A DNA stretch of 47,914 nt. Source: an uncultured Paraglaciecola sp. GTDB taxonomy: Bacteria > Pseudomonadota > Gammaproteobacteria > Enterobacterales > Alteromonadaceae. Shown piece after piece: positions 1 to 47,914 of the stretch. The notes below the pieces were generated by a model. The model did no database searches and was not told where the DNA came from. It saw only the letters and a list, made by a program, of their open reading frames with translations. Where the stretch lies: assembly GCF_913020055.1 (NCBI RefSeq), contig NZ_CAJWCF010000020.1, positions 1 through 47,914 of the forward strand, read 5' to 3'. Both the position numbers and the translations under genes were made by a program. Position 1 is the first letter of the stretch, and each line of letters opens with the position of its first letter.

Positions 1-473
1 TAGGTTTACATATTGCACAACAAAAATGTGTATTAGATGACGAACTCAACTCTGATTATTTACTTAATCGATTGAATTACCCTACTCCAAGACTATTGGT
101 TGGCACTAGCCTAAGGCGAATAGCGAGTGCGTGTATTGATATTTCAGATGGATTGGTATCTGATATAAAACATATTCTTAAGGCCTCGCAATGTGGTGCA
201 ACAATACATGTTGATAAGTTGCCAATGTCACAAGCTTTAAAAGAATCAGTTAGTAACAGTCAAGCGATTGGTTATGCCTTGAGTGCAGGTGATGATTACG
301 AGTTATTATTCACTGTAAGCGAAGAACAAAAAGGCTCTCTAGAGACGGCGTTAGCCAGTGCGAATGTTCATGCTACCTACATTGGTCAATTGAACGGTGC
401 TGTAGGTAAGTTAGAATTGCGTCAAGACGAAAAACCTTACGAATATACTATAAATGGTTACCAACACTTCTAA
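1..473 (+). CDS. thiL: thiamine-monophosphate kinase, C-terminal part (cut by window edge)
   Basis: ThiL phosphorylates thiamine monophosphate to thiamine pyrophosphate in the cytoplasm, the last step of cofactor synthesis. Only about the last 157 codons are present. The frame is open from base 3, so the coding region clearly continues beyond the left edge, and the internal TTG at 72 is not the start. Visible family motifs are a CIDISDGL stretch and GDDYELLF, both typical of the AIR-synthase/ThiL fold. The stop lies 40 bp before the pgpA GTG, and thiL-pgpA is the usual gammaproteobacterial order. The assignment is firm. Confidence 0.93.
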   Translation, partial: GLHIAQQKCVLDDELNSDYLLNRLNYPTPRLLVGTSLRRIASACIDISDGLVSDIKHILKASQCGATIHVDKLPMSQALKESVSNSQAIGYALSAGDDYELLFTVSEEQKGSLETALASANVHATYIGQLNGAVGKLELRQDEKPYEYTINGYQHF

Positions 474-513
474 ATATTCTCAGTTGGGATGAATACGATC
501 AAAAGGGCAAATT

Positions 514-997
514 GTGGATAAGCAAATACGTAGTCGACTTAGCTTACTTAACCCTGTGCATTTTTTGGCTCTAGGGTTTGGCAGTGGTTTAGCTGCAAAA
601 ATGCCGGGTACATTTGGTACTTTGGCCGCTTTGCCTTTAGTGGTGCTGTTGTCGCATTTTTGCTAGTTTTTCTGTTTATTTAATTGTCACAATATTGGTT
701 AGCTTGGTGGGCATATGGATCTGTGGCAAAACAGCTGAAGACATGGGCGTACATGACGACTCATCAATCGTTTGGGATGAGGTGGCTGGTATGCTTATAA
801 CTATGCTCGCAGTGCCGTTAAGCTGGCAAACCTTACTAATGGGTTTTGTGTTATTTCGTTTTTTTGATATTCTGAAACCTTGGCCAATTAGTTATCTAGA
901 CAAGCATGTGCATGGTGGCTTTGGCATTATGATTGATGATGTGTTGGCTGGGCTATTCGCTTTATTCATAATACATTTAGGATTAGCCTTAATTTAG
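514..997 (+). pseudogene. pgpA: phosphatidylglycerophosphatase A, broken by a one-base frameshift
   Basis: PgpA removes phosphate from phosphatidylglycerol phosphate at the inner membrane. From the GTG at 514 the frame encodes the typical N-terminus (NPVHFLALGFGSGLAAKMPG) and then meets TAG at 664-666. The next frame, starting in the T-run at 657-661, continues the protein without loss: ASFSVYLIVTIL, then VHDDSSIVWDEVAGM with the acidic motif, then a membrane tail ending at 997. Removing one T from the five-T run restores a full-length PgpA of about 160 residues. The gene is therefore either newly inactivated or carries a homopolymer sequencing error. No paralogue (pgpB/pgpC type) is visible in the window. 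The family assignment is firm; the cause of the shift is undecided. Confidence 0.85.
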
Positions 998-1098
998 TTT
1001 TGTATTACTGTCCTTTTATTGCTATCCCGTTTTACCCTTTAATTATCTAATGTTGTATGCTGGCATTGATAGAAAACTTTTCGTAGAAAGGGAAATCG

Positions 1099-1965
1099 AT
1101 GTTGGATAAATTTCAAATTTTTATTTTGGTTATAGCATTTGTAGGCTGTAGCGATGGGGTGAGTGAAAAACAAAAACTCGCTGCAATTGAACAAGACAAA
1201 ACTATTTTAGCTTTTTCTTGTGAAGGTTATGGAAGTCGCAGTACTCCATATGGTGATTTACAAAACAATATTTGGAATGCCCATTCAGCAGAAGATTTTA
1301 AATGGACCCAGTGTTTAGCCATGCGAACACTTGATGCCAAAACTCAGTATGGTTGGTACTAGCAATGGCCAAAAGAGGGCAGCAAAGTTTATGCGCAGCC
1401 ACAAATCTCCCTAGGCAATAGCCCTTGGTTACAGCACAATCAGATTAAGACGGGTTATCCTATTTCTGTTAATCAATTAGCAAGGTTAGACATTGACTAA
1501 AGTGTGGATATCTTGACTGATGGCGAACTAAACCTTGCGACAACTTTATGGTTAACCCAGTCCGATACTATTCAGACACAGATCAATAAATCCAGTATTG
1601 CCGCCGAAGTCATGATTTGGACTTATGCCAGCGACGATTTTTATGCCGATCCAGCGGGTGAAAATGTAGGTGAGATTGTAATAAATGGCATCGAATGGGA
1701 AGTGTGGTTAGATCAAAACTGGCAGGATACCTCAGGTAAGAATGACAACAACTGGGTCTATTTGGCGTTTCGTACAAACCAACCACTGATGCTAATTAAA
1801 TTTGATGCTGCACAAATGTTACGCCACGGCATTGCACAAAAGTTTATTCCATCCGATCTCTATATCGCTGATATTCAGCTAGGAACAGAAATCATGAGCG
1901 GTACAGGTCAAGTGTGGCTGAATCATTATAGTGTGGATGTGATTTCGGTTAACGATAGTTTATAG
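1099..1965 (+). pseudogene. glycoside hydrolase family 12 lipoprotein (endoglucanase/xyloglucanase type), two nonsense codons
   Basis: A single reading frame runs from ATG 1099 to the stop at 1963-1965 (288 residues) but is interrupted by TAG at 1360-1362 and TAA at 1498-1500. The N-terminus is a lipoprotein signal with lipobox VGC. The rest follows the GH12 order: NNIWN near residue 55, a Trp-rich GWY*QWP strand, a LATTLWLT strand, VMIWTYAS (the EIMIW-like catalytic strand), an IEWEVWLDQNW strand, and near the C-terminus LGTEIMSGTG followed by NHYSVDV (the QAGTE-like second catalytic strand). The first stop sits where GH12 enzymes usually have Trp (TGG to TAG), the second where Tyr would fit (TAT/TAC to TAA). 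GH12 enzymes cut beta-1,4-glucans or xyloglucan; substrate here is not predictable. Probably a true pseudogene. Confidence 0.8.
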
Positions 1966-2509
1966 GTTACTAAGAGCATGCGCTGACGCTTACCGACTTC
2001 CGTAGCAGTTTTCACACAGAATCCTTTCTGTGCGACTTAGTCTTTGCCTACAGCAAAAAAAGTAAGCAAAATATGCCGCTCGCTCCTAAAGTTTTTAACC
2101 GCAAAAATGATTTTTTTTTGGGGCGTTTCGAATGTATCACTTCAAGCTCCACTCAAATGGCGTCCTTGCCATTTGGCCCAAGAATAAGCTACTTTTAGCT
2201 GAAACTTTAAAGTCGAAAGAGCAGTGGCGAAGCCACCAAAGGGGTATCGGCGATGCCGATGTTTTTGCTTTACCTCTCGCATGGATGTTGGAAGGTAGAA
2301 TAACGCAGGAGCAATTATCGAGAGGGCACTTAGCGCAGCGCATGCTTTAACCTGCTGTAATATATCAAAAGCACACTTTGTGCCAATGGACTACACCGCT
2401 CTCGCGGTAGGGCTTCCCCTTTGATCTCGTAAATCTCCCCATCATTTGAGACCCACTTCTATGCTGAGTAAAGGGCATTTTCGTCCTTAATTCACTTGGG
2501 AGTATTATT
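1966..2509. other. gene-poor stretch between GH12 pseudogene and integrase fragment
   Basis: No convincing gene is visible. Two overlapping open frames of nearly equal length exist on opposite strands (2132-2350 plus and 2137-2343 minus), but neither shows a recognisable domain or a clear ribosome binding site. A coincidental pair caused by base composition, or an intergenic repeat of this genus, is more likely. The last bases before 2510 contain a good Shine-Dalgarno (GGGAG) for the integrase fragment. Confidence 0.4.
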
Positions 2510-2923
2510 ATGACTCAGGTTAATGAAACCGTTAATCCATTACGTCAACGCATGATAGACGATATGAACATGCGTAAACTCAGCCCTAAAACCCAGATTG
2601 GCTATATTCGTGCGGTGGCAAGATTTGCCAAGTACCTCAAATACTCGCCTGCACAGGCTGCATCAGAAGAGTTGCGGCAATTTCAGATAGCATTAGCCGA
2701 GCAAGGTACGTCGAAAATCACCATTAATGCCACATTATCAGGATTGCAGTTTCTGTACTGTAAAACCCTCAATCGCCCCGATATTGTTGATAAATTAAGT
2801 GCGGTCCCTACGCCGCGTAAATTACCGCAGATATTGAGCTTGGAAGAAGTGGAACGTCCTGTGCGGAGCCGTATGCGGGGTGTTGTGGGGCTGGAGGTTA
2901 GAGACATCCGGCTACCCGATTAA
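2510..2923 (+). pseudogene. tyrosine recombinase/integrase, N-terminal fragment
   Basis: Residues 1-117 are the SAM-like DNA-binding N-terminal domain of a phage/IS91-associated tyrosine recombinase. The recognisable parts are LRQRMIDDMNMRKLSPKT, then GYIRAVARFAKYL, then TINATLSGLQFLYCKTLNRP, then LPQILSLEEVE. The whole catalytic domain (Arg...His-x-x-Arg...Tyr) is missing. After the codon for Arg near 2856 the translation becomes unrelated (PVRSRMRGVV...) and ends at 2923. The break coincides with a GTGCG sequence at 2861, see the next entry. The start is supported by GGGAG upstream. The fragment cannot be an active recombinase. It resembles integrases found with IS91-type elements more than integron IntI, because no IntI-specific extra patch can be seen. 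Confidence 0.75.
2861..2920 (+). other. possible group II intron scar (deleted intron, 5' GTGCG and 3' end)
   Basis: The point where the integrase fragment stops making sense carries GTGCG (2861-2865), the usual 5' start of group II introns. It is followed by a G+C-rich block containing AGCCGTATG (2867-2875), which can pair with CATCCGGCT (2905-2913) with one mismatch and resembles domain V-type sequence. The block ends in CTACCCGAT at 2920, which resembles bacterial intron 3' ends. No intron-encoded reverse transcriptase is present, so at most the two ends survive. This is pattern recognition only; an unrelated G+C-rich insertion is possible. Confidence 0.25.
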
Positions 2924-2941
2924 GAGGCCCCCTCTGCCCCC

Positions 2942-3343
2942 TTATAGAAAAGGGACTCGGCCGGACCACGAACTAGCTAAACAAAACCAGCCCACCAAAA
3001 CAGTGTAGCACGTGACGAAAACCCGCGACGGCGCATGATAATATAGAAATTGGGTAAACCAATGTGTTACGAAAGAACCATCGTAGACGTTTTTTCTTGC
3101 CTTCGTTCGTATATTCATTTCTCAGATCGCAAGCGGGCAAATAACGCCAAACCAAGAATGCAAAACGACAACTCCAATTCCGGCTAGATGCGCAATACGA
3201 AACCAAGGATTTCTCACCCACTGCCAGGATAGAAGCAAACCCACTTAAACAATTATCAATCCGACTACGACGAAGGCTACGCACAATACATGCGTCACAA
3301 GTATTGCATCAGCGGCAAGAGAATACTGCTCACTGGAGTCGAT
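2942..3343 (-). pseudogene. DUF2784-type small membrane protein, decayed
   Basis: Reading the minus strand from 3343 to 2942 gives about 133 codons in one frame with two internal stops, TAA at 3247-3245 and TGA at 3124-3122. The translation contains SLAADAILVTHVL, GLLLSWQWVRNPWFRIAHLA, a VLHSWFGVICPLAI block and FVTHWFTQFLYYHAP, which together match the DUF2784 family (about 120-130 residues, several membrane helices, function unknown). An AGGAGG sits at 3353-3348, but the codon five bases downstream is ATC, not ATG, so the start codon may also have been lost. A different frame of the same strand (2973-3284) is open but encodes nothing recognisable. The gene begins just after an attC-like palindrome, so it may be a dead integron cassette. 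Confidence 0.65.
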
Positions 3344-3355
3344 AGTGCCTCCTAG

Positions 3356-3403
3356 ACATAACGCCTAAAGCAGCGGATTATCCGCTGCCTTTGTTTGTTA
3401 AGT
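3356..3403 (-). repeat. attC-like palindrome in front of the DUF2784 pseudogene
   Basis: Read on the minus strand the element starts with ACTTAAC (fits RYYYAAC) and ends with GTTATGT (6 of 7 to GTTRRRY); these outer boxes pair with one mismatch. Between them lies a perfect stem, GCAGCGGA (3370-3377) and TCCGCTGC (3381-3388), extended by AAAG/CTTT past a single bulged C, as in integron attC sites with an extrahelical base. At 48 bp it is shorter than most attC sites. Alternatively it is a simple hairpin terminator: the plus strand continues with CTTTGTTTGTT. Confidence 0.4.
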
Positions 3404-3770
3404 TAACCAGCAACATAGTGGTTCCGGAATTTTTTATGTCACTACTATATATGGGTGATTAAGAGGAAATTCACAATAGTTCCAAGTATATCCACGTAAT
3501 TACGCGAATAACTAAAGATTCCTTCATTGTATGGAACAGTAATTTTTACCACCAAGTTAAGCATGTTATACGGTAACTAACGTTCTTTTTTAGTCTGTCC
3601 GCTTGGGGTATTTGCAAATTGCAATGCATAAAGCAAATCACAATCTAAACAGCAAAAAAGGGGGATGCTTAAGTACTTGATAAGTCAGGGTTTTATTTAT
3701 TCTTACATGTTGGCGCAAATATTGATGTGTATCATTGGAGTAAATCTTTTTTTTGTAATTAGGAGTTATT
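3404..3770. other. non-coding stretch upstream of the PEP-CTERM gene
   Basis: No gene is visible on either strand. The minus-strand open frame reaching in from 3638 covers the start of the PEP-CTERM gene and has no recognisable content. The stretch is A+T-rich and presumably holds the promoter of the gene at 3771, whose Shine-Dalgarno is TAGGAG at about 3761. Confidence 0.4.
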
Positions 3771-4511
3771 ATGAATGTGAAACGAATCTTATGCGGTAGC
3801 CTTTTTTTGCCAATGGCATTAAACGTAAACGCTGGGCTTATTGATTTTGAGACAACAGCATCAGGTGGTGTACCTACAGATAATGGAACAATAGAATTTA
3901 CGGATGCTTTTATCGCTGATGGAGTAACCGTACGTTTTGGTTTTGATAGTAATTTCGATGGCGTTTTAGACACTAAAGCTGTTTTTGAGGGCGCTGGGAA
4001 TAGTGATGCTGGCAATGATACTGGTTTCTGGGGCGCTGGTGCCGCTAAGGATACTGCAGCTCCTGGTTATACTTCGTTGTTAGGTGATTTTTTCCTAAGG
4101 CAAAGTACTCCTTACGAACCTTTTGGTGTCTTTACCATTTTATATGAAGCAGATAACCCTGTTACTGCAGCGTCTGGTGAGATTTGGGACATTGATGGAG
4201 GTAGGGCAACTGAGAGATTCTTAGTTCAAGCCTTCAATGGGTCTAACTTGCTTGACTCAATTCAATCACCACTGGGCATCGACCACACTTTAGATGGTTC
4301 GCCATGGGCGTTCGGTTTTAATGGCCTAAGCGATATCACACAAATTAATATCACGTTTACTGGTAGTAAAACAGAAGGTATAGGCCTTGCTTTTAACAAC
4401 TTTTCTCCCGTGGAAGACATCAGCCCACCAGTAAGTGTGCCGGAACCCTCTTCACTTGCCATTCTTGCCTTGGGAATGATTTGTTTAGCATCAGGTCGAT
4501 TAAATTTGTAA
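3771..4511 (+). CDS. secreted protein with PEP-CTERM sorting signal
   Basis: 246 residues. Residues 1-21 form a signal peptide (cleavage likely after NVNA). The C-terminus is a classic PEP-CTERM tail: Pro224-Glu225-Pro226, a hydrophobic helix (about 229-240) and a terminal Arg. Such proteins are exported, recognised by exosortase and released to the surface or matrix. No exosortase is in the window. The mature part is acidic, rich in Gly, Asp and Asn, contains DSNFDG that could bind calcium, and has no domain I can name. A good ribosome site lies upstream. Alone among its neighbours between 1 and 5.3 kb, this gene is intact. Confidence 0.85.
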   Translation: MNVKRILCGSLFLPMALNVNAGLIDFETTASGGVPTDNGTIEFTDAFIADGVTVRFGFDSNFDGVLDTKAVFEGAGNSDAGNDTGFWGAGAAKDTAAPGYTSLLGDFFLRQSTPYEPFGVFTILYEADNPVTAASGEIWDIDGGRATERFLVQAFNGSNLLDSIQSPLGIDHTLDGSPWAFGFNGLSDITQINITFTGSKTEGIGLAFNNFSPVEDISPPVSVPEPSSLAILALGMICLASGRLNL

Positions 4512-4580
4512 ATGAATTACTATTTTTACGATTACCAATCAAAAAGTGATGAAAGGTAATCATTTTGGAAATAAAATAAA

Positions 4581-5039
4581 CTGAAATATTTAAAACTATC
4601 TTTAGTTAGCATATTCTTTACTGTCAACTGCATTATTAATGTAGCAAGTGCGGGGTTAATTTCAGTAGAAGATTCCACTAGTACAGTAGATAGCAATGGT
4701 TTTACCCAAGTAGCATTTAATGGTAATGGTGGTAAGGGACTCGGCGGAAATATCCAAGGTGATTATGGCGTTTCATTCGAACTAACTAATAATTTCAACT
4801 TCAGTGGTGGAGGGCTAATGATGGTTATTGGAGCTTGCGTAGGTAATGAGCTTAGTTTCCGTCTTGCTCCCGAGTATTAATATGTCGCAAAAACCGCACA
4901 AGGAAATAGTGTTGGCCAAAAGATAGCTGATTCAACTTTAGGAGAAGGTAAGTACCGGTCTGGATTTACTCCGAATCCTTTTGAGGTGAGTAATTTCGCG
5001 ATTCAATTGGAGCAACCCGATACTCTGAGCTGCAGATAA
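4581..5039 (+). pseudogene. secreted protein of unknown function, start lost and one internal stop
   Basis: One frame from 4581 to the stop at 5037-5039 reads as a secreted protein. It begins with a Lys-rich start and a hydrophobic core ending in VASA-G, typical of signal peptidase I, then a Gly/Asn-rich body (GNGGKGLGGNIQGDYGVSFE). It is broken by TAA at 4878-4880 and continues in the same frame (YVAKTAQGNSVGQKIADS...). The expected ATG is CTG at 4581, so the start may be mutated as well. No PEP-CTERM tail is seen before the final stop. No domain is recognised. The evidence for a former gene is the signal peptide and frame continuity only. Confidence 0.45.
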
Positions 5040-5158
5040 GTGAATATCAATCACGAATCGGCAAAACTATTCCGAAGCTTTATTGAAAACTGAGTTAGCA
5101 CTCCCTAAGCAAACTTTATTTCAGGTATCGATGCAGAGGCGTTAAAAGGTTCTCAAAT

Positions 5159-5299
5159 TTATTCAATTGACACTACCAATGGCAATTCAAAACTAAAGCA
5201 ACTGCCCTTACCTAACTTGCTGTTTACTGTCAAATTAGAATCTATGAGGGCCAGTAACTTTTGACTGATAGACAGCCCAAGACCAACATGCACGCCATT
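5159..5299 (-). pseudogene. histidine kinase stub (C-terminal ATPase end only)
   Basis: On the minus strand 46 codons remain that match the very end of a (hybrid) histidine kinase ATPase domain. They contain the G2 box GVHVGLGLSISQKLLAL, then NLTVNSKLGKGSCFSFELPL, ending at TAA 5161-5159. The sequence upstream has a stop immediately before it and no HisKA, N or G1 box. It differs from the C-terminus of the intact kinase at 5408-6760, so it is a remnant of a separate gene, not a duplication of the neighbour's tail. Confidence 0.6.
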
Positions 5300-5407
5300 C
5301 TAATGTTCAGGCTTAGTAGCTTTGGGCGGCGTCCTTTTGTTGTAGACTACTGCAATAACTCAGAGAAGTTTGAATTAACTACTTAATGTCAAATAATAAG
5401 CTTCTAC

Positions 5408-6760
5408 TTATCCTAGTATCAGGGGCATCACAATTTTATACTGTAAACCTTGTCCTGATTTACTTTTAACTGAAACATTACCTTTCAACGCTGCAGTAAC
5501 AAGATTAAAGATGAGATGTGCGCCCAGTCCGCTGCCACCATTGTTACGTTTAGTCGTATAGAAAGGCTCGAATAACTTACTCAATTGATCTTCAGACATA
5601 CCAGCTCCATCATCGGAATAGGTCAAAATCAACGTATCTTTAACTTCAATTTCCAGATACATATTACCCGGCGCAACATCCGAAAAAGCATGCAGTAATG
5701 AGTTGTGTATCAAATTGGTGATAATTTGCGAAAGTGCGCCTGGGTTAGATGTCATTTTTATGTTTTGTGGGCACACAACATTCAGTTTATGAATTGATTT
5801 TTTAAGCATCGGTGCAAGTGATAGGCAGACTTCATCTAAGTAGCCTTTTACGTCAAATTCCCGCACTGCATCTGAGCTTTGATCTACTGCGATTTGCTTA
5901 AAACTATTGATGAGTTCTGCTGCTTTATGCGTATTGGATTCAATGATTTGACAGGCATCCCCCACATCTTCTAGCAAGTTTTCCAAATCCCGTTTTTTGA
6001 CATTATCGCTCTCCATTTTGCGTACGAAGGATTTATATTCATGTGCCAGACTAGTGATCCCTGTGACACAGATGCCAATCGGCGTATTGATTTCGTGAGC
6101 TATACCTGCCACAAGGCCTCCCAATGAAGCCATCTTCTCTTTTTGAACTAATTCGTTTTGAGCATTATCCAAGTCATCCATCGCTTTTTTGAGATCATTA
6201 TGTTGCCTTTTGATAGTAGCTAAACTCATTTCTAATTCACTCTGAGACAGGCGCTGGGTAATAACGGTAGAAATCTGGGTCGCAACAAAACAAAGAATAT
6301 CCAAATCTTTGTCTTCATATTCATAGTCTTTACTGTATTGTTGGATAATAACCAAGCCAGTAACTTCGCCAGCGTGAAACAATGGTGCCCCCATCCAACT
6401 TTCAGGAAGTGTTCCTTTAATAGCGGATATTTCACCCTTCTCGTGGAGTTGTATAATTTCATCACTTGACAACAAACATGGCTTTTTCTGTTTAATCACA
6501 TAAGATGATATTCCCTGTCCAAGGGGCATTGTCTTGTTTTGAAGAAAACTACCATCCTTTTCATCAACAAAATAATCAAAAGTAATAGTTTGCATATCGG
6601 AGTCATACAAAAAAATGGCGACGTTTTCCGCGAATAAAATATCACGCATAATATCGTGTATTTTTGGATACAACTTTGCGAGTTTGGTGGAAGACGTTAC
6701 CAACGAAGAAAGCGCTAACAGCGCGTGAATGACATTTTCTGCATGAGCTATATTTCGCAT
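5408..6760 (-). CDS. GAF-domain sensor histidine kinase (cytoplasmic)
   Basis: 450 residues with no membrane segment. A GAF-like sensor domain occupies about residues 25-168, a coiled-coil linker 170-212, then the phosphoacceptor helix with GIAHEINTPIG (His222). The ATP-binding domain follows, with N box IHNSLLHAF (Asn353), G1 box DDGAGM (383-388), F box LFEPFYTTK (397-404) and G2 box GGSGLGAHL (408-416). All catalytic motifs are intact. It lies 20 bp downstream of the REC/HD-GYP regulator on the same strand, so the two are almost certainly co-transcribed and a signalling pair. The ligand sensed by the GAF domain cannot be read from the sequence. Confidence 0.9.
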   Translation of the reverse strand: MRNIAHAENVIHALLALSSLVTSSTKLAKLYPKIHDIMRDILFAENVAIFLYDSDMQTITFDYFVDEKDGSFLQNKTMPLGQGISSYVIKQKKPCLLSSDEIIQLHEKGEISAIKGTLPESWMGAPLFHAGEVTGLVIIQQYSKDYEYEDKDLDILCFVATQISTVITQRLSQSELEMSLATIKRQHNDLKKAMDDLDNAQNELVQKEKMASLGGLVAGIAHEINTPIGICVTGITSLAHEYKSFVRKMESDNVKKRDLENLLEDVGDACQIIESNTHKAAELINSFKQIAVDQSSDAVREFDVKGYLDEVCLSLAPMLKKSIHKLNVVCPQNIKMTSNPGALSQIITNLIHNSLLHAFSDVAPGNMYLEIEVKDTLILTYSDDGAGMSEDQLSKLFEPFYTTKRNNGGSGLGAHLIFNLVTAALKGNVSVKSKSGQGLQYKIVMPLILG

Positions 6761-6780
6761 TAGATTATCGCTTTTTGTTA

Positions 6781-8316
6781 CTAAAGTTCATCAGGCAATG
6801 TTAAGGCGCTATTTATGTCAATAAATTGATCAAGATTATTGATTAAAATATCAACTAACGTCGGATCGAAATGTTTGCCTTTTTCACTTTCAATGAGACT
6901 AATTACATCGTCTATTGGCCAAGCGCCTTTGTAGCAGCGTCTATGTAAAAGTGCGTCAAAAACATCAGCCAATGCAACAATTCTCGCGTATACATGAATC
7001 TCTTCACCAACCATTTTCCTCGGGTAACCCGACCCGTCATATTTCTCGTGGTGTTGTTGAGAAATAATAGCCGCCGCTTTCAATATCGGCCTCTCTGATC
7101 CTTTCAGAATGTCATACCCAATTTGTGTGTGCTGGCGCATGATTTCCATTTCTTGGTCCGTCAATTTCCCTGGCTTAAGCAGTATTTGGTCTGGCGTGGC
7201 AATTTTTCCAACGTCATGCATTGGTGATGCTTGTTTTAGAACTTCACATTCGACTTCATCTAATCCAAATTTCTTCGCAAGTAATTCGCTAAACTCAGCA
7301 ATTCTACGAATATGATTGCCAGACTCTTTTGAACGAGACTCAACAGCATCCCCTAATCGAGAAATCAATTCTTCCTGAGTTTGAATAATCTCTCTGTTCA
7401 ACAATAGATTGTCAAACGCAATTCCGATGCTATTGGAAAACACATTGAGCAGCTGAATATTGATATCTGTTAACGATTTAACGCCTTTTAAGTAAAGTAA
7501 ACTGTCTTCTTTACTCTCGGAGGGAAAATATGCGATGTATGTATCTTGCTCGAATAAGCTTTTTCTCTCTCTCCTCGCTCTGTCTAGCAGTTTTAAGATA
7601 TGTTCATCGATACTCCCTTCTCCAACACCACCATAGTGAGCAATGATTTTGTAATCATCTTTACTACATATTGTACCTGCACCTTTGTAAGCGCGAACAA
7701 ATAACCCTTCTTCCTGGATATGCATTAGAGAAACAACTTGCTGCAGTATCCCATCAAAAAACTGTTTCAGGGTTTTCTTTTCCATGATGTCTGCAGTGGA
7801 CCTGATCACCGATTGCAACCCTGTTCGATAGAGTTTTTCGTATTTATGTGAATCTTCTATTTTTACCAAGTCACGGTAGGCTCGCAATGCCGTAACTACG
7901 CTCGTAAACAGTTTTGTGCGGTCTAATTCTGTTTTTTGTTTATAGTCGTTAATGTCATAGCGCATTATTACTTCTTCTTCGGGTGCCTGACCCGGCTGCC
8001 CAGTGCGCAAGACAATGCGTACAAATTGATTATCAAGCTCATTACGTATCCAGTGAGCCAAGTTTAAGCCGGCATCGTCGGTTTCCATGACTACATCCAA
8101 AAACACAAGGGCAATGTCTTCAGTTTCGGATAATATGTTTTTAGCTTCTTGTGAGTTATATGCATTAAAGAAGACGAGCCGTCGGCCTTCTAATTCAAAT
8201 CGTTTGAGGGCCATCTTTGTTATGGTATGAATATCCTCCTCATCATCAACTATCAATACCTTCCATGGCTTTAGCTCTTCATTGACGGACTGCGTTTTTA
8301 AAAGCGAAAATGGCAT
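6781..8316 (-). CDS. response regulator with DUF3369 and HD-GYP domains (probable c-di-GMP phosphodiesterase)
   Basis: 511 residues. The N-terminal receiver has the acidic pocket DDEED and phosphoacceptor Asp74 (VFLDVVM). A DUF3369 segment spans about 170-315 and is GAF-like. The C-terminal HD-GYP domain (about 318-500) carries HD at 367-368 with GK following (MHDVGK), QHHE at 421-424 and GYP at 430-432, so the metal site and GYP signature are complete. HD-GYP enzymes degrade cyclic di-GMP. It is the first gene of a minus-strand pair with the histidine kinase 20 bp downstream, which probably phosphorylates Asp74. It starts at ATG 8316 with a GAGAGG Shine-Dalgarno upstream. Confidence 0.92.
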   Translation of the reverse strand: MPFSLLKTQSVNEELKPWKVLIVDDEEDIHTITKMALKRFELEGRRLVFFNAYNSQEAKNILSETEDIALVFLDVVMETDDAGLNLAHWIRNELDNQFVRIVLRTGQPGQAPEEEVIMRYDINDYKQKTELDRTKLFTSVVTALRAYRDLVKIEDSHKYEKLYRTGLQSVIRSTADIMEKKTLKQFFDGILQQVVSLMHIQEEGLFVRAYKGAGTICSKDDYKIIAHYGGVGEGSIDEHILKLLDRARRERKSLFEQDTYIAYFPSESKEDSLLYLKGVKSLTDINIQLLNVFSNSIGIAFDNLLLNREIIQTQEELISRLGDAVESRSKESGNHIRRIAEFSELLAKKFGLDEVECEVLKQASPMHDVGKIATPDQILLKPGKLTDQEMEIMRQHTQIGYDILKGSERPILKAAAIISQQHHEKYDGSGYPRKMVGEEIHVYARIVALADVFDALLHRRCYKGAWPIDDVISLIESEKGKHFDPTLVDILINNLDQFIDINSALTLPDEL

Positions 8317-8450
8317 AGTGCGTTACCTCTCAGATACATTCCGAGACTATACGTAACGCCAACACTTATTAAAATTATCAATAAGTCTAATATTAGTAGT
8401 GAATAAAAAAACAAAGAAGAGACAGGGTTTAGTGTATAAGAAAAACAAAC

Positions 8451-8500
8451 CGATCTAAGGGGTCACGATCTAACGATCTAAGGGGTCAGGTTCGTTGAAA
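8451..8500. repeat. direct repeat and REP-like motif at the end of the DUF2306 gene
   Basis: CGATCTAAGGGGTCA occurs twice, at 8451-8465 and 8474-8488 (23-bp period). The second copy runs into GGGGTCAGGTTCGTTGAAA (8482-8500). The reverse complement of that 19-base motif occurs exactly at 43637-43655. GGGGTCAGGTT-type sequences are typical of short interspersed elements mobilised by Y1 transposases, one of which lies at 46785-47765. The stop codon of the DUF2306 gene falls inside the motif. Confidence 0.5.
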
Positions 8501-9151
8501 GAATTTGACCCGCGGATCTTGATGGCTAAGGCCCCTTTCTCTAAACCGTAAATACTCTACAAATGCTAGGTTGATGAGGATCCCAGACCAAATTAGCAAA
8601 CCTATGACCCTATCCGTAACCACCTCTTCACCAAAAATCACAACTACCGGGATAATAATCAGCCGTTGTGTGGCTGGACCTAATGCTGCAGCCATAGCGC
8701 GCATCATCCACAATCGGTGGTTTTGAATGTCTTTACGCATGACATATTTAATCGCTAAAAATAACGAGCCCAGTAAAACAATGCAGTAAGCAATAATGCC
8801 TGTGTATTTTAAGGTGCCACCGTAACTAGGAAAATATTGATTCATCCATAAGGCGCTAAAAACCACCGGTATTGCCGAAACAACCAATAATCGGCCTGAA
8901 TATCGGTGAAACTTAGGGTAATTTGTACGAATGCTTGGCGCAAATTGAAAGGGGGACAATAAATTAAATATGATCCCAAAAACGATATGCACTACCACGG
9001 GCAATGGCATGGTTGAGTAGCTGCCTTGGGCATTTCCTTGGCTAATTTCACTCAATTGAAGGCTGCCTAAAGCGATGGATATCATGCCTAATAACAATAA
9101 CAATAACAAAATACATGTTCGCCATGCTCTTAAGGTTGAAATCTTATTCAT
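8486..9151 (-). CDS. DUF2306 family membrane protein
   Basis: About 221 residues with six or so hydrophobic segments. The DUF2306 features are FHRYSGRLLV after the third segment and NHRLWMMRAMA with a following RL pair. Function is unknown for the family; they are small integral inner-membrane proteins. I chose ATG 9151 because AAAGGA lies just upstream; a TTG seven codons earlier (9172) would be open too. The gene is divergent from the AraC-type regulator at 9374, which is the likely controller. Its last codons (FFQRT) and the stop are made of a repeat found again at 43.6 kb, so the original C-terminus may have been replaced. Confidence 0.75.
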   Translation of the reverse strand: MNKISTLRAWRTCILLLLLLLGMISIALGSLQLSEISQGNAQGSYSTMPLPVVVHIVFGIIFNLLSPFQFAPSIRTNYPKFHRYSGRLLVVSAIPVVFSALWMNQYFPSYGGTLKYTGIIAYCIVLLGSLFLAIKYVMRKDIQNHRLWMMRAMAAALGPATQRLIIIPVVVIFGEEVVTDRVIGLLIWSGILINLAFVEYLRFRERGLSHQDPRVKFFQRT

Positions 9152-9373
9152 CTGCTTTCCTTTGTGTTGCAATTAATGCTAAATAAACCAAGAGTTTTTT
9201 AGGTTCGTCATTCTCTGAGCAAATATTGCATTATCTTTAGGTTGTATGTCGTCCATGCCTACGTTCTAGGACGAAAATTATTTTTTTAAGCTTTATAATC
9301 AGATGGTAGTAAACGAATAATAAAGAAAGTTATGAGTTGAGTATTCAACAAACGCACACCATAAGAGAGCGGC

Positions 9374-10558
9374 ATGTCACCCATCACTGAGTCATTTAAC
9401 CTTGTCACCTTTGCTTTGCTGATTGCGGCGCTGGGTCAAATAGTGTTTGTGTTATCCATGTTATTAACGCGGTTAAAAGTCGCGGCGGTTTATACGCCTT
9501 TAGTGATCTTTTTTATCGCCAGTGGTTGTTCTTATACCTTGCCAGCTCTGAATAACATTTGGCCTGAATTTACCATTTACGCCATATTTATTTCTTTACC
9601 CTGCTTTTCATTGCAGCCCGTTGCACTTTGGCTGTATGTGGTAGGTTTAACCTCACCCACCCGCTGGCAATTTTCATGGCGATATTGGCGACACTTTATT
9701 CCTGCATTTTTAGGCTTGTTGTTGTCTCTTTTTATTGTTGTTTTACCCGAATCAATCATAAAACCCATTTTCATTGATGGCCAAGATCCAACCAGCTCTA
9801 TGGGCATATTTGTGGTCGTCGCTTTTTTTGTTTTATTACTCTTATTCTTAGTTCAGTCATCACTCTATTTGGTGTTTGTGGTTAAACGCTTACTGCGTTA
9901 TCAACAGCAACTTAAATTGCTGTTTTCTTCTAACGAACAACGAGAATTATTCTGGGTGTTATGGTTAGTTTTGATTATTGCTGGCACATGGATAACCACC
10001 TTAGCCTATATCTTGCCAGTTATGATTAACGAGCATGCCCTATTTGGTGATGAAGTTATCGCAGCCTGTTACTTAGCTTTGGTATGGACGATTGGCCTAT
10101 GGGGATTGCGCCAAAAACCTGGTTTTCATGGCCGCTATTTAACCGCAGATAATAATCAGCAACTTGAGCAATCTCTTGAAGAAGTTTTATTGCCCAGCAA
10201 GAAAAAATATCAAAAATCAGCGTTAGATTTAGCCCAGTCTGAACGAATAGCCAAAAAGTTAGAAGCGGCTATGCAAAACCAACAATTGTATTTACAGCCC
10301 GATTTATCTCTACCGTCACTTGCAAAGCAAATTCAGGTACCCGCTAATTATTTATCCCAAACATTAAATGAAAATCTCAAAGTGTCGTTTTTTGATTATG
10401 TTAATCACTGGCGAGTGGAACATGCAAAGGGGATATTAATGCAAGGAACACAGACTATTTTAGATATTGCCATGGACTCCGGCTTTAATGCTAAATCGTC
10501 ATTTTATAAGGCGTTTAAACAAATGACTGGGCAAACACCTGGGCAATATGGAAAATAA
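9374..10558 (+). CDS. membrane-anchored AraC-family transcriptional regulator
   Basis: 394 residues. The first 245 contain seven hydrophobic helices (7TM-like sensor, beginning about residue 10 and ending about 245). A linker follows, then a C-terminal AraC/XylS domain (about 285-394) with two helix-turn-helix units: LPSLAKQIQVPANYLSQTLNE and LDIAMDSGFNAKSSFYKAFKQ, ending TPGQYGK. The architecture suggests a sensor of an extracellular or membrane signal that regulates transcription directly. The divergent DUF2306 gene is the obvious candidate target (222 bp between the starts). The signal is unknown. Confidence 0.88.
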   Translation: MSPITESFNLVTFALLIAALGQIVFVLSMLLTRLKVAAVYTPLVIFFIASGCSYTLPALNNIWPEFTIYAIFISLPCFSLQPVALWLYVVGLTSPTRWQFSWRYWRHFIPAFLGLLLSLFIVVLPESIIKPIFIDGQDPTSSMGIFVVVAFFVLLLLFLVQSSLYLVFVVKRLLRYQQQLKLLFSSNEQRELFWVLWLVLIIAGTWITTLAYILPVMINEHALFGDEVIAACYLALVWTIGLWGLRQKPGFHGRYLTADNNQQLEQSLEEVLLPSKKKYQKSALDLAQSERIAKKLEAAMQNQQLYLQPDLSLPSLAKQIQVPANYLSQTLNENLKVSFFDYVNHWRVEHAKGILMQGTQTILDIAMDSGFNAKSSFYKAFKQMTGQTPGQYGK

Positions 10559-10660
10559 TTGATTAACCTTATGCGTCTTTCCCTGCTTTAAACGTTAGTC
10601 GTTTATTCCTTATCTACCTCTACCAAACATGCTAGAACAGCACTGCAATTATGCTTGTTT

Positions 10661-10697
10661 AAATAAAAAAAAGCAGCCACCTTCAGAGAGTGGTTGC
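10661..10697 (-). terminator. rho-independent terminator for leftward transcription
   Basis: The hairpin GCAGCCAC (10673-10680) / GTGGTTGC (10690-10697) is preceded on the plus strand by AAATAAAAAAAA, so on the minus strand it ends in a long U-run. No minus-strand gene ends right next to it. It may stop read-through from nagR (ends 11166) or protect the AraC gene from antisense transcription. The flanking 10559-10853 is otherwise empty. Confidence 0.55.
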
Positions 10698-10853
10698 ATT
10701 AGAGGTGTATACCGACTACTCAATAAAACACAACAAAAGTGATAAAGCGCCTGACATTACTAATGCTATTAATTTAACTATGGAAAATATTTTTCACATA
10801 GTTTTTAATAAAAAGCATAAAGTCATATTCGTAGTATCGAAAAGGTTAATAAG

Positions 10854-11126
10854 ATGAAAGAAAAACAATTTGATAAATGGCAAAAAATGAGAATGAAAGG
10901 AAAAAGGAGATTCATTTTAATCAATGGGCTTCTTTCATGGGGTGTACCAATGTTTGTGGTAATGACTTTTGTAGTAAATATGCCTAAAAATGGGGATCTG
11001 ACATTTGGGCTGATTGCTATAAATGCACTTATTTGGACTTTGGGTGGTTTAGCTTTTGGGTATTTAACATGGACACTATCAGAGAAGAATTACCAAAAAG
11101 AACTAAAAAAAAGAGAAAGTGCATAA
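10854..11126 (+). CDS. small two-helix membrane protein, unknown function
   Basis: 90 residues: a strongly basic N-terminus (about 1-19), two hydrophobic helices (about 21-42 and 49-72) separated by a short NMPKNGD loop, and a basic, charged tail. The layout resembles many uncharacterised bacterial inner-membrane proteins with both ends in the cytoplasm. A weak ribosome site (AAGGTTAATAAG) precedes the ATG. It stands alone between two regulators on the opposite or same strand, with no operon partner. Confidence 0.6.
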   Translation: MKEKQFDKWQKMRMKGKRRFILINGLLSWGVPMFVVMTFVVNMPKNGDLTFGLIAINALIWTLGGLAFGYLTWTLSEKNYQKELKKRESA

Positions 11127-11165
11127 CAAAGTTATCAACATCACCTCGTCAGCTACAGTAGTTAG

Positions 11166-12197
11166 TTACTTGCATTTTGAAGTGGAACCGCGCACTACCA
11201 ACTCAGGTGTAAAGTTTTCATGTCTGGGTTCGTTGGTTTGAGTACGTAGTCGATTTTGAGTGATGTTACTAATCAGTAAGGCTGCAGCCGATGACCCGAT
11301 TTGTTGGGTGGGTTGCGCGGCCGTGGTTAATTGCGGAATTGTTTGCCGAGAGAATGGGCTATCTTCAAAGCCTACAATTGATAGCTGATTAGGCACATCA
11401 AAACCTGCTAAGCGAGCACTTAAAAATACACCTGCAGCAATTTCATCATTACAGGCAAAAATGGCAGTGGGTTTATTTTCTAAGCCTAATAATTTTTCTG
11501 CACCACTTACACCAGAATCAAATGAATACCGACCCTCAACAATCCACTCTTTGTTGATTTCAAGTCCATGTAATTGCATTGCTTGAACATATCCTTCTTG
11601 GCGTTCAAGAGTAGATTTATGGTCTTTCTCACCACTGATAAAAGCTATTTTTTTATGCCCAAGAGAAATCAGATACTCAACGATAGAATGGGCGGCCTCG
11701 CGGTCATGTATGAATACACAAGACGTATTCTCAATTTGACTGTTATCTCCCGATACCAAACGCACAAATTGAATATCTAATCTGGCCAATTCTTCGATAA
11801 AAGTAGGGTTTTCAGAAAGAGGTGGGCTGACAATTAATCCGGATAACTGTGTGCGTTTCACCATATCTTGAATTTTAGTAATAATATCAAACTGATCTGA
11901 CTCACATGGGTGAATTATGAGTTCATACCCCTTTCGACCGCACTCTTCTAAAATCCCTCTTTGCATATCAATAACGTAATAGGCGTTAGGGTTATCGTAA
12001 ATAAAACCCAAGGCGAAAGATTTTGAACCGGCAAGGTTTCTGGCTGCGGTATTTGGCTGATAGTTTAACTCTGCAATTGCAGTATTTACTTTTTCTAATG
12101 TGTCAGGTTTAACAGTACCTTCGTGATTAATTACTCGGGAAACAGTTTTGAATGATACGCCTGCGTGTATAGCAACGTCTTTAATGGTGACTTTCAT
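11166..12197 (-). CDS. nagR: LacI-family repressor of GlcNAc utilisation
   Basis: 343 residues: LacI DNA-binding domain at 1-60 (TIKDVAIHAGVSFKTVSRVIN, then the hinge helix around NYQPNTAARNLAG) and a periplasmic-binding-like effector domain (about 62-338) with LIVSPPLSE, IAFISGEKDH and PTAIFACNDEIAAGVF. It is divergent from the hexosaminidase-nagK-nagP-nagX-HAD operon, the arrangement known for NagR of Alteromonadales and Shewanella, where GlcNAc-6-phosphate relieves repression. The gene name rests on context; the LacI family is certain. Candidate operators lie between the two genes at 12416-12465. Confidence 0.85.
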   Translation of the reverse strand: MKVTIKDVAIHAGVSFKTVSRVINHEGTVKPDTLEKVNTAIAELNYQPNTAARNLAGSKSFALGFIYDNPNAYYVIDMQRGILEECGRKGYELIIHPCESDQFDIITKIQDMVKRTQLSGLIVSPPLSENPTFIEELARLDIQFVRLVSGDNSQIENTSCVFIHDREAAHSIVEYLISLGHKKIAFISGEKDHKSTLERQEGYVQAMQLHGLEINKEWIVEGRYSFDSGVSGAEKLLGLENKPTAIFACNDEIAAGVFLSARLAGFDVPNQLSIVGFEDSPFSRQTIPQLTTAAQPTQQIGSSAAALLISNITQNRLRTQTNEPRHENFTPELVVRGSTSKCK

Positions 12198-12379
12198 ATC
12201 CCTGACTTTTTCCTTTTGTAAAAAAATAAATATTCAATCCGTTGGTATTATATACGAATAATTTTCAGACTAGGCAGAATATTGCTGAACACCAATAAAA
12301 TAGCGCACTTAATCAATTGAAATGAATTTTAGGCCAAGCTCAAAAGCGCGCTTATTTGTTAAACCTTTGTGAATCTCAC

Positions 12380-12393
12380 TTGCTTACAAGCAA
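12380..12393. promoter_or_regulatory. 14-bp perfect inverted repeat in the nagR/hex intergenic region
   Basis: TTGCTT-AC-AAGCAA forms a perfect palindrome. It lies just upstream of the sequence TATAGT (12398-12403), which could be a -10 element, and 25 bp before the first NagR-like site. It does not resemble the NagR motif, so it could be the site of another regulator or chance. Confidence 0.3.
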
Positions 12394-12415
12394 ATTGTAT
12401 AGTAATTTTAACCAA

Positions 12416-12433
12416 ACTGACAACGCTGTCATT
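12416..12433. promoter_or_regulatory. candidate NagR operator
   Basis: The near-palindrome TGACAACGCTGTCA (12418-12431), flanked by AC and TT, matches the LacI-type NagR motif of marine Gammaproteobacteria (TGACA-rCGy-TGTCA, central CG). It sits 132 bp upstream of the hexosaminidase start, downstream of a possible -10 (TATAGT at 12398), an ideal place for repression. Confidence 0.7.
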
Positions 12434-12451
12434 GAGATTAAAAACAAAATA

Positions 12452-12465
12452 AAACAGCGTTATCA
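12452..12465. promoter_or_regulatory. second, weaker NagR-like site
   Basis: AAACAGCGTTATCA matches the NagR motif at 11 of 14 positions. Its start is 34 bp from the start of the first site, a little over three helical turns, so both would face the same side of the DNA. It is degenerate and could be chance. Confidence 0.35.
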
Positions 12466-12564
12466 CCAGAACATTTAGGTTACTAAACTGGATTAACGAA
12501 CAAACAAGAAACTTGTGCCAACAAATCAATATTTACGCCGAGTTTATAAAAATAGGGCACAACC

Positions 12565-15219
12565 ATGAAAAGTAGTCGCATAACTGCACTAACAAATAAC
12601 ATCTTTACACGAAGGTCTCTTGCTAGTTTGGCCTTATCCGCTGGCATGTTGATGGTTGGTTGTGATCAAATTACTGATGCTCCCTCAGCAACTGAATCCA
12701 ACCTTTCAGTAGACAGCGCGGCAGAGCAAATTCAGATTAGTGTAGGCATTGAGAATAACTATGCAACTGAAGCATGCCCTAACGAAGCAGGTAGTTGTTA
12801 TGTGGCCAACATAACCTTAACATTTCCTGAGCGTATGCCTAAAAATTGGCGCATTATGTTCAGTAATCTATCGCCTATAAACCAAGCCATAAGCAATGAA
12901 CTTAGCCTTACGCACGTTAACGGTGATATGCATGAAATCAAACCCAAAATATCTAAACTTGATGCTAACACCCCGTATGAAATAAAGTTTTACGGCAATA
13001 CGCCTTTGGTGTCTGAATCAGTTTTTTTCCCCAATTATTTACTGGTTACCGGTAACGGTGAAAATAGCGTCATTGCCTCAACAACTGAACGCCTAACAAA
13101 GGGCCATCAATTACCTAGGCCTCAGCACATAAAACCTTTCACAACCCCTGAACAAATGCTCAGAAGTGCGAATGATAAGGTTGCCATTGCAGATGTTTAT
13201 GAACGTTACACTCGCTTTTCGTCAAGAATTCCACATTACTCACCAGCGGCTAAGTTGCGTATTATTCCCAAATTACATTCTGCCAACTGGTCGAAAAATC
13301 GCATTGAGTTAACCCAAGGTGTTCGACTTCCAGAATTAGCTGACTCACTCGATGGCGTGAACGCGGCTTTAATAAATGCAATAACCAAACGGTTTAGTCA
13401 AAATTCACTGCTAATAGACGCTCAAGGGTTAGCGATAGAAGTCAGTCTCCAGTCAAACTTGCCTGCTGAAGGTTATACTTTATTAATAAATAGCCAAGAT
13501 ATACAAATCACTTATGCTGACTCAGCAGGTTTGTATTATGCGATGATGTCAATTGCTCAACTGTACGATGCGAAAAGCAACTCATTGCCACAAGGCTTAG
13601 TGCAAGATCAACCGAGCATGAGCTTTCGTGGGTTACACATCGATGTATCGAGAAACTTTCGCAGTAAAGAATTTATTCTACAAACCTTAGATCAAATGTC
13701 GTATTACAAACTTAACAAACTACATTTGCATTTAGCCGATGATGAAGGCTGGCGCCTACAAATTGCATCGTTGCCTGAGTTAACCGACGTAGGTGCATTT
13801 AGGTGCTTCGATGAGTCTGAAAAAAACTGCCTGTTACCTCAACTTGCTGGCGGTGATGGTAAGTTAGCAGCCACACAACAAAACAGCGGCTTTTATAGCG
13901 TAGATGACTACATCGAAATATTGCATTATGCCCATGCTCGACAAATCGAAGTATTACCATCGTTAGATATGCCTGGGCACTCACGTGCTGCAATTGTGTC
14001 AATGAATGCAAGATATCAACGCCTAATGCTTGAGGAAAACCCAACAGCAGCAGAAAAATACTTCTTAACCGAGTCAGAAGATACAAGCGAGTACCGTTCA
14101 ATACAGCATTATAACGACAACACTTTAAATCCTTGTTTAGACTCCACTTATACATTTGTAACAGAAGTGCTTAAACAGTTAAAAGAGATGCATATTGCAG
14201 CTGGCGTTCCACTTAAGCGATACCACATTGGTGGTGATGAAACCGCTGGCGCATGGACTAATTCACCAGCCTGTGAAACGCTTATTGCAGCCAACGACGA
14301 ATTGACAGAAGCGAAACAACTAGGTTCTTATTTTATTGAAAAGGTTGCACATCAGGTCAGTGACTTAGGCATTATTCCAGCCAGCTGGAGTGATGGGTTG
14401 TCGCACGCAAATTTAGCTAACTTGCCTGCTAAGGTACAAGCAAACGCTTGGGAAACCCTGTATTCTGGTGGGCATAACAAAGTACATCAAATGATCAACG
14501 ATAATTGGGATGTTGTTTTGTCGACTCCCGATGTGCTGTATTTTGATTTTCCCTATGAAGCAGATCCAATAGAGCCCGGGTATTACTGGGGTTCAAGAAA
14601 TACCGATAGCTATCAAGTATTTCAATTTATGCCAAACAACTTACCGGTACATGCAGAAATTTGGACCGATAATTTTGGCAATAATTATGCAGCCACCGCC
14701 ACTATCAATATTCAAAATGAACAACAAGTGCTGGGCATTCAAGCACAATTATGGGGTGAAACTGTACGTTCTGATGCTCAGGCAAATTATATGCTTTTCC
14801 CCCGTTTATTAGCTGTAGCTGAGCGTGCTTGGCACACACCAACATGGGCAGAGGATTACAAAACGGGTGTCAGTTACTCTGCCGAAACTGAGCATTTTGA
14901 TAAAACACAAACCAAGGCAATGCATATTGATTGGCTTAACTTCAGCCATCTATTAAGCACAAAAGCTATGCCGCAATTGATAGCAGATGGAATAGTTCCA
15001 AGAGTGCCATTACCAGGCGCAATGGTGGAAGGAGGCAAGTTATTTATGCACACAACATTTAGTGGGTTACAGTTAGAATTTCAAATAAATGGTCAAGATT
15101 GGCAAGTGTTTACTACGCCAGTAAAGCTGCCAGAAGAGGCGATTACTCGTGTCAGGGCAACCGTTCCAAATGCATCAGTAAGCAGTCGCGATCAACCCGT
15201 AATCATGAGAGGACAATAG
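12565..15219 (+). CDS. beta-N-acetylhexosaminidase, GH20 lipoprotein
   Basis: Releases GlcNAc from the non-reducing end of chitin oligomers. 884 residues. A lipoprotein signal ends at Cys33 (LMVGC), so the enzyme is probably anchored to the outer membrane. The order of parts is: chitobiase-type carbohydrate-binding domain (about 50-175), GH20b alpha+beta domain (about 225-345), catalytic TIM barrel (about 350-790) starting SFRGLHIDVSRNF, and a C-terminal beta domain (about 815-884). The catalytic pair is Asp558-Glu559 in HIGGDETAGAW, and PSLDMPGHSRA is also family-typical. It is the first gene of the nag operon, one base from nagK, downstream of NagR-like sites. Confidence 0.93.
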   Translation: MKSSRITALTNNIFTRRSLASLALSAGMLMVGCDQITDAPSATESNLSVDSAAEQIQISVGIENNYATEACPNEAGSCYVANITLTFPERMPKNWRIMFSNLSPINQAISNELSLTHVNGDMHEIKPKISKLDANTPYEIKFYGNTPLVSESVFFPNYLLVTGNGENSVIASTTERLTKGHQLPRPQHIKPFTTPEQMLRSANDKVAIADVYERYTRFSSRIPHYSPAAKLRIIPKLHSANWSKNRIELTQGVRLPELADSLDGVNAALINAITKRFSQNSLLIDAQGLAIEVSLQSNLPAEGYTLLINSQDIQITYADSAGLYYAMMSIAQLYDAKSNSLPQGLVQDQPSMSFRGLHIDVSRNFRSKEFILQTLDQMSYYKLNKLHLHLADDEGWRLQIASLPELTDVGAFRCFDESEKNCLLPQLAGGDGKLAATQQNSGFYSVDDYIEILHYAHARQIEVLPSLDMPGHSRAAIVSMNARYQRLMLEENPTAAEKYFLTESEDTSEYRSIQHYNDNTLNPCLDSTYTFVTEVLKQLKEMHIAAGVPLKRYHIGGDETAGAWTNSPACETLIAANDELTEAKQLGSYFIEKVAHQVSDLGIIPASWSDGLSHANLANLPAKVQANAWETLYSGGHNKVHQMINDNWDVVLSTPDVLYFDFPYEADPIEPGYYWGSRNTDSYQVFQFMPNNLPVHAEIWTDNFGNNYAATATINIQNEQQVLGIQAQLWGETVRSDAQANYMLFPRLLAVAERAWHTPTWAEDYKTGVSYSAETEHFDKTQTKAMHIDWLNFSHLLSTKAMPQLIADGIVPRVPLPGAMVEGGKLFMHTTFSGLQLEFQINGQDWQVFTTPVKLPEEAITRVRATVPNASVSSRDQPVIMRGQ

Positions 15220-15220
15220 T

Positions 15221-16165
15221 TTGGAAAAAACCTACTTTTTAGGTATCGATGGCGGCGGAAGCAAATGCAAAGCGCGACTAGAAGATGCAGATGGAAATTT
15301 TTTAGGCGAATACGTTAGTGGCCCCGCTAATCCCATGCGTGATTACGAACTTGCTATGACATCTTTAAAAGACGTTATCGCGGGCGTTTTTGCTACGGCT
15401 AATTTAAATATCGATAATGCCGCAAACACTCATGCTGTGATGGGCCTAGCAGGCTTAAATATTCCCTGCTGTTTAACTAAGATGAGTCAGTGGCAACATC
15501 CATTTGCTACATTACAACTCACCACCGACTTACATATTGCTTGTGTGGGTGCCCATGAACGCACTTCTGGTGCAATTGTTATTATTGGAACCGGCTCATC
15601 TGGACTTGTGTGCGAAGAAGGTAGGCAACTGGAATATGGCGGACATGGCTTTTCGCTCGGTGACAAAGGCAGTGGTGCTTGGTTTGGCGCAGAGTCTATA
15701 CGTTATGCACTTGAAACCATCGACAAGCTGCAGCCATCGAGTAGATTCACTGTCAAATTAATTGAATCCTTAGACTGCCAATCGGCACAAAATATTGTAG
15801 AGGTGTTTGCTCAAGCAAGCCCCGCTCAGTTTGCGCAATATGCACCGTTATTATTTGATTATGCAGATTTAAAAGATCCGGTTGCGGTGAAAATTGTAAA
15901 AGAAGGCTCTTTATACATTAATCAACTTTGCCAACAACTGTTACAGAAAAAGCCACAGGGTCTGAGTCTTATTGGTGGTTTATCTGACAAGGTAGCGCCT
16001 TGGTTAACGCCAGAGATACAAGCACAAATCACCCCAGCGTTAAATTCACCAGAAGTCGGCGCTGTATTAATTGCCCGTCAGCAACAAGCATTAGAAAAAA
16101 ACAATCAGCACTCACACTTAAATAGCCAGCAGAAAACAGGCACCCCCATTCCGGATAATAAATAA
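15221..16165 (+). CDS. nagK: N-acetylglucosamine kinase (BadF/BadG/BcrA/BcrD family)
   Basis: Phosphorylates imported GlcNAc to GlcNAc-6-phosphate, the entry point of the pathway and the presumed NagR inducer. 314 residues. The ASKHA phosphate-1 motif is GIDGGGSK (8-15) and phosphate-2 is IGTGSSG (122-128), followed by GHGFSLGDKGSGAWFG, the conserved substrate/ATP loop. The start is TTG at 15221, one base after the hexosaminidase stop, with AGAGGA upstream. The enzyme type is clear from operon position; other members of the family phosphorylate glucosamine or glucose. Confidence 0.88.
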   Translation: MEKTYFLGIDGGGSKCKARLEDADGNFLGEYVSGPANPMRDYELAMTSLKDVIAGVFATANLNIDNAANTHAVMGLAGLNIPCCLTKMSQWQHPFATLQLTTDLHIACVGAHERTSGAIVIIGTGSSGLVCEEGRQLEYGGHGFSLGDKGSGAWFGAESIRYALETIDKLQPSSRFTVKLIESLDCQSAQNIVEVFAQASPAQFAQYAPLLFDYADLKDPVAVKIVKEGSLYINQLCQQLLQKKPQGLSLIGGLSDKVAPWLTPEIQAQITPALNSPEVGAVLIARQQQALEKNNQHSHLNSQQKTGTPIPDNK

Positions 16166-16174
16166 GGCAACTTT

Positions 16175-17506
16175 ATGCAAACGACAGCAGCAGGAAACAA
16201 GCAAAACAGTAGCTTTTTGCCGATGATGATCATTGGCGGATTGTTTTTTATTTTTGGTTTTATTACATGGCTAAACGGTGCGCTTGTTCCTTTTTTGCAA
16301 ATTGTATGTGATCTAAACGAAATTCAGGCGATTTTAATTGCCTCAACCTTTTATTTTGCTTACGTAGTGATGGCTTTACCCATGGCCAAAGTAGTAGATG
16401 TAATAGGTTATCGAAAATCAATGTCGGTGGGGCTTGGCTTTATCTCATTGGGCTGTTTAGTGTATATCCCTGCTGCCCAAGCACAGTCTTTTGCTTTGTT
16501 TCTTGTGGCACAGTTCATTTTAGGTACAGGGTTAACTCTGCTACAAACCGCCTCTAATCCTTATATTGTTAAAATTGGCCCTGAAGAAACGGCAGCCGTT
16601 AGAATTTCAATTATGGGCATTCTTAATAAATTAGCGGGCGTGGTAGCGCCGATGATTTTTACTGCACTTGTATTAGGTGACTTTGGAGACGTTACGGCTA
16701 AATCTATCGCTGATTTAGCCGAAGCAGAGCGTGTTCTAAAAATCACCGCATTGGCTGATGGCCTGATTTACCCATACTTGTTTATGGCGTTAGCCCTAGC
16801 TATTCTTGCAGCGGCCATTTTGAAGTCGGGTTTGCCTGAGCTGAATTTAAACCAAGTAGACCAAAACAATGACCCGCAAGCAACATCTCAAAAGTCACTT
16901 ATGGCCTTTCCGCATCTAATATTGGGCGCTGCGACTTTATTTGTCTATGTAGGTGTAGAGGTCATTGCCGGAGATACCATTGGTTTATTTGGCTCAAACT
17001 TAGGCGTTGCCAATGCCACTACCCTAACGTCTTTCACCATGGCATTTATGGTGATTGGTTATGTATTAGGGCTGATATTAATTCCAAGAGTGATGACTGA
17101 ACGACATGCTTTGTTAGGTTCAGCCGTGCTTGGCATGATGTTATCTATAGCCGTGGTATTTTCATCTAGTACCGATACCTTCTTTTCTGAAATTTTATGG
17201 GGCTGGACAGGATTAGGGCTTGTACCCAATACCATCACCTTCATTGCCTTGTTAGGCTTTGCTAATGCCATTGTATGGCCAGCTATTTGGCCATTAGCAT
17301 TAAAAGGTTTAGGCGAGCTTACAGCTAAAGGTTCTGCGTTGTTAATAATGGGTATAGCAGGTGGCGCGATTTTACCCCTGGTTTACGGTGCTTTATCTAC
17401 CACCTTTGGAAGCCAGTCTGCTTATTGGATGATGTCGCCATGTTATTTGTTTATTCTTTATTACGCGCTTTTTGGTTGCAAAATCCCACCCAGATTAAAC
17501 AACTAA
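16175..17506 (+). CDS. nagP: GlcNAc permease, MFS sugar transporter (FHS family)
   Basis: 443 residues with 12 predicted membrane helices. The first helix reads GGLFFIFGFITWLNGALVPFL, the hallmark of fucose/glucose/GlcNAc:H+ symporters. Other family features are LGTGLTLLQTASNPYI in helix 4 and ALKGLGELTAKGSALLIMGIAGGA near helix 10-11. It imports GlcNAc unphosphorylated, which fits the adjacent kinase. It starts 9 bp after nagK with AATAAGG as ribosome site. Confidence 0.9.
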   Translation: MQTTAAGNKQNSSFLPMMIIGGLFFIFGFITWLNGALVPFLQIVCDLNEIQAILIASTFYFAYVVMALPMAKVVDVIGYRKSMSVGLGFISLGCLVYIPAAQAQSFALFLVAQFILGTGLTLLQTASNPYIVKIGPEETAAVRISIMGILNKLAGVVAPMIFTALVLGDFGDVTAKSIADLAEAERVLKITALADGLIYPYLFMALALAILAAAILKSGLPELNLNQVDQNNDPQATSQKSLMAFPHLILGAATLFVYVGVEVIAGDTIGLFGSNLGVANATTLTSFTMAFMVIGYVLGLILIPRVMTERHALLGSAVLGMMLSIAVVFSSSTDTFFSEILWGWTGLGLVPNTITFIALLGFANAIVWPAIWPLALKGLGELTAKGSALLIMGIAGGAILPLVYGALSTTFGSQSAYWMMSPCYLFILYYALFGCKIPPRLNN

Positions 17507-17518
17507 GGAGTAGCCATT

Positions 17519-18619
17519 ATGCAACAAGCAGCTCAACCACGAATAGATGCCATTGATATTTTACGAGGCTTGGCCTTGGCTTTGATGTTATTGGTAAATA
17601 ACCCCGGCTCTTGGTCAGCGGTATATGCGCCTTTTTTACATGCCAGTTGGCATGGATTAACACCTACCGATTTGGTTTTTCCGTTCTTTTTATTCGTGGT
17701 GGGTGCTTCTATGGCCTGCTCACTCAAAGGCCAAATACAAAATTCAGGCATGCCATGGCTTTCGGTTTTCAAACGTGGGGCTTTATTATTTTTGATCGGT
17801 TTTGTGTTACAAATAGCTCCCTTCGACCAAGCCCCTGACACTTGGAGAATCATGGGCGTACTGCAGCGTATAGGCCTTTGTTTTGTGCTGGTTGCGACTA
17901 TCATCGCAATAGTCAAAGAACGCTATTTGTTGCTTACCTGTGCACTAGTGTTACTCGCTTACTGGTTGTTATTTGCCACATCAGGAGAGCTACCCTACTC
18001 CATTGAAAATACTGTTGTTCGTCACTTTGATATGGCCATGCTCGGCAGTAACCATATGTGGCATGTTAGTGGACTACCTTTCGACCCTGAGGGTTTACTC
18101 AGCACCATTGGGGCAAGTGTAACGGTGTTAAGTGGTTATTTGATTTGCTCAAGTACATTACAAAATAAAAGTCATAAAAAACAAATAATAGACCTTATTT
18201 TGATTGGCTGTGCCTTGTTGGGGTTAGGTTTGCTTTGGTCAATTTGGCAGCCAATTAACAAAAGCTTATGGACTGGATCATTTGTATTGGTTTGCAGCGC
18301 AGCAGCTTGTTTATGCCTAGCGATAATCATCTGGTTATGGTCTGTATTACAAATAAAAACGGGGCTAAATGCCCTAAAGATATATGGCAGTAATCCTATT
18401 GTTATTTATGTGGCAGCTTGGTTATTTGCAGTATTTTTGCGTAGAGTTAACCTCACTTTTAACGAGCAGTCGAACTCAATTCAAGGTTGGGTATACGCCA
18501 GTTTTCAAACTGTGATGCCCGATAAACTTGCCTCGCTTGTGTATGCGTTGATATTTACTCTGATCTTCTATTTTATTGCTTTGATACTGTATAAAAAGCG
18601 CATATTTATTAAGCTTTAA
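17519..18619 (+). CDS. nagX: NagX, DUF5009/HGSNAT-like membrane protein
   Basis: 366 residues with about ten helices. The N-terminus RIDAIDILRGLALALMLLVNN and the following HASWHGLTPTDLVFPFFLFVVG match the NagX/heparan-alpha-glucosaminide N-acetyltransferase family, with the His of HASWHG in the position used for acyl transfer in the eukaryotic relative. In marine Gammaproteobacteria NagX lies in chitin/GlcNAc operons; its role (transport or trans-acylation) is not settled. A strong AAGGAG precedes the ATG, 12 bp after nagP. Confidence 0.88.
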   Translation: MQQAAQPRIDAIDILRGLALALMLLVNNPGSWSAVYAPFLHASWHGLTPTDLVFPFFLFVVGASMACSLKGQIQNSGMPWLSVFKRGALLFLIGFVLQIAPFDQAPDTWRIMGVLQRIGLCFVLVATIIAIVKERYLLLTCALVLLAYWLLFATSGELPYSIENTVVRHFDMAMLGSNHMWHVSGLPFDPEGLLSTIGASVTVLSGYLICSSTLQNKSHKKQIIDLILIGCALLGLGLLWSIWQPINKSLWTGSFVLVCSAAACLCLAIIIWLWSVLQIKTGLNALKIYGSNPIVIYVAAWLFAVFLRRVNLTFNEQSNSIQGWVYASFQTVMPDKLASLVYALIFTLIFYFIALILYKKRIFIKL

Positions 18620-18637
18620 TAAACGACGAGGACTGAT

Positions 18638-19309
18638 TTGCAACACATACAAACGATGGCGTCGACTAAGTTTGACGCCATTTTATTCGATAAAGACGGC
18701 ACTATTTTTGATAGCGAACAAGTGTGTTGTGATGCATGGGTAACTACTGCAAAAGTTTTTGATGTCGATTTTACTGCCGATATGTTTAAAAAATTTATTG
18801 GTATCCCTACCCACGAATGTATAAAAATAGCCCATCAAAATTTTGGCTCTGCATTCCCCATGGAAACGTTCACCCAAGAAATAAGTCGTTACATAAGCGC
18901 ACAAAAGAAACAAGGGTTACCTATCAAAAAAGGATTTGATCGTTTCTTTCGTTATATTCTTAAAAAAAACATACCTGTTGGCGTGGTGACATCTTCTGGT
19001 TATGACTCTGTTATTGAAAGCTTTCAGCAAACAAATTACATGCAATCCCTTGATGTATTGGTGACTTTTGACGACATCATTCATCCCAAACCGGCGCCAG
19101 ATTGTTACTTGTTAGCGTGCCAAAAACTGTCGGTAGCACCAGAACGCGTGCTCGTATTTGAAGACTCTAACGCTGGCATCAAAGCCTCATTAGCGGCTGG
19201 CTGCCAAACAGTTGCCATTCCAGACATTGTCGATATTGAAACTGAATTGTTAGCGCGTTGCCATTACACTTTTTCCAGTTTTGATGAGGCATACCCAATA
19301 CTTGGATAA
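18638..19309 (+). CDS. HAD-superfamily phosphatase/phosphomutase in the nag operon
   Basis: 223 residues, subfamily IA. Motif I is LFDKDGT (16-22, catalytic Asp18 and Asp20), a helical cap follows (about 28-95), motif II is VVTSSGYDS, motif III the Lys in HPKPAPDCY, and motif IV VFEDSNAGIKAS. It resembles beta-phosphoglucomutase and sugar-phosphate phosphatases. It is the last gene of the operon, 18 bp after nagX. The start is TTG 18638 with GACGAGGA before it; ATG 18656 is an in-frame alternative with no good ribosome site. A role on a GlcNAc-derived phosphate is inferred from position only. Confidence 0.85.
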   Translation: MQHIQTMASTKFDAILFDKDGTIFDSEQVCCDAWVTTAKVFDVDFTADMFKKFIGIPTHECIKIAHQNFGSAFPMETFTQEISRYISAQKKQGLPIKKGFDRFFRYILKKNIPVGVVTSSGYDSVIESFQQTNYMQSLDVLVTFDDIIHPKPAPDCYLLACQKLSVAPERVLVFEDSNAGIKASLAAGCQTVAIPDIVDIETELLARCHYTFSSFDEAYPILG

Positions 19310-19561
19310 ATTCACTTTCTAATTAACTTCAATTCTGGTCAATAATGAAATCGCTATCTGTCGATTTGGTATTGCTCTCAAAAGTAGGCTATTGCCAACT
19401 AAACATACTAGAAACGTTCAATATCAAGTTCCTGAAAATATCCGCATTGACGCACTGTGTTAGTAACGTGTAAATTCAAGCATGAGCCAACACGAGCTCT
19501 ACTGTCGACACACAGATTATAAAAATGGAGTGTATAAATTATTACTGATACTTCCTCTTCA

Positions 19562-21550
19562 TTGAGACAGCGTTCCCAGCGCGATGCGCTTAACTTACTT
19601 TACGGTAATAATTCCGGCAGCCTTGTTGTTACCTTAAGCATTTGTTTAGCTTTAGTGTTTGGCTTTTCTGACAATCCAAATCAAACCCTTAAAATTTATT
19701 GGTTTATTTTCATGTGTGCGCTTTTTGCTTGGCGCTTTTGGGATATGCGGCATTGGCAAAAAAGTCTCAATGGGCATAAATATGATGCCGCTAGACCAAT
19801 GTTGCGTTTTACCATTACTAGGTATTTAACCGCTATTGCATTGAGTGCTTATTCGGTAATGTTTTTTGATTCCATGGATGTAATTGAACTGGCCTGCACC
19901 ATTGTAATTATGTCGTCTATGGCCGGCGGAGCTGCAACTGTGTTGGCGGCCGATAAGGGGCTTTCTCTTAGTTATGCATTTATTTTACTCACTCCAATAT
20001 CCGTACTTTGTTTAATTTCGGATGTGGATTATCAAATTATTTTTGGTGTATTGGGGCTTATTTTTGTAGCTGTAATGTTTTCTTCCGCCAAACGTTCTTC
20101 TGAGTTTACTGCAGAATCTATATTGATAAAAAACCAACATGCGGATCTGTTAGAGCAAATGAAACTAAAAAATCTAGAAGTTTCAGAAGTAAATGCAAAC
20201 CTTGAAGCAAAAGTAAAAAAACGAACCGAGCAAATACTTGAACTATCTAGTATCGACCCTCTGACTAAACTGTTTAATCGCAATGCGTTTTCTGAAAACC
20301 TTAAATTATTGATTGATTCGAGCAAACTGCGGGATACCAAATTGGCAGTGTTGTTTATTGATCTTGACGGCTTCAAAAGTATCAATGATTCCCATGGTCA
20401 TGCCATAGGAGACAAAGTATTAGTAGAAACGGCAAAAAGGTTAAGTTCTCAAGCCGAAAAGCAGCACTGTTTATGCCGTTGGGGAGGGGATGAGTTTTTA
20501 ATTGCCCTACAAGATAGTGAAGTTGAAAGTGCGCGAGAGTTTGCTAAGCAACTCATTATGGTGCTGTCTCAACCCATAGAGATTGAGCATCATATGCTGA
20601 CAGTTGGTGCGACAATAGGTATTGCTATGTACCCCGAACATGGCACCAATGAAGTACAGCTGATCACTCTTGCCGATACCGCTATGTATGTACAAAAACA
20701 AACGACTAAGTCTGATGTATGTGTATTTACCGAGCAAATGCGCGATACATTACACAGACAAATAAAGTTAAAGGAAGGATTAGCCCAAGCTCTCAAGAAT
20801 GAAGAGTTCTATATGGTGTTTCAACCTGTCATTGATAGTAAATCCGCTGAGGTGGGGTTTTGCGAGGCACTGTTGCGCTGGGATCTAAATGGCGAACCCA
20901 TTTCACCCACTGAGTTTATCCCTGTTGCAGAACAACACGGTCTCATTCACTCAATTGGCGCATGGGTATTACACCAATCATGCCAGCTAGCAGCGAATTG
21001 GTCTTTTGACAAAACAGTTGATTTATCAGTCAATGTATCCGTTGCACAATTGATGCATGGTGATTTAGTTTCAGTGGTAGAAAGTGCATTACACAGCTCT
21101 GGTTTCGCTGCTAAAAATTTACATATTGAGATCACAGAGTCGATTTTCGCTGAAGATATCGACTATGTACTTGAACAAATGAATGCCTTACAAGAACTGG
21201 ATATTAAAGTATCTGTTGACGATTTTGGCACAGGTTTTTCTTCTCTCGCCTTGTTGCAATCACTATCTGCGGATGTCGTGAAAATTGATAGAAGCTTTAT
21301 TCACACTATCGATAAAGGTGGAAAAGCGATTATTCAGGCAACCCAATATATGGCCAACGAATTGGGCTACAGCGTGGTGGCAGAAGGAGTAGAAACCAAA
21401 GTACAAGCAGATACGTTATCTGCAATGGGGATTGAAAGCTTACAGGGTTTCTATTTTAGCAAACCCATGAAGGTTGATGAATTGGCCGCTTGGCATAAGG
21501 CATTTAAAAATAAGGAGATATCCCCTAAGGACGACCTCGCGGCAGATTAA
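19562..21550 (+). CDS. membrane-bound GGDEF-EAL protein (diguanylate cyclase/phosphodiesterase)
   Basis: 662 residues: five to six N-terminal helices (about 20-180), coiled coil (185-225), GGDEF domain and EAL domain. The cyclase signature GGDEF is intact at 308-312 (RWGGDEF). The EAL motif is at 435-437 (CEALLRW), with ITES, DDFGTGFSS and AEGVET also present, so both activities could exist. It would set local c-di-GMP levels at the inner membrane. The start is uncertain: TTG 19562 is used here, but an ATT at 19538, after GGAG, is open in the same frame, and no ATG is available before it. Confidence 0.9.
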   Translation: MRQRSQRDALNLLYGNNSGSLVVTLSICLALVFGFSDNPNQTLKIYWFIFMCALFAWRFWDMRHWQKSLNGHKYDAARPMLRFTITRYLTAIALSAYSVMFFDSMDVIELACTIVIMSSMAGGAATVLAADKGLSLSYAFILLTPISVLCLISDVDYQIIFGVLGLIFVAVMFSSAKRSSEFTAESILIKNQHADLLEQMKLKNLEVSEVNANLEAKVKKRTEQILELSSIDPLTKLFNRNAFSENLKLLIDSSKLRDTKLAVLFIDLDGFKSINDSHGHAIGDKVLVETAKRLSSQAEKQHCLCRWGGDEFLIALQDSEVESAREFAKQLIMVLSQPIEIEHHMLTVGATIGIAMYPEHGTNEVQLITLADTAMYVQKQTTKSDVCVFTEQMRDTLHRQIKLKEGLAQALKNEEFYMVFQPVIDSKSAEVGFCEALLRWDLNGEPISPTEFIPVAEQHGLIHSIGAWVLHQSCQLAANWSFDKTVDLSVNVSVAQLMHGDLVSVVESALHSSGFAAKNLHIEITESIFAEDIDYVLEQMNALQELDIKVSVDDFGTGFSSLALLQSLSADVVKIDRSFIHTIDKGGKAIIQATQYMANELGYSVVAEGVETKVQADTLSAMGIESLQGFYFSKPMKVDELAAWHKAFKNKEISPKDDLAAD

Positions 21551-21680
21551 CTAGCAAATGTAGCTTGAGCAGTTAGTTTCTTCTTAATAGACACTGAAAA
21601 TACTAGATATGTGAACTAGTGATAAAGATTTCAGTTGTTTGTAGCGTAAGATCAGCTTTTAGATTAATAAGGGATTTATT

Positions 21681-22556
21681 GTGAGCTGGGTTTTCTTTAC
21701 GCTGGGTGCTGTGGTGATGCAAACGTTTCGTAACGCTTTGCAGAGTAAGTTAAGTGCACATATGAGCACTTCTGGTGTGACCTTATCGCGCTTTTTATTT
21801 GCGCCTCCTATTGCATTGATATACCTATTGTTGCTTTACACTTTTTCAAACCAGGTTATTCCGGAGTTCTCTTCTCAATTTATATTCTATGTTTTGCTCG
21901 CCTCTGTGATGCAAATTTTTGCGACTTCGTTAATGGTGATTTTGTTTAAACAAAAGAACTTTGCAATAGGCGCAGGACTGGCTAAAAGTGAAGCATTAGT
22001 AGCGGGCGTGTTAGGGACTTTATTCTTTGGGAGCCAACTTAATCTATTTGGTTGGGTAGGTATTTTGATTGGTGCAGCGGCGATATTTGTGTTGTCCGGT
22101 GGCGGCAGAAAAGGGCAACTTAGTCTTACAACGGTGATTATAGGTTTGGCCTGTGGCAGCTGTTTTGCGCTTACGTCTTTATACGTAAGAGAGGCGAGTC
22201 ACTTGCTGAATGTGCCTTTTCCGCACAGTGCAGCTTGGGTATTGCTTTGGGTGTTGTGTATTCAAACAAGCTTACTGGTGAGTTATATCGCGGTAAAAGA
22301 CAGAAGTACTTTTACCTCACTTAAAAACAACGCAAAGATGACCTTTGCAACCAGTGCAACCAGTTGTTTCGGTTCTATTTGTTGGTTTAGTGCAATGGCT
22401 TTACAGCATGTTGCTTATGTCAAAACGTTAGGCCAAATAGAGGTATTGTTTACCATATTAATCGCTACTTTCTGGCTTAAAAATAAGGTCAAACAACACG
22501 AAATCATTGGCCTACTACTTATCGCCGCTGCGGCTATTTTGGTGATGTGGGCATAA
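21681..22556 (+). CDS. EamA-type (DMT superfamily) transporter
   Basis: 291 residues with ten hydrophobic helices in two five-helix halves, the EamA repeat. The first half ends with VGILIGAAAIFVLSG and the second with EIIGLLLIAAAAILVMWA. GLAKSEALVAGVLG and YVKTLGQIEVLFTI occupy equivalent positions of the two repeats. Substrate is unknown; family members export metabolites. It starts at GTG 21681 after AATAAGGG. It lies just before yigZ (13 bp), so the two may be co-transcribed. Confidence 0.82.
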   Translation: MSWVFFTLGAVVMQTFRNALQSKLSAHMSTSGVTLSRFLFAPPIALIYLLLLYTFSNQVIPEFSSQFIFYVLLASVMQIFATSLMVILFKQKNFAIGAGLAKSEALVAGVLGTLFFGSQLNLFGWVGILIGAAAIFVLSGGGRKGQLSLTTVIIGLACGSCFALTSLYVREASHLLNVPFPHSAAWVLLWVLCIQTSLLVSYIAVKDRSTFTSLKNNAKMTFATSATSCFGSICWFSAMALQHVAYVKTLGQIEVLFTILIATFWLKNKVKQHEIIGLLLIAAAAILVMWA

Positions 22557-22569
22557 TGGTCAAAGCCAA

Positions 22570-23190
22570 ATGAGTACCGCAAGTTATCAAGTGCCTGCTC
22601 AGGCACATCAAGTAGAGTTAGAAATTAAACGCAGCAAATTTTTAACTTTTGCTGCACCAGCGGTTAATCGGCAAGAGGCAGACGATTTTATCCGCTCTTT
22701 GCGCGGGCAACACCCTCAAGCGAATCATGTATGTTGTGCCTATATTGCTGGCGCGCCTAATACTACCATTCGTTCAATGAGTGACGACGGAGAGCCCAGC
22801 GGAACCGCAGGTATGCCGATGTTAAAAGTACTCGAATATAGTGGGTATGGTGACATAGTGGTGGCAGTAGTGCGCTACTTTGGTGGCACTAAGCTTGGCA
22901 CAGGCGGATTACAACGCGCATATTCAGATGCCGTGTCTTTGGTGCTCACAGATTTACCAATCAAGCTTAAAGTGGCACGCACCACCTTACAATTAACCTA
23001 CGACTATTCCTATGACGGCAGTATTTCACGATTGTTAGAACGTTATGATGTTGAGGGAATAGTCCCGAATTATGCTCAGCAAGTCACTCTGATGCTTGCA
23101 ATAGCGAGTAACGAACTGAGCACATTTAAGACTGAAGCCACCAATATTACTGCGGGTAATATTCAGGTTTTATTACCAGACGCAGATTGA
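22570..23190 (+). CDS. yigZ: YigZ/IMPACT family protein
   Basis: 206 residues. An N-terminal UPF0029 (Impact) domain has IKRSKFLTFAAP, ANHVCCAYIAG, SDDGEPSGTAGMPML and VVRYFGGTKLGTGGL, the conserved core of the family. A C-terminal DUF1949 ferredoxin-like domain spans about 140-200. The eukaryotic homologue regulates translation through GCN1; the bacterial role is not settled. The gene follows the EamA gene by 13 bp and is convergent with the DUF2855 gene (5 bp apart). Confidence 0.92.
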   Translation: MSTASYQVPAQAHQVELEIKRSKFLTFAAPAVNRQEADDFIRSLRGQHPQANHVCCAYIAGAPNTTIRSMSDDGEPSGTAGMPMLKVLEYSGYGDIVVAVVRYFGGTKLGTGGLQRAYSDAVSLVLTDLPIKLKVARTTLQLTYDYSYDGSISRLLERYDVEGIVPNYAQQVTLMLAIASNELSTFKTEATNITAGNIQVLLPDAD

Positions 23191-23195
23191 TTTTT

Positions 23196-24287
23196 TTACA
23201 TTTCGACAATTAATCCGGCTTCAGGATCCACCTTGCCTTCGCACACATCTTGATAAACGTCGGCCAACCCATTCAGCCCGTTAAGCTGGGTCAACCTCAA
23301 CCAGCTAGCACTTCTTTGGATTGTAGATTGCATAAACGCAGTGGTTTTTTGCTCAAATACTTCAGGCCCCCAATCTTTAAGACGTTTTTGAATATGGCTA
23401 GGCGCAAAAAACATTTCGCTTCGCTGCTGAATAAAGTCAGGACCCATACCGCCTTCTTCCCAGTTAGTAAAACCCACATTTGAACAAAACTTCATGTTGT
23501 CGCCAAGGTGTTTATGTAGTCGACCTAACACATCACCATTGCCTGACATATCCACTATAACCGTTGGCTTAGATGCGTCGATTTCTGTCAGGTTGTCATA
23601 GGTCACTGTACTGTTGTATACACCTAACCTGTTGACCATTTCTAGATTTCGGCTCGATGTCACACCTATACTTGTAGGTGCATTTTTGTCATCCGCCAAA
23701 GCGTAAGCTAGACCAATACTGGTTTTACTTGATGCACTGATCACCACAACTTGCTCAGCGCCAAACCAGTTTCTGTCTTGCAAGTTGTCATACAAACAAT
23801 AGGAAGTAAGGTGTAACGGAAACAACAACATCCGAAAATCGTCCATGGCCTTATTGTAATGTGGCTCTGCCAAAACTCTACGATAGGCGTTATACCCTGA
23901 AGGCAAAGGGGCGCGATGCTCAGCGCCATCAATCCAGCGTAATGTATTGATATGAGTAGGGGTCATTTTAAGATAGCTAGCTGGCGAAAAATAACCAAAT
24001 AACCGCTCGCCTACCAGCACGCCTTCGGCATTAGACGCCACCACATCGGCAAAACCCCATACGGGTAACACCCCCCAATTATTAACGTCATCACCTGTGG
24101 GCGGAAAAAACTGCCAGTAACCAAACTGATCACCCACCACTGCATAAGTAATGTTGTTAGCGGTAAACGCAAACCTGTCAATTTTAACTAATACTTCGCC
24201 TTCAGCAATGTCACTCTCAGATAAACTGGTTGCCACTACACGATTGGTTAGGTAGTTGTCTTTACGGATTTGAAATTCGCTCATCAT
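23196..24287 (-). CDS. DUF2855 family protein
   Basis: 363 residues. Family features are VKIDRFAFTANNITYAVVGD near the N-terminus, WGFADVVASNAEGVLVGERLFGY, and VVISASSKTSIGLAYAL in the middle, which resembles the nucleotide-binding region of medium-chain dehydrogenases without the usual zinc ligands. The function is unknown. It is 7 bp downstream of the flavin monooxygenase gene on the same strand and clearly in an operon with it; the divergent TetR gene probably regulates both. Confidence 0.85.
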   Translation of the reverse strand: MMSEFQIRKDNYLTNRVVATSLSESDIAEGEVLVKIDRFAFTANNITYAVVGDQFGYWQFFPPTGDDVNNWGVLPVWGFADVVASNAEGVLVGERLFGYFSPASYLKMTPTHINTLRWIDGAEHRAPLPSGYNAYRRVLAEPHYNKAMDDFRMLLFPLHLTSYCLYDNLQDRNWFGAEQVVVISASSKTSIGLAYALADDKNAPTSIGVTSSRNLEMVNRLGVYNSTVTYDNLTEIDASKPTVIVDMSGNGDVLGRLHKHLGDNMKFCSNVGFTNWEEGGMGPDFIQQRSEMFFAPSHIQKRLKDWGPEVFEQKTTAFMQSTIQRSASWLRLTQLNGLNGLADVYQDVCEGKVDPEAGLIVEM

Positions 24288-24294
24288 CTTCTCC

Positions 24295-25704
24295 TTACTT
24301 GGCAGTGGCTTGTGTTTGCGCTAAATATTGCTGAAGTTTGTCCATGGCTGGTTGCGCATTTGCCCGTAAGCGTTTCACTATGGCTTGTTTTTCGGCGTCG
24401 TCTTCTTTAACACTGCGCATCAACTGGCTAAATCCATCTAGCCTATTGTCTAATAGCCATTTACGTAGATTTTCATCTTGCGACCAAATATATTGGTTCA
24501 TCATAAAAGCCGCAGTTAAACGTAACCAATCAATTAACGTGTTGGGTAAAGGCACCACGTTACATATTTGATTTTTAGCGGCTTCTGGGTAAGCCAATTC
24601 AATATGCGCGATAAAGGCAGCGCTGAAAACAGGTTGATATGAACGTACAGTTTGTGGCGTGATGATATCGCCTTCAAACACAGGTTTAATCGTTAAGTTG
24701 GTTAATGCACTGGCTGAACAGTCAATATGTAAGTGTCCGGTACTGGTAGGGATAGAACCTTGCTCTAATACAATTTGATGACTCTCAATGTTGGTGACTC
24801 GACCCATTCTCACGATATTTTTTACTTTGCGTAATTCAGTCAACTCCATTTGGCTAATGGTTGCCCCATGAAACATTGTTGGTTGAACATCAGTATCAAT
24901 TCTTAAGAACACTCCGGCTTTTTCTAACCGGTCAAACATGTCTTCAATTGATTCAGAGTCGGCTATGGCTTCCATTTGTGAAGCTTGAGCACCAATTGCA
25001 TCTACAAAAAATTCTTCTGTCGGTTGGGTGTTTTTACGATCAATTAACCACGCATCTCGGGGCATAATCCATTGAATGTCGTCAGGGTTTACATTGTTTT
25101 CCAGTAACCACAAAATGGCATCGATGCCGGTTTTTCCTCCGCCTACAATCACATAACCAGCAGGCGGTTTTGTCACTTTAGGCAGATCATTTAGCGGCAT
25201 AAATTGAATATCAGTAGCAACAGTAAAATTTGGTGTATGGGTAGAAGGCACATTGGTATTTAAATAGGTAGCATCAACGGTTTTTTTGTTCACTTTGACT
25301 TGATGAGACTCACCCGTAAGAGACGAAACAAACTTTCCATCACCTTTGTAATCACACATTGGAAAGTATTTCACTCGCCCGCTAGGTAAAAATTGTTCGT
25401 GCATCACATCGTCAAAATAGGCGCTAACTTCAGCACCCGAAGCCAATTCATTCAGCCCTTTATTTAAACCAACCTGATCGATACTGCCTTTACTTAACTC
25501 ACGAGAACTCACACCATAAAAAGAAGAGGGTTGATGAAGTGTGACAAAAGGATAAGCCACATTCCAATGCCCACCAGGCTTATGAAAACGGTCAACAATA
25601 ACAATATTCGCGTCACTTTCTGTTAATAAAATATCGGCAAATGCCATACCCACTGCACCGCTACCAACAATTAAATAATCTGTTTCATGAGTATGTGTCG
25701 TCAT
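24295..25704 (-). CDS. FAD/NAD(P)-binding monooxygenase-like oxidoreductase
   Basis: 470 residues from ATG 25704 (GAGGA ribosome site upstream; an open extension to 25794 has no such site and would overlap the operators). A Rossmann FAD motif LIVGSGAVGMAFAD lies at about 11-24, and a second dinucleotide motif VIVGGGKTGIDAILWL at about 170-185, probably for NADPH. The acidic PHWNV-type GGHWNVAYPFV segment follows the first. It resembles flavin-containing monooxygenases, but I do not see the canonical FxGxxxHxxxY fingerprint, so the chemistry is open. First gene of a two-gene operon with the DUF2855 gene, divergent from tetR. Confidence 0.82.
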   Translation of the reverse strand: MTTHTHETDYLIVGSGAVGMAFADILLTESDANIVIVDRFHKPGGHWNVAYPFVTLHQPSSFYGVSSRELSKGSIDQVGLNKGLNELASGAEVSAYFDDVMHEQFLPSGRVKYFPMCDYKGDGKFVSSLTGESHQVKVNKKTVDATYLNTNVPSTHTPNFTVATDIQFMPLNDLPKVTKPPAGYVIVGGGKTGIDAILWLLENNVNPDDIQWIMPRDAWLIDRKNTQPTEEFFVDAIGAQASQMEAIADSESIEDMFDRLEKAGVFLRIDTDVQPTMFHGATISQMELTELRKVKNIVRMGRVTNIESHQIVLEQGSIPTSTGHLHIDCSASALTNLTIKPVFEGDIITPQTVRSYQPVFSAAFIAHIELAYPEAAKNQICNVVPLPNTLIDWLRLTAAFMMNQYIWSQDENLRKWLLDNRLDGFSQLMRSVKEDDAEKQAIVKRLRANAQPAMDKLQQYLAQTQATAK

Positions 25705-25770
25705 TTTTTTAATCCTCGTTATGAATGAATTGTTATGCCGTACAAACGAAAAACGAAAAAGCACGTTGAA

Positions 25771-25807
25771 CATAACAGCGTTATAGTTAATCATAACACT
25801 GTTATGC
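25771..25807. promoter_or_regulatory. paired operator-like near-palindromes between the oxidoreductase operon and tetR
   Basis: Two copies of a CATAACA-xx-GTTATG type near-palindrome lie 21 bp apart, two helical turns: CATAACAGCGTTATAG (25771-25786) and CATAACACTGTTATGC (25792-25807). They are centred in the divergent promoter region, 45-80 bp from the tetR start and 67-103 bp from the oxidoreductase start, the usual layout for an autoregulating TetR repressor that also controls the opposite operon. Confidence 0.7.
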
Positions 25808-25851
25808 TGGTCAACTATTAATCCTTAAGCATTGGTTAAATAATCATCATT

Positions 25852-26448
25852 ATGAACGACGCTAAAAGTAAGATTTTACAAGCTGCATCTGAATTATTCC
25901 TCGAAGGAGGCACGCCAGCGCTTAGCGTTAGAGCGATATCCAAACGTGCTGGTGTATCGACTATTGGCATATACAGTCATTTCAACGGCAAACAAGGCAT
26001 TTTAGACGAACTCTATATAGAGGGGTTTGAGAAAGTGTTTAGTGAAATAGATATTATTGATACTAAACACTCTCCTCGCGAAGTCATTTTGCAAGGTGTA
26101 AAAGGTTACTTAAAAGTGGCAGATCAATATGAAGCACATTACAGGCTAATTTTTGGTGAAAGTGACTCGGGTTATGCTCCTTCTGAGGAAGCGCGTGTCA
26201 TGGCTGAAAAGGCCTTTTCAAAGCTGGTTGATATCAGCTCTCTTATTCTTCCGGTAGAAACAGAAGCTGCGAAAAAACAACGTTTTGCATTAGAAATATG
26301 GGCGTTAGTGCATGGTTATGTCAGTTTAAAACATCACGCCATAGCCACTTTAATCAATCCTTTGGAATGGAACGAATTAGCATTAAGCGCGGTAGCAACA
26401 CATATTGATGCCGTCATTTCCAAGTACGCTTTATCCATTCCCAGATAA
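25852..26448 (+). CDS. TetR-family transcriptional regulator
   Basis: 198 residues. The DNA-binding domain (about 5-52) contains LSVRAISKRAGVSTIGIYSHF, then NGKQGILDELYIEGF, which fits TetR. The C-terminal ligand domain is not assignable to a named subfamily (it has YEAHYRLIFGE, as in WHG-type regulators). It is divergent from the DUF2855/monooxygenase pair and separated from it by two candidate operators, so autoregulation and control of that pair are likely. Confidence 0.88.
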   Translation: MNDAKSKILQAASELFLEGGTPALSVRAISKRAGVSTIGIYSHFNGKQGILDELYIEGFEKVFSEIDIIDTKHSPREVILQGVKGYLKVADQYEAHYRLIFGESDSGYAPSEEARVMAEKAFSKLVDISSLILPVETEAAKKQRFALEIWALVHGYVSLKHHAIATLINPLEWNELALSAVATHIDAVISKYALSIPR

Positions 26449-26620
26449 ACCTTTAGCTGGCGTCAAAGTCATTGAGTAAAATGTGTTACTTAGGCAATAC
26501 TGTTAATCGGTTTACTGTAAAAAGAGTGGGTCTAATATAGAGAACAGTTAGGCTAGGCGCAATGCCGGTAAAAGAAGTGTCTGATGTTGCGGTTGAAAAC
26601 GGGGACTAGACACATAAACG

Positions 26621-26657
26621 GTGAGCAAAGCTGATATCTCTATCAAGCTTAGCTCAC
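26621..26657. terminator. hairpin between tetR and the DUF3718 gene
   Basis: GTGAGC (26621-26626) pairs with GCTCAC (26652-26657), and the inner AAAGCTGATA with TATCAAGCTT leaving one bulge, around a TCTC loop. There is no strong U-run on either side. Both flanking genes end towards it, so it may serve as a two-way stop. 26449-26685 holds nothing else. Confidence 0.45.
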
Positions 26658-26685
26658 GCTGTTTAGTTATCTGCATATTGCTGGC

Positions 26686-27000
26686 CTATAACCTAACCAA
26701 TAATTCCTGATAATTAACGTTACTTTTTGCCGCCATGTATTGCGCTGTTTTTTCTGCATCATTGGCCAGAGCAAAATTCACTGGATTTTGACCATTACAA
26801 ACTAAACTATTGGCTATTTTTTTAATACCGATGCCGCTGTCTTTTACTGCGTCATTCACTTTAGATAAGTTGTCACTTTTTATCGCTTCACATACTTCTA
26901 CCAATTTACTTTCTACAACTGGGTCTATATTGCTTGCTTGTGCGCTGCCAGCTAAAAGAATGCCTGCTGTTAAGATAGTGCTAATAATTACTTTTTTCAT
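26686..27000 (-). CDS. DUF3718 family exported protein
   Basis: 104 residues: signal peptide 1-22 (cleavage after AQA), then a small domain with two conserved Cys (VCEAIKSDN and LVCNGQNPVNFAL), characteristic of DUF3718, probably forming a disulfide in the periplasm. The function is unknown; the family is common in Alteromonadales. AGAGAG precedes the ATG. It stands alone. Confidence 0.8.
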   Translation of the reverse strand: MKKVIISTILTAGILLAGSAQASNIDPVVESKLVEVCEAIKSDNLSKVNDAVKDSGIGIKKIANSLVCNGQNPVNFALANDAEKTAQYMAAKSNVNYQELLVRL

Positions 27001-27254
27001 GATAAGTCTCTCTATGTTTGTTCGTTGCGTTTAAATTTGAGTACACCCATAGAGTAGGGATAAAAGTGGATATTGAAGGGACGAAACCGGTAAATCACGG
27101 TGAAACTAGATGAAGCGTTGAAACAGATAATTAGCGCGATAGTCCGGCGCTAAACATCTGCTTTTCGTCGTATTTTGTGATTTTTTGTTACATTTACCGT
27201 AAATGCATAGACTAAAAAACATTCCTCCGACATTCAAAATCACCAAGATATTGA

Positions 27255-27286
27255 GTTCGCCAGTGGTAAAGTTGTTACTGGCGAAC
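27255..27286. terminator. hairpin downstream of the malic enzyme gene
   Basis: GTTCGCCAGT (27255-27264) and ACTGGCGAAC (27277-27286) form a 10-bp perfect stem with a 12-base loop. On the plus strand it is followed by TGTGTTTTT; on the minus strand, where the gene ends, the U-run is poor. The stretch 27001-27254 contains nothing recognisable except the upstream region of the DUF3718 gene. Confidence 0.5.
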
Positions 27287-27299
27287 TGTGTTTTTGCCT

Positions 27300-28547
27300 T
27301 TACTCTTGCATATAATCTTGAGGAAGCTCTTTAATCGCAGCCACCCCAGAATCTATGGCTGCTTGGGCCACTGCCCTTGCCACACGCTTTAAAAGTCGTG
27401 GGTCCATGGGTTTAGGAATAATGTAATCTTTACCAAATTTAAGACTAGCAATATTACTCGCCGCTAAGACCTCTTTAGAAACAGGCTCTTTAGCGATACT
27501 GCGAATCGCATCAACCGCCGCTATTTTCATTTCATCGTTAATCTTTGAGGCACGAACATCCAAAGCGCCGCGAAAGATAAAGGGGAAACACAACACGTTA
27601 TTAACTTGGTTAGGATAATCAGACCGCCCTGTAGCCATAATTAAATCATCACGTACTTTATGGGCTAACTCAGGTTTAATTTCTGGTTCAGGGTTTGAAC
27701 AAGCAAAAACCACCGGATTGGGCGCCATTAATTTCAGCGCTTCTGGTGGTAATAAATTGGGTCCAGATACCCCAACAAATACATCGGCACAATCTAGAGC
27801 ATCTTCTAAGGTGCGTTTGTCAGTGTTATTAGCAAATAACTTTTTGTGGATAGTAAGATCTTCACGGCGTGTATGGATCACGCCCTTTCTATCAAGCATG
27901 TAGATACGTTCACGTTTAGCGCCACATTTAACTAATAGCTCCATACAAGCAGTTGCCGCAGCTCCAGCACCTAAACACACAATAGTGGCGTCACTAATAT
28001 TTTTGCCTTGAATTTCCAACGCGTTCAACATGCCAGCGGCGGTCACTATAGCAGTGCCATGTTGGTCATCATGAAAAACAGGGATGGAGCAGCGCTTAAT
28101 AAGCTCTTGTTCAATTTCAAAACATTCAGGGGCTTTAATATCTTCTAGATTAATCCCGCCGAAAGTATCAGCAATACTCGCCACAGTATTAATAAATTCT
28201 TCGGTTGTTGTATGTTTCACTTCGATGTCAATAGAATCGATATTGGCAAAGCGTTTAAATAATAAAGCTTTGCCTTCCATCACGGGTTTAGATGCCAAAG
28301 GACCCAAATCACCCAATCCTAAAATGGCTGTACCGTTTGAAATAACCGCAACTAAGTTTCCTTTACCCGTATATTTATAAGCAGCGTCAGGATCGGCGGC
28401 AATTTCGCGAACTGGTTCAGCCACACCAGGGCTGTATGCCAGTGCTAAGTCGGTAACAGTTTCGGCAGGCTTAGTAAGCTCAATGCTAATTTTTCCGGGT
28501 ACAGGTTTAGCATGGTAATCAAGAGCTTGTTGGCGAAAATCAGACAT
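27300..28547 (-). CDS. maeB: malic enzyme (oxaloacetate-decarboxylating malate dehydrogenase), short form
   Basis: Converts malate to pyruvate and CO2 with NAD(P)+. 415 residues. Typical segments are ALAYSPGVAEPVREI at the N-terminus, DLGPLASKPVMEGKALLF, the metal-binding PVFHDDQHGTAIVTAAG, and the nucleotide fold IVCLGAGAAATACM. It ends before a phosphotransacetylase domain: long MaeB enzymes have about 760 residues, this one lacks the whole C-terminal half. Cofactor preference cannot be read. Single gene, convergent hairpin downstream. Confidence 0.92.
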   Translation of the reverse strand: MSDFRQQALDYHAKPVPGKISIELTKPAETVTDLALAYSPGVAEPVREIAADPDAAYKYTGKGNLVAVISNGTAILGLGDLGPLASKPVMEGKALLFKRFANIDSIDIEVKHTTTEEFINTVASIADTFGGINLEDIKAPECFEIEQELIKRCSIPVFHDDQHGTAIVTAAGMLNALEIQGKNISDATIVCLGAGAAATACMELLVKCGAKRERIYMLDRKGVIHTRREDLTIHKKLFANNTDKRTLEDALDCADVFVGVSGPNLLPPEALKLMAPNPVVFACSNPEPEIKPELAHKVRDDLIMATGRSDYPNQVNNVLCFPFIFRGALDVRASKINDEMKIAAVDAIRSIAKEPVSKEVLAASNIASLKFGKDYIIPKPMDPRLLKRVARAVAQAAIDSGVAAIKELPQDYMQE

Positions 28548-29020
28548 CTTGGTGTCAATCCTTAGTATAGGGTTAGTAAGATTAAAGGTGCAGTTCTATA
28601 TCCCAAAAGAGAAAATATCTCTTATTGTCTATGCCTGTCTTGTGTATCCATATAGTGTTATTTAAAAGGCTTTAGGCACCTTTATGCATGAATGTAACAT
28701 AGGCAGCAAAACGAACACATCAGATTTGAGTAGTTGTTTATTTATTTGATATAACTAAAACTGATACCACCTCTGAAACCATACAGACTAACTTACAGTT
28801 TGATAAAAATATTTGACTCTTTTTACTCGTATTTAGCTGTTTTGAAATCAGATCCGTCACTTTAGCCCAACACAACCCAATAAAGTTCGGCTCCCGCGCT
28901 GGCTTAACTACTACTTTAGTAAGAGATAATAATATTTTTCAAAGAAGATAACTAAATGATTAGTCACATCAGATAGGCGTATGAGGTGTTGATGAGTTTT
29001 GAATGTTTTTTAGTAGGCAC
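28548..29020. other. A+T-rich intergenic stretch between maeB and rpmE
   Basis: No gene is visible on either strand. It is the upstream region of maeB (minus strand) and ends at the rpmE terminator. I see no riboswitch-like or repeat structure. Confidence 0.4.
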
Positions 29021-29049
29021 AAAAAAAGGCGCTAAAATAGCGCCTTTTT
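29021..29049. terminator. bidirectional terminator after rpmE
   Basis: GGCGCT (29028-29033) / AGCGCC (29039-29044) with loop AAAAT, flanked by A7 on the left and T5 on the right, gives a classic hairpin with a U-run on either strand. It ends the leftward rpmE transcript. Confidence 0.85.
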
Positions 29050-29075
29050 GGTGTCTTTTCAGACAACAAACAGTT

Positions 29076-29288
29076 TTAGCTTTTCTTAAGACCAGCAAAA
29101 CGTTTGTTGAATTTATCAACACGACCACCAGTATCAACGTTACGTTGCTTACCAGTATAAAACGGGTGACAAGCAGAACATACGTCTAAGTTGATGTCTT
29201 TTTTCAAAGTAGAACGTACTTTGATAATGTTTCCGCAAGAACAGTTTGCAGTCATTTCTTGATAATCAGGATGGATATCTTGTTTCAT
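29076..29288 (-). CDS. rpmE: 50S ribosomal protein L31, zinc-binding (C+) form
   Basis: 70 residues. Begins [10 protein letters not shown] and carries the four zinc ligands Cys16, Cys18, Cys37 and Cys40, so it is the C+ type that stores zinc in the ribosome, in contrast to the zinc-free L31B paralogue. [20 protein letters not shown] is diagnostic. A GAGGTAACC ribosome site precedes the ATG. It is divergent from priA, the standard gammaproteobacterial arrangement. Confidence 0.97.
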
Positions 29289-29477
29289 GGGTTACCTCTT
29301 CGTCAGGCCGCATCGCTATTCAACCCGAAGTTGAACACCATACGAAAATTAAATTAAAAAGCTTTGTGGCTTGCCGCAAAGTGGCGCGCATATTAATGTA
29401 ACGGGCTTGGGCGATCAAGGCTTTTGTTGGATTTATCGCCATTAACTCTATTTCATTGAAGGTTTTGTAGTATCTAA

Positions 29478-31658
29478 ATGGTCATAATCCGTGTTGCTCT
29501 GTCTATTCCTAAACGCCAGCTATTTGATTATCTATATGAAGGCCCAGCGTTAGCCCCTGGTGTACGTGTGGCTGTCTCTTTTGGCCCTCGTAAGCTCATA
29601 GGTGTAGTGTGGGAAACCAGCGACAAATCAGAATGGGATGTCAGTAAACTAAAATCGATTGAAGCGGTCTTGGATGACGAGCCAATATTCAACCCTACCT
29701 TATTAAAACTATGCGGCTGGTTGGCACAATATTACAAACATCCTATCGGTGACGTAGTGCAAACTGCTATGCCAGTAGCGCTACGCAAGGGTGAATCAAG
29801 CCAAGCAAAACCAATTGAATATTGGACGTTAAGTAATGTCGGCCAGTCTACAGACTTAAGCAGTTTGTCCCGCGCACCTAAACAACGCGCTTTGTTGACA
29901 TTACTCCAGGAAAAAGATTTACTTAAGTCAAAAGCTAAGTCCGACTTTGGCGCCGCTGCGGTTAAAGGGTTAACCGAAAAAGAATTGATTACGTCGATAG
30001 AAAAGCGCCCTTCCAAAGAATCAACATGGCAACAAGATTTACTGATCCAAGACAAACCCATCGCCAATGTTGAACAAGCCATCGCCATAAGTTGCATCGA
30101 AGCCAAGCTCAATCAATACAGCTGTTTTTTGTTAGATGGCATTACTGGCAGTGGTAAAACAGAGGTGTATCTACAAGCCATTGAGCAGGTACTCAATCAA
30201 GGTAAACAGGTACTAATATTAGTGCCCGAAATTGGTCTGACACCACAAACGGTGCACAGATTTAAATATCGCTTTGGTATTGATGTAGGCATATTGCATT
30301 CTGGGCTAAATAACAATGAACGCCTACAAGTATGGCAACAAAGCGCCAGTGGTCAGTTGGGCATCATTATTGGCACCCGTTCCGCCATTTTTACCCCCAT
30401 GCTTAAACCCGGTTTACTGATTGTTGATGAAGAACATGACGCTTCGTATAAACAACAAGACGGTTTACGTTATCACGCCCGAGATTTAGCTGTGATGCGC
30501 GCCCACGAAGAAAACATTCCTTTGGTGCTGGGTTCTGCCACCCCTGCCCTTGAAACCCTGAACAATGCACTGAACGGAAAATATCAACACCTTAAGTTAC
30601 ATGAACGAGCAGGCAATGCCTCACTTGCCACTCAGCATGTATTTGATATTCGTCAGCAACAACTGAAGTTTGGTGTGGCTCAGGGCATGTTGGATCGCAT
30701 GAGCCAACATTTACAGCAAGGCAGTCAGGTGATGCTGTTTATTAACCGCCGAGGGTATGCGCCAGCTCTGATGTGTCATCAATGTGGTTTTGTTGAACAC
30801 TGTAAGCGATGTGACAACCCTTATACCGTTCACAAACAACTATTTAAATTGCAGTGCCACCATTGTGGTAGTGCTAAGACTATCCCTAAAAACTGTCAGC
30901 AATGTCAATCCAATGAACTGACCTCTATGGGTGTCGGCACAGAACAACTAGAACAAGGACTCGCCAGCCATTTTCCGCAGTACAGTAGCATTCGCATTGA
31001 TAGTGATAGCGCAAGAGGCAAAAACAAGCTGGATAAGATGCTCAGCAGCATTAACAACAATGAACATCAGATCTTAATTGGTACACAGATTTTGTCTAAA
31101 GGTCACCATTTTCCAAATGTCACTTTGGTACTGATTCTAGACCTAGACGGCGCATTGTTTAGTGCCGACTACCGAGCAGCAGAACATTTAGCGCAACTTA
31201 TCACGCAACTTGCTGGGCGTGCTGGGCGCGCAGAAAAACCCGGTGAAATGTGGTTACAAACCCACGATCCTGGTCATCCGTTGTTACAGGACTTGATCAA
31301 TAATGGTTATGCCCATTTTGCACAATATGCTTTGCTGGAAAGACAACACGCCAATCTTCCCCCCTATAGTTTTCAAGCACTGTTTAAAGCACAAGCCCTC
31401 AGTGCCCGCGATGCGTTTGATTTTTTACAACAAATTGGCCAACTGTTCAGTACTGCTGACAATGTATATTGTTTGGGTCCTATTCCTGCTTTAATGGAAA
31501 AACGTCAAGGCCAATATCGCATGCAATTGTTATTGCAAAGCCCACAACGCAGCGCATTACAAAAAGCCATTGGCCAACAAATCAACAAAATCGAAACATT
31601 AAACTTGGCGAATAAAGTCCGCTGGTCGTTAGATATCGATCCACAGGATTTCAGTTGA
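29478..31658 (+). CDS. priA: primosomal replication protein N', PriA helicase
   Basis: Restarts stalled replication forks by loading DnaB. 726 residues: N-terminal 3'-DNA binding domain (about 5-100), winged helix, then helicase with Walker A GITGSGKT (221-228) and DEEH (317-320). A cysteine-rich zinc region (CHQCG, CKRC, CHHC, CQQC: eight Cys, two zincs) lies inside the second helicase lobe, followed by LIGTQILSKGHHFPNVTLV and QLAGRAGRA. All motifs are intact. It is followed by ftsN. Confidence 0.96.
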   Translation: MVIIRVALSIPKRQLFDYLYEGPALAPGVRVAVSFGPRKLIGVVWETSDKSEWDVSKLKSIEAVLDDEPIFNPTLLKLCGWLAQYYKHPIGDVVQTAMPVALRKGESSQAKPIEYWTLSNVGQSTDLSSLSRAPKQRALLTLLQEKDLLKSKAKSDFGAAAVKGLTEKELITSIEKRPSKESTWQQDLLIQDKPIANVEQAIAISCIEAKLNQYSCFLLDGITGSGKTEVYLQAIEQVLNQGKQVLILVPEIGLTPQTVHRFKYRFGIDVGILHSGLNNNERLQVWQQSASGQLGIIIGTRSAIFTPMLKPGLLIVDEEHDASYKQQDGLRYHARDLAVMRAHEENIPLVLGSATPALETLNNALNGKYQHLKLHERAGNASLATQHVFDIRQQQLKFGVAQGMLDRMSQHLQQGSQVMLFINRRGYAPALMCHQCGFVEHCKRCDNPYTVHKQLFKLQCHHCGSAKTIPKNCQQCQSNELTSMGVGTEQLEQGLASHFPQYSSIRIDSDSARGKNKLDKMLSSINNNEHQILIGTQILSKGHHFPNVTLVLILDLDGALFSADYRAAEHLAQLITQLAGRAGRAEKPGEMWLQTHDPGHPLLQDLINNGYAHFAQYALLERQHANLPPYSFQALFKAQALSARDAFDFLQQIGQLFSTADNVYCLGPIPALMEKRQGQYRMQLLLQSPQRSALQKAIGQQINKIETLNLANKVRWSLDIDPQDFS

Positions 31659-31743
31659 AGACTAAATAATGAAAATTCTGATTGAGGATCCTGTGATCCA
31701 AGGTAACATCATGCCTCTTATTTTTAAGCAGTACTTTCTATAA

Positions 31744-32283
31744 ATGGCACACAAAGATTATGTGGCTCGTGGCCGCAGTAAAAAACAAGCTCCTCCCCCC
31801 CCTAAACCATCACTGCCTTGGTTACGGATTATTATCACCCTGACTTTAGTCGCAGGTTTTGGCTATTTTTTATGGAGCATTAAAGGTACCGCACCTGAAA
31901 AAGCGGCTAGTAAAAACGCAGCTACGGAACAAGTCGAAAACCAAAAAGACAACATGCCGGATATCCCAGAAGAAGAATGGGAATTCATTAAAAGCTTGCC
32001 AGAATTCACTGTAGAAATTGAACAAATAGAGCAAGACCAACCCACAGTGCGCCGCCTAATGCAGTGCGGATCATTTAGAAAAAATGAACAAGCTCAAGAG
32101 CTCAAAGCCAAAATTGCTTTTCAAGGATTAATCGCACAAGTAAGGTCAAGTGAAGATTCGACGGGGGTGTGGTATCGCGTCATTCTTGGCCCTTATGACA
32201 ACAAACGTTTAGCCGAAAAAGATCGCCATACATTACAGCGCTCAAAAATCAACGGCTGTAAGATTTGGAACTGGAACCTTTAA
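31744..32283 (+). CDS. ftsN: cell division protein FtsN (SPOR domain)
   Basis: 179 residues: short basic, Pro-rich cytoplasmic tail (KKQAPPPPKPS), one membrane helix (about 26-45), a periplasmic linker with acidic stretches, and a C-terminal SPOR domain (about 103-179) with MQCGSFRKNEQAQELKAKI and YRVILGPYDNKRLAEK. SPOR binds denuded peptidoglycan at the septum. The priA-ftsN-hslVU order is that of many Gammaproteobacteria, which supports the name. It is shorter than E. coli FtsN (319 residues). Confidence 0.88.
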   Translation: MAHKDYVARGRSKKQAPPPPKPSLPWLRIIITLTLVAGFGYFLWSIKGTAPEKAASKNAATEQVENQKDNMPDIPEEEWEFIKSLPEFTVEIEQIEQDQPTVRRLMQCGSFRKNEQAQELKAKIAFQGLIAQVRSSEDSTGVWYRVILGPYDNKRLAEKDRHTLQRSKINGCKIWNWNL

Positions 32284-32302
32284 AAAATTGTCACTTCGAA
32301 TA

Positions 32303-32336
32303 TTTCAAGCCGTGAGCTACTTTTCGCGGCTTGAAA
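32303..32336. terminator. hairpin after ftsN overlapping the hslVU promoter
   Basis: TTTCAAGCCG (32303-32312) and CGGCTTGAAA (32327-32336) pair over 10 bp with a 14-base loop. The run after it is A, not T, on the plus strand, so it would be a weak terminator for ftsN. Its right arm contains the -35 element of the next promoter. Confidence 0.5.
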
Positions 32337-32357
32337 AAAATAGAATCCTCCCCACAT
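32330..32357 (+). promoter_or_regulatory. sigma-32 (heat-shock) type promoter for hslVU
   Basis: CTTGAAA at 32330-32336 and CCCCACAT at 32350-32357, 13 bp apart, match the RpoH consensus (CTTGAAA, about 11-16 bp, CCCCATnT) with one difference in the -10 box. It lies about 112 bp before the hslV start. hslVU is a known RpoH target in Gammaproteobacteria. Confidence 0.8.
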
Positions 32358-32468
32358 CTAAACCACTCGGCAGTGCTTTCTCAAATAGGGAATGCGCTAG
32401 CCCACTCTTAGCGCTGACAACTTGTATGTAATCTCATCTGGTTGTCATAGGACACTAAAGGAATTTTC

Positions 32469-32993
32469 GTGACTACAATTGTATCTGTACGCCGCAATAA
32501 CCAAGTAGTAATTGCCGGTGATGGCCAGGTTTCACTTGGCAACACCGTAATGAAAGGCAACGCTAAAAAAGTCCGTCGCTTATACAACAACAAAGTGCTC
32601 GCTGGATTTGCTGGCGGTACAGCTGATGCTTTCACCTTGTTTGAGCGTTTTGAATCTAAGCTTGAAATTCATCAAGGCAACTTAACCCGTGCAGCAGTTG
32701 AGCTGGCAAAAGACTGGCGTAGCGACCGAGCCTTACGCAAGCTTGAAGCATTACTGGCGGTAGCTGACGAAACAGCCTCATTTATTATTACCGGTAATGG
32801 TGATGTCGTTCAGCCAGAAAATGACTTAATCGCCATAGGTTCTGGTGGCAATTTTGCCCAGTCAGCGGCCATGGCGTTATTAGAAAACACCGAATTATCA
32901 GCCAAAGAAATAGCCGAAAAAAGTTTGACCATTGCAGGTAATATTTGTGTATTTACCAACCATAGCCAAACTGTTGAAACGATTGACTACTAA
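32469..32993 (+). CDS. hslV: ATP-dependent protease subunit HslV (ClpQ)
   Basis: Peptidase half of the HslVU protease, a two-ring dodecamer. 174 residues. After removal of Met1 the chain starts with the catalytic Thr ([11 protein letters not shown]), followed by [22 protein letters not shown] and [18 protein letters not shown]. The start is GTG 32469 with TAAAGGAA upstream, and fits because the second codon must be Thr. It is followed 80 bp later by hslU and preceded by a heat-shock promoter. Confidence 0.97.
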
Positions 32994-33073
32994 TCAAGTT
33001 GGCTAAGTAACTTTCCTGATAGGCGCCGTGATATTTATCGCCTGTCTAATACCCAGATTATAAGGTTTTATTT

Positions 33074-34405
33074 ATGTCAGAGATGACCCCAAGAGAAATC
33101 GTCCACGAACTGGACAGTCACATTATCGGCCAACAAGATGCGAAACGAGCGGTGTCTATTGCCCTTAGAAATCGCTGGCGCAGAATGCAGCTTGGTGCAG
33201 AGTTGCGCCAAGAAGTCACGCCTAAGAATATATTGATGATTGGTCCAACGGGTGTAGGTAAAACTGAGATTGCTCGTCGTCTGGCCAAATTAGCCAACGC
33301 ACCTTTTATTAAAGTTGAAGCCACTAAATTTACCGAAGTAGGTTATGTCGGTAAAGAAGTAGAAACCATCATACGTGACTTGGCTGATATCGCGGTCAAA
33401 ATGACCAAAGAACAAGCCACCAGCAAAGTGAAGTTTCGCGCTGAAGAAGCGGCAGAAGAGCGCATTTTGGATGCTTTATTGCCACCACCAGAAAATGCTT
33501 TTGGTGACAAAGAAGAGCCTCAAGACAAAGGCACAAGACAAGTTTTTCGTAAAAAGTTACGTGAGGGTCAATTAGACGATAAAGAAATTGAGCTAGACGT
33601 GGCAGCCCCTCAAGTGGGTGTTGAAATTATGGCGCCTCCGGGCATGGAAGAGATGACCAATCAATTACAAGGTATGTTTCAAAACCTATCGGGTAAAGAA
33701 AAGAAAAAGAAAAAACTTAAGGTTAAAGATGCCCTTAAGTTGCTCATTGACGAAGAAGCCAGCAAGTTAGTCAATCAAGAAGACTTAAAACAAACGGCCA
33801 TCGATTCACTTGAACAAAACGGCATAGTGTTCATTGATGAAATTGACAAAATTTGTAAGCGCGAAGGCACTACCAGTGGCGGAGATGTATCCCGTGAGGG
33901 CGTACAACGTGACTTATTACCTTTAGTCGAAGGCTCAACAGTTTCAACTAAACACGGCACAGTAAAAACCGACCATATATTGTTTATAGCATCTGGCGCA
34001 TTTCAAATGTGTAAGCCTTCTGATTTGATCCCAGAGTTACAAGGTCGTTTGCCAATCAGAGTTGAACTGTCAGCATTAACTGCCCACGACTTTGTGCGCA
34101 TTTTGACAGAGCCAAATGCATCGCTCACCGAGCAACAAGTCGCTTTACTTAAAACCGAAGGGGTGGACGTGAAATTTACTGAAGATGGCATTGAGCGTAT
34201 TGCAAATGCTGCATGGCAGGTAAATGAACGTACAGAAAACATTGGCGCAAGACGCCTGCATACAGTGATGGAAAAATTGATGGAAGAAATTTCTTACGAT
34301 GCATCTGAAAAGAGCGGCGAGTCAATTTTGATCGATGCTAATTATGTCAACGAACATTTAGAAGCGCTAGTTGAAGATGAAGATCTAAGTCGCTTTATTC
34401 TGTAA
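33074..34405 (+). CDS. hslU: HslU ATPase (ClpY), unfoldase of HslVU
   Basis: Unfolds and feeds substrates to HslV. 443 residues: Walker A GPTGVGKT (57-64), intermediate I domain about 110-240 with the EKKKKKKLK basic run, Walker B IVFIDEID (DE at 255-256), sensor-2 Arg in [13 protein letters not shown], and the C-terminal LSRFIL that docks into HslV. All motifs are intact. It is co-transcribed with hslV and terminated by the hairpin at 34447. Confidence 0.97.
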
Positions 34406-34446
34406 CAAGCTCACATACAAACACGCAATGTCATAACAACGCTAGT

Positions 34447-34475
34447 GGTAGTGCCTTATAAAAATAGGTACTACC
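34447..34475 (+). terminator. rho-independent terminator of hslVU
   Basis: GGTAGTGCC (34447-34455) pairs with GGTACTACC (34467-34475) with one G-T pair, followed by ATCTTTTTC. The orientation matches the end of hslU. Confidence 0.8.
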
Positions 34476-34577
34476 ATCTTTTTCAGCCCCAATCAGTAAT
34501 TCCCCCTCCAAATACAATTGTCACTGAAAATCAATAACTAAACTGATATTCTCAGGGTTTTGTTAGGCGAAATTATA

Positions 34578-35555
34578 GTGAAAATACTGTTTATTGGCGG
34601 CTCAGGAAATATCAGCTTATCCAGCAGCCAACGACTACTCGAGCAAGGCCACGAATTATGGCTACTTAACCGCAGCGGGCAGTGTGCAGAGTTAGTTGGC
34701 GCTCATTATATTAAAGCTGACATTAACCATGAAGCTCAGGTTAAATCTCAATTACAGAGTCACGAGTGGGACGTTGTAGTCAATTGGATCGCCTTTACAA
34801 AAAGTGATGTGGCGCGAGATGTGGCCTTGTTTACCTCTAAGACTAAACAATACGTATTTATTAGTTCGGCATCTTGTTATCAAAACCCTGGCCCTACCCC
34901 CATCATTACAGAAAACACTCCTTTGGCTAACCCATTTTGGCAATATTCAAGGGATAAAATTGCCGCCGAAGAATTTTTATTGGCAGCATATCAACAAACT
35001 GACTTTCCCGTGACCATTGTGCGTCCCTCACATACCTATTCTCGCGTTATCCCCCTGACTATTGGTGGATGGACAGAATACACCGCGGTGGCGCGTATGA
35101 AAGCTGGCAAGCCCATTGTGGTGCAAGGTGATGGTAATGCTTTGTGGACACTGACCCATGCCGATGATTTTGCCGTGGGGTTTTGCGGATTATTAGGTAA
35201 TCCGTTAACCCTTGGCGAAGATTATCATATCACTTCAGATCTGTTTTTAAGTTGGAATGAAATTTATCAACAAACCGCGGCTGCCGTTGGGGTAGAAGCT
35301 AAAATAGTACATGTGACCTCTGACAAAATATGCGCCCTAAACAGCGACTATACAGGTACGCTTTTAGGCGATAAATCAGTCACTGCGATTTTTGACAACA
35401 GTAAGATAAGGTCAATCGTGCCCCAGTTTAACCCCAAAATCACATACGCCGAAGGCATTCAGCGGGTAATCAGCTGGTTTGAGGCAGACAGGGCACGGCA
35501 GATTATCAACCCAAAAACTGACGCCTTTATCGATTTATTAATCGCCAAAGCGTAG
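34578..35555 (+). CDS. NAD-dependent epimerase/dehydratase-like SDR protein
   Basis: About 325 residues. The N-terminus KILFIGGSGNIS is the nucleotide-binding loop (GGxGxxS variant) and ADINHE follows strand 2. SSASCY and the YSRDKIAAE segment (Tyr and Lys of the SDR active site) give the extended SDR order. The C-terminal part has GDKSVTAIFDNSKI, as in UDP-sugar epimerase-like proteins of unknown substrate. I chose GTG 34578, where homologous chains start; TTG 34560 is an open alternative. It stands alone between two terminators. Confidence 0.75.
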   Translation: MKILFIGGSGNISLSSSQRLLEQGHELWLLNRSGQCAELVGAHYIKADINHEAQVKSQLQSHEWDVVVNWIAFTKSDVARDVALFTSKTKQYVFISSASCYQNPGPTPIITENTPLANPFWQYSRDKIAAEEFLLAAYQQTDFPVTIVRPSHTYSRVIPLTIGGWTEYTAVARMKAGKPIVVQGDGNALWTLTHADDFAVGFCGLLGNPLTLGEDYHITSDLFLSWNEIYQQTAAAVGVEAKIVHVTSDKICALNSDYTGTLLGDKSVTAIFDNSKIRSIVPQFNPKITYAEGIQRVISWFEADRARQIINPKTDAFIDLLIAKA

Positions 35556-35626
35556 TTAATGTCATTTCGCATAATGAATTGATAAAACTTGAAGACTCAG
35601 TCAAAGCCGCAGTTAAAAAAGCAATT

Positions 35627-35645
35627 GCCGCCCAACTAAAGCGGC
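35627..35645 (+). terminator. hairpin downstream of the SDR gene
   Basis: GCCGC (35627-35631) / GCGGC (35641-35645) with loop CCAACTAAA and then ATTTTTGC. Short stem but followed by a U-run; convergent with the gene ending at 35667. Confidence 0.6.
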
Positions 35646-35666
35646 ATTTTTGCATTAGTTTTTGAT

Positions 35667-36562
35667 TTACAGCTTGCCGTTAGCCACATCAATAATGGTG
35701 TTCATCTGGACCAAATGTTTATTGCCTAATATGCCAATAAAGCGCGGCTGACCTTTAACATTTATTGCGTTTAATAACGCAGTAAAATCAGTGGTGAAAA
35801 AATCATCTTCCAACACCTTATCTGCAATGGTTACTCGACCTTTGTTGAGTACTTTCATAGGTAACTCTATGCCCTCTGCAACCACAGTTTTTGCTGTAGG
35901 GTGAGGTGTTAAGGCATAGCCAAATTGGACCAATGTAGACTCATCTAAAACCAGTTCAGATGCCCCGTATCAATCAATAATCTTACGTATTTATCGCCCA
36001 ACTTAGCATCAACAAAGCTAAATCCCATTGCTGATTTGTGTAAATCAATAGCGGTGAAAGCATTGTTAAATGTATCACTTAGCCAGGCTTGTACATCACC
36101 TTGTTTTTCAGGGATGAGCAATTGTAGGTTTTTCACATCTAACAAAGCCCTCGACTCGGCTAAAGCATCATAACCAATAAGCCCCATCACATCTTTTTCA
36201 AATTGCCCAGATGAGTCGTTTGCATAAATAGAGCTAATATTGAGCTGTGTGTTACCGATGGAAAATTGTTTTATCTGCACTGGAAAGATGTCGATTCTGC
36301 CGGTTTGTTCATCACCAATGCGCACACCATTTATTTTTTCTTGGCCTATTTCAATACCAAAAACACTCAGTTTATTACTATCGATTAGGCTTCCGGTTGC
36401 CCCGGTATCAAGTAAAAACTTAGCGTTAACGCCATTAATTGAGGCGTGTATTTCAAGGTGACCCTCTTCGGTCTTAATCAGAGGCACCACCTCTATTTTT
36501 GCATAGGATAAAGATGGTGAGCTTAATAAAACAGCCAAAACAAACAGAGAGAATTTTTTCAA
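35667..36562 (-). pseudogene. exported retropepsin-like aspartyl protease, frameshifted at the second Asp-Thr-Gly
   Basis: The first part (36562 to 35945) has a signal peptide ending SYA and the first half-site FLLDTGATGSLID. At the second half-site the frame reads LLIDTG, then garbles (HLNWF*). The other frame continues ASELVLDESTLVQFGYALTP and runs to 35667. One missing base in the C-run at 35963-35966 (G-run on the coding strand) explains this: with five Gs the protein reads LLIDTGASELVLDE. The restored chain of about 298 residues would carry two DTG motifs like a two-lobed aspartyl protease. Recent decay or a sequencing error cannot be told apart here. Confidence 0.75.
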
Positions 36563-36667
36563 CGAAATATCCTTTTACGTAATGTGAAGTATCTCTGACT
36601 GAGTTTGCCAACGTAAGTTCACACAATATTCAACATCACCCAACCTTTGTCATATTTACTCTCTTTC

Positions 36668-37849
36668 CTAAACTAATGACGTTTCTTTTTTACCCACTTT
36701 AGCCAAGATAAAGGCACCAATAACCGCTGATAATAGCGATCCCACCAAGACCCCCACTTTTACACTGACCTGATAATCCAGTGGCTGCTCTTCAAACGCT
36801 AACGAACCAATAAATAGGCTCATGGTAAAACCAATACCACACAATAAGGTCACACCATATAACTGAGGCCAAGTCGCATCTTTAGGTAATTTGGCGAAAC
36901 CAGCTTTGACGGTTAACCAACAAATTCCAAAAATACCCACCTGTTTACCGATAAACAAACCAGCGGCTATACCGAGGGTAATAGGATTAAAAATATTGTC
37001 TAAGCTGGCACCAATAAAGGATACGCCGGCATTGGCAAAAGCAAATACTGGCAACACAAAAAAGCCAACCCATGGATGTAGCTTATGCTCCATGTGTTCA
37101 AGCATTGGGTGACCATCTTCGTTTTTGACTGTCATCGGGATAAACCAAGCTAAAGCAAAACCGGCTAAAGTAGCATGTACCCCAGATTTTAATACCGCGG
37201 CCCACACCACAACACCCACCAAAATGTAAGCGGCTTGAGTACGTACTTGGAACCTGTTTAAAAGAAATAACACCACTAAGCCGGTTATCGCCACAACGAG
37301 TGATGTGGTAGATAAATCTTGCGAATAAAACAATGCAATAATTACAATGGCACCGATATCATCAAAAATTGCCACGCTAAGTAAAAACAACTTCAAACTC
37401 AAAGGTAATGACTTACCAAAAATAGTGAATACACCCACCGCAAAAGCAATATCAGTAGCAGACGGGATTGCCCAGCCACGCATGGCCACTGGGTCATGGG
37501 CGTTAAACCAAACGTAGATCAAAGCAGGAAAAGCAATACCCGCTATAGCTGCCACTGCTGGCAAGGTAATTTGCGCTGGTGAGGATAAGTTCCCCCCCAA
37601 AATTTCTCGCTTGATTTCTAAACCAACCAAAAAGAAGAAAATAGCCATCAGGCCATCGTTCACCCATAGAATAAGAGGTTTAGCAATTTCAAAACCACCA
37701 AAACGCACACTGACAGGTATTTCCAACAACCCATTATAGAGAGTGTTAAGAGGGCTGTTAGCCATAATCATGGCAATCAAAGCAGCGAACACCAGAATAA
37801 AGCCACTGGCGGCTTCATGCTGGAAAAAATTCTTTATAGTTTGGGGCAT
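36668..37849 (-). CDS. nhaA: Na+/H+ antiporter NhaA
   Basis: Exports Na+ in exchange for two H+ across the inner membrane. 393 residues with 12 helices. Asp133 (SATDIAFAVG) and the pair Asp163-Asp164 (IFDDIGAIVI), the ion-binding residues, sit at the same numbers as in E. coli NhaA. IKREILGG and the C-terminal CGIGFTMSLFIG are also conserved. The gene is divergent from nhaR, which should activate it in response to Na+. Confidence 0.96.
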   Translation of the reverse strand: MPQTIKNFFQHEAASGFILVFAALIAMIMANSPLNTLYNGLLEIPVSVRFGGFEIAKPLILWVNDGLMAIFFFLVGLEIKREILGGNLSSPAQITLPAVAAIAGIAFPALIYVWFNAHDPVAMRGWAIPSATDIAFAVGVFTIFGKSLPLSLKLFLLSVAIFDDIGAIVIIALFYSQDLSTTSLVVAITGLVVLFLLNRFQVRTQAAYILVGVVVWAAVLKSGVHATLAGFALAWFIPMTVKNEDGHPMLEHMEHKLHPWVGFFVLPVFAFANAGVSFIGASLDNIFNPITLGIAAGLFIGKQVGIFGICWLTVKAGFAKLPKDATWPQLYGVTLLCGIGFTMSLFIGSLAFEEQPLDYQVSVKVGVLVGSLLSAVIGAFILAKVGKKETSLV

Positions 37850-37983
37850 TTAGAGCTCCTAATGTTGCGACAACCTGCCTTTATACGGATCACACCAAGG
37901 CAAGTAAAGTCGATTAAAACTTGCATATCATCAGTTTTAAACTGATATTAATGCCAGGCATCTGAAAAGATAGGATTTTTATT

Positions 37984-38889
37984 TTGGCACAGTTAAATTA
38001 TCACCATTTGTATTATTTCTATGTCACTGCAACCGAAGGCAGTATTGCCAGCGCATCGAAGCAGTTGAATTTAACCCCACAAACCATAAGCGGACAGATT
38101 GGCCTGTTAGAAAATGCCTTTGGATTTTTGCTTTTCGACCGTGTTGGGAAAAAACTAATTTTGAACGAGCGTGGTGAGCTTACATACAATTATGCACGTG
38201 ACATCTTTGGGTTAGGCGATGAATTACAACAAACAATAAAAGGCCAATATCAAGGGGCACAGCAAGTATTTACGGTAGGCATTACCGATGCTCTACCAAA
38301 AGTATTGGCTTTTGATTTATTCCGCTCTTGTTTTGACGGACAAGAAAATATTCGGTTGGTGTGTAAAGAAAGCGACCTAGACAGCTTAACTGCAGAATTG
38401 GCCGTGAATAAATTGGATGTCATTCTATCTGACCGCCCATTACAACCAGGGTCACATGTTAAAGCCTATAGTCATATTATTGGTGAAGGCGGCGTATCCT
38501 TTTTTGCCCAAAAAGAGATTGCCGAATCTCTCCAACCCCACTTTCCTCATTCGCTTCATCATCAAGATTTTTTAATATCTGGCGAAAAATCAGTGCAGCG
38601 GCAAAATTTAATGACCTGGTTTGATTCATTGAATATTCAACCGAATATAAAGGCGGAGTTTGAAGACAGCGCCTTAACTAAACTTTTTGGTCAGGCAGGG
38701 TACGGTGTATTTTGCACACCTTCATCCATTGAGAAACACGTGACCGAGCAATATGACGTAGAACTTGTAGGACGCACTACAGACATAAAAGAACATTTAT
38801 ATCTGCTGTCTCCCGAACGTAAATTAAAACACCCTGCTGTTGTGCCTCTTTTTGAACATGCCAAAAGTTTAGTCGCTAAAGCACTGTGA
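37984..38889 (+). CDS. nhaR: LysR-type activator NhaR
   Basis: 301 residues. LysR DNA-binding domain 1-60 with NYHHLYYFYVTATEGSIASA, then LNLTPQTISGQIGLLE, closely matching NhaR (LTPQTIxGQI). The effector domain covers about 90-295. The start is TTG 37984; no ATG lies upstream in frame with a better site. The divergent position to nhaA (134 bp) supports the name; in E. coli NhaR activates nhaA on Na+ signals. Confidence 0.9.
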   Translation: MAQLNYHHLYYFYVTATEGSIASASKQLNLTPQTISGQIGLLENAFGFLLFDRVGKKLILNERGELTYNYARDIFGLGDELQQTIKGQYQGAQQVFTVGITDALPKVLAFDLFRSCFDGQENIRLVCKESDLDSLTAELAVNKLDVILSDRPLQPGSHVKAYSHIIGEGGVSFFAQKEIAESLQPHFPHSLHHQDFLISGEKSVQRQNLMTWFDSLNIQPNIKAEFEDSALTKLFGQAGYGVFCTPSSIEKHVTEQYDVELVGRTTDIKEHLYLLSPERKLKHPAVVPLFEHAKSLVAKAL

Positions 38890-39180
38890 TTAATTGGATA
38901 GAAGTGTTTCTGCACCACTATTTTAAACTAGGAGTAAAGAACGTGGCATATAAGAGAAGCTGACCTTCACCGAGAAAGTTAACTTCACTCCGTGTCAGGT
39001 GTTTTGTTTAAAAAATCTATCGCAACATGAATAAATACAAACAACATCCGACGACAATATATTTAGATCAGTCAACTTTAGCGATTAGTTAGCACCTAAC
39101 CATGATTTCTAAGTGAAACAGAATATTTTTTGTGGTCTATAAAGGCACAAGTTCCGTAGACAGGACTTGTATAGCTATTA
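38890..39180. other. intergenic stretch before the RND operon
   Basis: No gene, strong hairpin or operator is visible. It should contain the promoter of the efflux operon. The regulator of that operon is not obvious; the neighbouring nhaR is oriented the same way but belongs with nhaA. Confidence 0.3.
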
Positions 39181-40344
39181 ATGGCATCACTGCAGACAAT
39201 TCGAGAAAAATATATGACGGTAACCAAAAGAAAAAAACCAATAATCGGTGTTCTCCAAGTTTTGGGTGTCATTGTTCTGATGGTTTTAGCGTTTGTCTAT
39301 TCGAGGGCACCTGATCAAACAGATTCAGCACCACCACAAAATTTTTCATCCGACTCCAGTAAACCGATTCCACTAGTTTCAGTGGTAAAACCGTCTGTTT
39401 CATCTGAGCAACTAACGGTTGCGTCAACCGGTTCTGTTTCCGTTCGCAGCTATGTAACACTCACCTCGCAGGTTTCTGGAAGAGTGGTTGCCACTTCTGA
39501 TTCATTACGAAATGGTGGTAAGTTCTCTGCAGGTGAGACATTAGTCACCCTTGAGCAACGAGACTTTACCCTTGCTTTAGCCCAAGTTCAGGCCGACGTT
39601 ACCTCTGCACAAGCATCACTTCAGTTGAGTCAAGCTGAAGCTTCAGTTGATATCACCAGTTACCAACGTCTGAATCCAGGAAAAGACGTGCCACCGCTTA
39701 TCGCAAAAGAACCTCAAATCACCCGAGCCAAGGCACAACTGCAAGCCGCCGTTGCCCGCCGTGACATTGCTCAAGTAAACCTTGAACGCAGTGTGTACTC
39801 GCTACCATTTTCAGGAAGAGTGGTTGAAAGTTCAGCCGATGAAGGTCAAATATTAAATGCGGGTCAATCGTTTGGTCGAGTTTATGCCCTAGACGCAATT
39901 GAAATTGTCATTTCCCTTGCACCACAAGAACTGGCAAAAATAACCCCGGCAAAAAACCGCACTGCGATGATCACGGTCGATGGAGTCACCTTTGAGGGTC
40001 GCATAGACAGAATAGCCGCTGAACGAAATTCACGTACTCAGTTCTCCCAAGTTTTCCTAACAGTAACTGATAACCAATCATTAACACCTGGAACCTTCGC
40101 ATCTGTCAGTTTGAGTGGACCAGTAATCGATAGTACCTTTAGGCTGCCAGAAAGCGCGCTGCAAGTAGGACAAGCTTTTTGGATAGTAAAAAATGGCGTT
40201 ATCGAGAGTATCTCAGCAACAATCTTAGGCCGCAGCAATGGCCAATATCTGGTTGAAGCATTCGAATATGCAGACGGAATCGTTACTGGCACTGTTCCTG
40301 GTGCCCGTGATGGAATGGCTGTTCGCTCGGTAGAGGCTAACTGA
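39181..40344 (+). CDS. RND efflux periplasmic adaptor (membrane fusion protein)
   Basis: 387 residues. One N-terminal membrane helix (about 22-41), a barrel-sandwich hybrid split around a coiled coil (about 120-195, ALAQVQADVTSAQASLQLSQ), then beta-barrel with ITVDGVTFEGRIDRIAAE and a membrane-proximal end. Links the inner-membrane pump to an outer-membrane channel, which is not encoded here. It overlaps the pump gene by one base (TGATG). ATG 39214 (MTVTKRKKP) is an alternative start that avoids a long cytoplasmic tail; neither has a strong ribosome site. Confidence 0.85.
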   Translation: MASLQTIREKYMTVTKRKKPIIGVLQVLGVIVLMVLAFVYSRAPDQTDSAPPQNFSSDSSKPIPLVSVVKPSVSSEQLTVASTGSVSVRSYVTLTSQVSGRVVATSDSLRNGGKFSAGETLVTLEQRDFTLALAQVQADVTSAQASLQLSQAEASVDITSYQRLNPGKDVPPLIAKEPQITRAKAQLQAAVARRDIAQVNLERSVYSLPFSGRVVESSADEGQILNAGQSFGRVYALDAIEIVISLAPQELAKITPAKNRTAMITVDGVTFEGRIDRIAAERNSRTQFSQVFLTVTDNQSLTPGTFASVSLSGPVIDSTFRLPESALQVGQAFWIVKNGVIESISATILGRSNGQYLVEAFEYADGIVTGTVPGARDGMAVRSVEAN

Positions 40345-43300
40345 TGACTGACCATAAAGAAATACAACCCGAAACACCTTCCAAAGACACCCATAAAGGT
40401 TTGATTGCATATTTTGCTAACAATCCAGTAGCTGGCAATCTTCTTATGGTGATTTTGCTCGTAGGCGGTTTGTTGTCGGCAATTGGGCTAACGGCCCAGG
40501 TCTTTCCAACGATTGATCCGGGTACTGTGAGCATTTCAGTGGTTTATCCCGGAGCAACACCCACTGAGGTTGAGGAAGGTATTACTAGGCGAGTCGAAGA
40601 AGCGGTTTTTGGTATCGATGGGGTTGACCGTGTAATTTCTCGAGCGTCAGAAAACCTCGGTTCGGTTACGCTTGAATTAAAAGATTTTGTCGACGCCGAC
40701 AAGGTCCGCGACGACGCAGAAGCCGCAGTTGAGCAACTTATCGATTTTCCACCAGAGGACGCAGAGCAACCTAAAGTAGTTCGCGCTGAAACCTTGTCAG
40801 ATGTATTGACCATAGTCGTCAGCTCAGAAATGGGCGAACGTGAACTCAGGCGCGGCGCTGAGAGAGTTGAGCAAGAACTATTGGCACTGCCTGGTGTATC
40901 ACTGGTGTCACTCATCGGCGCGAAGGATTACGAAATAGCGATTGAAATAAGTGAAGATACGCTGCGCCGCTACGACCTCACCATGTCAGAAGTCGCCAAC
41001 ACCATCCGTCGTTCTTCTATCAACTTATCTTCAGGACAGATTCAAACCCAAGGGGGCGATTTATTACTTCGTACCAACACTAAGGGCACGACTGGTGGTG
41101 CCTTTGAAAATATTGTACTTCGCGCCGATCCAGATGGCAGTGTACTAAGAGTATCTGATGTAGCGACCGTCAGGGATGGGTTTGTCGACGTAGACCTTAT
41201 CAATCAATTTAATGGTCGCGAGAGTGTACTGGTAAAAATTCAAAAATCAGAAGCCGAAGATGTACTTGTCATAGCCGATGAGATCAAGACATTTCTAGCG
41301 GATTATACTCCGCCACCCGGTATCGACGTATCTGTTTGGAATGATCAAACCAAGACCCTCGAGGAACGTATTGGTTTGTTACTGAGAAACGGATTGCTTG
41401 GCTTTGCCTTGGTTTTCCTTTTCCTTGTGATCATGCTTGATTTAAGGCTTGCCCTTTGGGTTGCCATGGGTGTGCCCATCTCATTTTTGGGTGCATTTTT
41501 ATTTTTTGATGCCTTTGCTATCAACATCAATATGATTTCCCTGTTTGCCTTGATTATTGTACTGGGGATCGTCGTTGACGATGCAGTGGTGGTGGGCGAA
41601 AGTATTATTAGCGAACAAGAAAATGGCAAAACTGGCATGCAAGCCGCAATGGATGGAGTTAATGCCGTAATTGGACCTGTGATGGTTGGCGTATTTACCA
41701 CAATGGCGGCTTTTGCACCTTTGTTGTTTGTCACCGGAACATTTGGACAAATTCTTGGGGTGGTGCCGGTAGTAGTTATTCTGGTGCTGGCAATGTCACT
41801 GATTGAAGCATTCCTTATCTTACCGTCGCACTTAGCTAACGGTGGAAATTGGAGTCGTTGGCCTCTAGATAAAATACAAAATGCGGTATCAGCCAAGGTT
41901 GATCAGTTCCGCACTAATGTATTGGCACCAGCGGTAGCGCGCGCTGTGCGCTTTCGTTACCTCACATTAATGGGTGGTATCGGATTGCTAGTCCTCGCTG
42001 GGTTATTAGTGGGCAGTGGTGCTGTGCGGTTCTTATTCTTTCCATCATTGGAAGCAAATTCCATTCGGGCCACAGTTGAATTCCCTATCGGTACGCCATT
42101 TGAATCAACCCAAAACGCCGCTAATCAAATGGTCGAAGCTGCGAATACGGTAAATGCACGCCTCGATGGTGCTGCTTTCGAATCAATTAGCGTCACTATA
42201 GGTGGACAAACAAGATCAGGCGGCGGACCCGGCGGTGGCAGTGGCATGACAATAGCGAGCCATCTTGCGTCAGTACAAATAACACTAGGGCCTGAGCCGC
42301 CAAGAACCCGCAACGCAAAAGAATTAGAGCGTTTATGGCGATCCGAAGTAGGTGATATTCCCGGTGTCGAACGACTCTCTTATATCGCTGACTTTTTTGG
42401 TGGTCAAGCTGATCTAGAGTTTGAACTAGCTCATCAAGATGGTGAAATTCTTGAACAAGCTGTTTCTAACTTGAGGGCTAGTTACGAAACCATTGATGGC
42501 GTCTACGAAGTTCAAGATTCAAACAGTATTGGTAAAAGGCAACTTGATATAACGTTAACTCCCACAGGTGAAGCTGCTGGACTCACCCCAACCGATATTG
42601 CTAGGCAACTTCGCCGAAACTTTTTTGGTGAAGAAGTGCAACGTATTCAACGCGGTCGCGAAGAGCTCAAAGTGATGGTGCGTTATCCTAAGACTAACCG
42701 CAGCTCTACCACAGATTTGTTTGATGCACGTATTCGGCTTGCCGACGGTAGCGAAGCACCTCTATTAAGTGTTGCTCAAGTCACAGAATCCAGAAGTTTG
42801 TCTGCCATTAACCGTATTGATGGTCTAAGAATTGTCTCGGTTTCAGGTCAGGTAGACGATGCGGTGAACACCCCAAGCTTAGCTAATACAGAAATATTAG
42901 AACAATTTTTACCTGCGCTTAAACAACAATTTCCAGGTCTACAAGTGCGCCAATCTGGATCAGGCCGTGAACAATCAAATGATCTGTCTTCATTGGGCAG
43001 GTTGACCCTAGTCGCACTATTGATAATTTTTGCAATGATGGCATCTCAATTAAAAAGCTACTCACAACCGCTCATCATATTAGCTGGGGTACCTTTTGGA
43101 GCCGCAGGAGCTTTGGTTGGGCACTATCTGTTGGGTTACAACCTATCCTTTATTTCTATCTTCGGAATAGTCGCACTCAGTGGTGTGGTCGTTAACGATT
43201 CACTGGTGTTGCTAGATCGTTACAACAAACTTGTTGATGAAGGATGGGAAAACGCCAAAGCAGTCGTCGAAGCATCTCGGCGCAGGTTTCGTGCAATATT

Positions 43301-43520
43301 TCTGACAACAGCCACCACTGCACTTGGCCTAACACCTATGCTGTTCGAAACCAGTACACAGGCGCAGTTTCTGATCCCAATGGCGGTCAGCTTAGCCACC
43401 GGAATTGTGTTCGCCAGTGTGATAATCCTATTTCTTATTCCAGCACTAGTGATGATAAGGGAAGACATGCGTTCAAAAAGAAAGGACGTTGAGCCTGAGT
43501 TAGCTAAATCAAGTGGCTAA
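40344..43520 (+). CDS. RND efflux pump permease (AcrB/MdtBC superfamily)
   Basis: 1058 residues with the full RND layout: helix 1 near residue 30, first large periplasmic domain, helices 2-6, second periplasmic domain and helices 8-12. Helix 4 has the proton-relay pair Asp412-Asp413 in GIVVDDAVVVGESI. FPTIDPGTVSISVVYPGATPTEVEEGI near the N-terminus is typical of the family, as is SGVVVNDSLVLLDRYN in the second half. Substrates are unknown; there is no outer-membrane channel gene next to it. The last residues are charged and cytoplasmic. Confidence 0.92.
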   Translation: MTDHKEIQPETPSKDTHKGLIAYFANNPVAGNLLMVILLVGGLLSAIGLTAQVFPTIDPGTVSISVVYPGATPTEVEEGITRRVEEAVFGIDGVDRVISRASENLGSVTLELKDFVDADKVRDDAEAAVEQLIDFPPEDAEQPKVVRAETLSDVLTIVVSSEMGERELRRGAERVEQELLALPGVSLVSLIGAKDYEIAIEISEDTLRRYDLTMSEVANTIRRSSINLSSGQIQTQGGDLLLRTNTKGTTGGAFENIVLRADPDGSVLRVSDVATVRDGFVDVDLINQFNGRESVLVKIQKSEAEDVLVIADEIKTFLADYTPPPGIDVSVWNDQTKTLEERIGLLLRNGLLGFALVFLFLVIMLDLRLALWVAMGVPISFLGAFLFFDAFAININMISLFALIIVLGIVVDDAVVVGESIISEQENGKTGMQAAMDGVNAVIGPVMVGVFTTMAAFAPLLFVTGTFGQILGVVPVVVILVLAMSLIEAFLILPSHLANGGNWSRWPLDKIQNAVSAKVDQFRTNVLAPAVARAVRFRYLTLMGGIGLLVLAGLLVGSGAVRFLFFPSLEANSIRATVEFPIGTPFESTQNAANQMVEAANTVNARLDGAAFESISVTIGGQTRSGGGPGGGSGMTIASHLASVQITLGPEPPRTRNAKELERLWRSEVGDIPGVERLSYIADFFGGQADLEFELAHQDGEILEQAVSNLRASYETIDGVYEVQDSNSIGKRQLDITLTPTGEAAGLTPTDIARQLRRNFFGEEVQRIQRGREELKVMVRYPKTNRSSTTDLFDARIRLADGSEAPLLSVAQVTESRSLSAINRIDGLRIVSVSGQVDDAVNTPSLANTEILEQFLPALKQQFPGLQVRQSGSGREQSNDLSSLGRLTLVALLIIFAMMASQLKSYSQPLIILAGVPFGAAGALVGHYLLGYNLSFISIFGIVALSGVVVNDSLVLLDRYNKLVDEGWENAKAVVEASRRRFRAIFLTTATTALGLTPMLFETSTQAQFLIPMAVSLATGIVFASVIILFLIPALVMIREDMRSKRKDVEPELAKSSG

Positions 43521-43539
43521 CTTGTCGCTCTGGTTCACA

Positions 43540-43570
43540 GCCTAAAACAGATGGGCATGGCTATTTAGGC
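43540..43570 (+). terminator. hairpin after the RND pump gene
   Basis: GCCTAAA (43540-43546) pairs with TTTAGGC (43564-43570) across a 17-base loop. There is no U-run, so it may be a weak stop or a processing site. Confidence 0.35.
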
Positions 43571-43610
43571 TTCTGGCGCTTTATGCCAGGAGCACTCGCT
43601 GAACTTTTGA

Positions 43611-43800
43611 TCAATCAACGTCTCTGCCCCTGTCGATTTCAACGAACCTGACCCCGCGGGTCGGAATTTGGTAGCAAACAAGCGTTGGCAATCTCTGCCC
43701 ACAGATTTAAAAAACAGTCCGATTGTTGATGGCAGTGGCGCTGTTAACGGGTTTTTCGGCGCACTCTACGCCTTTTGACGGTAGTTATATCAACTTAAAC
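43611..43800 (+). pseudogene. possible decayed coding fragment containing a REP-like motif
   Basis: About 56 codons are open from 43611 (SINVSAPVDFNEPDP, then NLVANKRWQSLPTDL, then GAVNGFFGALYAF) and the next frame continues with DGSYINLNP after a four-T run at 43770-43773. That suggests one inserted T in a former gene. No start codon or family is recognised. The part CGATTTCAACGAACCTGACC contains the 19-base motif (43637-43655) also found at 8482-8500, so the fragment may have been carried or created by a mobile repeat. Confidence 0.3.
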
Positions 43801-43870
43801 CCATAGTTCGTCCTATTAATTTTCATAGGGTGAAAAGTTTATATCCCTTAAATAATTAGTGATTGGTTAA

Positions 43871-44224
43871 TTACCTAACTAGTCCTAGAATTTCATCACC
43901 CTGAAAACCAACACTTAATTGATTACAGCTTTTTGACGTTATTAGAACATCAACAAATGTGTCTACAGTGGCACTGTACATTTTTGCATCCCAAGAAGAC
44001 GTCGTTGAACTGAGTTTAATACTCTTTAAAACCACTAAACCAATTGATTTAGGGTTTAAGTCGTGGGAATGAACTGATATTTCACCTTTAGTTAAATCAA
44101 TAAAAAGTGTCGCAGGTTTAGCCGAATGCTCCCAAACACCTGCAATATTACATTCTTCACTTTTAACCCCAACTGAAAAAATACAGGCTATTATTATTGA
44201 ACTTAATACTGCCAGTTTGTGCAT
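43871..44224 (-). CDS. exported protein of unknown function (possible cassette gene)
   Basis: 117 residues with a signal peptide (about 1-22) and one Cys pair in the mature part (EECNIAGVW and SKSCNQLSV). Unrecognised otherwise: mixed beta character, GVWEHSAKPATLFIDLTKGEI resembles small lipocalin-like exported proteins, but that is a guess. The start is ATG 44224 with AAAGGA upstream. The box GTTATAT (minus strand, 44244-44238) just before it resembles an attC right end. Confidence 0.6.
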   Translation of the reverse strand: MHKLAVLSSIIIACIFSVGVKSEECNIAGVWEHSAKPATLFIDLTKGEISVHSHDLNPKSIGLVVLKSIKLSSTTSSWDAKMYSATVDTFVDVLITSKSCNQLSVGFQGDEILGLVR

Positions 44225-44255
44225 GACTATCCTTTAGATATAACGCTTCGAATAA

Positions 44256-44279
44256 TGCCCAAACACTCGCGTTTGGGCA
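44256..44279. repeat. strong hairpin between two cassette-like genes
   Basis: TGCCCAAAC (44256-44264) and GTTTGGGCA (44271-44279) form a perfect 9-bp stem around ACTCGC. It follows the PsiE-like gene stop on the minus strand and is followed by GTTATAT, so it may be the stem of a degenerate attC or a terminator. Confidence 0.5.
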
Positions 44280-44284
44280 GCAAA

Positions 44285-44728
44285 TCAGCGAGTATTTGCA
44301 CTTCTATAACTATGCTTAATAAACCAATAACAGCCACCTAAAGCTATGATAATAAACCCTAAGCCTATGATAGATAAGGGGTCATATTTTTCTAAATCGA
44401 GTAAAATCACTTTTCTAGAAACAGCGATAACTGCCACTAATAAAACGACCTCTGCATGTATAACATTATCTTTGAAATACATTTCAACTGTCTCTACTAG
44501 TTCGAACCCGATGAGAATAATGAAAAAGAAACCAAAAATTTTAAACAATTCATCAATTTCTAGAAAAAGCACATCATCTGTTGGGTCAAACAAATCTAAA
44601 TAAAGAATGATACCCAGCTCTACTATCGCGATAGCAACAATTATTGTCATCAATATAAGCACAACAAACGACATCCATTTCTTGACTGCATGAATGGAAG
44701 AAACAGCTTTATCGATATTTTTACCCAC
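44285..44728 (-). CDS. PsiE-like membrane protein (possible cassette gene)
   Basis: Four hydrophobic helices and the PsiE motif HAEVVLLVAVIAVSRKVILLDLEKY, so it belongs to the phosphate-starvation-inducible E family (function unknown). I chose GTG 44728 because GGAG lies just before it. An ATG at 44758 would add ten residues but falls inside an attC-like box (44756-44750), so it is likely acquired sequence. A charged N-terminus and a basic C-terminal tail lie on the cytoplasmic side. Confidence 0.72.
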   Translation of the reverse strand: MGKNIDKAVSSIHAVKKWMSFVVLILMTIIVAIAIVELGIILYLDLFDPTDDVLFLEIDELFKIFGFFFIILIGFELVETVEMYFKDNVIHAEVVLLVAVIAVSRKVILLDLEKYDPLSIIGLGFIIIALGGCYWFIKHSYRSANTR

Positions 44729-44749
44729 TAATTTTATGCTCCAATTTTT

Positions 44750-44971
44750 ATATAACATGCGACTGCATCAGTATGATCGAGCATGGCTAGTGCGACGCAT
44801 AATGCGTCATAGCCTGTTTAAACGCCAATTAATATGCTTCTCTGGGTGCCCTATTGCTTTAACAGGCACCACAAATCTTATTTAGACACCCAATATATTG
44901 GCATAGAATGTTTCGTAGTTTGCCAAAGCCAAAACAATGCAACATTGTCGAAGTTAAGGCTTTTGTTATAT
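44750..44971 (-). repeat. spacer with complementary attC-like end boxes
   Basis: The minus strand starts with ATATAAC (44971-44965) right after the gene at 44977 and ends with GTTATAT (44756-44750) right before the PsiE-like gene; the two are perfect complements. Inside are GACGCAT/ATGCGTC (palindrome near 44795-44809) and GGTGCC/GGCACC hairpin arms. At 222 bp it is longer than ordinary attC sites, so it may hold two sites or an insertion. No gene is seen inside. Confidence 0.4.
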
Positions 44972-44976
44972 AAAGA

Positions 44977-45438
44977 TTACTCGTGGTATTTACGAATTAC
45001 AGCAACCTTATCTCCTTCCATTTCTAGAATTTCCATCATGATCTGAGAATACTCTATAGCTTGACTATTTTGTGGATGAATACCTTTAGCGTAATTCTTA
45101 TAACGAATAGCAATGGCCGATTGATTAAAAACAAATACATTCAGCAGTGTGGCGTTGTATTCAGAATGGGCCCCTAAATAAAAAGTCATGCCTTTTCTCA
45201 TGGACTCTTTTCCATCAGGTAAGCGGGAATCATCAACAACATATGGCAAGTGAGAATGACCCACATCCTCGGTAAGCAAAGCAAGATAAGCTTCTAACTG
45301 CTCTGGTTTAGCATTTGGGGCTTGGGTTGCAATCATAGTTTCGAAATAATGCTTAGCAAATTTGTGCAGGTCGAATTCTTTGGTATGTGCAGAAAACGAA
45401 CAACAAATGAGAAGTACTGCGCAAATGAGTGTTTTCAT
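44977..45438 (-). CDS. exported SnoaL/NTF2-like protein (possible cassette gene)
   Basis: 153 residues with a signal peptide (to about residue 19, SAHT). The mature part has the look of the SnoaL-like/NTF2 fold: an N-terminal helix pair (FAKHYFETMIATQAPN, then EQLEAYLALLTEDVGHSH), then beta strands (ATLLNVFVFNQSAIAIRYKNYA, and the final MMEILEMEGDKVAVIRKYHE). Substrate is unknown. I use ATG 45438 because GGAG lies just upstream; a TTG at 45456 is open too. It lies between attC-like boundaries. Confidence 0.68.
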   Translation of the reverse strand: MKTLICAVLLICCSFSAHTKEFDLHKFAKHYFETMIATQAPNAKPEQLEAYLALLTEDVGHSHLPYVVDDSRLPDGKESMRKGMTFYLGAHSEYNATLLNVFVFNQSAIAIRYKNYAKGIHPQNSQAIEYSQIMMEILEMEGDKVAVIRKYHE

Positions 45439-45460
45439 TAAAACTCCATTTTTCAAATGT

Positions 45461-45503
45461 ATATAGCGTGCAATTAAGGGAACGAGTTAGCGCCTTGTTA
45501 TGT
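45461..45503 (-). repeat. degenerate attC-like element before the SnoaL-like gene
   Basis: Minus strand: ACATAAC-AAG-GCGCTAA (from 45503) resembles the left part of attC sites of marine bacteria (TAACAAGGCG...), and TTAATTGC near 45476 followed by GCTATAT (45467-45461) resembles the right part with two changes. It is only 43 bp, so the variable loop may be deleted. Confidence 0.4.
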
Positions 45504-45505
45504 GC

Positions 45506-45536
45506 TCATGCGTTTAATAAAACGATTAACGCATGA
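45506..45536 (-). terminator. hairpin after the 52-residue gene
   Basis: TCATGCGTT (45506-45514) pairs with AACGCATGA (45528-45536), followed on the plus strand by AAAAAAA. Transcripts coming from the right would reach the hairpin only after an upstream U-run, so the terminator function is uncertain. Confidence 0.4.
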
Positions 45537-45553
45537 AAAAAACACTTAATTAT

Positions 45554-45712
45554 TTATCGTGTAACTACATGCCATATGACATAAAACCAAGATAAGAAAC
45601 CGTGCAAGATTGCCCATAATACAGATTTGTTGGCACTCCATGAAATGGCGATAGATAATGCAGTTCCAAAAGTTATTCCGTATTTAGCTATTTCATTCCT
45701 TGAATCTTTCAT
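45554..45712 (-). CDS. 52-residue two-helix membrane protein (cassette gene)
   Basis: Minus strand, ATG 45712 to TAA 45556-45554: MKDSRNEIAKYGITFGTALS followed by two hydrophobic segments (about 12-28 and 31-47) and a short VTR end. GGGAG lies 9 bases before the ATG. The small size and mix of Trp and aliphatic residues suggest a small inner-membrane protein; similar short proteins are common in marine genomes but have no known role. It begins 69 bp after the well-formed attC at 45782-45885, which fits a cassette gene. A plus-strand frame over the same bases is less convincing. Confidence 0.68.
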   Translation of the reverse strand: MKDSRNEIAKYGITFGTALSIAISWSANKSVLWAILHGFLSWFYVIWHVVTR

Positions 45713-45781
45713 TGTTCAAACTCCCAACTTTTTTTGTTTTATTAACTATAAAATTAAAATGCTACGCGATAGTGATATGAC

Positions 45782-45885
45782 ATCTAACGTCGCGTTAATT
45801 GGTGCAGTGATGTTGGCGGCTTTGCTGCCTTTCTTTGCAGCAAAGGTGACAATATTACTGAACCTATTTGAACGCCTTGTTAAAT
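45782..45885 (-). repeat. integron attC recombination site
   Basis: On the minus strand the site begins with ATTTAAC (fits RYYYAAC) right after higA and ends with GTTAGAT (fits GTTRRRY). Inside are the inner boxes, GCGTTCAA (45875-45868) and TTAACGC (45798-45792). Each is spaced three bases from its outer box, and they are complementary except for one unpaired C, as expected for the extrahelical base. The centre has a GCTGC/GCAGC hairpin. The length of 104 bp is usual. The overall form (AACAAGGCGTTCAA ... TTAACGCgacGTTA) matches attC sites of Vibrio and marine Gammaproteobacteria. Confidence 0.85.
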
Positions 45886-45889
45886 TTAT

Positions 45890-46186
45890 TTATGCCGCTT
45901 GAAAGTTGTATGGCAATACGTGTAGCGACTCTTTTTGTTGTCTTGTTTGCCAAAGGTCATAAGCATTTTGAAGTCTCAACCAATGATCAGCAGACGGTTT
46001 ACCAAAAGCCAACTCTAGCCGTAATGCCATTTCAGGAGTAACTGAGCCACGAGCATTTAAAACTTTAGATAGCGTTTTACGGCTAACATCTAGGTGACTT
46101 GCAACGTCTGTAATGGTTAAACCTAAAGACTCAATTACTAGCTCTTTGATAATTTCACCGGGGTGTGCAGGGTTAAACATTGCCAT
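45890..46186 (-). CDS. higA: HigA-type antitoxin
   Basis: 98 residues. An XRE-type helix-turn-helix fills most of it: [20 protein letters not shown], then [20 protein letters not shown], then [12 protein letters not shown], the usual HigA/VapI pattern. It overlaps the end of higB by one base (TAATG) and probably represses the shared promoter with the toxin. The stop lies 5 bases before the attC left end, so higBA forms a typical integron cassette whose gene ends inside the site edge. Confidence 0.93.
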
Positions 46187-46464
46187 TAGTGATAATCCTC
46201 GTAATTTACAATTTCAGCATCCTTACCAACGAAGCGATAAGTAACTCTCCAGTTACCACTTACGCGCACAGACCATATACCTTTTCTGTTACCTTTAAGC
46301 TCATGCATAAATAAACCAGGTAAATCCATATCGTCTGGAGTTTCTGCTTGATCCAAGTTAGTTAGAATCAGGCGCAACTTTTTCTCATGCTTCTTCTGGA
46401 TTCCAGAAGTGCTACCTGATGAATAGAACTTTTGAAGACCTTTATGGATAAAGCTTTTAATCAT
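46186..46464 (-). CDS. higB: HigB-type toxin (RelE/ParE superfamily mRNA interferase)
   Basis: 92 residues, with the pattern of HigB toxins: [56 protein letters not shown], and the terminal TYRF...NYEDYH with the conserved Tyr-His. Ribosome-dependent mRNA cleavage is known for the family. Toxin-first order and a one-base overlap with the antitoxin gene are typical of higBA. It stabilises integron arrays in many marine bacteria. Confidence 0.93.
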
Positions 46465-46784
46465 GAAACAAAGTGTAACCTAAAGGGTTTCGAAATACCA
46501 CGGGGCGATTTTAAATTAACGACGCCATAAACGGCTAAATAAGAATTTTCTTTAGAGAATTTTCTTTAGACACCCAAGATAATAAAGTACCCAATAACAG
46601 CAGAATCAACAAGCTCAAACTGATGTAGGTATTCCCATTTTTTGGTTTTAAAATTAGGGAATTAGAAATAATTAGCGAGGGGACGCGATGAAAACAGTTT
46701 AATTTAAGGGCGAGCTCAATTTACAGGCAGCATGTTTGGAGCACGCAGTGCTGGGAGGTTTGATGATGTGCAATGTTTAACTTT
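46465..46784. other. spacer between higBA and the Y1 transposase with a tandem repeat
   Basis: No gene is visible. AGAATTTTCTTTAG occurs twice in direct tandem (46542-46555 and 46556-46569). TTTAGACACCCAA at 46565-46577 recurs at 44881-44893 inside the cassette-like spacer. CGTTAAT around 46518 (minus strand), next to GGCGTC, could be the right half of another attC, but the left half is missing. The promoter of higBA must be here. Confidence 0.4.
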
Positions 46785-47765
46785 TCAGGCGTGTTGTAAT
46801 AAAATCCTGGCCTTTTCCATCCCTCGTATACGTTTATGGTCTGTGTGTTGTTTGAATTGTTGTAGCATGTGTTCACTGCCTACTGCTATGTTGAAATGTT
46901 TCTCGAACTCTGTAGTCAGCGTTAACCATTGCTCTGAGTTTAGGCCAAGGCGCTCCAGTATGGGGCTGTTGTGATGCTCGATGTGCCCTGCTTTATCCTC
47001 TCGAATACATTTACCGGTGCAATCCACTAATTCACAGTAATCAATCAGGTTATAGGCAATACCTTTGGACATGTCTTGTCTGTGATTGCCCACAAATCGC
47101 ATGAGTTTTCTGGGTTGTTCTCCTTTGATGAGTGAGTGAATTCGTTGCTGGATACTTGTGTATTTTGACGTTTCAGGTGTTCTGTTCATCTTGGCGCGAA
47201 TTGGGTTTAAATCAACATAAGCCATACAAGCTAACACCGCACTTTCATCTAACAACGCTTGAGATTTGAATCGCCCTTCCCAAAATCTTCCCGTACAACC
47301 ATCCTCTTTATTCGCTTCACGGGCTATGTATTCATTAAGGTTGCGCATGAGCCAACTGATGTCGAACAAACGTTGACGGTAAATCGTCACTGTTTCTTCT
47401 AGGCTAATAATTTCGCTTTTGCTGAGAGTGCCGCCTCTTCGATACTTTTGACTCAAAAGCGTACCTTGGTACAGTAGATGCCAGCGTTTTATCACTTCTT
47501 TCATCGACCAACTATCAGCCATATCTTTATCCACACACAGCACTACATGGGTATGATTACTCATTACCGCATAAGCACAAATATCGATAGCAAACACCGA
47601 CCCTAGAAACAACAACCGCTCTTCTACCCACCCTCTGCGATGTTCGTAACTTTGGCCGGTAAACTTATCTTCACCGCACAAAAAGGAACGACGAACACAG
47701 CGAGAAACACAATGGTAATAAGGGGTATCAATTAGACTAATTTGAGTTTTACGTGGCTGAGGCAT
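46785..47765 (-). CDS. REP-associated tyrosine transposase (Y1/IS200-like, RAYT)
   Basis: 326 residues. Y1-transposase domain with the HUH metal motif NHTH (His71, His73), the RAYT-type start ISLIDTPYYHCVSRCVRRSF, a probable nucleophile Tyr146 (NEYIAREANK), and GRFWEGRFKSQALLDE. The C-terminal part (about 170-326) has MAYVDLNPIRAKM, a RAYT hallmark. Such enzymes move short palindromic REP elements, not themselves. Candidate REP-like copies in the window are at 8482-8500 and 43637-43655, though none flanks this gene. It appears intact. Confidence 0.88.
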   Translation of the reverse strand: MPQPRKTQISLIDTPYYHCVSRCVRRSFLCGEDKFTGQSYEHRRGWVEERLLFLGSVFAIDICAYAVMSNHTHVVLCVDKDMADSWSMKEVIKRWHLLYQGTLLSQKYRRGGTLSKSEIISLEETVTIYRQRLFDISWLMRNLNEYIAREANKEDGCTGRFWEGRFKSQALLDESAVLACMAYVDLNPIRAKMNRTPETSKYTSIQQRIHSLIKGEQPRKLMRFVGNHRQDMSKGIAYNLIDYCELVDCTGKCIREDKAGHIEHHNSPILERLGLNSEQWLTLTTEFEKHFNIAVGSEHMLQQFKQHTDHKRIRGMEKARILLQHA

Positions 47766-47914
47766 AACAGACCATCCTTGGTTTTTTAAGTACCTTAAAG
47801 CTTAGAACAAAACAGCTGTTTTGCTACTTTTTAAAGATGGGTGATGAGATGGACGCTCCCTAATACGGCGTCAATGCGCCAAAATAGTAGTGTTAACCAG
47901 ACTATTTACATAGG
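47766..47914. other. upstream region of the transposase, cut by window edge
   Basis: No gene is visible. AAAACAGCTGTTTTG around 47806-47820 is a perfect palindrome (CAGCTG centre), but its role is unknown. Confidence 0.3.

Follow-up and report, generated by a model that had tools for sequence, protein, structure and literature searches.

Related systems

The outer boxes of an attC follow the consensus RYYYAAC / GTTRRRY. Sedentary chromosomal integrons of the Vibrio superintegron type combine a chromosomal intI gene with a divergent cassette array in which the attCs share one orientation, and they include toxin-antitoxin cassettes as well as many cassettes of unknown function. Two other kinds of system are also relevant: CALINs, which are clusters of attC sites lacking an integron integrase, and HigBA type II toxin-antitoxin cassettes, in which the toxin gene comes first and the attC lies downstream. 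According to one published study (PMC9024848), the IntegronFinder 2 default is two attC per CALIN, and single-attC cases can be true.

The locus described here lies in a window of 47,914 nucleotides (the whole stretch of DNA that was analysed), which is the whole of contig C20, one of 185 contigs in a draft genome. It would share the listed features with the Vibrio type, although it is smaller as far as seen, the one genome has three intI genes, and the distal attCs are eroded. It resembles a CALIN in its cassette-like units without intI on the contig, but a single complete attC was recognised in the block, which is below the default of two, and intI is present in the genome, with one copy placed by synteny at the other end of the array. 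Judging from sequence, its toxin-antitoxin unit appears to share with HigBA cassettes the HigB and HigA families, the gene order, and the downstream attC, but no attC was recognised upstream of higB, where a RAYT-like element is found instead. We consider, with a probability of about 0.8, that the block is the far, decaying end of a chromosomal integron that begins at hutH, and that its integrase, on contig C69, was probably split off by an assembly break.

Gene content of the block

ORF calling gave six minus-strand ORFs forming five units between 43871 and 46464 (Table 1), in agreement with the small minus-strand genes of the first-pass annotation. The HigB-like toxin and HigA antitoxin genes adjoin as a HigBA gene pair, and the profile matches confirm both this pair and the PsiE-like gene that had been proposed. 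In PHROGs, which was queried with 4 of the 6 block proteins, names were obtained for HigA and HigB alone. The region where higA and higB overlap accounts for the one match of block DNA elsewhere in the genome (57 bases, 79%).

Table 1. Features of the cassette block and its flanks (positions in the window)
Feature	Position	Strand	Evidence or remark
RND efflux permease gene	40344..43520	+	ACR_tran E 1e-153; chromosomal flank at the array's far end
117-aa protein gene, fifth unit	43871..44224	-	putative export (by eye); 66 homologues at E<=0.001
attC 3' half with hairpin	44238..44300	-	19.3 bits, above 1839/1839 background positions
PsiE-family gene, fourth unit	44285..44758	-	PF06146 E 2.4e-27
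GTTATAT, likely PsiE-unit start	44750..44756	-	homology to G131 PsiE copy begins at 44756
5' half of the SnoaL unit's attC	44922..44971	-	16.8 bits, above 1756/1756 background AAC positions
SnoaL/NTF2-like gene, third unit	44977..45456	-	putative export (by eye); matches in 14/295 order genomes including its own
Possible weak attC remnant	45461..45503	-	outer boxes ACATAAC, GCTATAT
52-aa protein gene, second unit	45554..45712	-	matches in 2/295 order genomes including its own
attC1, intact attC of the HigBA cassette, 104 nt	45782..45885	-	boxes ATTTAAC, GTTAGAT; alignment and fold
higA antitoxin gene, 98 aa	45890..46186	-	TIGR02607 E 7.9e-31, above cut-off
higB toxin gene, 92 aa	46186..46464	-	PF05015 E 2e-22, above cut-off
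RAYT-like element	46555..47914	-	extent inferred; contig terminates within the element
REP-associated tyrosine transposase-like (RAYT-like) gene	47765-46785	-	NF047646 E 3.8e-9, 36.6 bits, below the cut-off of 80

The 52-aa protein, a putative membrane protein in the first-pass annotation, is 96% identical in the relative G224, and its gene shows a dN/dS of 0.017-0.047 against three relatives. The SnoaL-like protein has no Pfam match at E<=0.001; some of its homologues carry PF12680 and NTF2 names. The final codons of the PsiE gene extend toward an attC remnant, and the copy in G131 ends earlier, at a TAA. A defence function had also been hinted at for these genes, but a PADLOC search of the block at E<=0.01 lends it no support, as its sole match was that of HigA to mad1 (E 0.0037), a weak helix-turn-helix similarity. 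The RAYT-like gene beyond higB has no Pfam match; partial copies of the element occur elsewhere in the genome, and the final 77 bases of the window recur unchanged where contig C122 ends. An Rfam search of the window found one L31 leader.

Recombination sites

The site at 45782-45885 is a genuine attC. Apart from its consensus outer boxes, it aligns end to end with L090:17268-17372, an attC that a close relative carries at the same locus, with a score of 71, compared with a mean of 27.1 and a maximum of 39 over 200 dinucleotide shuffles. The alignment library comprised 55 attC-like sites of this genome and the relative G017, chosen according to scan score and with the window left out; at least one of them is a real site in antisense orientation. 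The bottom strand of attC1 folds into a complete end-to-end attC hairpin of -27.3 kcal/mol (z -7.93), with inner arms paired and some bases unpaired, which none of the 200 shuffles equalled. The full attC of the first-pass annotation is confirmed. Folding of the bottom strand had been suggested there as a check, together with covariance scoring. Two results count against the site. At E<=10, our covariance model R1, built from 15 native attCs, did not list attC1 in the window, where its top match lay at 3356-3403, an unrelated site of 48 bp. In a position-weight scan, attC1 scored 24.0, and chance pairs within the window reached 25.4. Because R1 missed attC1, we relied on direct alignment with shuffles and on folding. 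An attC upstream of higB was also sought and discarded, its best alignment being equalled by 67/200 shuffles.

At the other borders, alignment, folding, and a half-site scan found no complete attC, for which a paired stem between two outer boxes would be needed. Three of these borders had been described as carrying outer-box-like sequences, and this description holds in part. The half-sites at 44971 and 44238 are strong, exceeding every background position in 87 kb; the 5' half at 45503 is weak (7.7 bits, with a background of 0.26 per kb), and the 3' half at 45461 (-0.5 bits) and the box at 44750 (-1.7 bits, read as GTTATAC in G131) are at background level. No outer 3' box was found for the half-site at 44922-44971, its best 3' partner being within chance, and no 5' arm was found for that at 44238-44300; R1 gave only 11.4 bits (E 2.6) at 44238-44324. 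When the borders were aligned with the library, shuffles were as good in 8 of 200 cases for 45457-45553, 30 for 44748-44976, and 3 for 44225-44330. Bottom-strand folds showed no attC shape at 45461-45503 (z +1.3) or 44750-44971 (z -1.3), and 44238-44300 folds as a hairpin of non-attC shape (z -3.9). An outer box near 43785-43791, considered as a possible terminus of the last cassette, was rejected at 0.9 bits or less, with no attC fold and with a spacer alignment that 124/200 shuffles equalled.

Homology edges and homologues in arrays

Homology can reveal the edge of a cassette even where its attC has eroded. In this block, homology to some relatives begins within 6 bases of each of four borders. 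For the exported-protein gene, 7 of 8 relatives place the edge at 44244-44250; the edge of the PsiE unit falls at 44756 in G131, and that of the SnoaL unit at 45458 in CF6-2, while DNA homology of the 52-aa unit to G224 begins at 45777, 5 bases from the edge of attC1. Off-border edges were also seen, at 45731 and 45732 for the 52-aa gene (two relatives) and from 45279 to 45363 for the SnoaL gene (six relatives).

Homologues of three of the genes occur within attC arrays. A copy of the exported-protein gene lies between two attCs at L139, and the gene is also found in an array at L144/L118; SnoaL homologues are in arrays at 2 of 11 scanned loci (L129 and L130); and a PsiE homologue is in an array at L149, in reverse orientation. 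The other 9 of the 11 SnoaL loci, and the 52-aa homologue in G224, are outside attC arrays. The proposed reading of the locus as a cassette block is thus supported by attC1, the two half-sites, the four homology edges, and these array homologues, and the four non-HigBA units are likely to be cassettes with eroded attCs.

Genomic setting and synteny

A profile search found three integron integrase genes over the curated cut-off in the genome and none on C20. The observation that no IntI is present in the window is therefore uncontradicted, yet the window is one contig, and three intI genes lie elsewhere. On C25 and C100, intI and an adjoining attC array share a contig. Contig C69 carries hutH and intI and stops at 25485, 316 bp beyond the intI match, and its end has no sequence matching C20. 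With 150 of 1770 candidates scored, 32 attC-model matches at E<=10 were found in the genome, chiefly on C25, C14, C173, and C54, and scattered single matches also occur on C13, C30, C37, C75, and C79, among others.

In G017, a single contig holds hutH, an intI fragment (TIGR02249 E 1.3e-48), 21 array attC matches, and then the efflux pump gene. The same pump gene adjoins the block in our window and is 94% identical in G017, the only one of 39 relatives searched with a close orthologue (the next best is 45%). Flank DNA identity to G017 is 84.7% for hut and 86% for the pump, and synteny of the pump flank stops at 43564. Given this arrangement in G017 and the presence of hutH and intI on C69, the hutH integron most likely has its distal end in this block, the join of C69 to C20 being deduced by sequence comparison with one relative. 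The G017 intI fragment shares 69% DNA identity over 472 bases with the C69 intI, lower than the flanks, which may reflect an exchange of integrases. Between the last attC of G017 and its pump gene lie about 8 kb with no attC match, which is not so in the window.

Alternative explanations, and implications of the favoured reading

The first-pass annotation had taken the array to be an orphaned one (CALIN). As a true CALIN, the block would be an old cluster of cassettes next to the pump gene, without an integrase and independent of the three other integrons. The eroded attCs, the absence of intI from the contig, and the scattered single attC-model matches in the genome are in keeping with this, but the contig terminates inside a repeat, and in G017 the pump flank bounds the far side of an array that starts with an intI fragment at hutH, as on C69. 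CALINs are also overestimated in draft assemblies, according to the study cited above (PMC9024848). We consequently find this explanation unlikely, and the locus illustrates how what is probably a contig break can look like a CALIN.

It is more improbable still that one captured HigBA cassette sits beside four ordinary chromosomal genes and that the other outer boxes arose by chance. The boxes at 45461 and 44750 are indeed at background, and the 52-aa homologue of G224 and most of the SnoaL loci are not in attC arrays; however, this would leave two half-sites that beat all 87 kb of background and are sited exactly at gene borders, the four borders at which homology to some relatives begins, and the array homologues of the exported-protein, SnoaL, and PsiE genes. 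Least credible of all is the notion that 44971 and 44238 mark two halves of a single attC divided by insertion of PsiE. Their boxes, ATATAAC and GTTATAT, are perfectly complementary and face each other across PsiE, but the inner arms pair at 3.6, against a median of 6.2 for random attC arm pairs, and PsiE has its own cassette-like edge at 44756; we rejected this possibility on the arm-pairing score.

On the favoured reading, in which the hutH integron ends in this block, attC1 would remain in use: its bottom strand, once folded, would be bound by the C69 integrase, and cassettes could still be gained or lost at this site. The four units behind it (52-aa, SnoaL-like, PsiE, and exported protein), having no complete attC, would be locked in place. 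No unit beyond HigBA has an intact site downstream of it, and the loss of HigBA would be penalised by toxin release; the RAYT-like element lies upstream of higB, in the expected place of the next cassette. A more speculative suggestion, which we regard as doubtful, is that distal cassettes turn into permanent chromosomal genes by attC erosion, as with the four genes behind the last intact attC here, and that the HigBA pair guards the border at which the mobile part of the array gives way to the frozen part.

The exported-protein family

The block also draws attention to a small family in some Alteromonadales integron arrays, the order name following from relatives with named records, among them Colwellia, Glaciecola and Pseudoalteromonas. 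The putative exported protein of the block is a member of this unnamed and weakly DUF2147-like family. The DUF2147 profile (PF09917) matches 7 of 21 family members weakly, all below the gathering score and with a best E of 0.0029, and 5 of the 21 also weakly match DUF2647; the window's own 117-aa copy has no DUF2147 match. A literature search returned no paper combining DUF2147 and integron. The fold model of the protein is of low confidence (pLDDT 65) and had no PDB match at E<=0.001, the best E being 0.01. Several of the top rows of this structure search were lipocalin-like or similar small barrels, an observation on which we do not rely.

Gene content of the block

The block from 46464 to 43871 contains six ORFs, all on the minus strand and grouped into five units. 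In the PsiE unit, the stop codon present in the copy of the relative genome G131 is missing, and the ORF continues toward an attC remnant. Pairwise dN/dS values, which cover both lineages and not solely the time since capture, were 0.017–0.047 for the 52-aa gene (three pairs), 0.072 for the PsiE gene (one usable pair of three, with dS saturated in two), 0.14 for the SnoaL gene (one of seven, with dS saturated in six), and 0.17–0.41 for the 117-aa gene (eight pairs).

Genes of the block and its flanks
Feature	Location	Strand	Basis or remarks
higB + higA	first unit	-	family profile matches
52-aa protein gene	second unit	-	putative membrane protein, judged by eye
SnoaL-like gene	third unit	-	homologues named NTF2/SnoaL-like; putative export, by eye
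PsiE-family gene	fourth unit	-	family profile match
117-aa protein gene	fifth unit	-	putative export, by eye
RND efflux permease gene	40344-43520 (left flank)		
RAYT-like gene	46785-47765 (right flank)		profile match below the family's cut-off

attC sites and cassette borders

The site downstream of higBA, 45782-45885 (attC1), had been proposed as a full attC, and this is supported by alignment and folding, although not by model searches. For comparison, we compiled 55 attC-like sites, all outside the window, from arrays in this genome and in the relative G017, with a scan-score minimum of 30; one or more of these entries read a genuine site in antisense. attC1 aligns end to end with L090:17268-17372 with a score of 71 (200 dinucleotide shuffles: mean 27.1, maximum 39), and its bottom strand folds into a single complete hairpin (z -7.93) with the same architecture as this homologue. 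Nevertheless, it was not among the matches listed at E<=10 for R1, a covariance model from 15 native attCs, and by position-weight score alone (24.0, with 25.4 for the best chance pair) it cannot be told apart from random matches. In our opinion, these poor results may be due to attC1 being of a longer attC type.

For the three further borders, the proposed boxes stood only in part. Half-sites were scored with a model from 42 distinct sites against both strands of the window's first 43.5 kb. The 5′ half at 44971, directly after the SnoaL stop, scored 16.8 bits, and the 3′ half at 44238, directly before the 117-aa gene, 19.3 bits, values reached by 0 of 1756 and 0 of 1839 background positions, respectively; in contrast, the half at 45503 is weak (7.7 bits, background 0.26 per kb), and those at 45461 and 44750 are at the level of this background. 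Folding of the spacers gave no complete attC at any of these borders, and the best library alignments were equalled by 8 (45457-45553), 30 (44748-44976), and 3 (44225-44330) of 200 shuffles. A single attC composed of the 44971 and 44238 halves is very unlikely, as these fail to pair into one site.

Several homology edges fall within 6 bases of the borders. DNA similarity around the 117-aa gene begins at 44244-44250, at the GTTATAT box, in seven of eight relatives, the eighth (L144) giving no DNA match; by eye, five of the eight have GTT at the matching offset, and five have a TAAC box 13 bases past the stop. PsiE similarity to G131 begins at 44756, at the second GTTATAT, SnoaL similarity to Pseudoalteromonas CF6-2 at 45458, adjoining GCTATAT, and similarity of the 52-aa unit to the relative genome G224 at 45777, 5 bases off the attC1 edge. 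Other edges lie off the borders: at 45732 (L029) and 45731 (L030) for the 52-aa gene, and within the gene in six other relatives for SnoaL.

Some homologues are themselves found in arrays. In Colwellia sp. BRX10-3 (L139), that of the 117-aa gene is flanked by an attC on each side, and in L144 (uncultured Glaciecola, apparently the same as L118 of the genome G284) it follows attCs; the other six of eight loci have no flanking attC pair, although by eye L137 looks as if it had one. Of 11 SnoaL homologue loci scanned, two (L129 and L130) fall within attC arrays; in L027 and L028, the homologues lie outside arrays. A PsiE homologue lies reversed in an array in one of three loci scanned (L149; six fetched). 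The 52-aa gene was found in 2 of 295 genomes of the order (this one and G224), and no array surrounds the G224 copy or two Pseudoalteromonas plasmid copies.

The bottom strand of attC1, once folded, would be the substrate of the integrase. The four distal units, which have no complete attC, would be fixed. By analogy, HigBA would act here like known HigBA cassettes.

Integrase and the probable assembly break

The proposal of an integrase-less array (CALIN) is probably incorrect. The window is exactly one contig (C20) of a 185-contig draft, and it terminates within a repeated element, its final 77 bases being identical to the end of contig C122. Three integron integrases above the curated cut-off are found elsewhere in the genome. 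Within the genus, 18 of 22 genomes, including the present one, have an integrase above that cut-off. Two of the three lie on C25 and C100, each followed by attCs, and a further small contig, C173 (4737 bases), has six attCs by position-weight scan (loci L010, L011, and L108). The third integrase, on C69, is a full intI beside hutH, and the contig ends 316 bp beyond the intI match.

In G017, a single 931-kb contig has the order hutH, intI fragment (adjoining an IS1595 transposase), attC array, group II intron maturase gene, RAYT-like pieces, and orthologous pump gene. At E<=1, R1 gave 22 hits in G017, 21 of them inside the array, and about 8 kb lie between the last attC and the pump gene, whose 3′ end faces the array. 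C69 is 84.7% identical to G017 in DNA up to hutH, and the pump flank is 86% identical, with synteny stopping at 43564; in each genome, the cassettes are oriented toward the pump. The intI fragment of G017 and the C69 intI share only 69% DNA identity. A rearrangement may have occurred in this genome, but the simplest reading of these sequences, based on one relative, is that C69 and C20 belong to one integron (hutH-intI-array-pump) split by assembly. Given the repeat at the end of C20, the intI on C69, and the order in G017, the apparent orphaning of the block probably stems from the assembly, and the block is probably not a CALIN but the tail of an ordinary chromosomal integron whose sites have eroded. 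According to the IntegronFinder 2 paper (PMC9024848), draft assemblies overestimate CALINs.

Other observations

Four genes of the G017 array (L061:5459-8344) are of ParE-like, BrnT, and PIN-domain (two genes) type, and three of them lie antisense to the attCs. Its maturase gene (L061:7993-10025) lies behind the last attC, a position in which attC-targeting group II introns are known.

Elsewhere in the window, a 48-bp palindrome with attC-like boxes at 3356-3403 (minus strand; fold z -4.5) is the best R1 match (23.7 bits, E 0.0047); it may represent an isolated short attC or else a terminator. It is followed by a broken DUF2784-like gene (piece 3125-3244, E 4.9e-6, below the Pfam cut-off). The ORF at 2510-2923 has an integrase N-terminal domain (Phage_int_SAM_4) with no catalytic domain match, and the only Rfam match of the window at gathering score is an L31 ribosomal protein leader at 29294-29344 (minus strand).
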